From positions 1 to 43,473 of the forward strand of contig JAUWZV010000005.1 in NCBI GenBank assembly GCA_030615105.1: a DNA stretch of 43,473 bases. Direction: 5' to 3'. How positions within the stretch are numbered: position 1 is the first letter of the stretch; every line of letters begins with the position of its first letter. This stretch comes from Desulfobacteraceae bacterium. GTDB lineage: Bacteria; Desulfobacterota; DSM-4660; Desulfatiglandales; B25-G16. The notes under the pieces are model-generated. The model was not told the DNA's origin, did not search any database, and saw nothing but the letters and a program-made list of their open reading frames with translations. Of the stretch, positions 1 to 43,473 are shown in pieces. The translations under genes were made by a program, and so were the position numbers.

Positions 1-88
1 CATCGCAAATGCTGTGCAAAAGTTTCTGTTCTTTTACATCTTTGATATTCTTTCCCAATTCTTCTATAATTTTTTCTTTGTCAGTCAT
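1..88 (-). CDS. partial CDS of unknown function, N-terminus MTDKEKIIEELGKNIKDVKEQKLLHSICD, runs off window
   Basis: ATG at 88 on the minus strand with a strong RBS (AGGAGG) just upstream; open to the window edge. Confidence 0.5.
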   Translation of the reverse strand, partial: MTDKEKIIEELGKNIKDVKEQKLLHSICD

Positions 89-136
89 AAAATAACCTCC
101 TTTTTATGAGTATTGGTTATGCGATGCCGTCGTTTC

Positions 137-227
137 GCCTAGCGTTCTGAGCGTAACTGAAGTCCAGCCGTAAGGCTGGATTTAAGCGGAGTGCCGAAGG
201 CACGAAGCCAGATACGCTCTGTTAGGT
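137..227. other. attC-like recombination site (integron cassette type)
   Basis: GCCTAGC (R''-like, one mismatch to RYYYAAC) at 137-143 and GTTAGGT (perfect GTTRRRY) at 221-227; inner complementary arms GAGCGTA / TACGCTC; internal hairpins TCCAGCC-GTAA-GGCTGGA and GTGCC-GAA-GGCAC; 91 bp total. Confidence 0.55.
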
Positions 228-266
228 GAAGTAGCAGAGTTCTAGAATAGCAAAATTTGGTGATAT

Positions 267-2696
267 TCATTTATAGTATTCATCTAACTTAAGGTCTAGT
301 TTTCTACAAGGGCAAAAAATATGTTCATATCCATCCACTTTCTCATATCTTATAAATTTGTGGCAATTATCACACTCGATTTTATTCTCTATATTCTTCC
401 ATCTTTCAACAATCTCTCCAATTTCTGATGAAGTGTAAGGTATTTCGGGGTCTTTCCAATGAGCACAGAAATTCCTGAATCCTGTATCAGTTTCAAAATC
501 AGATATTAATTTTACAATTGAATGGGTTACCTTTAATTTCTCCTTTAATCTCTCTCTAAATGCTTGGAAAAGTTCAGAAAGGCTATGTTCATTCCTTCTG
601 TTATATTTCATTGAGGCTTCGCAATTTTCACAAAGTAGCTGAACTATCCATTCTAAATACACGCCAAATGTTCGCCCAGCCTCCGTAGGATTATCCTTTG
701 TGAGAAACTCATCTATTTGCTCGTAACTATTTTTTCCAGGTTCGATCCTTGGACCTATAGCATAATCCCAACCAAAAAAGTGTTTTCTTATCCACTGCGG
801 AAAGCTTCTCTGAAGGCGATCCAGCCAAATTGAATCATGAGTGAGAAGTAAAATCTGATAGTCAGAAAAGTTCTCTTCTAATAAATCAATTACACGCGGT
901 CTTTTATAAGCATCGAAACTATTTATGACATCATCAAGGATGATAAATTTGAAATCGGTGTTGAAATTCTTAATAGAAGCTAAAAATATAGAAAGTCCAA
1001 AGCTGTTAAGCTGTGACTCACTTAATATCTTATAAGCAGGACTAATCGGATCGCCACCAAATATAATCTCAAGCTCAACCGCCTTATCTTTTTCAGAAAT
1101 CAATTTGATTTTAGGATCGGCAATAACTTCGCTATCCTTCTCCAGTGTCTTGAAATATTTTGCAAGGTCAGAGGAAATTGCATCGAACGAGGCTTGCACA
1201 CCTCTCTTAGTTTCTTCGACATAGTCACCTCGTATCTTTTCATAGTCATCCTTTATTTCTTCAAGCATTTCGAATTTTTTATTTAATCGAGCCAAATTCA
1301 TGAAGCTCTTCTGCAAATTATTCGCCCGCTGGAAATCATCAACTAATGACCTCCGTGATTCGTCTTTTTCTAGGATTTCAACTTGCCTTAAAATCTTTTC
1401 TTTGATTTCACTTTCAGACTCTAATAAGGATTTATACCCCTCTGTACTTACCTTCGTAATAAAATCAAATTCTTTGTCTATGATTTCTATCTTTTTTTCT
1501 AGCATACCCTTACAATCTTTCAATAGTGGTTTTACATTTATCAAATTTCCCTTGAACTGTATAAGGGGTGGCTCTAGCTCTTTTTCTTCCAAATTCGAAC
1601 TAGCAGAATCAATTTTCCGAATAATCTCATCAATTGATGAAAGCAGCTTTTTCCTTTTGATATCAAGCTCATTTCTTCTTCTACTTAATTCATCTAGGTG
1701 ACCTTGTTTACTTTTTATATGTTCGATTAAATTACCTTCATAAGGTTGATCACAGAGAGGACACTTATCATATATTTTAAGAGACTCAAGAGCTTCTATA
1801 CCTTTCTCGTATAAATCTAAAAGAATTAGTTTTGATACTTCCTCTTCATCTCGTTTAAACGTTATAAGGTCTCTCTGAAATTCAGAAATATTTGAGCGTA
1901 TGTCTTCCACAGGATAGAATCGATTAATAATTCCTTGAATCTCTTTCCATAGCGAAAGTTTCTGGATCCTTTCTTCCTTTTCTACTTGCTCTCTTAATTT
2001 TTCAATGCTTGTCTCTACTTCAGCTAATTCTTTTACAGGTGCAATACCTTGACGATTGAGGATAGCATTTACGATTTTTATGAAATTCCCGATATCCTTA
2101 GGTCCCTCTCCAGAGACTTCTCGATACTCGTCTACAAGCCTATCTCTATCTCTTTGTAAACTTTCTAATTCTTGTTCTAGTCGTCCCGCACATGTCTGTA
2201 AATCATTTTGAATATTAAGTGCATTTGCAAAACCCGTAAACCGTGACAAGATTTCATACTTTTCCGCTTTCCGCTTATAAACAAATTCAGTTAGGTCTCT
2301 ATATCTCAAATGGCAAGGATGTTGAATACGTTCCCTTAACTTTGATAGGTTACCTTCGATTTTTGGATGAGTAATTCGATTTGGATCATATTCCATCTTA
2401 ATCTTTCCAATTTTGCCATCCGTAAATTCAACCTTTATGTATGCTTGTCCTTCACTCGCTTCTTTGTGAGGATAAGCTTGTGGGCCTGCTCCCTCTCGGG
2501 CAAGATACTCTATCTTACCAGAATATAGCCATTCCCATGCATCAACAATAGAGCTTTTTCCGCTACCATTCCGACCATAAATCATCATTGATAGAAGAGA
2601 ATGTCCCTTTTTGAAGTCAAGTTCTAAAGGAGGTGTGTTTACACCACGAAATCCCGAAATGGTGATCCTTTGAACTTCTCCCATGTTAATTCTCAC
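267..2696 (-). CDS. RecF/SMC-like AAA ATPase with zinc-hook motif (CPLC) and C-terminal RNFCAH (HEPN-like) plus Cys-rich tail
   Basis: Walker A GRNGSGKSS, Walker B FIILDDV, D-loop/H region LLLTHD, coiled coil interrupted by CPLC, C-terminal CDNCHKF...FCPC; GTG start. Confidence 0.85.
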   Translation of the reverse strand: MRINMGEVQRITISGFRGVNTPPLELDFKKGHSLLSMMIYGRNGSGKSSIVDAWEWLYSGKIEYLAREGAGPQAYPHKEASEGQAYIKVEFTDGKIGKIKMEYDPNRITHPKIEGNLSKLRERIQHPCHLRYRDLTEFVYKRKAEKYEILSRFTGFANALNIQNDLQTCAGRLEQELESLQRDRDRLVDEYREVSGEGPKDIGNFIKIVNAILNRQGIAPVKELAEVETSIEKLREQVEKEERIQKLSLWKEIQGIINRFYPVEDIRSNISEFQRDLITFKRDEEEVSKLILLDLYEKGIEALESLKIYDKCPLCDQPYEGNLIEHIKSKQGHLDELSRRRNELDIKRKKLLSSIDEIIRKIDSASSNLEEKELEPPLIQFKGNLINVKPLLKDCKGMLEKKIEIIDKEFDFITKVSTEGYKSLLESESEIKEKILRQVEILEKDESRRSLVDDFQRANNLQKSFMNLARLNKKFEMLEEIKDDYEKIRGDYVEETKRGVQASFDAISSDLAKYFKTLEKDSEVIADPKIKLISEKDKAVELEIIFGGDPISPAYKILSESQLNSFGLSIFLASIKNFNTDFKFIILDDVINSFDAYKRPRVIDLLEENFSDYQILLLTHDSIWLDRLQRSFPQWIRKHFFGWDYAIGPRIEPGKNSYEQIDEFLTKDNPTEAGRTFGVYLEWIVQLLCENCEASMKYNRRNEHSLSELFQAFRERLKEKLKVTHSIVKLISDFETDTGFRNFCAHWKDPEIPYTSSEIGEIVERWKNIENKIECDNCHKFIRYEKVDGYEHIFCPCRKLDLKLDEYYK

Positions 2697-2852
2697 CTAT
2701 ATTTTTTTCTAATTGTTCAGATACCCAATTCATGAATTTATCGATATTAAACCTATCTTCAGAAATACATGCTCTTATTTCAGCAATTACCTCTTTTTTA
2801 TATTTTCCTGAATTAATAGCTTCTTCAAACCATTTAATAGGAGCTCTCATCC
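2690..2852 (-). CDS. small ORF (~53 aa, MRAPIKWFEEAINSGKYKKEVIAEIRACISEDRFNIDKFMNWVSEQLEKNIGEN) overlapping the ATPase start
   Basis: not in the supplied ORF list; read manually; RBS-like GGGGTGATTGG before ATG; its stop overlaps the GTG start of the ATPase. Confidence 0.5.
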
Positions 2853-2922
2853 AATCACCCCTAATATATTAAAGCTGCTATTTCACCTGACTTGTTCATA
2901 TCCGACAACGTCGTATATACTT

Positions 2923-3205
2923 TCATTTTTTTATCCTCATAAAATCCTTGTTACTTACATGGGTATAAATTTCCGTGGTTTTTGAGCTTTTATGTCCTAA
3001 TAGCTCTTGAATATATCTAAGATGCACCTCTTTCCAGTAAATGAGTAGCAAATGAGTGACGTAAGCTATGCGCACTAATTGTTTTCTTATTCTTGAATCT
3101 TTGAAAGTCTTCTCAAAAACTCGCTGAACAGTTCTGATGGTAACATTTCTTTCTTTATCAGGACCAGGGAATAGCCACCTGGAAGGATTATATTCTTTCT
3201 AATAA
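2923..3205 (-). pseudogene. tyrosine recombinase (XerC/D or integron integrase-like) C-terminal remnant
   Basis: Pieces in different frames read WLFPGPDKERNVTIRTVQRVFEKTFKDSRI / ISAHSLRHSFATHLLERGAS / LRYIQELLGHKSSKTTEIYTHVSNKDFMRIKK; at least two frameshifts. Confidence 0.85.
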
Positions 3206-3366
3206 GGTTTTGGCCTCTAAGAAATCCTCCACATATAAAGGTCATAATATAACCGGCTTACCCTATACAGCCACTTCCAATATATTTTGTCCACCAAGGG
3301 GAACAAGGTTGCCACCGCAAAAGATTATTGAAGATTATCAGAAATCTAAATACTTAAAAAAATAGC
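3199..3366 (+). pseudogene. C-terminal fragment of an unidentified protein (..STYKGHNITGLPYTATSNIFCPPRGTRLPPQKIIEDYQKSKYLKK*)
   Basis: open frame without a start, ending at TAG; protein-like composition; no family assigned. Confidence 0.35.
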
Positions 3367-3610
3367 AAGGCCTTAATCTAATCCAATTAAATATAATAAA
3401 GTCTAATAAAAAACTTGGCAAGGATTTAAAATTTTACAAGATTCCAATATTCTTCCATGCTACTAATATCTCAAATTGGCTTTACAAGGAAGAGATAATT
3501 ATGTTAAGAAATTTGTAACTATTCAGCCACCAAGGCACAAAGACTCAAAGACCTGCCCGACGGACGGCAGGCGGGGAAGATGAATATAAATTGAATAACG
3601 GAGTTTTCAT

Positions 3611-3635
3611 ATTAATGAGCCTAAGGCTCATTAAT
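3611..3635. repeat. 25-bp perfect palindrome ATTAATGAGCC-TAA-GGCTCATTAAT
   Basis: perfect 11-bp arms. Confidence 0.9.
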
Positions 3636-3697
3636 TTCAATGTGCCACGCATTTAAAAAGGCTATTATAAAGAATAATTCTATAATCTTGGTGTCTG

Positions 3698-3730
3698 CCC
3701 GCCCGCCTCGCCTTAGGCGAGGCGGGCGGG
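3698..3730. repeat. GC-rich palindrome CCCGCCCGCCTCGCC-TTA-GGCGAGGCGGGCGGG
   Basis: perfect 15-bp arms. Confidence 0.95.
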
Positions 3731-3776
3731 TCTTGGTGCCTTTGTGGCAAGATACCTGAGTAGTTATAACAGGACA

Positions 3777-4547
3777 ATGAAAAACAGAAAAGCTTTAATG
3801 GCAGGTAACTGGAAGATGAATCTCTCCCTTAGTGAGGCAAGTGATCTCCTTATCAGGATTAAAGGGGCTAAAATAGATTTTAGTAAGGTTGATGTACTTG
3901 TTGCACCCCCCTTTACTGCCATGCAATTGGCAACTGAACTACTTGCCGGGACAGATATCCTTATTGCAGGGCAGAATATGCACTGGGAGGCGGAAGGAGC
4001 CTTTACGGGTGAGATTTCTCCCCTGATGCTTAAGGAGGCAGGTTGCAGCCATATAATCCTTGGACACTCAGAGAGAAGAAAGCTCTTTTTTGAAACCAGT
4101 GAGATAATTGATAGGAAAGTGGATGCAGCAATTAAGGCAGGATTGATACCCATTGTATGCATTGGTGAGACATTAAAAGAGAGAGAGGAAAAAAAGACAT
4201 TTGATATTATCAAAGACCAGTTAAATAAATCACTTAAGTTCTTTTCTCAGAAGGAAAGCCTGCCTGCTGAATTGATTCTGGCCTATGAACCTGTTTGGGC
4301 CATAGGCACAGGAAAAACAGCCACTTCTGAGGAGGCACAAGAGGTACATCTTTTTGTACGAAGGTGGCTGAGGGAAAATTTTGACAATGATACAGGCAAA
4401 GCTATTAGGATACTTTATGGTGGCAGTGTAAGGCCGGACAATATTAAAGAGCTAATGTTGGTGCCAGATATTGATGGTGCATTGATTGGAGGGGCAAGTT
4501 TAAATGCCAATTCATTCCTTTCCATCATCCAATTTTATGAGAGTTGA
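3777..4547 (+). CDS. tpiA: triosephosphate isomerase
   Basis: MKNRKALMAGNWKMN; GHSERR; AYEPVWAIGTGKTA; YGGSV...IGGASL; start chosen at codon 12 of the listed ORF. Confidence 0.97.
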   Translation: MKNRKALMAGNWKMNLSLSEASDLLIRIKGAKIDFSKVDVLVAPPFTAMQLATELLAGTDILIAGQNMHWEAEGAFTGEISPLMLKEAGCSHIILGHSERRKLFFETSEIIDRKVDAAIKAGLIPIVCIGETLKEREEKKTFDIIKDQLNKSLKFFSQKESLPAELILAYEPVWAIGTGKTATSEEAQEVHLFVRRWLRENFDNDTGKAIRILYGGSVRPDNIKELMLVPDIDGALIGGASLNANSFLSIIQFYES

Positions 4548-4813
4548 TTTCCTCTTAAGCCTTTTATCTTATTTATCCATTTCACATAAAATACCTTCCT
4601 TCAAAGATTTCCTTAAATAAGATTAGCAGCAGTGGAATTATGACCTATGAAGTGAACCCCATAGACTGCACAAAATGTGATAGAGTATTAGACAGGATCA
4701 TCCCCCCATAGAGGGAGAAAGGATAAAAAAAGTGCTAAGCTTCGAGTACCTTTTCTTCTCTTGAATAACCTCAGTTGCCGAATTCTAAGCTCTACAGTTC
4801 TTCATGTCTCAGG

Positions 4814-5056
4814 ATCAGTATTGTGAGGCCAAAATTGACGGCTTCGTAAAAAGTCGGTTTCAGTGAATGTGTCCTTTCGACCCCTTCGCTTCTGTCATTC
4901 CGAGCGAAGCGAGGAATCTTAGTATTATGCTCAGGACAGGCTCCGGGAGAAATCTTATATTTTCAGCATGTTAGACCGAAAAGATTTCTCGCTTCGCTCG
5001 AAATGACAAGGTATGTGGACTTTTTACGAGTTTATCAGTATTGTGAGGCCAAAATT
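4814..5056. repeat. MITE-like insertion flanked by 23-bp perfect direct repeats ATCAGTATTGTGAGGCCAAAATT
   Basis: direct repeats at 4814-4836 and 5034-5056; interior ends carry inverted CGTAAAAAGTC / GACTTTTTACG and a second inverted pair TCATTCCGAGCGAAGCGAGGAATCTT / AAGATTTCTCGCTTCGCTCGAAATGA. Confidence 0.8.
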
Positions 5057-5216
5057 AAACTAGCATCATTTTTTTAAAACTTCATCCGCTTTGCCCTTCT
5101 CAAAATATATCTAAATTTAAGGTCTAATATCACATCTTTCTATTTTCTTGACAATGGGCATATCTTTCATTAAAATTCAAGTATATTAATTGATATAGTT
5201 AGAAAGGGGAAATTTT

Positions 5217-5504
5217 ATGTCATTAAAAGTGGTTACAGCACTTAAAGCACGGCAAATATTTGGTACAATAATGAATGCGGTATCATTCAGGAACGACCAG
5301 TATATTGTGGAAAGAAAAGGGATGCCTATGGTGGCTATTATTCCTGTTAAGAAATTCATGCAAATGGATAAGGCAAGACAACGGTTTTTTAGTAATATGT
5401 CAAAAATTAGTGATTCTTTTATTAGAGAAGAACCCAATAAGCTCGACGATATTTTGGAAGAAGCCACACAGGCAGCTAAAAAAATCGAAATCTCTCAGGA
5501 ATAA
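5217..5504 (+). CDS. Phd/YefM family antitoxin
   Basis: AR..F..IMNAVSFRNDQYIVERKGMPMVAIIPVKKF pattern, followed by PIN toxin. Confidence 0.85.
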   Translation: MSLKVVTALKARQIFGTIMNAVSFRNDQYIVERKGMPMVAIIPVKKFMQMDKARQRFFSNMSKISDSFIREEPNKLDDILEEATQAAKKIEISQE

Positions 5505-5510
5505 GTATTT

Positions 5511-5948
5511 GTGAAGATTGTTGTCGATGCCAACCTTTTTGCCAGCGGTCTAATCAAGCCGAATTCAAATCCCGGCAAGATTCTTGATCTGGTCAAACAA
5601 AATCAAGTGGAACTGATTTTATCTCCCTCTATTATAAAAGAAATAAAACGTATTTTATTGTATCCCGAAATTCAAAAGTACCATCGTAAAACCCCTCAGG
5701 AAATAGATGCATATTTTGAAGATATCTTAATGTTTGCATGGATTGTTGAAGGAAAAGAAATAGTTGATGTAATTAAAGATGATCCCGCAGATAATAGATA
5801 TTTGGCATGTGCTTATGAAGGCGAAGCAGATCATATTGTTTCTGGAGACCATCACTTGTTAGACTTAGAAACTTATCAGGGAATTGATAGTATTAGTGCA
5901 AAGGCATTCCTAAATCTTTGGGAAATACAAGAGAAAACTTTAAAATAA
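5511..5948 (+). CDS. PIN-domain toxin (COG1569-like)
   Basis: MKIVVDANLFASGLI...DDPADNRYLACAYEGEADHIVSGDHHLL; GTG start. Confidence 0.9.
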   Translation: MKIVVDANLFASGLIKPNSNPGKILDLVKQNQVELILSPSIIKEIKRILLYPEIQKYHRKTPQEIDAYFEDILMFAWIVEGKEIVDVIKDDPADNRYLACAYEGEADHIVSGDHHLLDLETYQGIDSISAKAFLNLWEIQEKTLK

Positions 5949-5980
5949 ATCCACACCATTTAAACTGAAGGAAGAGCAAT

Positions 5981-6382
5981 TTGGATAGTTCAAGCAGACC
6001 ATCTGATAAGGCCAGAGAGGTATTAAAAAAAGCAAGAAGATTTATCTTTCACGAGAAAAGAATTCCTTTTGCCTTCCTTTTTGGCTCTTATGCACAAGGA
6101 GGAGAAACTGTTCTTTCTGATATAGATATAGCAATCTATTTTAACGACATGGATGAAGATGAAAAGATAGTGTATGAACACAGATTATCCCTTGCATTTG
6201 ATGAACAAGTTAATGTCATGAGACTTGAGGATGAGGATACATCTCCAGTAATACGGTTGAGAGCTATAGAAGGGATTCCGATTACTATAAAGGACGACGA
6301 TTTTTTAAACCGTTTTATCCTTTCAATTATCCATCGAGCCTTTGAGGCCGAGATAGTGCTTGCAAGGATCCAGAAGATTTAA
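5981..6382 (+). CDS. MntA-like nucleotidyltransferase antitoxin
   Basis: AFLFGSYAQGGETVLSDIDIAIYF (GSxAxG...SDIDIA); TTG start; followed by HEPN gene. Confidence 0.85.
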   Translation: MDSSSRPSDKAREVLKKARRFIFHEKRIPFAFLFGSYAQGGETVLSDIDIAIYFNDMDEDEKIVYEHRLSLAFDEQVNVMRLEDEDTSPVIRLRAIEGIPITIKDDDFLNRFILSIIHRAFEAEIVLARIQKI

Positions 6383-6816
6383 TGATTGATCACAAAGCAT
6401 ATTCAATTCTAAGTTTTTTAAAGGAAGAGATCGAGTATTTTGAAGCTAAGGCAAAAGATATCACCTTCGAAGATTTTACTTCAAACAAGGATCTTAGAAA
6501 AATCCTGAATTCGACCCTAAATGAATTGGTCTTAGCCCTTGTTGACCTTGCTGGTGAATGTTTAAGAAAGGGTGGAAGAAGGGTCCCAACGACCTATAGG
6601 GAAATAATCCTCACCACTGGTGAAATACTTGGTGATATTGCCATAAAGGCTGGTCCTCTTGCTAAGTTAAGAAATGAAACTATACATGAATATATGAATT
6701 TGAATTGGAAAAATATTCAATATCTGAGGGCAAAGGGGCTAGGAATCATAAGAGAATACGTTGATATAGCAGAAAATATTCTGTTTACTCCTGATAATAC
6801 TGGTAAAAAATCCTAA
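6382..6816 (+). CDS. HepT-like (DUF86) HEPN toxin
   Basis: C-terminal RNETIHEY matches Rx4HxY; start overlaps the upstream stop (TAATG). Confidence 0.88.
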   Translation: MIDHKAYSILSFLKEEIEYFEAKAKDITFEDFTSNKDLRKILNSTLNELVLALVDLAGECLRKGGRRVPTTYREIILTTGEILGDIAIKAGPLAKLRNETIHEYMNLNWKNIQYLRAKGLGIIREYVDIAENILFTPDNTGKKS

Positions 6817-6938
6817 TGAAAAAAGCACCTCACAAGACAAAATAAAATACATTATTATGTATCGACTAAAACAAGCCCTTCCTGGGGAGTAGCTTTTATA
6901 CCCAATGTACTGTCTTAGACCGAGGTATCGCCCGCATA

Positions 6939-7268
6939 ATGATCGGCGAAAAATCAAATAGTACCGAAGCGATTGATATCAACAATTTGCATCAACCAGA
7001 ACCTCTTTCAAAAAGGGTTGTCAGGGGTGGAATATGGGTTTTTGCATTAAGGATTACCACTCGCGGGCTTGGTTTTATCCGAACAATAATCCTTGCTCGT
7101 TTGCTGGCTCCGGAAGACTTTGGACTTCTTGGGATAGCCACACTGTCTATAGCAAAACTTGATTGTATAGGAAATTCCTTTTTTTCACCCCCTCCCAAAC
7201 CCTTCCCCTTGAAGGGGGAGGGCAGGGTGGGGGTGGTAACTAGATTTGCTCAGGGAATTCTATGGTAA
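6939..7268 (+). pseudogene. truncated N-terminus of a polysaccharide flippase (MOP/Wzx-like)
   Basis: LSKRVVRGGIWVFALRITTRGLGFIRTIILARLLAPEDFGLLGIATL, then coding ends in a palindromic repeat. Confidence 0.75.
7186..7235. repeat. imperfect palindrome CACCCCCTCCC..CCTTCCCCTTGAAGGGGGAGGG..GGGTGGGGGTG
   Basis: inverted arms visible by eye. Confidence 0.75.
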
Positions 7269-7398
7269 AATCAGTATTTCACCATCAGTTTGGAGAGAGG
7301 TTGTTGAAGAAGTAAGTGGGAGATCAGGCAGTATAGAGGTTATGCAAGCGCATCAATCAGGGTGGATAGAGATTGTAGTTTAATTAGGAAATATATAT

Positions 7399-7644
7399 AT
7401 GGTATCATTTAAAATAAAATCCAGGCCCCTAAGAGTGATGGGAAGACAAGATATGGAATGGATTGCTAAACACCAAAAAGAAATAGACGTGCATAGTGGA
7501 AAATGGATTGCTGTCTGCAATGATGAAATAGTCGGAATTAGCAAAACGGCAAAGGATGCTTTACAACAAAGCAAAGAAAAAGGATTACATAAACCACACC
7601 TGACAATGGTGATGCGAAAAGATGAAGGCATGTATATCTTATGA
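7399..7644 (+). CDS. DUF5678-like small protein
   Basis: EWIAKHQKEIDVHSGKWIAVCNDEIVGISKTAKDALQQSKEKGLHKPHLTMVM. Confidence 0.6.
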   Translation: MVSFKIKSRPLRVMGRQDMEWIAKHQKEIDVHSGKWIAVCNDEIVGISKTAKDALQQSKEKGLHKPHLTMVMRKDEGMYIL

Positions 7645-7774
7645 TTAAATTTAGGTACACTGAGGAGAGATAAGAAATTTCCCATTATCCCAATTACCCT
7701 TATCAGCTATGGGAAGCCTGTTAAGTGCTATTTTAAGGGTGACTCAAAGTGAACCCCAAGTGACGGAGGTAGAA

Positions 7775-8014
7775 ATGCAAAAAGTAGCGATAAAGAGAGA
7801 AGCTAAGAAAACCTTAGATGAACTTTCAGAAGAAAAGCTGAGGGTTGCGATGGATTTCCTCGGTTACCTAAAAGGGAAAGAGGAAATGGAAGCAACGCTT
7901 GAAACCCTATCCAGTCATGAACTTATGGCCCAGATAGAAGAAGCCGAGACAGCGATTGAAAAGGGAAGGCTTGAGGAATTTATCCCATGGGAAGAGGTCA
8001 AGCGGGATGTATAA
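7775..8014 (+). CDS. putative antitoxin-like protein (DUF2281-like)
   Basis: KRTLDELSEEKLRVAMDFLGYL-type sequence followed by an overlapping toxin start; internal ATG at 7775 preferred. Confidence 0.5.
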   Translation: MQKVAIKREAKKTLDELSEEKLRVAMDFLGYLKGKEEMEATLETLSSHELMAQIEEAETAIEKGRLEEFIPWEEVKRDV

Positions 8015-8097
8015 GCCTTTTCTTCATAAGAGAGCAACCAAATACTATAAAAGCCTTGATGATAAGACAGCAAGAAGGATAAACAAGTCCCGCTTTT
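8008..8097 (+). pseudogene. truncated RelE/ParE-like toxin N-terminus (MYKPFLHKRATKYYKSLDDKTARRINKSR..)
   Basis: ATG overlaps the upstream stop (ATGTATAA); homology-like frame lost at ~8097. Confidence 0.5.
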
Positions 8098-8299
8098 TCC
8101 TTGACACACAAGCCAATTTTTTCCTATACTCGTCCCATCACAAAGCGATTTCTTACTGCGCCAGGTAAAGCCTGCGAGATCCAGTTCGTTGAGAGGCCAA
8201 CCTGACAAAGTTAGCCGACCGTCAGAACCGAGTTTTGCATCTATGCGGATAGTCGTGTGGGTGAAGCGTAAACAGGGGGCAGCGCGAAGAGGAAGGTCC

Positions 8300-8394
8300 A
8301 CTCACTGATCGACAAGCTCTACAGTCGGAAGAACTTGGAGCTTGCCTGGGACAAAGTGAAGAGAAACGGGGCTGATCACCTCACGATGCGATGA
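8300..8394 (+). pseudogene. group II intron reverse transcriptase N-terminal remnant
   Basis: VHSLIDKLYSRKNLELAWDKVKRNG..DHLTMR* resembles the group II intron RT N-terminus (LYSRKNLExAWxKVKxN). Confidence 0.5.
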
Positions 8395-8569
8395 GGAAGG
8401 TCTGGCAGGAGCTTAACGTGGGGAACTTTTGGATCAGTGGCGGCCGAGTCCCGCAGTTGATCCGATTGGTATGTCACAATAAACATAGATACCGACCAGC
8501 TTGCTTGTCGGAGATCCATATTTTGTTAATACAGACCCCTTAACTTGTTAAGGAGGGTTCCTACTCACA

Positions 8570-10729
8570 ATGGGATGCGACAACCCAGAATCCCCTGACA
8601 GATTCGATCAGTTAATAGAAGAGCTGAGGGCCTTTAGGCAGAAGGGCGAGGAAATCAATGAGACATTGAAGCAAATCCTCGATCCCTTGATGAAAATAGG
8701 GAGGTATTTAGAGGATCAGAGTAAGCTCTACTATCAGATACACGAGGAGAATCAGCACCTCCTTGAGCTGTTTCAAGGCCGTAAAAAAACACTCCCAGAG
8801 CCAACCCCGGTTATCGAGAAAGCCTCAGAAGAGCCCGTCAGCCAACCGCTGTCTGCTGATGAACTAACAGACCTAAGCCCTCGCTCTACGGACAGTATGC
8901 GATGGATAGCGGATGCTATTCTTTGGATTGCAGATAAAGGAAAGGGGTTAAAGGAAATCCTTGGAGGATTTAGATACGGTTTTGCATGGAAAAACACGTT
9001 TCTGTCTATAGCCATAGCCTTGATTATTTTTGGCCTTTCCATCATAGGGGTACTGACCTGGCTGGATGTCATCTTCTCCAATGTGCTCTATGCCTTCAGA
9101 GGTGAAAGAAAGCCTTCGGAGAGGATAGCCATAGTAGCTTTGGATGAACCCTCTATAGAAGCATTGAGCCCTTATGGAAAAGAGTGGCGGCGTTACCATA
9201 GAACCCTTATTGAAAACTTGGTGGATGATGGAACAAAGGTGATAGGCCTCGATTTTAGCTTCTCTAGGCCTACTCACTTTGATGAAGATTTTCTCGAAGG
9301 AATAAGATATGCTCGGGGGAAGGGGGTGGAGGTGGTAGTAGCAACTCAGTACCTGGACAGATACAATACCTTTACTCCCACTGCAAAGCCCATAGAGGAT
9401 TCGGTGAGTGCCGTGGGACATGCCTATCTCAAGAAGGACAGGGTTACTAACTTGGTAAGGTGGGTGCCCATGTATTTAGAAGATTCTTCTACTCAAGGAA
9501 ATGTAAAAACCCTTATCCCTTCCTTTGCCTCAAGAATAGCTATCTTTGCCGGGGCAGATCCAGGGGAAAGAAACAGTAATACCCTTGTCCCCATCAATTT
9601 TATCGGTAAAAGAGGCTCATTCAGGGCATTTTCTTATTCCCGGGTTTACGAGAAGGATTTTGACCCTGGTACCTTCAGAGAAAAGATAGTCTTAATAGGT
9701 AGTATCCTTGAGACCCATAAGGATTTTCATGATGTGCCAGGGCAGAGTCAAATGCCTGGGGTAGAGATTCAAGCCAATGCCGTCTATACCTTCCTTACAG
9801 GGAACATAATCAAGCCTGGAGTCCTTCCTTCCGGGGCTTTGATCCTATCTCTATGCCTCGTTGCCTCCATAATCTGCTCTTCCTATAGATCCTATTGGCG
9901 GGTCTCTATTTTGATCCTTGCCACCATTGGCTATTGGGTCTTAGCAATACAGTTTTTCCGAAGAGATCCACCCCTTGAATTAAGTCTTGCCTATCCCAGC
10001 TTAGCTTTGGCCCTTACCTGGGGAGCTATATCCCTGCAAGAGAAGATCTTTACCAGAAGGGAATTGACTAAGACCGTTGGCCTTCCTGAGAAGTTGCTAA
10101 AGAGGTTGGAGAGAGACCCTGATTTTCGTACAGGGGAGGCAAGAAAGCTTTTGACAGTCCTTGCATCAGATATTGTAAACTACTCAGTATTTTCCAGCCA
10201 AAATCCCCCTAAACATGTAAGGGAAATAATAAATGAGTACAACACCACCATTGAGAAGATAATCTATGCATGTGGTGGTTATGTAAACAAGTATATAGGG
10301 GATGCAGTGCTAGCCATATTTGGTTATCCTATGTCAGACAAAGATACAGTAAAAAGGGCAGTGGTGGCCGCCTATCAAATGCAGGAAGCCTTAAGAAAGT
10401 TGGTACAGAAATGGAAGAAAGAGAACAAGAATTGTTTTGAAAGAATCCGAATAGGTATAAATTATGGGTATGTTAATATAAGCTACCTGGGCAAGAGCAA
10501 GAGGCAGTTGGATGTCTTGGGTGATAATGTGGATCTGGCTGCCAGGCTAGAGAGCGCTGCTGGCAAGATTGAATGCAAGGCCCTTATGAGTCCCACGACT
10601 CATGAGCAGGTAAAGGATATTGTGGCGGCCAGAAGGGTGGATGTAGAACTTAAGAACCGCCCTGACGTGAAGGAGGCGTTTACACTGGACGATCTGTTGA
10701 TAAGACATGAGGATTACCAGTTATGGTAA
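8570..10729 (+). CDS. CHASE2-domain membrane class III adenylate cyclase
   Basis: CHASE2 region (IAIVALDEPSIEALSPYGKEWRRYHRTLIENL...VVGHAYL), transmembrane helices, cyclase LASDIVNYS / NKYIGDAVLAIFG / LDVLGDNVDLAARLES. Confidence 0.93.
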   Translation: MGCDNPESPDRFDQLIEELRAFRQKGEEINETLKQILDPLMKIGRYLEDQSKLYYQIHEENQHLLELFQGRKKTLPEPTPVIEKASEEPVSQPLSADELTDLSPRSTDSMRWIADAILWIADKGKGLKEILGGFRYGFAWKNTFLSIAIALIIFGLSIIGVLTWLDVIFSNVLYAFRGERKPSERIAIVALDEPSIEALSPYGKEWRRYHRTLIENLVDDGTKVIGLDFSFSRPTHFDEDFLEGIRYARGKGVEVVVATQYLDRYNTFTPTAKPIEDSVSAVGHAYLKKDRVTNLVRWVPMYLEDSSTQGNVKTLIPSFASRIAIFAGADPGERNSNTLVPINFIGKRGSFRAFSYSRVYEKDFDPGTFREKIVLIGSILETHKDFHDVPGQSQMPGVEIQANAVYTFLTGNIIKPGVLPSGALILSLCLVASIICSSYRSYWRVSILILATIGYWVLAIQFFRRDPPLELSLAYPSLALALTWGAISLQEKIFTRRELTKTVGLPEKLLKRLERDPDFRTGEARKLLTVLASDIVNYSVFSSQNPPKHVREIINEYNTTIEKIIYACGGYVNKYIGDAVLAIFGYPMSDKDTVKRAVVAAYQMQEALRKLVQKWKKENKNCFERIRIGINYGYVNISYLGKSKRQLDVLGDNVDLAARLESAAGKIECKALMSPTTHEQVKDIVAARRVDVELKNRPDVKEAFTLDDLLIRHEDYQLW

Positions 10730-10877
10730 ACACTCATGCCCCCAACTATTTTCAGGCCCATTTGTCATTGCGAGGGGCGGAGCAACGAAGCAATCTCTTG
10801 TTATTATGGCTGTTCCGAAATGTCCAAAAAATTCCCGACAAAAAGGAGAAGTCTGTAACTGTAAATGGAGGTATGTC

Positions 10878-13037
10878 ATGAATAGATTAATTCTAATTGG
10901 TTTTTTATTGCTCGCTTTTATGGGATTTCATAACAAAGCTCAGGCAAAAACCCCCATTGCCACAATTGAGGGCATCGTCGAAGGAGATAAAAGGGTTGAG
11001 AAATCCTCTGATGGAAAGGCCTACATAGCCAATGAGGGACAGTGGGCAGATATAGAGCAGGGGATAAAAATATCCTCAGGGGATGAAATCAAGTCCGGTA
11101 GCTCTCAAATAATAGCCAAGTATTTAGACGGAAGCGGGGAAACCCTGATTCAATCAGGAAGCCATGTAAAATTTATCCAGCCCGAAGAAGGAGGAAAAAC
11201 TGCTTTTCTAAAGCTGGGTGAAATATTTAACAAGATCAAAGGACATTTCGAGGTTGTTGGGTCGGGGATAAATGGTGTCGTAGAAGGTACAGAGTTTTAC
11301 TCAGCAGTTAGAGGTAGAAAGACCACCTTCGTGGTTCTGGATGGTGCCGTAAGGGTTGGCAAAGGAAAAGATACGGTATTAGTAAAAAGGTTAGAGATAA
11401 CAGAGGGAGGGCTGGAGGCTCCACCTTATACACCAAAAAGGGCCGATGAAAAGACCCTGAGATACATAATAAACTGGATAACCAAGATAAAAACCCTTGT
11501 GGTTACAAAGGTCTCCACAAAACCCTACTTCCCTTCAGAGGAGGAAAGAAATGAAGCCTTCAATAAATTTTCCTATGAAGTTGCCATAGACCCGGATAAT
11601 GTGGAGGCTAATAAAGTCTTGGGCAACGTCTACATGGACTGGCAAGAGCACGAAAGGTCTTTATATTATTTTAGGAAGGCTATGTCCCTAGACCCAAAGG
11701 ATGATATGAGCTTCAATAATGTGGGCCTAGTTTACAGTCAGATGGGTAAATGGGATGATGCTATAGAGCAGTTTGAGAAGGCAATAACATTGAACCCAAA
11801 AAGGGCTGAGACTTACAACAATTTGGCCATGGTTTACCACCAGATGGAAGAATATGATAAGGCCATTGGCTACTTCAAAAAGGCTATTCAGGTGGATAAG
11901 AATTTTGCTGTATCCTATAATAATCTAGGGACGACTTATTACAAGGCAGGAAGCCTTGGGGATGCCACAGCCTCATTTAGCAAGGCCATAGCTTTGAACC
12001 CCGAGTTTGCTTCACCCCACAATAACCTGGGAGTTGTTAATTATCACAAAGGAGAATATGCTAAGGCTAAGGAGGAGTTTGAAGAGGCCATAAGGCTTAA
12101 TCCAAAAGATCCTGCCACTTACGAGAATCTGGGAAATGTTTATTATCAGCTCAGGCAATTCAATCAGGCAGAGGTTCAATACAAAAAGGCCGTAGAAGCC
12201 AATCCCTCTTATGCCTCGGCTTACGCCAGCCTGGGTAATGTCTACGTGGAATTCAAGCGATATGAACTAGCTATCTTTCAATACAGCAAAGCCATAGAGC
12301 TGAACCCAAAGGCTGATATGCCCCATTCAAACCTGGGAAATGTATACTATCAGAAGAAAGACTATGCCCAGGCCATGGAAGAATATAAAAACGCCGTGGA
12401 GTTAAATCCTTCATCTGCCATGGCCCATTTAAATCTAGGCAATGTATACTGGCAGCTTAAGGACTACAACCTTGCCTTAGAGGAATATGGGCAGGCATCC
12501 AGACTAAATCCTAAAGATTCCAGTCCTCATAAGAATATGGCCCATCTCTACACAGAGAAAGAAGACTATGAGGCAGCTATCAGGGAGTACAAAAGGGCAA
12601 TAGAATTGGACTCAAAGGATCTAGCCTCCCACATAAACCTTGCATGGGTTTTCTATCTGGTAGGTAGATATGATGATGCCATAAATTTCAATAAGAAGGC
12701 CCTGAAGATCAATCCCGAACATCCAGGCCCCCAGTATAATTTAGCCCTTGCCTATCTGGGAAAAGGGGACTACAAGAAAGTCCTCGAAGAGTATGAGAAG
12801 GCCTTTGAGCTGGATAAAGATCTAAAGATTATAGATTATGCCATAGAGGACCTAAAACAGGAACTGAAGAAGAAGCCATCTTTTACAGGGGTTCATTTTG
12901 CCTTGGGGCTTTTATATAACAAGAAGGGGAATAGAAAGGATGAGGCCATAAGCCAGTTTGAAGAATATGCAGGGCTTAACCCTGAAGGAATATGGGTAAA
13001 AGAGGCAAGAGAGTATATGGTGGAATTGAGGAAGTAG
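10878..13037 (+). CDS. FecR-domain protein with signal peptide and long TPR array
   Basis: MNRLILIGFLLLAFMGF signal; FecR-like GEIFNKIKGHFEVVGSGINGVVEGTEF; many TPR repeats; N-terminus of listed ORF shortened. Confidence 0.9.
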   Translation: MNRLILIGFLLLAFMGFHNKAQAKTPIATIEGIVEGDKRVEKSSDGKAYIANEGQWADIEQGIKISSGDEIKSGSSQIIAKYLDGSGETLIQSGSHVKFIQPEEGGKTAFLKLGEIFNKIKGHFEVVGSGINGVVEGTEFYSAVRGRKTTFVVLDGAVRVGKGKDTVLVKRLEITEGGLEAPPYTPKRADEKTLRYIINWITKIKTLVVTKVSTKPYFPSEEERNEAFNKFSYEVAIDPDNVEANKVLGNVYMDWQEHERSLYYFRKAMSLDPKDDMSFNNVGLVYSQMGKWDDAIEQFEKAITLNPKRAETYNNLAMVYHQMEEYDKAIGYFKKAIQVDKNFAVSYNNLGTTYYKAGSLGDATASFSKAIALNPEFASPHNNLGVVNYHKGEYAKAKEEFEEAIRLNPKDPATYENLGNVYYQLRQFNQAEVQYKKAVEANPSYASAYASLGNVYVEFKRYELAIFQYSKAIELNPKADMPHSNLGNVYYQKKDYAQAMEEYKNAVELNPSSAMAHLNLGNVYWQLKDYNLALEEYGQASRLNPKDSSPHKNMAHLYTEKEDYEAAIREYKRAIELDSKDLASHINLAWVFYLVGRYDDAINFNKKALKINPEHPGPQYNLALAYLGKGDYKKVLEEYEKAFELDKDLKIIDYAIEDLKQELKKKPSFTGVHFALGLLYNKKGNRKDEAISQFEEYAGLNPEGIWVKEAREYMVELRK

Positions 13038-13043
13038 AGGTTA

Positions 13044-13340
13044 CTGAAGCTTGACCGAGGGGAGAGGGCCTTTGTGGAGGCCAGGCTTGCACTGAGCTAT
13101 CATCCAAACAGCATCAATGCCGTGAACAACCTCGGGGCTTCCTTGAACGCATCGGGAAGGCCGGACAAGGCCATGGAGGCATATCAAAAGGCCCTCTTTA
13201 TCAAACCAGATGCCAGCACTATTCGTTACAATCTGGGTAACACGTACTTATGATTAGGCAAAAGGGATGAGGCCGTTTCCGAATAAGGAGCCAAAGCTCG
13301 TCTGGAAGAGATTCTATCTCGCAACTGGAAGGGTAATTAA
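13044..13340 (+). pseudogene. TPR protein remnant
   Basis: SINAVNNLGASLNASGRPDKAMEAYQKALFIKPDASTIRYNLGNTYL* without start, interrupted by stops. Confidence 0.6.
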
Positions 13341-13385
13341 AAAGAGGAAAGAGGGCGGAAGAAAAATGGCCGGGCTTTCTATTTG

Positions 13386-13682
13386 GATATTATGGTGGCA
13401 AACAGTCCACCAAGGGAGAGGATAATAGTCACCCACATTATAATAATAAGGTTATATAATTGACATTATTTCGCTCCTTACCTCTTTTCTGAGCCCTTCC
13501 TGCCCCTGGATAAACTCTTTTCTCAGTACTTCCTTGCCCCTCTCTCAAGCTTATCTGTTCGGTCTCGATGTGATTTAGCCTTTCTGCCACCTGCCCGCCA
13601 TCGCGAGCTCAGGCGAGGCGGGCGGGTCTGCTCCAGGATCCCCTCAACCTTTGCCATCCTGTCTTCCAGGTTCGTTTGTGGC
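13386..13682 (-). pseudogene. degraded paralog of the small coiled-coil membrane protein at 18987-19220, disrupted by a 37-bp palindrome
   Basis: nucleotide-level match to 18987-19220 along its length, with extra palindrome at 13590-13626 and an additional internal insertion. Confidence 0.9.
13590..13626. repeat. 37-bp palindromic insertion CCTGCCCGCCATCGCGAGCTCAGGCGAGGCGGGCGGG
   Basis: absent from the intact paralog (CTGCCA|TCTGCTCC). Confidence 0.93.
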
Positions 13683-13699
13683 ATGTAAACCTCTTCTTC

Positions 13700-14458
13700 T
13701 TAAGGGTTCACAACAGCCGAGGTTCGTATGAAAATTTCTTCGCTTACCTGGCGGCCTCCTATTACCTGAACATTAACGAGCTTGGTAGTAGTTGTATCCG
13801 AGACATGGGTAACCTTTACGGCATGGATACCATGATGAGTGTCGAACTTAAAACCATCCGAATGGGTGCTGTCTGATAAGGGCGCAGCATTCTCGGTGCC
13901 GTTACTAGCGTAGTAAACCTCAACCGTTGTCCCCTGTGGATTCGGCACATCGTTTACAAAAACGGTTATCTGAAGTATGCCGTTTACCTCTACCGCTCCG
14001 TCAGTTGACAAATAGGGGAAGATTATGTTGTCACTTGTTGTGGAGAAATCTTTATCAGGACCCGGGCTCCTTATCTGGCCAGTTTTTACAACTCCATAAT
14101 CATACGCGTTGCCCCAGCCGTCTGTCAGCTCTCCGGTATCCTTATCAAGGTATGGCCCCCTCCAGCCATAGCCCACGCTGTTCGTATGGAAGGCAAAACT
14201 GGATACACCACCAGGTTTGGCAACCAGATCGTCTGGACTAGAAGGAAGAGCGCCCACATCCCCAACATATCCGAAATCCCCTTTCTCGGGGTTGCCAAAG
14301 ATGGCATTATAAATCTCCCTGATCTCCTGCCTTGTGGCCTTCTCCCGTCTGGATTCCAGATATTGAAATCCCATCGGTACCATGCCTGCAAGGAGTATAG
14401 TTATTATTGCAAGCACCACTACTATTTCAATTATAGTAAACCCTTTTTTTCCTAGCAT
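13700..14458 (-). CDS. type II secretion/pilus pseudopilin (GspG-like) with C-terminal beta-domain
   Basis: KKGFTIIEIVVVLAIITILLAG; GWRGPYLD..DGWGNAYDY..GPDK; HHGIHAV. Confidence 0.88.
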   Translation of the reverse strand: MLGKKGFTIIEIVVVLAIITILLAGMVPMGFQYLESRREKATRQEIREIYNAIFGNPEKGDFGYVGDVGALPSSPDDLVAKPGGVSSFAFHTNSVGYGWRGPYLDKDTGELTDGWGNAYDYGVVKTGQIRSPGPDKDFSTTSDNIIFPYLSTDGAVEVNGILQITVFVNDVPNPQGTTVEVYYASNGTENAAPLSDSTHSDGFKFDTHHGIHAVKVTHVSDTTTTKLVNVQVIGGRQVSEEIFIRTSAVVNP

Positions 14459-14520
14459 CTTTTCTTCACCTATGGTTTAACGCTAATACCAGGTTGCACT
14501 CAAACATACTCTATAAAATG

Positions 14521-14593
14521 TCATTCCCGCGTAAGCGGGAATCCAGAAAATAAAGCAAAACAATGGATTCCTGCTTCCGCAGGAATGACAAAT
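14521..14593. repeat. pair of inverted dRS3-like palindromes (ATTCCC-N8-GGGAAT type)
   Basis: TCATTCCCGCGTAAGCGGGAATCCAG and TGGATTCCTGCTTCCGCAGGAATGAC. Confidence 0.85.
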
Positions 14594-14738
14594 AATGGTT
14601 CTATTTAGATTGCAACTTAGTATAAGACATAAATCAATGCAAAATTAGCACTTAAAATCATTGTTAATTTTGCATTGCTAATTTATACATTGTTAGCTGA
14701 AATTTCTATACATTAAATTAAACCCTGGTGCCTTAAAG

Positions 14739-15584
14739 CTAAGGGATTACGTCTCCGCTTTGTGGATGACGGAAGACTACATTACTTTGAACCCCGCCTA
14801 TTACTTCCACTGTAAAGAGATTTGTTGTAGTAGTCTCTTGTTCGTTCACAAAGGTGTACTCTACTGCGTGCAGACCGTGATGGGTAGTAAAGATGAACCC
14901 AATATCATCAAAGGCCGTCCCATAGGCACTCGTCTCCAAGGGCGTTGCCACTTCTGTACCGTTAGATGCATAGTAGACCTTTATGGTTGACTTTCTTGGA
15001 TTAGGTATACCGCCGCCCTGCAGGTCTGCGTCTATGCTTGTGTTATCTATCAGTGCCGTAATGAGGAGTGTGGCATTCTTTTCTACCTTTTCACCCGAGG
15101 GTAGAAAGGGGAATACGATATCGTCCGATGTCCCGAAAGTCTTGTCAGGACCTGCGCTCTTTATCTGCCCTTCTGGAAGGCCGTCTGCCGTGGAATACTG
15201 TAATGCGTTTCCCCACCCATCCTCCAGGTCCTCAGATTCTAAATCCAGATAAGGCCCCCTCCAGCCGTAGCCTACGTTATTGGTATTGCTAGTAGAGAAG
15301 GCAGAGAGGCTAACTGGTTTGGATACCAGGTCACTCAGTGCGCTTGGGAAATCGCCTATATCCCCCAGAAAGCCAAAGTCCCCCAGTGCAGGGTCACCTA
15401 CTATTGCCTTATGGATGGCCTTCATCCGCTCTATGGTTTCGCTTTCGGCCTCTGCCTTAAGTGACTGTGAGACAAGAGGGGCCGTTACCCCCACCAAGAT
15501 ACCCAGTAGGGCTAACACTACGATTATTTCTATAAGGGTAAAACCCTTTAGTCTCGCTATTTCTCTTTTTCTTTTCATTGCCAC
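14739..15584 (-). CDS. pseudopilin (GspG-like) with C-terminal beta-domain
   Basis: LKGFTLIEIIVVLALLGILVG; GWRGPYLDLESEDLEDGWGNALQY; HHGLHAVEYTF. Confidence 0.88.
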   Translation of the reverse strand: MAMKRKREIARLKGFTLIEIIVVLALLGILVGVTAPLVSQSLKAEAESETIERMKAIHKAIVGDPALGDFGFLGDIGDFPSALSDLVSKPVSLSAFSTSNTNNVGYGWRGPYLDLESEDLEDGWGNALQYSTADGLPEGQIKSAGPDKTFGTSDDIVFPFLPSGEKVEKNATLLITALIDNTSIDADLQGGGIPNPRKSTIKVYYASNGTEVATPLETSAYGTAFDDIGFIFTTHHGLHAVEYTFVNEQETTTTNLFTVEVIGGVQSNVVFRHPQSGDVIP

Positions 15585-15589
15585 CGAAG

Positions 15590-16429
15590 TTAATCTGGTA
15601 TCAAAATTATAACCAATGTGAGAACGCCACCCTGACAGTTGTATACACCCTGCTGGTTCTTTTTGTCTGCTCCTTCACCTCTACGGGAAAGCTCATAGGC
15701 GTGGGGGCCGTGGTGTGCGGTGTTGAAAGGCATGACATAAAAGGTATTGCCCGCACCATCGGTAAAGCTTATTTTATCTGTTGTTGGATTAAGGGTTATA
15801 GACGTCTGCTCCCCATTGGTCGTCGAATAAAGGATGTGATCTGCCCAACCAGGTATATTGGGGAAATCGCCCAATTTTCGAGGGCTGATATAGACTGCCC
15901 CGCTCTCCCAGATATATTCCGATTTTATGTCATCGTCTGTCCCGAGGGTCTTGTCCGCTCCCCTGCTTGTAATCTGAGCCCGCCTCCAGTTCACTGTGGG
16001 AGTTGAGGCATCATTGTCATGGTCTACGGCCACTGTCTCAATGGTATAGGTGTAATCATTTTCCCAGGCGTCCTTGAGATAGGAATCCTGGTAGACCTCC
16101 GGAACGTAGATACCGTTCCAGCCCATACCCACACTCATGAAATGTCTGGTACCGTTGTCCTCGTTATGGAAGGCGGTCTGAGTACCTATTGTGTTTAACT
16201 CCGATAGTGTGTTGGGCAGCCTCCCCATATCGCCTATAAAGCCGAAGGTCCTGAGCTTGGGATTCCCCCTTATCGCCTCTACTATAAGCTTAATCCCCTC
16301 TCTGGTCTCCTGCTCTTTCTCCTTTTCGAATGTCAAAAAGAGAGGGAGATTGGCAACGGCCAGAGTTATACCAAGAGCCGCAATAGCCAAGATAACTATC
16401 ATTAAAATGAAACCTTTTTGGGTATTCAT
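15590..16429 (-). CDS. divergent pseudopilin-like protein lacking Glu5
   Basis: QKGFILMIVILAIAALG; GWNGIYVPE..KDAWENDYTY..GADKTLGTDDDI; HHGPHAYELS. Confidence 0.75.
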   Translation of the reverse strand: MNTQKGFILMIVILAIAALGITLAVANLPLFLTFEKEKEQETREGIKLIVEAIRGNPKLRTFGFIGDMGRLPNTLSELNTIGTQTAFHNEDNGTRHFMSVGMGWNGIYVPEVYQDSYLKDAWENDYTYTIETVAVDHDNDASTPTVNWRRAQITSRGADKTLGTDDDIKSEYIWESGAVYISPRKLGDFPNIPGWADHILYSTTNGEQTSITLNPTTDKISFTDGAGNTFYVMPFNTAHHGPHAYELSRRGEGADKKNQQGVYNCQGGVLTLVIILIPD

Positions 16430-16608
16430 ACCATTATCTCAAGGTGATTTGTGATCCTAACGTCATGCGTAAACCTTTAAGAGGTCCTGAACCTAAAGCT
16501 TGATCCTAATTTTTAGACATAGCCTAAATGGAACGATGTGTCAAAACAAAACTGCCAAAACTGCCAAATACCCACGTACCTATAACGGAAAGAACCCCAG
16601 CAGACCTT

Positions 16609-18903
16609 TTATTGCCTTTGGCCATTTTCCAGAATCTCTATGGTGTTTTTTAGTTGCTTGGCCCTGGGGTGGCTGGGGTTCAGTTCAAGGCTTTTCTTAA
16701 AATGAAAAAGGGCCCGATCCTTGTTATGCAAATGAGTTAAAAAGAAGGCCCCCACATCAAGATGAATATCGGGATCATTTGGCTTTAACCTCAAGGCCCG
16801 GAAATACGCATTCATTGCCTCCTTAAATAGCCCTTTCTCTTCATAAGTCTTACCCAGATCCCTGTATGCCTGAACAAAAGTCGGATTAATCTTAAGCGCC
16901 TTTTCATGCTCTTCTATTGCCTCATCAATGAGTCCTTTCTTCCGATAGGCATTTGCCAGGTTATGATGGGCTTCTGCATACCGGGTATCTTTATTAACGG
17001 CTTTTTTGTACCAGGCTATCGCATCATCCAGGGCTCCGGTAAGAAAGTATAAATGTCCCCTTAAGTTCCAGGTTTCGGCTGAATCGGGAGATGAGGCCTG
17101 TGATCTTTCATAATCTGCCTTTACCTTAAGATACGAGGCCTTTTTTTGCTCAAGCTCCTTTAACCGGTAGCGGGCCCGACTGTCCTCTGGATAGAGACTC
17201 AAGGCCTCTTTATACTCTCTACCTGCAAGGTGAAATTGGCCTTGCTCACTATAAGCAAGGCCAAGGTTCCCATGGGCATTGATGTCATTGGGATAGAGTC
17301 TGATTGCCTGAAGGTTATCTCTGGTAGATGCGGCAAAGTTATTGAGCTTATAATAGGCCTTTCCACGGCAAAAATAGGCCCAGTAACTCCAGGGATTAAG
17401 CTCGAGAGACCTTGTATATGCATTCAGGGAATCCCTGATTTTACCCCTGGCCTGGAGGATATTGGCTCTTTGCAGATGATAATCTGAGAAGAGCTGAAAA
17501 TATGAAAGGAGGGCCATGGAGAATAGATAGATCAGAGAAAGGCTGAGAAAGGAGAGGGCAAATACCCTTATTTTGGATTTTCGATTTTGGATTTTCGATT
17601 GATTTTTCTGAGAATTGCGGATTTGCAATTGAGATTGTGGAATAATCCGAAACCTATTCGCCATTACCAGCCCTGCAATCAGCCAGAAGAACAGGGAGGT
17701 GGCAGGCATCTTCAAGGGAAAGCTGAAAAAGGATGTGATCATAAAACCTACAATGCTCCAGAGGAAAAAGGGCGAATACCTGATGTCAGGGGATTTCCAG
17801 CATATCCTGAGAAGGTAAAGAAGGATCCATAAGTAGAAGGCAAATCCCACGATCCCTATCTCGGATATCATCTGGAGGTAGTCATTGTGGGCATTTTGGA
17901 AATGAGTTTCACTACTTGAAACCTTATCTATCATCCGAGAACGGGTATATTTAGGATAGACCACCTTCCAGTTGTTTATACCTACTCCTGCTGGATGATC
18001 CCTGATCATATCGGTTGTATTGGCCCAGACGGCAAAGCGCGCCCCAACGCTTCCCCCACTAAGGTCTAATGCTGAGGCCACCCTCTCACTATACTTGACC
18101 TCAAGCTTTGTGGGCATAGGTAGAATATGGGGAAGGACAAGGTGGATGGATAGGAGAAAAATTAAAAGTGATGTCCGTTTCGGCGAAAGCCCCCAATTGA
18201 GGACTGGACATCCGGCCTTGAAGAAAAAAACCAGGCATGTCAGCCCGCCCAGGGTCAAGCCCAGCCAGGCCCCGCGGGAATTAGCATAGACCACATAGGC
18301 AACCATCTCAATGGTAGCAACCGCCCAGAGAAGCCTTACTTTCTGATTCTTGCTCTCAAGAAAAAGTGCTATGGAAAGGGGGATTATCATAATTACAAAC
18401 TGGGCGGCCATGTTTTTGTTGCCAAAGGTGGCTGAAGGCCTGGCTACCTGATAGAGCCAATCAGGATTGAATGCGGTAAAGTACTGAAAGACACCAAGGA
18501 TTGAGACTATCAAGCCAGCCACCACGGCTGCACCGCAGATATTTGAGATATCCCTCTCATCTTTCACATGGTTTATGACCAGAAAAAAGAGGAGGATATG
18601 GCTTGCCCGCCGCAAAACTTCATATGTACCCGCATAGGGATTTATGGCATTGAAAAGCGAGAAACTCAAGGCCAGAAGGTAGAGGAAAATTGGGAGGCCC
18701 AGGGGGGAGAAACGGATCTCCCATTGGCCTGAAGAGAGCTTCTCAAGGGCCCAGGCCAATAAAAGGAAAGAGATTATCACCCGGAGAAAGGCCTCCTTGG
18801 GAAGGGTGTACAAATTGGAAACCTGGGGCAGGAAAATCAGGGGAGTGAAAAAGACCAGGGCCAGAAACCCGTATCGAATATACCTTTCGGGATTTGTTTT
18901 CAT
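16609..18903 (-). CDS. O-antigen ligase (Wzy/WaaL-like) membrane protein with C-terminal TPRs
   Basis: multi-TM; SRGAWLGLTLGG; ETHFQNAHNDYLQMISEIGIVG; TPR repeats. Confidence 0.9.
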   Translation of the reverse strand: MKTNPERYIRYGFLALVFFTPLIFLPQVSNLYTLPKEAFLRVIISFLLLAWALEKLSSGQWEIRFSPLGLPIFLYLLALSFSLFNAINPYAGTYEVLRRASHILLFFLVINHVKDERDISNICGAAVVAGLIVSILGVFQYFTAFNPDWLYQVARPSATFGNKNMAAQFVIMIIPLSIALFLESKNQKVRLLWAVATIEMVAYVVYANSRGAWLGLTLGGLTCLVFFFKAGCPVLNWGLSPKRTSLLIFLLSIHLVLPHILPMPTKLEVKYSERVASALDLSGGSVGARFAVWANTTDMIRDHPAGVGINNWKVVYPKYTRSRMIDKVSSSETHFQNAHNDYLQMISEIGIVGFAFYLWILLYLLRICWKSPDIRYSPFFLWSIVGFMITSFFSFPLKMPATSLFFWLIAGLVMANRFRIIPQSQLQIRNSQKNQSKIQNRKSKIRVFALSFLSLSLIYLFSMALLSYFQLFSDYHLQRANILQARGKIRDSLNAYTRSLELNPWSYWAYFCRGKAYYKLNNFAASTRDNLQAIRLYPNDINAHGNLGLAYSEQGQFHLAGREYKEALSLYPEDSRARYRLKELEQKKASYLKVKADYERSQASSPDSAETWNLRGHLYFLTGALDDAIAWYKKAVNKDTRYAEAHHNLANAYRKKGLIDEAIEEHEKALKINPTFVQAYRDLGKTYEEKGLFKEAMNAYFRALRLKPNDPDIHLDVGAFFLTHLHNKDRALFHFKKSLELNPSHPRAKQLKNTIEILENGQRQ

Positions 18904-18986
18904 GAAGATAAGCCCACCATAAGACTAGCAGTGCTCAAGGTACCTAAAAGTATACTTCAAGATCCAACCCATCCCTCTTTGGTCTT

Positions 18987-19220
18987 CTATTTGAATACTA
19001 TGGTGGCAAATAGTCCACCAAAGGAGAAAATTATTGTCACCCACATTATGATAATAAGGTTATATAATGACCTTATTTCGCTCCTTACCTGTTTTCTCAG
19101 CCCTTCCTGTCCCTCTCTCAAGCTTATCTGTTCGGTCTCTATGTGATTCAGCCTTTCTGCCATCTGCTCCAGGATCCCCTCAACCTTTGCCATTCTCTCT
19201 TCCGGGTTCGTCTGTGGCAT
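18987..19220 (-). CDS. small coiled-coil/single-TM protein
   Basis: MPQTNPEERMAKVEGILEQMAERLNHIETEQISLREGQEGLRKQVRSEIRSLYNLIIIMWVTIIFSFGGLFATIVFK; RBS GGAGG; intact paralog of 13386-13682. Confidence 0.75.
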   Translation of the reverse strand: MPQTNPEERMAKVEGILEQMAERLNHIETEQISLREGQEGLRKQVRSEIRSLYNLIIIMWVTIIFSFGGLFATIVFK

Positions 19221-19389
19221 ATAAACCTCCTTTCAAGATGCTCTAAACATACCACAAAATCTGTAGATGGCAAGGAGTTTTGGGAGGTGGTAGTAAACAA
19301 AGAAGAAAGAACAAGAAAAAAAAGGGGGTCGGGGTCTCTTCCCCCGATCCCCTATTCCGAGAGATCTATACCTTAATGCGAGGAAAATA

Positions 19390-19418
19390 CGGGAACGGGG
19401 GCAATTGCCCCGTTCCCG
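19390..19418 (-). terminator. hairpin downstream of pseudopilin gene, possible terminator
   Basis: CGGGAACGGGG(G)CAATTGCCCCGTTCCCG just 3' of the minus-strand stop at 19431. Confidence 0.45.
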
Positions 19419-19430
19419 TTACCAAAGGAT

Positions 19431-20102
19431 CTATTTCAGTCGGAAACCGATGTCATCATCTTGCAGTCTAACATCTGTCGCTGTCGCACTTCCCGCACTT
19501 CCTGTCTCTTGATCAAAAGGAGTATCTATTTCCTTGTCCGGCCCCGCAGAAAGTACCCATACAGCGTCTGTGTCATTTTGGGCAAAATGTTGTATGTTGC
19601 AATAATACATGGTTCCCCAGGGATCTTTATTAAGGGCTGGTACGTATGGCCCTCTCCAAACAAAATCCTCAGTAGTGTCCAAAGATTCTCTTTCGTAACC
19701 AGGAATATTTGTAATGAGCTGATTATCAAGGGTGTCTTCCTTAGCACTGCCTACCCAATCCGCAATGAGAAGAGCTTGCGCTGCATCATCTCCATCCGCT
19801 GTTACAAGAACTTCAATAGCTACATCGTCCGTCAGCGGTATCCCTGTAGCAGTGGCAGCAGTATAAAAAGGATACCTTCCTGTATCCTTGATGAAACAAA
19901 TAATGGCTGCACCTATCATATTCACTTCTTGCTGAGCTTTAATTTTTTTCCCTTCATCTATCTTTCCCTTTACGACGGGCAATGCCACTGCAGCCAAAGT
20001 AGCAGTAACTGCCACTACAGCAGCAACCTCAACCAGGGTGTAACCCTTTTTTCCTAAGCCTCTAAAACCATTTTTAATTATTTTTGCAAATTTACTTAAC
20101 AT
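19431..20102 (-). CDS. pseudopilin (GspG-like)
   Basis: KKGYTLVEVAAVVAVTATLAAVALP; WRGPYVPALNKDPWGTMYY; SAGPDKEIDT. Confidence 0.88.
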   Translation of the reverse strand: MLSKFAKIIKNGFRGLGKKGYTLVEVAAVVAVTATLAAVALPVVKGKIDEGKKIKAQQEVNMIGAAIICFIKDTGRYPFYTAATATGIPLTDDVAIEVLVTADGDDAAQALLIADWVGSAKEDTLDNQLITNIPGYERESLDTTEDFVWRGPYVPALNKDPWGTMYYCNIQHFAQNDTDAVWVLSAGPDKEIDTPFDQETGSAGSATATDVRLQDDDIGFRLK

Positions 20103-20204
20103 TTCTTACCTCCTTCCTTTATTTAGCGTCCGCGGCGTGTTGTCCGTAGTCCGTTGCGATTGACCACTGACTACTGATCCGCCTGTGGCGGAACCACTGA
20201 CAAC

Positions 20205-20807
20205 TTACTTGATCCTATAGGTAATATCATCCCCACCTCCGCTGAAGGCGGTTATAGCTTGCTCGAAATCGGTGTCGATCAGCTCATTGGGCCCGGCAGA
20301 GAGCGCAAATACCGCCATTTCTGAACCAGGGGAGAGATACGAAGGCTGCAGGTACATCACGTTGACATAGTATTTATTGCCCCAGGGATCCTCGCTGATA
20401 TTCTCCAGATAGGGCCCCATCCATTTTCTCTTTCCCGTGAGGGAATAACTAGGATCATTGGTGACAAGCTGGTCGTCCAGGGAATCCAGACCGGTGGAAG
20501 TATCATAGGTTGCACCTGTAGCCGCTGCTGCATCATCTCCTGCCTCAGAGGAGAGGACATCATAATCGTCGTCGGCTGGCTTGGTTGCAGTTCCAACCGC
20601 CCAGATAGGCCATTCCCTTAGATCCTTGCTGAAGGCCATGATCGCCGCTCCGATGACCTTCACATCGGCCTCGGCCCTCCTGATCTTGGCATCCTTAATG
20701 TATCCTATGATCATGGGTGAGATCACTGCCGACAGTACGGCGATCACCGCCAGGATCACAACGATTTCGATTAAGGTAAAGCCTTTTTTGTTGTGTAACA
20801 TCTTCAT
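20205..20807 (-). CDS. pseudopilin (GspG-like)
   Basis: KKGFTLIEIVVILAVIAVLSAVISPM; WMGPYLENISEDPWGNKYYV; SAGPNELIDT. Confidence 0.9.
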   Translation of the reverse strand: MKMLHNKKGFTLIEIVVILAVIAVLSAVISPMIIGYIKDAKIRRAEADVKVIGAAIMAFSKDLREWPIWAVGTATKPADDDYDVLSSEAGDDAAAATGATYDTSTGLDSLDDQLVTNDPSYSLTGKRKWMGPYLENISEDPWGNKYYVNVMYLQPSYLSPGSEMAVFALSAGPNELIDTDFEQAITAFSGGGDDITYRIK

Positions 20808-20855
20808 ATCGTTTTTACCTCCTTTCTTTTTGGTTATTCGTTAATTGATATTTCA

Positions 20856-20871
20856 AGCAATTATCATGCCA
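20856..20871 (-). promoter_or_regulatory. sigma-54 (-24/-12) promoter TGGCATG-ATAA-TTGCT upstream of pseudopilin
   Basis: matches YTGGCACGN4TTGCW except C to T at one position; GG/GC spacing correct; ~50 bp upstream of the start at 20807. Confidence 0.75.
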
Positions 20872-20945
20872 AAGAAGGTAAGATGTGCGGGGACAAGTTT
20901 ACCCCTGCGTAAGCAGGGGCAGGAATGACACGCATTTATACTCAC

Positions 20946-21013
20946 CTGTCATTCCCGCCCCTTTGTCATTCCCGCGAAAGCGGGAATCCAGGGGTAAACT
21001 CCAGCGGGAATCC
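20946..21013. repeat. nested dRS3-like palindromes
   Basis: GTCATTCCCGCCCCT[TTGTCATTCCCGCGAAAGCGGGAATCCA]GGGGTAAACTCCAGCGGGAATCCAG. Confidence 0.85.
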
Positions 21014-21140
21014 AGTCATTAATACCCGAACTTTTTGAGAAGTTACGAGTGATAAAATATAACAGGTAGGAATTAAGAGGTAAAAAAGGCTGTCAGCCTG
21101 GAGTTTATTATTTTAAAAATTTTTTTGGCATCTTGCTTTT

Positions 21141-21155
21141 TCTACTATTAGTAGA
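21141..21155. promoter_or_regulatory. perfect inverted repeat TCTACT-ATT-AGTAGA, possible regulator-binding site
   Basis: same arms recur at 21251-21265 and as a half-site at 21222-21227. Confidence 0.5.
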
Positions 21156-21250
21156 TTGGTGGAGGGGGTTTTGTGGGGATATGGGCTGTAGTTAGTTGAA
21201 AATAAAGGAGATTCTGGAAAATCTACTTGTGGGTGGATTTTACCTGGAAA

Positions 21251-21265
21251 TCTACTAAAAGTAGA
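21251..21265. promoter_or_regulatory. perfect inverted repeat TCTACT-AAA-AGTAGA, possible regulator-binding site
   Basis: second copy of the same arms, abutting the regulator stop codon. Confidence 0.5.
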
Positions 21266-21266
21266 G

Positions 21267-22646
21267 TTATTGTTTTAACTCCTTCACATCTATCCCGTGC
21301 TTTTTTATCTTTTTCCAGAGGTTTTTTTCGGTAATACCCAGGAGCTTTGCCGCCTCAATCTGTATCCCTGAACACTTTTTGAGGGCATCCAAGATGAGCT
21401 GCCTTTCCACCTCCTCCACAGTTTCCCTTAATGAGGAATGTGGCTCCGGTATGCCAGAATCCAATCCCTGTCCTGATCTTTTAATGGAGAAGTCTATGAT
21501 ATTGGAGGTGATGATTGGTCCCTCCGCCAGCGTCCCTGCCCTCTCTATAATGTTTCTAAGTTCCCTGATATTGCCAGGCCATTGGTATTCCAGAAGGAGT
21601 TCCATGGCATCTCTGGATATCCCGTCTATATCTTTTCCCAACCTCAGACTGGCCTCGTGGATGAAATGGTTGGCCAACAAGGGAATGTCTTCCTTCCTCT
21701 CCCTCAATGGGGGAAGCTGAATGGGAAATACACTCAGGCGAAAGTAGAGATCATCCCGAAATTTTTTCTGTTTCATGGCCTCAGAGAGATCCTGGTTGGT
21801 GGCAGCGATCACCCTCACATCCACCTTCAGGGTATCGCTCCCACCCACCCTTTCCAGCTCTTTTTCCTCCAGCACCCTCAGAACCTTGGCCTGGGTGGCG
21901 AGGCTCATATCCCCAATCTCATCCATAAAGATGGTCCCCTGATCGGCCAGTTCGAATTTTCCTGCCCTTTTTCTTATGGCTCCGGTGAAGGCCCCCTTCT
22001 CGTGGCCAAAAAGCTCGCTCTCCAGGAGACCCTCGGGGATGGCAGCGCAGTTGAGCTTGACCAAGGGCCTGTACCTCCTCCGGCTAAGATGGTGGATGGT
22101 CTCTGCCACCAGTTCTTTTCCTGTCCCGGTATCCCCGGTAACTAATACTGTTAGTTCCGTGGAGGCCACCTTTTTGACAAGCCTCAAGACCTCATGCATT
22201 TTGTCGCTCTGCATGATGATGTTCTCGAATCGGTACCTCTCATCAAGCCTCTCCTGGAGCGCATGAAGCTCTCGCTGGAGGCGCCTTTTCTCCAGGGCGC
22301 GGTCAACGACCACTTCCATTTCTGCCAGCTTGAAGGGTTTGGTGAAGAAATCATAGGCCCCCATTTTTATGGCTTCCATGGCCACTTCCCTTGCACTCAG
22401 GGCAGTGATGACGATGATGGGCAGATGCGAGTCCAGTTCCTTGGCCCCGCTCATGGCCTCAAGCCCCGACATCCCCGGCAATCGGATGTCCATGAGGACC
22501 AGATCGGGATGGAGGATCTCGATTTTTTCGAGGGCCTCTTCCGCTGAGACCGCCTCTTCCACGTCATATCCCCTTTTCGTCAGGGCCTCGACGATCAAAA
22601 ACCGCATATTTTCTTCGTCTTCTACAACCAGGATCTTCTCAGGCAT
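21267..22646 (-). CDS. sigma-54-dependent NtrC-family response regulator
   Basis: MPEKILVVEDEENMR receiver; GDTGTGKELVAETIH, GAFTGA, FMDEIGDMSL, Fis-type HTH; listed ORF N-terminus trimmed to ATG at 22646. Confidence 0.95.
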   Translation of the reverse strand: MPEKILVVEDEENMRFLIVEALTKRGYDVEEAVSAEEALEKIEILHPDLVLMDIRLPGMSGLEAMSGAKELDSHLPIIVITALSAREVAMEAIKMGAYDFFTKPFKLAEMEVVVDRALEKRRLQRELHALQERLDERYRFENIIMQSDKMHEVLRLVKKVASTELTVLVTGDTGTGKELVAETIHHLSRRRYRPLVKLNCAAIPEGLLESELFGHEKGAFTGAIRKRAGKFELADQGTIFMDEIGDMSLATQAKVLRVLEEKELERVGGSDTLKVDVRVIAATNQDLSEAMKQKKFRDDLYFRLSVFPIQLPPLRERKEDIPLLANHFIHEASLRLGKDIDGISRDAMELLLEYQWPGNIRELRNIIERAGTLAEGPIITSNIIDFSIKRSGQGLDSGIPEPHSSLRETVEEVERQLILDALKKCSGIQIEAAKLLGITEKNLWKKIKKHGIDVKELKQ

Positions 22647-22689
22647 CTCTACTCCTGTATCATCCAGGTTCACCTTGCTAGTCATCTTT

Positions 22690-22755
22690 GTCATTCCCGC
22701 CCCTGCTTCCGCAGGGGTAAACTTGTCCCCGCGAAAGCGGGGAGCGGGAATCCAG
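22690..22755. repeat. three-stem palindromic element
   Basis: outer GTCATTCCCGC..GCGGGAATCCAG; inner CCCCTGCTTCCGCAGGGG and CCCCGCGAAAGCGGGG joined by TAAACTTGT. Confidence 0.85.
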
Positions 22756-22997
22756 TGGATAAACCTCAATTTATTGACAAGTTACTAATTGACATGAAAT
22801 AAGTCTTATTTTTCGATTCGCCGGGTTTAAAACCTTCGCCTTTCAGACGAATAGCTTTAGCTGAATTTTTAATCTAGGAATTAAACACTTTGTTCGTCAT
22901 TCCGTAATTTCTCAATAATTACAGGTATGTACATTATGTGCCACATCTACTGGATACCCGCTTGCGCGGGTATGACAGGAGGGCGCTCTGGATTTGT

Positions 22998-23220
22998 CAT
23001 TCCCGCGAAACTTGTCCTCGACTCCGATCGGGGAGTGGGAATCCAGTATTCATCTATTTAACTACACAGTCCAAAGTTCTGTCATTCCTGCGGAAGCAGG
23101 AATCCATAACCCCTTGATTTTCCTGGATACCCGCTTGCGCGGGTATGACAGGGGGCAGCTCTGGATTTGTCATTCCCGCGGGACTTGTGCTCCACTCCGA
23201 TCGGGGAGCAGGAATCCAGT
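22998..23220. repeat. cluster of dRS3-like palindromes
   Basis: GTCATTCCCGCGAAACTTGTCCTCGACTCCGATCGGGGAGTGGGAATCCAG; GTCATTCCTGCGGAAGCAGGAATCCA; GGATACCCGCTTGCGCGGGTATGACAG; GTCATTCCCGCGGGACTTG..GAGCAGGAATCCAG. Confidence 0.85.
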
Positions 23221-23222
23221 GT

Positions 23223-23510
23223 TCATATCAGGTCTTTGTATAAGTCTTTCCATTCAGGGTTAAATTTCTCAATCAGTTCTATTTTCCATTGCCTTTTCCA
23301 TTTTTTCATCCTTTTTTCTCTCTCAATGGCACTGTAACTATCATTTGTCTGTTCATAATATACCAATCTATCAACGCCATATTCCTTTGTGAATCCTTCT
23401 ACTAATCCATCCTTATGTTCATATACCCTTTTGACAAGGTCGTTGGTAACACCAATGTATAACGTACCGTTTCTTTTGCTTGCCAGTATATAGACATAAT
23501 AATTCTTCAT
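23223..23510 (-). CDS. GIY-YIG nuclease family protein (COG2827-like)
   Basis: YYVYILASKRNGTLYIGVTNDLVKRVYEHK...YYEQTNDSYSAIEREKRMKKWKRQWKIELI. Confidence 0.93.
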   Translation of the reverse strand: MKNYYVYILASKRNGTLYIGVTNDLVKRVYEHKDGLVEGFTKEYGVDRLVYYEQTNDSYSAIEREKRMKKWKRQWKIELIEKFNPEWKDLYKDLI

Positions 23511-23535
23511 TTTTGATATCAAATAGGATTGTGGT

Positions 23536-23601
23536 CTGGATTCCTGCTCCCCGCTTTCGCGGGGACAAGTTTACCCCTGCGGAAGCAGGGGCAGGAATGA
23601 C
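23536..23601. repeat. three-stem palindromic element (inverted relative to 22690-22755)
   Basis: CTGGATTCCTGCTCCCCGCTTTCGCGGGGACAAGTTTACCCCTGCGGAAGCAGGGGCAGGAATGAC. Confidence 0.85.
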
Positions 23602-23697
23602 AACTTGCACTTGTGGTCTGGATTCCTGCTCCCTGCTTTCGCAGGAATGACAAACTAATCTATCATTAACCATTTGACCATTTGACCACTTGACTAT

Positions 23698-25080
23698 TTA
23701 GCCATCTTCGAATGGCAACTCTATGCGAAATGTAGTTCCTTCCTTTGTATCGCTTTCTACCTCAATCGACCCCTGGTGGACAAGGATAATCCTCTGGGCC
23801 AGAAAGAGGCCAAACCCGCTGCCGCCTTTTTTGGAAGAATACGAGGGCAAAAAGATCGAATCTCTATTCTCTGGAGGGATATAGGAGTCAGTGTTATGGA
23901 TTCGGATGGAGATGCCGAAAGGAACCCCCTCTGTGGTGACAGAAACCTGCCCTCCATCAGGTGTCGCCTGGAAGGCATTGATGATGAGGTTCACAAAGGT
24001 CTGGGTCAGTTTTTCGGGATCTGCCTTGATGTGAGGGAGGTCCTCTTCATATTTCTCTTGTACCGAAATGTTCTTGGCCTGAAATTCATGTTGGTTCAAA
24101 GCCAGGGCCTCCCGGAGAAGGTCATTGATGTTTACCGCGTCATTCAGATCCAATGCATCCAGGTGGAAGAGATCCAAAAGGTCCTCCGAGAGATGGGTGA
24201 GGCGGTCTATCTCCTGGATAGTTCGATCCACATAGGTTTTTCTTCGGTCCTCCGATGAAAATCCCTCCTGGATGAGCTCCAATAATCCTCGTATGGACCC
24301 CAGCGGGTTTTTGATCTCATGGGATAAGATGGATGTCAACGTTCCCAATCCAGCCAGGCTTTCAGCGCGCCTGATCTGGTCCCTGATGCGCCTCAATTCC
24401 TCCAGGTCTTTCAAGGAGATAATAATCCCCTTTTTCTCCTTCAAGGGGGAGATCCCAACCCATAAGGTGAGATCCTGCCCATTCGTATTTCTTATTTTGG
24501 TTTCCTGGGAAAGCAGAAATCCATCTCCCCTCAGGGCCCTATCCACTCTTTTCAGAAACGACTTATTTTGGGAATGATGGGGGATCACCTCCCAGTAAGG
24601 TCTGCTATCAAGATCTGATCCAAAGATCTCTTCAGCCTTCTTATTAACGCTGATGACGGTGCCTGAGGCCTCAAGGAAGATCAGGCCTTCCGGTAAGTTC
24701 TCCAGGATCTGGTGGTCTTTAAGGAACTGGTTGAGAGAGAAGGTCATTTGATTGAAGACCTGGGCCAAGTCGTCGATTTCACTATGCTGAGGGGGGAGGG
24801 AAGGTGAGGACAGGATTTCCTCACCTTTTTGTTTCATCTTCTTAAGGGGTCTTGTGATCCCAAGGGCCAACAGGATTCCGCCGAACAGAGCAACTCCGGA
24901 CATAGTTAGAATCCACAGCGTAGTGGTGAGCATGGCCTCAGATTCTCCGAAGGGGGGCCTGGTTAAGAATAATGCCAGAATCCCCGAGCCGAAGGTAAAG
25001 AGAAACATAACGACCGGGATGGCGATGATCAGCCGGATGCGCGTTGCCCTGAATTGAGACAGAAATTCATCGTTTTTCAT
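23698..25080 (-). CDS. PAS-HAMP sensor histidine kinase (NtrB/PilS-like)
   Basis: ILSHEIKNPLGSIRGLLELI H-box; VNLIINAFQATPDGG N-box; GSGFGLFLAQRI; TM and HAMP-like N-terminus. Confidence 0.93.
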   Translation of the reverse strand: MKNDEFLSQFRATRIRLIIAIPVVMFLFTFGSGILALFLTRPPFGESEAMLTTTLWILTMSGVALFGGILLALGITRPLKKMKQKGEEILSSPSLPPQHSEIDDLAQVFNQMTFSLNQFLKDHQILENLPEGLIFLEASGTVISVNKKAEEIFGSDLDSRPYWEVIPHHSQNKSFLKRVDRALRGDGFLLSQETKIRNTNGQDLTLWVGISPLKEKKGIIISLKDLEELRRIRDQIRRAESLAGLGTLTSILSHEIKNPLGSIRGLLELIQEGFSSEDRRKTYVDRTIQEIDRLTHLSEDLLDLFHLDALDLNDAVNINDLLREALALNQHEFQAKNISVQEKYEEDLPHIKADPEKLTQTFVNLIINAFQATPDGGQVSVTTEGVPFGISIRIHNTDSYIPPENRDSIFLPSYSSKKGGSGFGLFLAQRIILVHQGSIEVESDTKEGTTFRIELPFEDG

Positions 25081-26170
25081 AGAGGGTCAGAACCTCCAGA
25101 TGTCTCTTTACCTTTTGCACCAGGTTTAGCCGGTGGTCTGGGGCAAGGTCCAGAAATCTCCGGAAATGGAGGACGGCGTCCTTCCAGTTCCCATCATCCT
25201 CCAAGGTAAGGGCCAGATTGTAGTGGATAGGGCCATAGTTAGGGGCGATGGAAAGGGCTTTTGCGAATATTTTTTTGGCCCGATAAAGCTCCTTCTGCTT
25301 TCTGTAAATCAAACCCAGGTTATTGTATGTCTCCGGGTTTTTGGGGTTACAATCGATGGCGAGGTTGAATTCTACAATGGCCTTTTCATAATCCCCTTGG
25401 AGATAATAGGCAACGGCCAGATTGTGATGGGCTTTCTCATAGTTGGGATTGATGGAAAGGGCCTTTTGGTATTGGCTTATCGCCTCGTGCAATCTGCCAA
25501 GTTCTTTGTATACCATCCCAAGATTGTTGTAAGACTGGACATTCAATGGATCGAGATCCAGGGCCTTTTTGTATTCTTCCAGGGCATCGTCGAGTTTTCT
25601 GTTCTTATGAAAAAGAAGGCCCAGGTTGAAATGGGTGATGGCCTCCTGGCTGGGAATAGGTTGGATGATCACCTGCTCTTCTTTTGGCTTCTCCCGGATG
25701 GGCTCCACGGGTTTTGCTGGCGGTGTTGCTGATTTGGGGACGGCCTTTGTGACCTCCCTGGGCGCTTTATACCTTGATGGAGCAGTGACTTTTTTTTTCA
25801 CCTTTGCACCAGAATCACTTTTCAAAGAGGGGGGGATGGAGACATATTTTAATCGTACCTCTTCAAGAGAGGTTAAGGTTAATTCTGGTTTCAATTCCTC
25901 CATTGGAACCTCTCTTATGGGGAGGATGACCATGGAGTCGGCGGTTTGGGAGACGGGGGTTGGTGGCTTATAGGCCACGGGTTTGTAAAGCGTGAAGAAG
26001 AGAGCCACAGCCATTGTCAATCCAAGGGGCAGGAAGAGCCTTCGAGGAGCGATCCATCTTTTGCGCCAACGGGGGAGCCAGGGAATGATGGTCCCCAGTC
26101 TTTTTTCCTGTTGTTTTTTTTCAATCTTTATCTGTTGAGTCCTTTTAAGGGCATCCAGGATGAGGCTCAT
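25067..26170 (-). CDS. TPR protein with GspB/MshN-like N-terminus
   Basis: MSLILDALKRTQQIKIEKKQQ, single TM, TPR repeats; overlaps kinase start. Confidence 0.8.
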   Translation of the reverse strand: MSLILDALKRTQQIKIEKKQQEKRLGTIIPWLPRWRKRWIAPRRLFLPLGLTMAVALFFTLYKPVAYKPPTPVSQTADSMVILPIREVPMEELKPELTLTSLEEVRLKYVSIPPSLKSDSGAKVKKKVTAPSRYKAPREVTKAVPKSATPPAKPVEPIREKPKEEQVIIQPIPSQEAITHFNLGLLFHKNRKLDDALEEYKKALDLDPLNVQSYNNLGMVYKELGRLHEAISQYQKALSINPNYEKAHHNLAVAYYLQGDYEKAIVEFNLAIDCNPKNPETYNNLGLIYRKQKELYRAKKIFAKALSIAPNYGPIHYNLALTLEDDGNWKDAVLHFRRFLDLAPDHRLNLVQKVKRHLEVLTLYEKR

Positions 26171-26290
26171 TCGACCTTCCCCCTTACGTCTTCTGAGATA
26201 ACAGTTTACCTACTTAATTATTTTGCCACCAAGGCACAAAGACACAAAGGAATTAAGGCTTTAGCCTTAAAACCCTAAAGGGCAAATTCC

Positions 26291-26477
26291 GTAACTTCTC
26301 AATAAGTTGGGGTAGATTATATTTGTGACTAAAGAATGGATTCCTGCTCCCCGCTTTCACGGGGACAAGTTTACCCCTGCGGAAGCAGGGGCAGGAATGA
26401 CAGACAATTACACTCAATCGTCATTCCCGCGGAGGCGGGAATCCATAGCTATTACCCGTACTTATTGACAAGTTACT
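26291..26477. repeat. MITE-like element with TIRs GTAACTTSTCAATAAGTNNGGGTA and AAATTCC flanking direct repeats
   Basis: AAATTCC at 26284-26290 and 26478-26484; encloses a three-stem palindrome (26337-26401) and a dRS3-like palindrome. Confidence 0.7.
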
Positions 26478-26495
26478 AAATTCCAGGTTAAATTC

Positions 26496-27827
26496 CTAAT
26501 ATTTTTGTGTTTCTTTGTGTCTTAGTGGCTTAGTGGCTGAGCTATTACCTTCTGAGATGGCCTTCATCACCTGGACAGAGTCCAGACCTTCTTTAGTCTT
26601 CAGTTCCCTCAGAACGTCCAGGGCCTCATCTTGTGTCTTGAACTTCCCGATCAAAACCCGGTGCCAGATACCCTTCCCCGGGATGTTCACCTTGGATATG
26701 TATACAGGGTGATTTAGATGCCTTAGCCCTTGAATCTCTTCCAAGGCCAGCTCTTGGGTGCGGAAAGATGCTACAAGGAGCGTGTAAGGGAGAGTCTTAT
26801 CTGTGGAGTAAGCCTCTACCCTGGGTGTCTCCTTGGGGGCCTCTACTTCCTTTCTTTCGATATTTTTTGACTCATGTTTGGATAAGAGGGGTTTGAGGGG
26901 TTGTGTAAGCTTATCATGCAAGACAGAATAATAGAAGATCCACCCCAGCATGAGAAAGATCACCACCAAGAGGGTGACTTGAGTTACTCTCGAGAGGATG
27001 GATGGAATGGAGATGGCCTTTTCCTCATCCCGCAGGCTCTTTGCGGCCTGGAGGACCATTCCTGCTGTTATGTGGTACTTTTGTTTGGCATATCCGTTCA
27101 GCAGCGCCCTGTCGCAAATCAGATTGATGAGTCTCGGAATCCCCTGGGAGAAGCTGGCGATTTTCCTCAGGGAGATCCTGGAGAAAGATATCCTTCCCTC
27201 TGAACCCGCCACAGCCAACCGGTGGTAGATGTACCTGGGGGTCTCCTTTTTATCTAAGGGCTTAAGATGGTATCTTACCGAGATCCTCTGATCCAGTTGG
27301 CGAAGTTTGGGAAGCCTGAGCTTTTCTCGCAGTTCCGCTTGACCCACCAGCGCAATCTGAAGGAGCTTATCCTTTTCCGTCTCGAGATTGGAGAGGATGC
27401 GGATTTGTTCCAGCACCTGGAGGGAGAGGTTTTGAGCCTCATCGATGATGAGCACTGAGATCCCTCCGCTGGAGGCATGGCTAAGGAGAAATTTATTGAG
27501 CTCTTCCAGGAGCTCCAGTCTTGTCCCCCCAGAAGGGGTGAGGCCAAAATCGGTGAGGATGTACCTGAGAAGCTCCTCTTCGGAGAAGAAAGGATTGAGC
27601 AAGAGGGCCACGGAGGTCCTCTCATCCAGCCTATTCAGCAGGGCTCGGCAGATGGTGGTCTTACCGGTGCCTATCTCTCCGGTAATAAGTATGAACCCTT
27701 CTTTCTGGGCGATGCCATAGGCCAGATTCTCCAAGGCCTCCCGGTGCCTTGTGCTCAGGTAAAGGAACTTTGGGTCGGGTGTGAGCCCGAAGGGCTTCTC
27801 CTTCAGCCCGTAAAAATCCTCGTACAT
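26496..27827 (-). CDS. ExeA/MshM-like AAA ATPase with C-terminal SPOR-like domain
   Basis: MYEDFYGLKEKPFGLTPDPKFLYLS; TGEIGTGKTT; VLIIDEAQNL; SPOR-like YTLLVASFRTQELALEEIQGL..VLIGKFKTQDEAL. Confidence 0.93.
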   Translation of the reverse strand: MYEDFYGLKEKPFGLTPDPKFLYLSTRHREALENLAYGIAQKEGFILITGEIGTGKTTICRALLNRLDERTSVALLLNPFFSEEELLRYILTDFGLTPSGGTRLELLEELNKFLLSHASSGGISVLIIDEAQNLSLQVLEQIRILSNLETEKDKLLQIALVGQAELREKLRLPKLRQLDQRISVRYHLKPLDKKETPRYIYHRLAVAGSEGRISFSRISLRKIASFSQGIPRLINLICDRALLNGYAKQKYHITAGMVLQAAKSLRDEEKAISIPSILSRVTQVTLLVVIFLMLGWIFYYSVLHDKLTQPLKPLLSKHESKNIERKEVEAPKETPRVEAYSTDKTLPYTLLVASFRTQELALEEIQGLRHLNHPVYISKVNIPGKGIWHRVLIGKFKTQDEALDVLRELKTKEGLDSVQVMKAISEGNSSATKPLRHKETQKY

Positions 27828-27841
27828 CTATTTCTCCAGAT

Positions 27842-28160
27842 TGTAATACTTCAGCCACAAAGCCCGCCCTGGCGCGACATCCTTGCCTATATTACAATCG
27901 CTGTAATATTTCTCGAGCTTAAGCAACATAGCCTAAGCATTACAAGCCAGGTCTGGGCCAGGGACACTAAGACCCGCCCGCCTCGCCTAAGGCGAAGCCG
28001 ATGGCAGGCAGGCACCAAGATTATAAACTTTCTAAAACAAACCTGGCCCTAATATCCCGCATATACAATTTTTTTCGCAATGGATTCTTCTCTTTTTGTT
28101 AAAGGTCTAAAATTCATATCCTTTCTTCGTGCCTTCGTGCCTTGGTGGCTGAACTGTTAC
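27842..28160. repeat. MITE-like element between mshM-like and mshL-like genes, containing an inserted palindrome
   Basis: ends GTAATACTTCAGCCACAAAG and (reverse-complement) GTAACAGTTCAGCCACCAAGGCACGAAG; palindrome at 27973-28012. Confidence 0.6.
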
Positions 28161-29742
28161 TCCAGATTCAAACGCCTCCGCTCTTCCCAAGACAGGTCCT
28201 CTATCCTTTTTCCCGTGAGGATTGTGGGGGTGAGAAAGATCACGAGCTCGCTCTTCTGCACACTCCGCTCCGTCTTCCTGAATAGGTACCCCAGGATGGG
28301 GATATCTCCCAGGAGGGGAACCTTCGTCTTTATATCGCTCTCCTTCTCCTGGATAAGGCCAGCGGTAACCATAGTCTGTCCATCTCTTACCTTGACCACG
28401 GTACTGGTCTCTCGCACAGCAAGAACGGGGACTGTTAATTTCACGTCCTCACTCTCGAAGCTGGATTCTCCAACCTTCTCTGTAATGACGGGATGGATGT
28501 TCATGATGACATCTCCATCATGGCTTATTTGTGGAGTAACCTCCAAGACCACGCCCACATCCACTGTCTTGGAGGTTGCCTCTGTGGTCTTCTCCTTTGT
28601 GTCCGGGTCAACCGTGGTGCTGACATCAAAAAACACCTCTGACGTGACCACCTTGATGGCCGCCTTTTGGTTGTTCATAACGGAGATCTTGGGTGAGGAC
28701 AGCATGTTCACCTTGCCCTGTTTGGACATGGCATCAAGGAGGATGGAAAAGTCTGTATCTGATAGCCCTATCTGGAAAATCCCCGTCCCTGGGCTTAAAG
28801 ACTGGGCAAGAATCATCCCCCCGGTCAGGGTTCCTTTCAGGGCAAGCCCACTGATCTTGGTGAGGGCTGACCAATCCAGTCCCATCTGGTAGTCATCTGA
28901 AAGGATGATATCCACCACCCGGGCCTGAATCATCACCTGACGCTGTACTGAACCCTCAACCCGTTCTAGAAACTCGCCAACCCTTTTCAGATTGGATGGA
29001 TAATCATTGACCACGACCAATCCGGCCATCTTATTTATGGTAACCTTTCCCCTTTCAGAGACGAGGCTTTTCAGGCCAGTCTCGATATCTCCCCATAGGT
29101 CCGATGAGTCTTCGCTGGATATGGTCCCACCGCCTTCACCACCCACACCGCTTACAGCGATGTGGGCAGTGAAGGCGCTAGTGCCTGTCCGCCTGGTGGT
29201 GATGTAATTGAGCGTGAAACCCTGGTCTCACGCCTGAGCCTTGAGATCCTGATAAAATGCTTCTCTATCTTATATTGAAGCCCCAAGGGGGTTAAAAGGG
29301 CATCCAGGGCCTCCATGGGAGGCACCCTTTTGACCTCTACAGTGGCCCTTCCTGAAACGTCGGGATCTAAGACGATATTGTAGCCAATGGATTTTGAAAA
29401 GGCCAGCAGGGCCTTGCGTATATCGGTATCCCGCAAGGAAAAACTTATGAGCCTTTCCGGCCCCTTCCTCTCTTCCATCAAGGGAACTACAAGCTCTTCC
29501 AACTTTTCTGGTGAAGGGGGTTGTTTAAGAGCTGGCTTGGGGACTTCCTTTGGAGGCCTTGCGCAGCCACCGAGTAGAGTAATGAACCCAAGAAAGATCA
29601 AAAACAGAAACGCCCATTTTTTAACCCTACTACGTAACTTATTTAATTCTAAGCAATATACTATGGTTTCGCCAAAGAAATGTCTGCTACATTTAGAGAC
29701 GAAAGCCACAAATGACGTTGCAGGGTTAATCTTCAGCATCAT
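28157..29742 (-). pseudogene. mshL: MshL/PilQ-type secretin, split by one frameshift
   Basis: N-part GGCARPPKEVPKP..VLDPDVSGRATVEVKRVP (lipoprotein, STN/secretin N-terminal) and C-part ..VPLLGDIPILGYLFRKTERSVQKSELVIFLTPTIL in adjacent frames; likely start near 29625. Confidence 0.85.
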
Positions 29743-30236
29743 CTCCCTCCTTCAATCTGAAAGGGATTGGAGAATGAGTCCAATCTGATTGTCCTCTGCT
29801 TACCATTTTTTTTAAGCATAACCCTGTCTGATCCGATCTTGGCAACAATCTCCTCCCCTATACGATCCCCCTCTTTCACGAATTGGCCATCCAGGAGGGC
29901 CCTTTTTGTTCCATCGACCGCCAAGATCATCTCAAGCTTCAATGGTGGCAGGGGCTTTTCCTCTTGAACGGGAGGCCTGGGCGATGGCGCAGGTGGTTGT
30001 GTCGAAGATTTTACGTTTTTCTCCTCCCCGGGCCGGAAGAACGGGTTTCGCTCCCACCCTTTGTCAAAGGGCCTTCGTTTCAGGGTCACAAATTTGTAAT
30101 CGTCCTGGATTGATGGGTTTTCTGCCTCCAGGGGCCTCCTTGGGGCTTTCAATTTAGAAAAGAAATGAAAATTGTAAAGGCCCAATCCTATTAATAACAC
30201 AGCGAAAAGGAGAATTGCAACCTGATTCTTCGTCAT
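29739..30236 (-). CDS. PilP/MshK-like pilus assembly protein
   Basis: N-terminal TM, RNPFFRP.., LEMILAVDGTKRALLDGQFVKEGDRIGEEIVAKIGSDRVML. Confidence 0.7.
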   Translation of the reverse strand: MTKNQVAILLFAVLLIGLGLYNFHFFSKLKAPRRPLEAENPSIQDDYKFVTLKRRPFDKGWERNPFFRPGEEKNVKSSTQPPAPSPRPPVQEEKPLPPLKLEMILAVDGTKRALLDGQFVKEGDRIGEEIVAKIGSDRVMLKKNGKQRTIRLDSFSNPFQIEGGR

Positions 30237-30784
30237 TTTTCCATCCCTATGGCCATGACCTGGAGTTCTGCGTAGATAAGGGGGAATGTCTTTCTCACCT
30301 CAAGTGAATCGACAACGGCCCCCACAGCAATGGTGTCTATTCCTTTCAGGAAATTGGCCAAATTGCGATAATGGCAATGGAATGATATTTTGATCAAAAA
30401 ATCCCCCGTTTGTACTTTTGAATCGCTCGTTCTGGAGGAAGGGGTATTTCGTTCGTTTGAGAAGGAGACATCAGAGAGGCGATTGACCAGGGCAAGCCTG
30501 GCCAGCTCCTCCATGAGCTTAGGGAGTTTTATCTCAGTTGGTATGGTATCGATCTTTGCTTGCATGGCCTCCCATTTTCTCTTTTCCCCTGCCTTGGGGA
30601 GTTTTGTGTATCTCGCCAAATACTCTGCCTCCCGGAGATCCATTTCAATGTTTTTAACCTCCTTCTTGATCCTCTCCAAGGCCTTCATTTTTGGGGATAA
30701 GAAGAACAGGCAGAATGAGGCAAAAAGGGGCACCGAGATAGCTAAAATCTTAATACTGAAGGGGAGTTCTTTAATGCGATTCAT
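30233..30784 (-). CDS. PilO/MshJ/GspM-like protein
   Basis: N-terminal TM, coiled coil, FHCHYRNLANFLKGID..LEVRKT. Confidence 0.75.
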   Translation of the reverse strand: MNRIKELPFSIKILAISVPLFASFCLFFLSPKMKALERIKKEVKNIEMDLREAEYLARYTKLPKAGEKRKWEAMQAKIDTIPTEIKLPKLMEELARLALVNRLSDVSFSNERNTPSSRTSDSKVQTGDFLIKISFHCHYRNLANFLKGIDTIAVGAVVDSLEVRKTFPLIYAELQVMAIGMEK

Positions 30785-32234
30785 ATTCGATCTCCACTGC
30801 TGCCAATTCTCCTTTGAGTTGGAATTCCACCCGTAAAAGGCCTCTTTTATCGACCTTCCGGGCCCGAATCACCTTGACGCTGGCTGGCTCCACCACCACC
30901 TTCTCAAAGAGGGGTGAAGACTCTACTTGGGAATAAAATTGGGTGAAGATCTCCCGGCCCGCAAGTTCTTGATGGACGAGTATTTCACCTTTAATGTTCA
31001 CGAGTATCTTTTCCTTCTCCCTTTTTATATTTAGGGACTGAAAGGCCATCTCCTTGGGAACAAGAAGGCTCAGCTCTCTCAGGGCCTCTGCCCAAAGGGT
31101 ATGGTTATCAATCTCCATGAGTAAAGCCAGATTCTTCTCATACATGGTCCTCGACTGCTGGGCCGTTAAGTACGGCACCAACTTATTTAGCTCCTGCTTT
31201 CTCTCCAACAGAGTTCTTTTATTATGGGAAATAGCCCATGAAACGTATCCATAGCTTATGCCCATTACCAGTGCAAAGATAATCAGGACCACTATAGCGA
31301 CCTTCTTTATGGCCGTCTCGCGTGACTTCTTTGCCATCTCGGGATCGGGCAGGTTGATGCAGTCTCTCGCCCTTCTCCCGGCCAAGCCGATAGGGATGGC
31401 GAACTCGGGCAATACACGACGAAACTCCTCCGCCCTTCCTTTAAGGGGGGAAAGGTCGAGGTTCGGGCAAAAGTGCTCGACCTTTACCCCCAGGGACTCT
31501 GACCAGCTTTTCTCTAACTCTTCAGCCCCCTCCCCGCTCAGAAAGACTTTTCTGATCTCCTCTCCCCTGAATTGATGCCGAAAGTAAAGGAGGGATCGGT
31601 TCATCTCGTTCAGCAGATCTCCACTCGGCCCTTCTGATCCGGTGAGTTCTCTGCAGAATGCCCACTTCCCGTCTCTGATAAAGATGGCATGAGCCTTTGA
31701 CTCCCCCAAATAAACCAGGGCACTCGCGCCGCGCTCTGACCCCTGGATCAATTTCAAGGCGTTGAACAGGGAAAGCGGAACTGTGGTGATCAAATCCGGA
31801 GATAGACCGACATCTCGAAATAAGAGTGCCTTCTCCCTCACCGAACTCAAAGGGGCCGCGGTCAGCAGAACCATCTTTTTACCTTCTTCATCATCGCCAA
31901 GGACCTGCCACCCAAAAACCATTTCCTCTACCTGAGGTCCCAAGGCGTTTTTCAGCTCCCTTTCCGCCACCACCTTCATCTCTTTTTTGGGCATGGGGGG
32001 GAAGGATACAAGCTGGTGGGTGCTGTCATCCTCTATCGAGGCCCTTGCCTTTTTGGTCCTGACATCCATATGGGAAAGCACAGATATCAACTGCTGGGAG
32101 ATATTCTCTGGATGGGAGGAGAAAAGGTCGAAAGAGGCGAAGCTGAAAACCTTTGGGGGAGTGGTTGAGGCATCAATCTCGGCCACTTTGATCCGGGATG
32201 ACGTAACCTCGATTCCAAGATATCTTTCGCCCAT
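30771..32234 (-). CDS. PilM-PilN fusion (MshI/GspL-like)
   Basis: GERYLGIEVTSSRIKVAEI actin-like N-terminus; central TM; C-terminal PilN-like LRELSLLVPKEMAFQSLNIK. Confidence 0.82.
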   Translation of the reverse strand: MGERYLGIEVTSSRIKVAEIDASTTPPKVFSFASFDLFSSHPENISQQLISVLSHMDVRTKKARASIEDDSTHQLVSFPPMPKKEMKVVAERELKNALGPQVEEMVFGWQVLGDDEEGKKMVLLTAAPLSSVREKALLFRDVGLSPDLITTVPLSLFNALKLIQGSERGASALVYLGESKAHAIFIRDGKWAFCRELTGSEGPSGDLLNEMNRSLLYFRHQFRGEEIRKVFLSGEGAEELEKSWSESLGVKVEHFCPNLDLSPLKGRAEEFRRVLPEFAIPIGLAGRRARDCINLPDPEMAKKSRETAIKKVAIVVLIIFALVMGISYGYVSWAISHNKRTLLERKQELNKLVPYLTAQQSRTMYEKNLALLMEIDNHTLWAEALRELSLLVPKEMAFQSLNIKREKEKILVNIKGEILVHQELAGREIFTQFYSQVESSPLFEKVVVEPASVKVIRARKVDKRGLLRVEFQLKGELAAVEIEYESH

Positions 32235-32239
32235 TCTGG

Positions 32240-33442
32240 TTATTTCCCTATCATCCCTATGGATTTATATATGGGAAGATAGATAGAGAGAGCAACCACC
32301 ATGACAACCAATGCCAGGAAGAGGATGAGAGCGGGTTCCATAGCGGAGAGCATCTTTTTCACGGTAGTTGGGACCTCCTGATCGTAATAATTAGAGACCT
32401 TGGTTAAAGAGTCACTCAGGGTGCCGCTGGATTCCCCGATGGAGATCATCCGGATGGTCATAGGGGGAAACTCTCCGCTTGTCCGAAGGCTATCGGTAAG
32501 TGATGATCCTGCCTGAACCTGGTCTCTAGCCCTTCTTAGTGCCTGGGCGATGACCTGGTTTCCCACCACTGTCTCCACAATGCTCAAGGCCTGGATGATC
32601 CCGATCCCGGCCTCTAAGAGAAGACTCAGGTAGTGAGCGAAGCGAGAGAGGCAGATCTTCCTGACAAGGTCACCGATTATGGGAAGCCTCAATTTCCACT
32701 TATCCAGGAATAGCCGTCCCCTTTCCGTAAGAGAGCCCAAGCGAAATCCCACGACGCCCCCAACAATACAAATCACAACAATGTACCAATACGACTCAAG
32801 AATATCACTAATGCCCAAAAGGACTCTGGTGGATAAGGGGAGAGGAATCTTCATTTGTAAAAGGATGCCAGAAATTCGGGGAAAGGCAAAGGCGAAGACA
32901 AGTGTAAGGAGTATGCCAATAGCCACAATCACGACGATGGGATATGTGGTAATCTTCTTGATGTTGGATCTAAGATCTTCTTGCCATTCTAAAAAACTCG
33001 CAAGCTCTCTCAAAACCCTCTCCACATTCCCAGAGGTTTCTCCAGCTTCAACCATATTAATATATGTCTCCCCGAATGCCTGGCGGTGTCGGGCCAGTGC
33101 CTCATGGATGAGAGCTCCTCCTTCCACATCCTCGATGATGCTTGCAATAATTTGTCCGAACTTTGTTCCCTTTCTCTGGCTAGCTAAATCTTGAAGTCCC
33201 TGAAGGATGGGAACGCCCGCTGATAGAATAGTGGCCAAATGGGATGAGAATTCTATGAGGTCGCTCCTTTTGATCTTTTGAGATCCAAAAAAGGCAGAAG
33301 AACTCTTTTTCTCCGATGCGGAGATCAAGTAGAGGTTTTTCTGTCTCAAGGTGGCGGCCAGTTGGTCCACTTCCTTAGCCGCTTGAATACCCTTGACCGT
33401 TCTCCCCAATTCATCCCGTGCTTTGTATGAAAATTCAGGCAT
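32240..33442 (-). CDS. GspF/PilC/MshG-like platform protein
   Basis: MPEFSYKARDELGRTVKG; FSSHLATILSAGVPILQGL; GETSGNVERVLRELASFLE; second repeat GESSGTLSDSLTKVSNYYDQEV. Confidence 0.95.
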   Translation of the reverse strand: MPEFSYKARDELGRTVKGIQAAKEVDQLAATLRQKNLYLISASEKKSSSAFFGSQKIKRSDLIEFSSHLATILSAGVPILQGLQDLASQRKGTKFGQIIASIIEDVEGGALIHEALARHRQAFGETYINMVEAGETSGNVERVLRELASFLEWQEDLRSNIKKITTYPIVVIVAIGILLTLVFAFAFPRISGILLQMKIPLPLSTRVLLGISDILESYWYIVVICIVGGVVGFRLGSLTERGRLFLDKWKLRLPIIGDLVRKICLSRFAHYLSLLLEAGIGIIQALSIVETVVGNQVIAQALRRARDQVQAGSSLTDSLRTSGEFPPMTIRMISIGESSGTLSDSLTKVSNYYDQEVPTTVKKMLSAMEPALILFLALVVMVVALSIYLPIYKSIGMIGK

Positions 33443-33444
33443 CT

Positions 33445-35124
33445 CTAAGTATGTTGGACGCGGAAGACTTCATCTAAGGTCGTGATTCCCCGTTCAACCT
33501 TCTCCAACCCATCCCCCAGCATGGTTATCATCCCTTCTTCCTTGGCGGCCTCCTTAATGGCCTCGCTCTCTTTGCGTTCTATAATGAGCTTCTCAATCCT
33601 GGGGGTGACCGGGAGGAGCTCGAAGATCCCTATTCTTCCACGGTAGCCTGTGTAATTGCATCTTTCACAGCCCTTTCCCTTGTAGAGGGTTACTTTCCGC
33701 CCCTTCCACCCAATGCTCTGAAGAAGGTTCTCATCCGGTTTGGCGATCTCTTTGCAGTGCCTACAGATCACCCTTACTAACCTTTGGCTCAATACAGCGG
33801 TTAAGGAGGAGGCCATGAGGAAGGGTTCCAGGCCCATATCCAGGAGGCGGGCGATCGCACCTGAGGCGTCATTGGTGTGGAGGGTGCTGAAGACCAGGTG
33901 CCCGGTTAGAGCAGCCCTTATGGCCATTTCCATTGTCTCTGCATCCCGAATCTCCCCAACCAGGATGACATCCGGGTCCTGCCTTAATATCGATCTCAGG
34001 CCAGAGGCAAAGGTCAATCCCGCCCTGGGGTTTATCTGCGATTGTCGGACCAGAGGGAGGAGGTACTCCACAGGGTCCTCCAGAGTTATGATGTTTTTCT
34101 CCCTCGAGTTCAATTGAGATAGGGTGGAATAGAGGGTGGTTGTCTTCCCGGAACCGGTGGGTCCAGTAACCAGAACGATCCCGTTCTGTTTGCTAATGGC
34201 CTGTTTATACATGGAGAGTATTTGAGGAAAAAACCCCAGCTTCTCCAGCCCTAAGATCAGTCGCTCTTTGTCCAGGATGCGCATGACAATGTTCTCCCCA
34301 GACATGCCCGGAAAGATGGAAATCCTGAGATCGATCTTCTTATTGTCTAAAGGGAATTCGGCTCGGCCATCTTGAGGGATTCGGTTTTCGGATATATTGA
34401 GATTTGCCATGATCTTTATACGGGTAGTTAAGGCCGATTGGATCTCTTTGGGGAGGGAAGCGAATTGATTAAGGATCCCGTCGATCCGATATCGGACCCT
34501 GGTGGCCTTCTCTTCGGGCTCAATGTGTATATCCGTTGCCTCTGCTCTTATGGCCTGAAGGATGATTTTGTTGACCAGATCTATGACGGGTGCAAGATCG
34601 GCCAATCTCTCTCCATCTTCACTAGAGTCTATCCTCTCCGTTCTTTGGATGGCCTCTTCCAGAGAGGCCTCAAACTTCTCCGTGGGCCTCCTTTCTTCGG
34701 CCGAACCCTCTTCATAGAGCTCATCAAGAAACTTTATGATCTCGTTCTCTGAAGCGACCAACACCTCTACCTGACTCTTGGACATGGATCTTACTTCATC
34801 AATGACCTTCACATCGAAGGGGTTGGCCATAGCTATCTGGATGCGACCGTTATTTAGAGATAGAGGCAGGATCTTATGCTTTCTAGCGAAAGACAGGGGG
34901 ATCAATTCCAAGGCCGCTGTGTCGATTTGGTAGGCTTGAAGGTCAATACGTGTGACTCCGGCCTGATTTGCCAGCGCAGAGGCGATATCCTTTTGGGATA
35001 CGAACCCCAGCCGAACAAGGAGTTGACCCAAATGCTCTCCTGTCCTCCTCTGTTCACCAAGGGCCTGAAGCAATTGCTCCTTGGTGAGCTTACTGCTCTT
35101 TATCAATAGTTCACCTAACTTCAT
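33445..35124 (-). CDS. GspE/PilB/MshE-like assembly ATPase
   Basis: VTGPTGSGKTTTLYS; EDPVEY; LRQDPDVILVGEIRDAETMEMAIRAALTGHLVFSTLHTND; CRHCK..GCERCNYTGYRGR. Confidence 0.97.
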   Translation of the reverse strand: MKLGELLIKSSKLTKEQLLQALGEQRRTGEHLGQLLVRLGFVSQKDIASALANQAGVTRIDLQAYQIDTAALELIPLSFARKHKILPLSLNNGRIQIAMANPFDVKVIDEVRSMSKSQVEVLVASENEIIKFLDELYEEGSAEERRPTEKFEASLEEAIQRTERIDSSEDGERLADLAPVIDLVNKIILQAIRAEATDIHIEPEEKATRVRYRIDGILNQFASLPKEIQSALTTRIKIMANLNISENRIPQDGRAEFPLDNKKIDLRISIFPGMSGENIVMRILDKERLILGLEKLGFFPQILSMYKQAISKQNGIVLVTGPTGSGKTTTLYSTLSQLNSREKNIITLEDPVEYLLPLVRQSQINPRAGLTFASGLRSILRQDPDVILVGEIRDAETMEMAIRAALTGHLVFSTLHTNDASGAIARLLDMGLEPFLMASSLTAVLSQRLVRVICRHCKEIAKPDENLLQSIGWKGRKVTLYKGKGCERCNYTGYRGRIGIFELLPVTPRIEKLIIERKESEAIKEAAKEEGMITMLGDGLEKVERGITTLDEVFRVQHT

Positions 35125-35269
35125 TGTGCATCTCTTATGGCCGATTTAAAAAAGCTGAGCGCCCTGGAGGTACGTAATAAAAAATTTTACTCTATATTTT
35201 ATAATTGTACTGCCGTCTATTTGTAAAGAAATTCCAGGCTCATATCGACAATATATATTTTATCTCTTG

Positions 35270-35519
35270 TGGAGTTAATAATCAATATAAATCGCCAGGT
35301 GGGCAAATAAAAAATTTAGTGTCAGAGCTTTTAAAAATTAAAGGTCTGACACTCTTTTACTTTTGGAGGGCTTACAGGGAGTTTGTGGAAGAAAGGGCAG
35401 CCATTGGCACCTCATCTCCTTTTGATGCCCTTGTAGATGTATTTCTTTTAGGAGGGGAAGAGTTTATTTCCATGATCAAGGAACGGTCCAAAGGGCATCA
35501 TCCCGATAGAGATAAATAA
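35270..35519 (+). pseudogene. C-terminal remnant of a Y1/IS200-like (RAYT-type) transposase
   Basis: YREFVEERAAIGTSSPFDALVDVFLLGGEEFISMIKERSKGHHPDRDK*; no intact N-terminus. Confidence 0.5.
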
Positions 35520-35585
35520 AAAAATGGCTGAAGATAAGGGGTTTTGTAAAAAGATTGAGGAAATTATTGAGGCCATCAATGAAGA

Positions 35586-35621
35586 TTAAAAATTAAAGCT
35601 CTGACACCCTTTTACTTTTTG
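35586..35621. repeat. direct-repeat partner of 35331-35367 (TTAAAAATTAAAG[GC]TCTGACAC[TC]CTTTTACTTTT)
   Basis: near-identical ~35 bp copies; left copy also forms an inverted repeat with GTGTCAGAGCTTTTAA. Confidence 0.85.
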
Positions 35622-35638
35622 AATTCTCTTCACAATTC

Positions 35639-36934
35639 CTAGTGTTTGAATGCCCTCTGGCCGGTAAAAACCATGGTCACCTGGGGTTTGGCCTCATTAC
35701 AGGCCTCAATTGATTCAAAGTCCCTAAGGGAGCCCCCTGGATGAACAATGGCCCTTATCCTCTCCTTTATAGCAACATCCACCCCATCCCTAAAAGGAAA
35801 GAATGCATCTGAGACCATGGTTGAACCTGTGAGCCCGCCGTGTTCTAAAGCAGTTGCTTTATCTATCTCCTCCTTTAAAGCAGCATCTTTCTTGCCTTTG
35901 TTTATTTCAGCTTCCAGTTCCTTATATGGAATGCTGTATTTTCTGAAACAGAGAGAATCCGCATACTTGGTATAGGCCTTGTAAATAGCTATCTCTGCCA
36001 CACCTACCCTATCTTGCTCTCCTGTACCGATGCCAACTGTTACTCCATCCTTAACATAAATAACTGAATTGGATGTAATGCCTTGTTCCACCTGCCAGCC
36101 AAAGAGCATGTCGGCATATTCCTCTTTTGTAGGTTTCCTGGCAATTGTGTATGATTTACCTTTATATTCAGAGGATGCCAGTTTAAAATCATCTGGTGAT
36201 TTTATCCTATTTATAGGAGATTGCTGGAGAATTATTCCCCCGTCAATAAGGCTTTTAAACTCAACAAAGCGTTTCTCCATATATTCAGATAGCCTATCAA
36301 TCCTGCTGATCTTGATAATCCTGAGATTTGGGCTTTTGCTTAGTATAGGCATGGTCTTATTTTCAAATTCAGGTGCAACCACAACCTCGAGATAATTGTC
36401 ACTAATTAATTTGGCTGTCTCTTTATCAATAGGCCTATTAAAGACTGCACAACCGCCGAAGGCTGCTATTCTATCTGCCATGTTTGCCCTTTGATAGGCA
36501 TCGGCAACACTTGATCCATAGGCCACACCACAGGGGTTATTATGCTTAACAATTACTACAGCCGGCCCTAAGGAGAGGTATTTCAATATATTAAGGGCAT
36601 TGTCTATGTCGGTTAGATTGATTTTTCCTGGATGTTTCCCGCTCTGGATCAATTGTTCTTCAGTTATGGCTGAAACCAGGCCTTTTCCTGGTTCAAGAAA
36701 TTGACATTTCCCCAGTGTAAGATTCCCATTTATCAGCTCATAAAGGGCTGCTTCTTGGCCTGGATTTTCTCCATACCTGAGCCCTTTCTCAATCAATTCC
36801 CCTGAACTATCATCAGCTATCTTCCACGTTCTTTTTCTGAAAACAAGTTTTTGGTTGCCAAAATGGATTGTGATCTCAGATGGAAAATGATCATCCATCA
36901 CCGTTCTATACAACTTTTTTAACTCATCAGACAT
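35639..36934 (-). CDS. stand-alone AICAR formyltransferase (PurH transformylase domain only)
   Basis: LRYGENPGQEAALY; VIVKHNNPCGVA; AAFGGCAVFNRPID; SDAFFPFRDGVD; AIVHPGGSLRD; no IMP cyclohydrolase domain. Confidence 0.93.
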   Translation of the reverse strand: MSDELKKLYRTVMDDHFPSEITIHFGNQKLVFRKRTWKIADDSSGELIEKGLRYGENPGQEAALYELINGNLTLGKCQFLEPGKGLVSAITEEQLIQSGKHPGKINLTDIDNALNILKYLSLGPAVVIVKHNNPCGVAYGSSVADAYQRANMADRIAAFGGCAVFNRPIDKETAKLISDNYLEVVVAPEFENKTMPILSKSPNLRIIKISRIDRLSEYMEKRFVEFKSLIDGGIILQQSPINRIKSPDDFKLASSEYKGKSYTIARKPTKEEYADMLFGWQVEQGITSNSVIYVKDGVTVGIGTGEQDRVGVAEIAIYKAYTKYADSLCFRKYSIPYKELEAEINKGKKDAALKEEIDKATALEHGGLTGSTMVSDAFFPFRDGVDVAIKERIRAIVHPGGSLRDFESIEACNEAKPQVTMVFTGQRAFKH

Positions 36935-36983
36935 GTCTTATTTCCTCGTTGCTGGTAACTTGTTACTGGCTGCTCGTTACTGC

Positions 36984-37769
36984 TTACTGCCTATTTCTTA
37001 CTGTTTTATCCCTTTCTATATATGCGTATGCATTGTGGTTGTGAATGGATTCAAAATTTTCTGACTCAACTGCAAACCAGGTTATATTTGGATCATGATC
37101 AAGCTTTTTGGCTATATCCCTGACAATATCCTCAACAAATTTAGGATTTTGATATGCCTTTTCAGTTACATATTTCTCGTCCTCTCTTTTTAAAACAGAA
37201 TAAACATCGCTGGAGGCACTCTCTTCTACCAGTTTTATGAGATCCTCTAACCATACAAATTTTTTGAATCTAACCTGCAATATAACCTCCCCCCTCTGGT
37301 TATGGGCGCTGAAATTGCTTATCTCTTTTGAGCACGGGCATAGGGTGGTAATAGGCACATTGATCATAACCACCAGATCTTTCCCTTTATTCAGACTACC
37401 TTTAAAGGTGCACTGATATTCCATCAGTCCCTGGCTATGGGAAACAGGAGAAGATTTCATTACAAAGTATGGAAAGGATATTTCTATATGTGCACTTTCA
37501 GCATCGAGCCGTTTTTTCATGGTCGAAAGGATTTCTGAGATGTTCTGAATAGAGATCATTCTGTTGTGTTCATTCAGGATCTCAACCAGCCGGCTCATAT
37601 GTGTGCCTTTATAGTCCCTGGGAAGGTTAACGTACATGTTAATCAGGGCTACAGTCTGTTGGGTTTTTATTTCTTTGTCCCGAACCGTTATTGGATACCG
37701 GATGTCCTTTATCCCAACCTTGTCTATATCAATATCGCGATCATCTTTTTGATTTTGAATATCTATCAT
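36984..37769 (-). CDS. folE2: GTP cyclohydrolase IB
   Basis: VPITTLCPCSKEIS..SAHNQRG; NFESIHNHNAYAYI. Confidence 0.93.
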   Translation of the reverse strand: MIDIQNQKDDRDIDIDKVGIKDIRYPITVRDKEIKTQQTVALINMYVNLPRDYKGTHMSRLVEILNEHNRMISIQNISEILSTMKKRLDAESAHIEISFPYFVMKSSPVSHSQGLMEYQCTFKGSLNKGKDLVVMINVPITTLCPCSKEISNFSAHNQRGEVILQVRFKKFVWLEDLIKLVEESASSDVYSVLKREDEKYVTEKAYQNPKFVEDIVRDIAKKLDHDPNITWFAVESENFESIHNHNAYAYIERDKTVRNRQ

Positions 37770-37842
37770 TGCTCTTTACTTCCTCTTGTTTTTGCTAAAA
37801 CTAATATTATCTAATCTTCATAAAGTCAATAAAAAGATGTTT

Positions 37843-38094
37843 GTAACTAATCAGTTTCAGGTTCAAGGTTCAAAGTTCAGGGTTAGCTACTTTGCGCTCT
37901 TGATACCCACCTGCCAGATGGCGGGCAGGTCTGGACTTCCGTGCAAGACCGCTTGGCGTATCTCAAGAACCGGATGAACTCCGCATTCGTCTCGGAATCG
38001 AAACCTTCGGCAATATATCGCTTTTTAACCTTGAACCCCGCCTGCCAGATGGCGGGCAGGCGTGAACCTTAGAACTTTGAACCTGAGTAGTTAC
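37843..38094. repeat. MITE-like element with TIR GTAACTANTCAG..GTTCAA
   Basis: left GTAACTAATCAGTTTCAGGTTCAAGGTTCAAAG, right GAACTTTGAACCTGAGTAGTTAC; internal CCTGCCAGATGGCGGGCAGG palindromes at 37910 and 38041. Confidence 0.65.
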
Positions 38095-38158
38095 TTAATT
38101 ATTTCATAATTTTCTTGATTTTTTAAGAGAAAATAAGGTATTAGAGGTATACAGTATT

Positions 38159-38235
<77 letters not shown>

Positions 38236-38263
38236 TATTAATCTCATCCTGGTGAACCATCTT

Positions 38264-38524
38264 ATGGTCACTCTATATGTACTTAAGGGTAAAAGCGGGA
38301 AGAGATATGTAGGCATGACAAATGACCTTGCTCTACGTCTGCGTGAACACCGTTCCAAGAGATCTAAAGGCGGACAATTAATAGACGATTTTATTGTGCT
38401 CCATTCAGAAGAATTCCCTGATTATAAAACAGCCAGAGGGCGGGAGATATTTCTAAAATCTGGACAAGGACGCAAATGGCTGGATGAATTTGAGGTACGC
38501 TCGGAGTCCGCCAAAGGCGGATAA
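38264..38524 (+). CDS. GIY-YIG nuclease family protein
   Basis: TLYVLKGKSGKRYVGMTNDLALRLREH..ARGREIFLKSGQGRKWLDEFE; start set to ATG at 38264. Confidence 0.92.
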   Translation: MVTLYVLKGKSGKRYVGMTNDLALRLREHRSKRSKGGQLIDDFIVLHSEEFPDYKTARGREIFLKSGQGRKWLDEFEVRSESAKGG

Positions 38525-38601
38525 AGCAATCCCTAAGAAGGGCTTGTGCGCCTCCGGCGCACTTGCCAGCCTCTGGCTGGTTCAAATCAGCCTGAGGCTG
38601 A
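38507..38601. repeat. four mini-palindromes: TCCGCCAAAGGCGGA, GTGCGCCTCCGGCGCAC, CCAGCCTCTGGCTGG, TCAGCCTGAGGCTGA
   Basis: all perfect, all with core GCC-N3-GGC. Confidence 0.95.
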
Positions 38602-38622
38602 CAAGTCCTCTCGCCCCGACCA
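38602..38622 (+). repeat. partial duplication of tRNA-Pro 3' end
   Basis: CAAGTCCTCTCGCCCCGACCA vs tRNA CAAATCCTCTCGCCCCGACCA (20/21); GGTTCAAATC also present at 38579-38588. Confidence 0.92.
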
Positions 38623-38732
38623 CAGTCATTGTTCTGTTAGTTGATCATTTATAATTGAGGGATTTAGGAATTTAGGAATTATTACAACTTTAGATCACTT
38701 TAGGCACTTTAGATCACTTTGGTTTTGTTAAG

Positions 38733-39257
38733 ATGGAAAATGTACTCCTTTTAAATATTACTTACGAACCTCTAAAGGTCATTAACTGGAAGAGGGCAAT
38801 TATTATGCTCACCCTTGGTAAGGTTGAGGTGATTGAAGAGTATAACAGGGAGATCCATTCAGTAAGTTTTTCCATTAAATTGCCTGCGGTTATCAGGCTT
38901 TTAAGATTTGTAAGAAGACCAAACACACCAGTTAGATTTAGCAGACAGAATATCTATATTAGGGATGATCACAGGTGTCAGTACTGTGGAAGGCTATTCT
39001 CTCCAGTTGAGCTTACCTGGGATCACGTTATACCCAGGGCAAGGGGAGGTAAGACAGAGTGGGAAAATATTGTTACCTGTTGTATGGAATGCAATAGAAA
39101 GAAGGGCGGGAGGATCCCCTCAGATGCCTCGATGACCTTAATCAGGAAACCGAGCAGACCAGAATGGTTGCCAATTTTAAAGATCACATTAGGTTTTAAG
39201 CATATGCCCCAAACATGGAGGGACTATATTTACTGGAATGTGGAGTTAGAGGAGTAA
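38733..39257 (+). CDS. HNH endonuclease
   Basis: CQYCGRLFSPVELTWDHVIPRARGGKTEWENIVTCCMECNRKKGGR. Confidence 0.95.
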   Translation: MENVLLLNITYEPLKVINWKRAIIMLTLGKVEVIEEYNREIHSVSFSIKLPAVIRLLRFVRRPNTPVRFSRQNIYIRDDHRCQYCGRLFSPVELTWDHVIPRARGGKTEWENIVTCCMECNRKKGGRIPSDASMTLIRKPSRPEWLPILKITLGFKHMPQTWRDYIYWNVELEE

Positions 39258-39745
39258 GGGGCAATGAGTCGGGACCAATCAATTGAAGTAAATCTTCTGG
39301 ATAGGCGATGATCATCATCCAGCATAGTAAATGTTAGATTGGTGAAAACCTTTTTGGAAATAGCCTGAATAGAGTTTGGGGGAATAACTTCGTCCTCTTT
39401 TCCATGAAAGACATAAACAGGAAGTATGAGTTTTTTCGATAGACATGGGGTAAATTCCGGGAGGTTAAGGGCCGGGGCAAGGAGGATGAGTTTTTTTACC
39501 CTGTCTGGATTTTGAAACACATATAAGGCAGCCATAAGCCCACCCAAAGAAGAGCCTATCATAATTATCCCTCTTTTATCTTTTAGGATATCGTTCAGTT
39601 TTAACATCCTGGCTGATATGTCACCTTCAAAGTCCGGTACAATCATTTCCGGAAAAAGGTCTCTAAAAAAGAGACCTTTTGTTCCCTGGCTGCTACTTTC
39701 TTGCCCGTGAATAAAGATAGTTGGGTTTTTTACTATTTTCCCCAT
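39230..39745 (-). CDS. alpha/beta hydrolase (YqiA/esterase-like)
   Basis: IFIHGQESS; IMIGSSLGGLMAAL; VYVFHGKEDEVIP; DDDHRL. Confidence 0.85.
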   Translation of the reverse strand: MGKIVKNPTIFIHGQESSSQGTKGLFFRDLFPEMIVPDFEGDISARMLKLNDILKDKRGIIMIGSSLGGLMAALYVFQNPDRVKKLILLAPALNLPEFTPCLSKKLILPVYVFHGKEDEVIPPNSIQAISKKVFTNLTFTMLDDDHRLSRRFTSIDWSRLIAPYSSNSTFQ

Positions 39746-40014
39746 GACCTTTTCCTGGCATCCAGGTCAAGGATCTTATTTTCCAGCTCAGCTATTCTTC
39801 TTTCAAGTTTCTCTATCCTCTTTTGCCTCTCTGTTTTGCCCTTTTTTCCCGTTATCTTCTTTTCAGCTTTTTGGGGGCCTGCTTCTTTGGCTATTCTATG
39901 AACGCTTGAGAGACTTACTCCACATTCTTTGGCTATCTTTCTCATGGGAAGTCCGCTTGCATAGGCTTCTATAACCTTTTGCTTTGTAGTTTCATTTATC
40001 TTTTTTCTTGCCAT
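39733..40014 (-). CDS. resolvase-type HTH plus coiled-coil small protein
   Basis: ETTKQKVIEAYASGLPMRKIAKECGVSLSSVHRIAKE; charged coiled coil; overlaps the hydrolase start. Confidence 0.75.
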   Translation of the reverse strand: MARKKINETTKQKVIEAYASGLPMRKIAKECGVSLSSVHRIAKEAGPQKAEKKITGKKGKTERQKRIEKLERRIAELENKILDLDARKRSWGK

Positions 40015-40061
40015 TTTTAACTCCTTTCAAGATTTAGGTGTTTTGGTTCCTTAAACAATTT

Positions 40062-40099
40062 AATAAGCCTAAGGCTTATTAATAAGCCTTAGGCTTATT
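40062..40099. repeat. two abutting palindromes AATAAGCC-TAA-GGCTTATT and AATAAGCC-TTA-GGCTTATT
   Basis: perfect 8-bp arms, tandem. Confidence 0.95.
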
Positions 40100-40384
40100 A
40101 ATTAAAGGTTTATCTCTGAGTCTTATTACTTTGCTAATATCAAGGGACTCAAAAATAGGGTATATACTGATCCTATCTCCCTCGCCAATAATGTGGTCAA
40201 AAGGAACTGATTTACTATTGACAAGAACAAGATCAACCTCCTCAGAAGGCACTCCCAGAGAGCAAATTGCCTCTTTGATAGTAGTTGGAACTTTTAGGGA
40301 TAGGCTGAATGTTATTTTTCTTTTTTTTTCAGGCAGATAATCATTCAGCTCTTCATAAAGGCGGAAATATGCTATATAGCTCAT
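40079..40384 (-). CDS. MoaD/ThiS-like (Ub-Mut7C) protein, apparently truncated before the Mut7-C RNase domain
   Basis: LVLVNSKSVPFDHIIGEGDRISIYPIFESLDISKVIRLRDKPL; C-terminal INKPKAY encoded by palindrome. Confidence 0.75.
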   Translation of the reverse strand: MSYIAYFRLYEELNDYLPEKKRKITFSLSLKVPTTIKEAICSLGVPSEEVDLVLVNSKSVPFDHIIGEGDRISIYPIFESLDISKVIRLRDKPLINKPKAY

Positions 40385-40461
40385 GGAGGAAAACTTTTTG
40401 TTTAAATAATAGTTAATAGTTTGATAAAATAATAGGAAAATAATCTTATTAGGGGTTAGCC

Positions 40462-41184
40462 ATGTTTAAGATAACATATTTTTATTTTCTTTTGCTACTC
40501 ATTTTTTGCACAATATCCATAGGTGCATCTCGAAAAGACCTATTTACTGATCTTCGGGAGAGGATGGTCACCACCCAGATAATTGCCAGGGGGATAAAAG
40601 ATCCAAAGGTTATTGAGGCTATGAGAAAGGTGCCTCGGCATCTGTTCGTGCCAGAAAACATAAGAGGACGCGCCTATGACGATAGACCTCTACCTATTGG
40701 AGAGGGCCAGACAATTTCGCAGCCATATATAGTGGCATTTATGACTGAGGTCTTAAATCTATCCTCAGTGGATAAGGCTCTGGAAATAGGAACAGGCTCT
40801 GGTTACCAGGCAGCTATTTTAGCAGAGATTGTAAAGGAGGTATATACAATAGAGATAAGGCCTCGCTTGGGTGAGACGGCTCGAGAGAGATTGAAGGAGA
40901 TGGGATACAAAAACATTTTTGTAGAGATAGGAGATGGGTACAAAGGCTGGCCAGAAAAAGCGCCTTTTAATGCTGTAATAGTTACCTGTGCCCCTGAGAA
41001 GATTCCGAGACCACTTATTGATCAGCTTGCAGAGGGTGGAAGGATGATCATCCCTGTAGGAGAAGAGGGAAGCATACAGGAGCTGGTTCTTATGAAAAAA
41101 GAGAAGGGAATGATAATAAGAGAGGAGGTGATGAAGGTTCTTTTTGTCCCCATGATAACAGAGGAGGAGCTTAAGGCTCGATGA
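40462..41184 (+). CDS. pcm: protein-L-isoaspartate O-methyltransferase with N-terminal signal/TM segment
   Basis: MVTTQIIARGIKDPKVIEAMRKVPRHLFVPE; PLPIGEGQTISQPYIVAFM; LEIGTGSGYQAAILAE. Confidence 0.95.
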   Translation: MFKITYFYFLLLLIFCTISIGASRKDLFTDLRERMVTTQIIARGIKDPKVIEAMRKVPRHLFVPENIRGRAYDDRPLPIGEGQTISQPYIVAFMTEVLNLSSVDKALEIGTGSGYQAAILAEIVKEVYTIEIRPRLGETARERLKEMGYKNIFVEIGDGYKGWPEKAPFNAVIVTCAPEKIPRPLIDQLAEGGRMIIPVGEEGSIQELVLMKKEKGMIIREEVMKVLFVPMITEEELKAR

Positions 41185-42190
41185 TTACCTTGATTGAATC
41201 TTGAGCCCTTTCAACAAGGCTGAATCCTTCACCTGCTCTTTCCAGGGGAAAACGATGGGTTATCATATCCTGTACGATGATATTTTTTGACCTGATCAAC
41301 TCTATCGCCTGACTTATATCTAAGGGAGAGCCGGCATAGGATGTGGTAATTGTTATTCCGTCATTCCAGATATCATATAAGGGCAGAGAAATATCGACCC
41401 CTGGCTCTGTAGGGGCGAAAATAAGGACAGTGCCTCCTCTATCAACGGTTTTACAGGCCATACGAATTGCCTCTATGACCCCAGCAGCAACTATTACTCT
41501 GTCAGCCAGACGCCCATTATTGGCCTCTTTAAGATGCTCGGGGATATTATCATCAGCCAGAAAAGCTGCCTTTGCCCCAAATTGTTCAGCAAATAACAGC
41601 CGTTTTTTATTTATGTCAGTTACCACTACAGAGCTTGCTCCTAAGGCCCTTGACAGCTTGAGATGGAGCAATCCTGCAATCCCTCCACCTATTATAAAGA
41701 CTGTTTGGCCTGGCTGTATGTGAGCAGTTTTTTGCCCCCTTAGAACACAGGCCAGTGGCTCAATAAATGTTCCCTCTTCATAGGAAATTTCTTCAGGCAA
41801 GATGAAAACCCCCCGGTCAAGATTGATCCCTGGAACCCTGATGAATTCGGCAAAGCCTCCGGGGTCAAAGTTTGTTTTTCTTAAGGTGTCACATACCGTA
41901 TAGTGGCCATTTAGGCAATAATGGCAAGTGTTACATGGGACATGGTGGGAGACAAAGACACGATCACCCACCTTATATTTTTTAATATTTTCCCCCACTT
42001 TAACTATCTCCCCTGTCATTTCATGACCGAGGACAATAGGGGCCTTTTTTATTCTATACCACTCAAGGACATCACTACCGCATATCCCACATGCATGCAT
42101 CTGGACCAATAACTCATCTGCCCCTATTTTTGGCACAGGGATTTCTTCCAGTCTTATATCCCTGTTATTGTAATACATCGCACATTTCAT
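41171..42190 (-). CDS. zinc-dependent medium-chain alcohol/polyol dehydrogenase
   Basis: HACGICGSDVLEWYRIKKAPIVLGHEMTGEIV; CNTCHYCLNGHYTVCDTL; IGGGIAGLLHL. Confidence 0.92.
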   Translation of the reverse strand: MKCAMYYNNRDIRLEEIPVPKIGADELLVQMHACGICGSDVLEWYRIKKAPIVLGHEMTGEIVKVGENIKKYKVGDRVFVSHHVPCNTCHYCLNGHYTVCDTLRKTNFDPGGFAEFIRVPGINLDRGVFILPEEISYEEGTFIEPLACVLRGQKTAHIQPGQTVFIIGGGIAGLLHLKLSRALGASSVVVTDINKKRLLFAEQFGAKAAFLADDNIPEHLKEANNGRLADRVIVAAGVIEAIRMACKTVDRGGTVLIFAPTEPGVDISLPLYDIWNDGITITTSYAGSPLDISQAIELIRSKNIIVQDMITHRFPLERAGEGFSLVERAQDSIKVIIEP

Positions 42191-42360
42191 AGTATTGGTT
42201 ATTCGTTACTTGTTACTCGTTACTGGTTTGAACATAGCGCACCTTCGGTGCGGACCTGCCCGCCCCTACAAGTACTTAAAAAGGAAATTCCTATACAATC
42301 AAGTTTCGAGTTTCCAATTTCAAATAACGTCCCTCGTTGCTATTTACTGCATACTCCATA

Positions 42361-43152
42361 CTACTTACTGCTTAGTTCTTGGTAAAGTTCCCGGGCCTCT
42401 TGGGGCGTTGCATTGTTGTGAATAATGATATTTAATGCCCTCATCATAGGGACTGGATGTGGGCTTTGCCAAACATTTCTCCCCAGATTCACCCCTATTG
42501 CTCCCTTTTGAATACCATCATAAACAAATTCAAATACCTCAAGCTCTGTCTCACATTTTGGGCCACCTGCAATAACAATAGGAACAGGACAACCTTCTGT
42601 TACAGTTTCAAAATCCTGGGGGCAGTAATATGTTTTTACAATCCTTGCTCCCAATTCAGCGGCAATTCGAGAGCTCAGGCTAAGATACCTGGCTTCCCTT
42701 TTTTCCAGTTCCTTACCCACTGCTGTTACGGCCATAACAGGAATGCCATATGGTTCACATTGATTAACAAGCTGGGCAAGGTTGGTCAATGTCTGCTTCT
42801 CATAATCAGAACCCACAAATATAGAGATACCAACGGCAGCAGCATTGAGCTTGATGATCTCGTCTATTGATGTGGTAAGGGTCTCATTAGCCAAGTCAGA
42901 GCCGATTATACTGGTGCCTCCGGAAACCCTCAGGATGATCGGGGTTTGGCAGTTGGGAGGAACTGATGAGCGTAGTATACCTCTGGTGACAAAGAGGCCG
43001 TCAGCATAGGGAAGGAGTCCTTTTATTGTCTCAGATGGTTTTTCCAGGCAACTGGTAGGACCCTGGAAATAGCCATGATCTATAGGCAAAAACTGGCAGC
43101 GGCCATCTTCCTTGATTAATCTGGAAAGTCTGTTTTCAATACCCCAGTCCAT
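42361..43152 (-). CDS. LsrF/DhnA-type class I aldolase family protein
   Basis: LPIDHGYFQGP; KTYYCPQDFETVTEGCPVPIVIAGGPK; AIGVNLGRNVWQ. Confidence 0.88.
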   Translation of the reverse strand: MDWGIENRLSRLIKEDGRCQFLPIDHGYFQGPTSCLEKPSETIKGLLPYADGLFVTRGILRSSVPPNCQTPIILRVSGGTSIIGSDLANETLTTSIDEIIKLNAAAVGISIFVGSDYEKQTLTNLAQLVNQCEPYGIPVMAVTAVGKELEKREARYLSLSSRIAAELGARIVKTYYCPQDFETVTEGCPVPIVIAGGPKCETELEVFEFVYDGIQKGAIGVNLGRNVWQSPHPVPMMRALNIIIHNNATPQEARELYQELSSK

Positions 43153-43247
43153 ATAATCCTCCTTCTCTTAAAGCATGCAGTATGCAGAAAAAAAGTACGC
43201 AGTTATCTCCTTGTTGCCTACTGCTTACTCCTTACTGTCTACTCGGC

Positions 43248-43473
43248 TTAGTCTTCTCTTTTTCCTTGAATAAAATCCTCTGTGAGTCTATATGCCTCAT
43301 CATCTGTATACTGTTTTGGGGGATGCTTCATAAAATATGCGGAGGGAGAATACAGGATGCCCCCTTTACCTCTCTCAAGAGCAAGCTTACAACATCTTAT
43401 TGCATCAATCACTACCCCACCAGAGTTTGGAGAATCTTCCACAGAAAGTCGCAGCTCTAAGTTCATAGGGACA
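43248..43473 (-). CDS. inositol-3-phosphate synthase C-terminus (5' end outside window)
   Basis: [52 protein letters not shown]. Confidence 0.85.

Follow-up and report, generated by a model that had tools for sequence, protein, structure and literature searches.

The window analysed here, a stretch of 43,473 nucleotides from the unannotated draft contigs of a MAG, contains two copies of a small gene on the minus strand. One of them (18990–19220) is intact and encodes a small protein of 77 amino acids, and the other one (13382–13684) is an interrupted and frameshifted copy that carries a 37-nt palindromic insert at 13590–13626 (plus strand, CCTG...GGG orientation) with the sequence CCTGCCCGCCATCGCGAGCTCAGGCGAGGCGGGCGGG. 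A preliminary description of the window had given the letters and coordinates of this palindrome correctly, and its claim of an exact insertion also holds: the flanks of the insert, GCCTTTCTGCCA and TCTGCTCCAGGATCC, are those of the paralog (18987–19220), where GCCA is joined directly to TCTG at the empty site, and the insert has one possible placement only, without sliding and without target duplication. The frameshift had been attributed to the insert, but this is only part of the explanation, as other indels with respect to the paralog leave the frame broken even when the insert is removed. The interrupted copy is therefore a pseudogene, and for this reason the pair of paralogs is not the direct proof of mobility that it was taken to be, as two paralogs alone, one of them decayed, would also fit a loss. 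Among the 21 genomes searched both copies are present in this genome only, with no homolog of the 77-amino acid gene in the 20 relatives, and the polarity at this site rests on the membership of the insert in a dispersed family and on the intact frame of the paralog; the proof of mobility comes from other empty and filled pairs. As single-stranded DNA, the 37-mer is predicted to fold into a 14-bp hairpin (−15.4 kcal/mol, z −3.5), the opposite strand also folds (−14.0 kcal/mol), and 0 matches to it with up to 3 mismatches are expected from shuffled windows.

The related units that had been reported near 3698, 27973, 37910 and 38039 are all present in the window, at 3698–3730 on the plus strand and at 27973–28012, 37906–37929 and 38037–38060 on the minus strand. 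Upstream of tpiA there is a 24-nt unit within a repeat (3552–3575, plus strand) followed by the 33-nt unit of 3698–3730 (3694–3730 including TCTG), and G001, a genome of the same genus, has this repeat in front of tpiA as well but neither of the two units; the 33-nt unit is also missing in a paralogous repeat on contig C58. The sequence TCTTGGTG flanks the filled site at 3698 on both sides and is single in G001, but it is already found twice in the empty C58 repeat, so that its doubling at 3698 need not be a target duplication. The 40-nt unit at 27973–28012 is located between GGTG and TCTTAG in a host repeat of the same kind as the one upstream of tpiA, for which empty paralogous repeats exist, and the remaining two units, both of 24 nt, lie upstream of a GIY-YIG gene. 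The window also contains other repeats. At 3515–3760 lies a repeat of about 200 bp that carries inverted repeats (GCCACCAAGGCACAAAGA and TCTTGGTGCCTTTGTGGC) at its two ends. It is dispersed, with numerous copies throughout the family, and serves as a host of units. Another GIY-YIG gene (23223–23522) is flanked, at 22688–23603, by copies of a TGTCATTCCCGC...CCCCTGC repeat in inverted orientation, and this repeat has more copies at 20865 and 26337. A different palindrome family, TTAATRAGCCTWAGGCTYATTAAT, is found at 3612–3635 and 40060–40102, single and as an abutting pair.

A genome-wide count, in line with the catalogue that the preliminary description had called for, revealed a dispersed family. 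The family pattern CCYGCCNGCCN{2,26}GGCNGGCRGG occurs at 106 places in this 2.46-Mb draft genome, compared with 0 for the reversed pattern used as a control, and the units are 24–44 nt long. The same pattern was found at 143 places in the same-genus genome and at 0–72 in other members of the family, while other families of the order have mostly none or few places (31 in two genomes of one family), and the same loop variants recur, identical, across different genera. A search of GTDB genomes gave at least 113 stretches and, among the matches listed, most belong to Desulfobacterota MAGs and a few are labelled B38, PVC or Aminicenantes. From this occurrence of the units, the present genome is taken to be one of the Desulfobacterota too. 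The possibility that the palindrome is an assembly artefact of this bin can be discarded, as the same units are present in many other assemblies including one finished chromosome of 5.09 Mb with 24 copies; this chromosome was examined for a replication-strand bias of the units, and its GC skew is weak. Carriage by phages or plasmids was considered and rejected, with 10 unit stretches in 2.9 million viral contigs and none in the plasmid sequences searched. The unit has no match in Rfam, and nothing relevant to its sequence was found among open-access papers.

Many further sites are available in both states. In the loop of GTAG-tagged REPs, whose empty form is GTAGGGGTTCGATTTATCGAACCC, a 24-mer is inserted exactly between GTAGGGGTTCGA and TTTATCGAAYCC (right flank also given as TTTATCGAACCC), and at a second site in this REP type units in either orientation lie between GTAGGGGTTCGATTTA and TCGAAYCC. 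Within this genome, a 39-mer between AAGGTCGGG and TATAAAACCC has the empty counterpart AAGGTCGGGTATAAAACCC, and a 24-mer between GCGAAAA and TCTGCGTCC has the empty counterpart GCGAAAATCTGCGTCC. Units are also nested within units (contigs C54, 6780–6820; C139, 5186–5287; and C70, 1706–1753), giving nested palindromes. The comparison with empty sites in a relative, which had been proposed as a check, was made with G001: besides the two units upstream of tpiA, it lacks two units of contig C105 at the syntenic places, there amid larger intergenic differences. The mobility of the units is well supported and, as had been stated, they are mobile palindromes too small to encode their own mobility, with exact insertions and related copies elsewhere.

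The insertion boundaries and the target preference, whose definition had also been suggested, were derived from the 103 independent sites that were left after related flanks had been removed. The base preceding the unit is R at 89 of them and the base following it is Y at 80, and positions +2 to +4 match CTG in full at 12 sites (1.8 expected) and at no base in 17 (45 expected), with the composition returning to background by +5. The junction consensus is thus sharp, R^YCTG, and on the opposite strand this means that insertion follows CAGR; read on this same strand, the last bases of the unit itself are CAGG. According to the empty sites, TCTG is part of the target and not of the unit. The target motif is degenerate, and hairpin tips constitute a minority of the sites: a general targeting of hairpin loops was rejected, as the effect does not reach significance when every site is included (Wilcoxon p 0.32), although the subset of strong hairpins (≥7 bp) is enriched, with 9 of the 103 sites, whereas 60 shuffles gave 1.4 on average and never more than 5. 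In other genomes, units were observed at strong hairpin tips (loci L152, L136, L160, and L186), some of them followed by T-runs resembling transcription terminators.

The hairpin formed by the unit is nearly perfect. A single mispair near its foot is conserved: the unit ends read CCT...GGG, so that one strand has a G.T there and the other strand an A.C, and this makes the two strands asymmetric. Perfect pairing is one change away, and the mispair is kept in 79 of the 91 units of our flank catalogue, which covers 254 kb of DNA and part of all copies (about 84 of 91 if five units listed in the opposite orientation are re-oriented, a step that is interpretive). Units are inherited as wholes: truncated ones are rare and the arms occur almost solely within complete units (3′ arm, 45 in units and 0 orphans; 5′ arm, 66 and 2). 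Furthermore, 67 of the 91 have no neighbor within 200 bp.

A co-occurring enzyme had been suggested as well (RAYT or GIY-YIG among others), but neither RAYT/Y1_Tnp nor GIY-YIG genes are generally linked to the units, and no cognate enzyme was found among them. The Y1_Tnp loci of eight unit-bearing genomes were scanned, and units lie close to few of them; 30 such loci of relatives contained 4 units in 84 kb, which is about the background density, and the majority of genomes that lack units have Y1_Tnp genes too. No clade of the Y1_Tnp protein tree matched the distribution of the units, occurring in every unit-bearing genome and in none of the rest, and RAYT was therefore discarded as a linked mobiliser. 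One small clade is confined to unit-bearing genomes, in three of the eight, and there is a unit within 1.5 kb of several of its members, a proximity that we tentatively put down to their repeat-rich surroundings. Those RAYT loci that were inspected in detail are accompanied by REPs of their own, which differ from the units. For example, a RAYT of the same-genus genome (locus L125, 1266–2115) has a unit 15 bp downstream and many GTAGCGCAGGGC REPs of its own, with GTAGCGCAGGGCTTTAGCCCTGC copies on both sides of the gene and at least one inside its reading frame. GIY-YIG was rejected as a mobiliser because only one of ten genes, that at 38165–38524 of the window, has units close to it (within 500 bp).

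Could the units be immobile and every copy have been carried by the duplication of larger host repeats such as MITE-like elements or REPs? Several copies do share their host context, eight of them having GGTCGGG on the left and TATAAAACCC on the right, and part of the copy number is due to hitch-hiking within larger host repeats. However, as an explanation of every copy this is highly improbable, since it is contradicted by the exact empty and filled pairs in unrelated hosts; the units occupy 103 flank-independent sites whose boundaries are sharp, these hosts also occur as empty copies, and one REP type is filled at two sites and in both orientations. Template switching by microhomology would require no enzyme at all: a nascent strand ending in CAG would jump to a hairpin copy, copy it and return via CAG. 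This would yield the product observed and likewise leave no target duplication, as CAGG at the unit end agrees with the CAGR of the target, but the ends should then be ragged, whereas truncated units are almost absent and the boundaries are exact even where no CTG/CAG match exists (the 17 of 103 sites with none of the three bases). We therefore regard template switching as unlikely.

A further candidate mover is the cell's own RAYT (TnpA-REP), which would treat the units as an atypical, tagless class of REPs. RAYTs and GTAG REPs are present in this genome, units are found inside the loops of GTAG REPs, and the cleavage sites of TnpA-REP are CT or CA in the vicinity of hairpins, with some of these enzymes tolerating changes in the tag (PMC8266576). 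In spite of this, the GTAG/CGTC tag is absent at the foot of the unit, the closely examined RAYT loci hold other REPs and the Y1_Tnp loci of relatives have no clear unit enrichment, so that we consider the participation of a RAYT doubtful, if conceivable. Another tentative possibility is that the untagged single hairpin is moved by a dedicated, hitherto unrecognised CAGR-specific nuclease distinct from RAYTs and spread across Desulfobacterota and beyond, in which case few self-contained mobile DNAs of bacteria would be smaller than these units.

Our proposal is that the units are mobile elements of one family, non-autonomous and made of a single hairpin of 24–44 nt, which could be moved by single-strand cut-and-join, an idea for which we consider the case evenly balanced. 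The mover is probably a HuH-type single-strand nuclease acting in trans, an enzyme class that we infer because this mode of cut-and-join, which is of the HuH/Y1 type as in IS200/IS605 and TnpA-REP, is the most economical one given the exact insertion without duplication, the target shared with the unit end, the strand-marking mispairs and the whole-unit inheritance. The unit strand would read 5′-CAGR^CCCGCC...GGCGGGCAGG^Y-3′, with insertion directly 3′ of a CAGR-like site and neither duplication nor loss of the target; on this strand the conserved mispair is the G.T. The enzyme would read the folded hairpin on one strand, presumably this one, and cut 3′ of CAGR at both unit ends; the excised piece would then be joined behind another CAGR, occasionally at the tip of a target hairpin, and copies may be gained during replication.

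Elements of the IS200/IS605 family insert 3′ of a short target without target duplication, and they have hairpin ends and strand asymmetry. The units share all of this, as they also insert 3′ of a short motif, do not duplicate it, and form a hairpin with asymmetric strands; unlike these elements, they have no internal transposase gene and the whole element is one hairpin of 24–44 nt. They are also different from MITEs, which duplicate their target and share terminal inverted repeats with a DDE parent: insertion of the units is exact and without duplication, and no parent element was seen. The mobile GC clusters of yeast mitochondria are GC-rich palindromes of 30–40 nt that merge and nest and whose mechanism is unknown (PMC4478555). 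The units resemble them in being short, GC-rich, mobile and nested, but the AG or ACT direct repeats that flank the clusters are not found at the units (PMC4478555).

The closest likeness is with REPs, the GTAG- and CGTC-tagged palindromes associated with RAYT/TnpA-REP (Di Nocera 2013, PMC3733652; Corneloup 2021, PMC8266576). Like REPs, which are high-copy palindromes of 20–40 nt without coding capacity, some of them inserted in other palindromes, the units are dispersed at high copy number (106 places, 24–44 nt), and they have a stem imperfection such as some REP classes need for recognition (PMC3733652, PMC8266576). However, the units are mostly solitary and visibly inserted one by one; over the 103 independent sites the foot of the palindrome has no GTAG/CGTC tag and is flanked by R and YCTG, and at the Y1_Tnp loci scanned in the eight unit-bearing genomes copies do not generally flank a RAYT gene. 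The units thus behave like REPs or minimal IS200/IS605 derivatives, yet lack two defining features of REPs, the tag and the linked RAYT. In the case of REPINs, which are also short hairpin-forming mobile DNA without any gene, the mobile entity is an inverted pair of REPs and single copies are regarded as defunct (Bertels and Rainey 2011, PMC3116915), whereas here the inserting entity is a single hairpin, as most units are solitary, not inverted doublets, and the empty and filled pairs differ by one unit. How REP-like palindromes spread remains to be elucidated (PMC8266576). With more than 100 copies whose ends are exactly defined, with empty sites for comparison both here and in another genome of the genus, and with a derived target motif and a prediction of the strand that is active, this question becomes directly testable, and the units provide a natural test set for the spread of sequences far too small to encode anything. 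The best reading of the units is that of a tagless REP-like single-hairpin element, and they indicate that single hairpins, defunct in the REPIN model, can insert alone.
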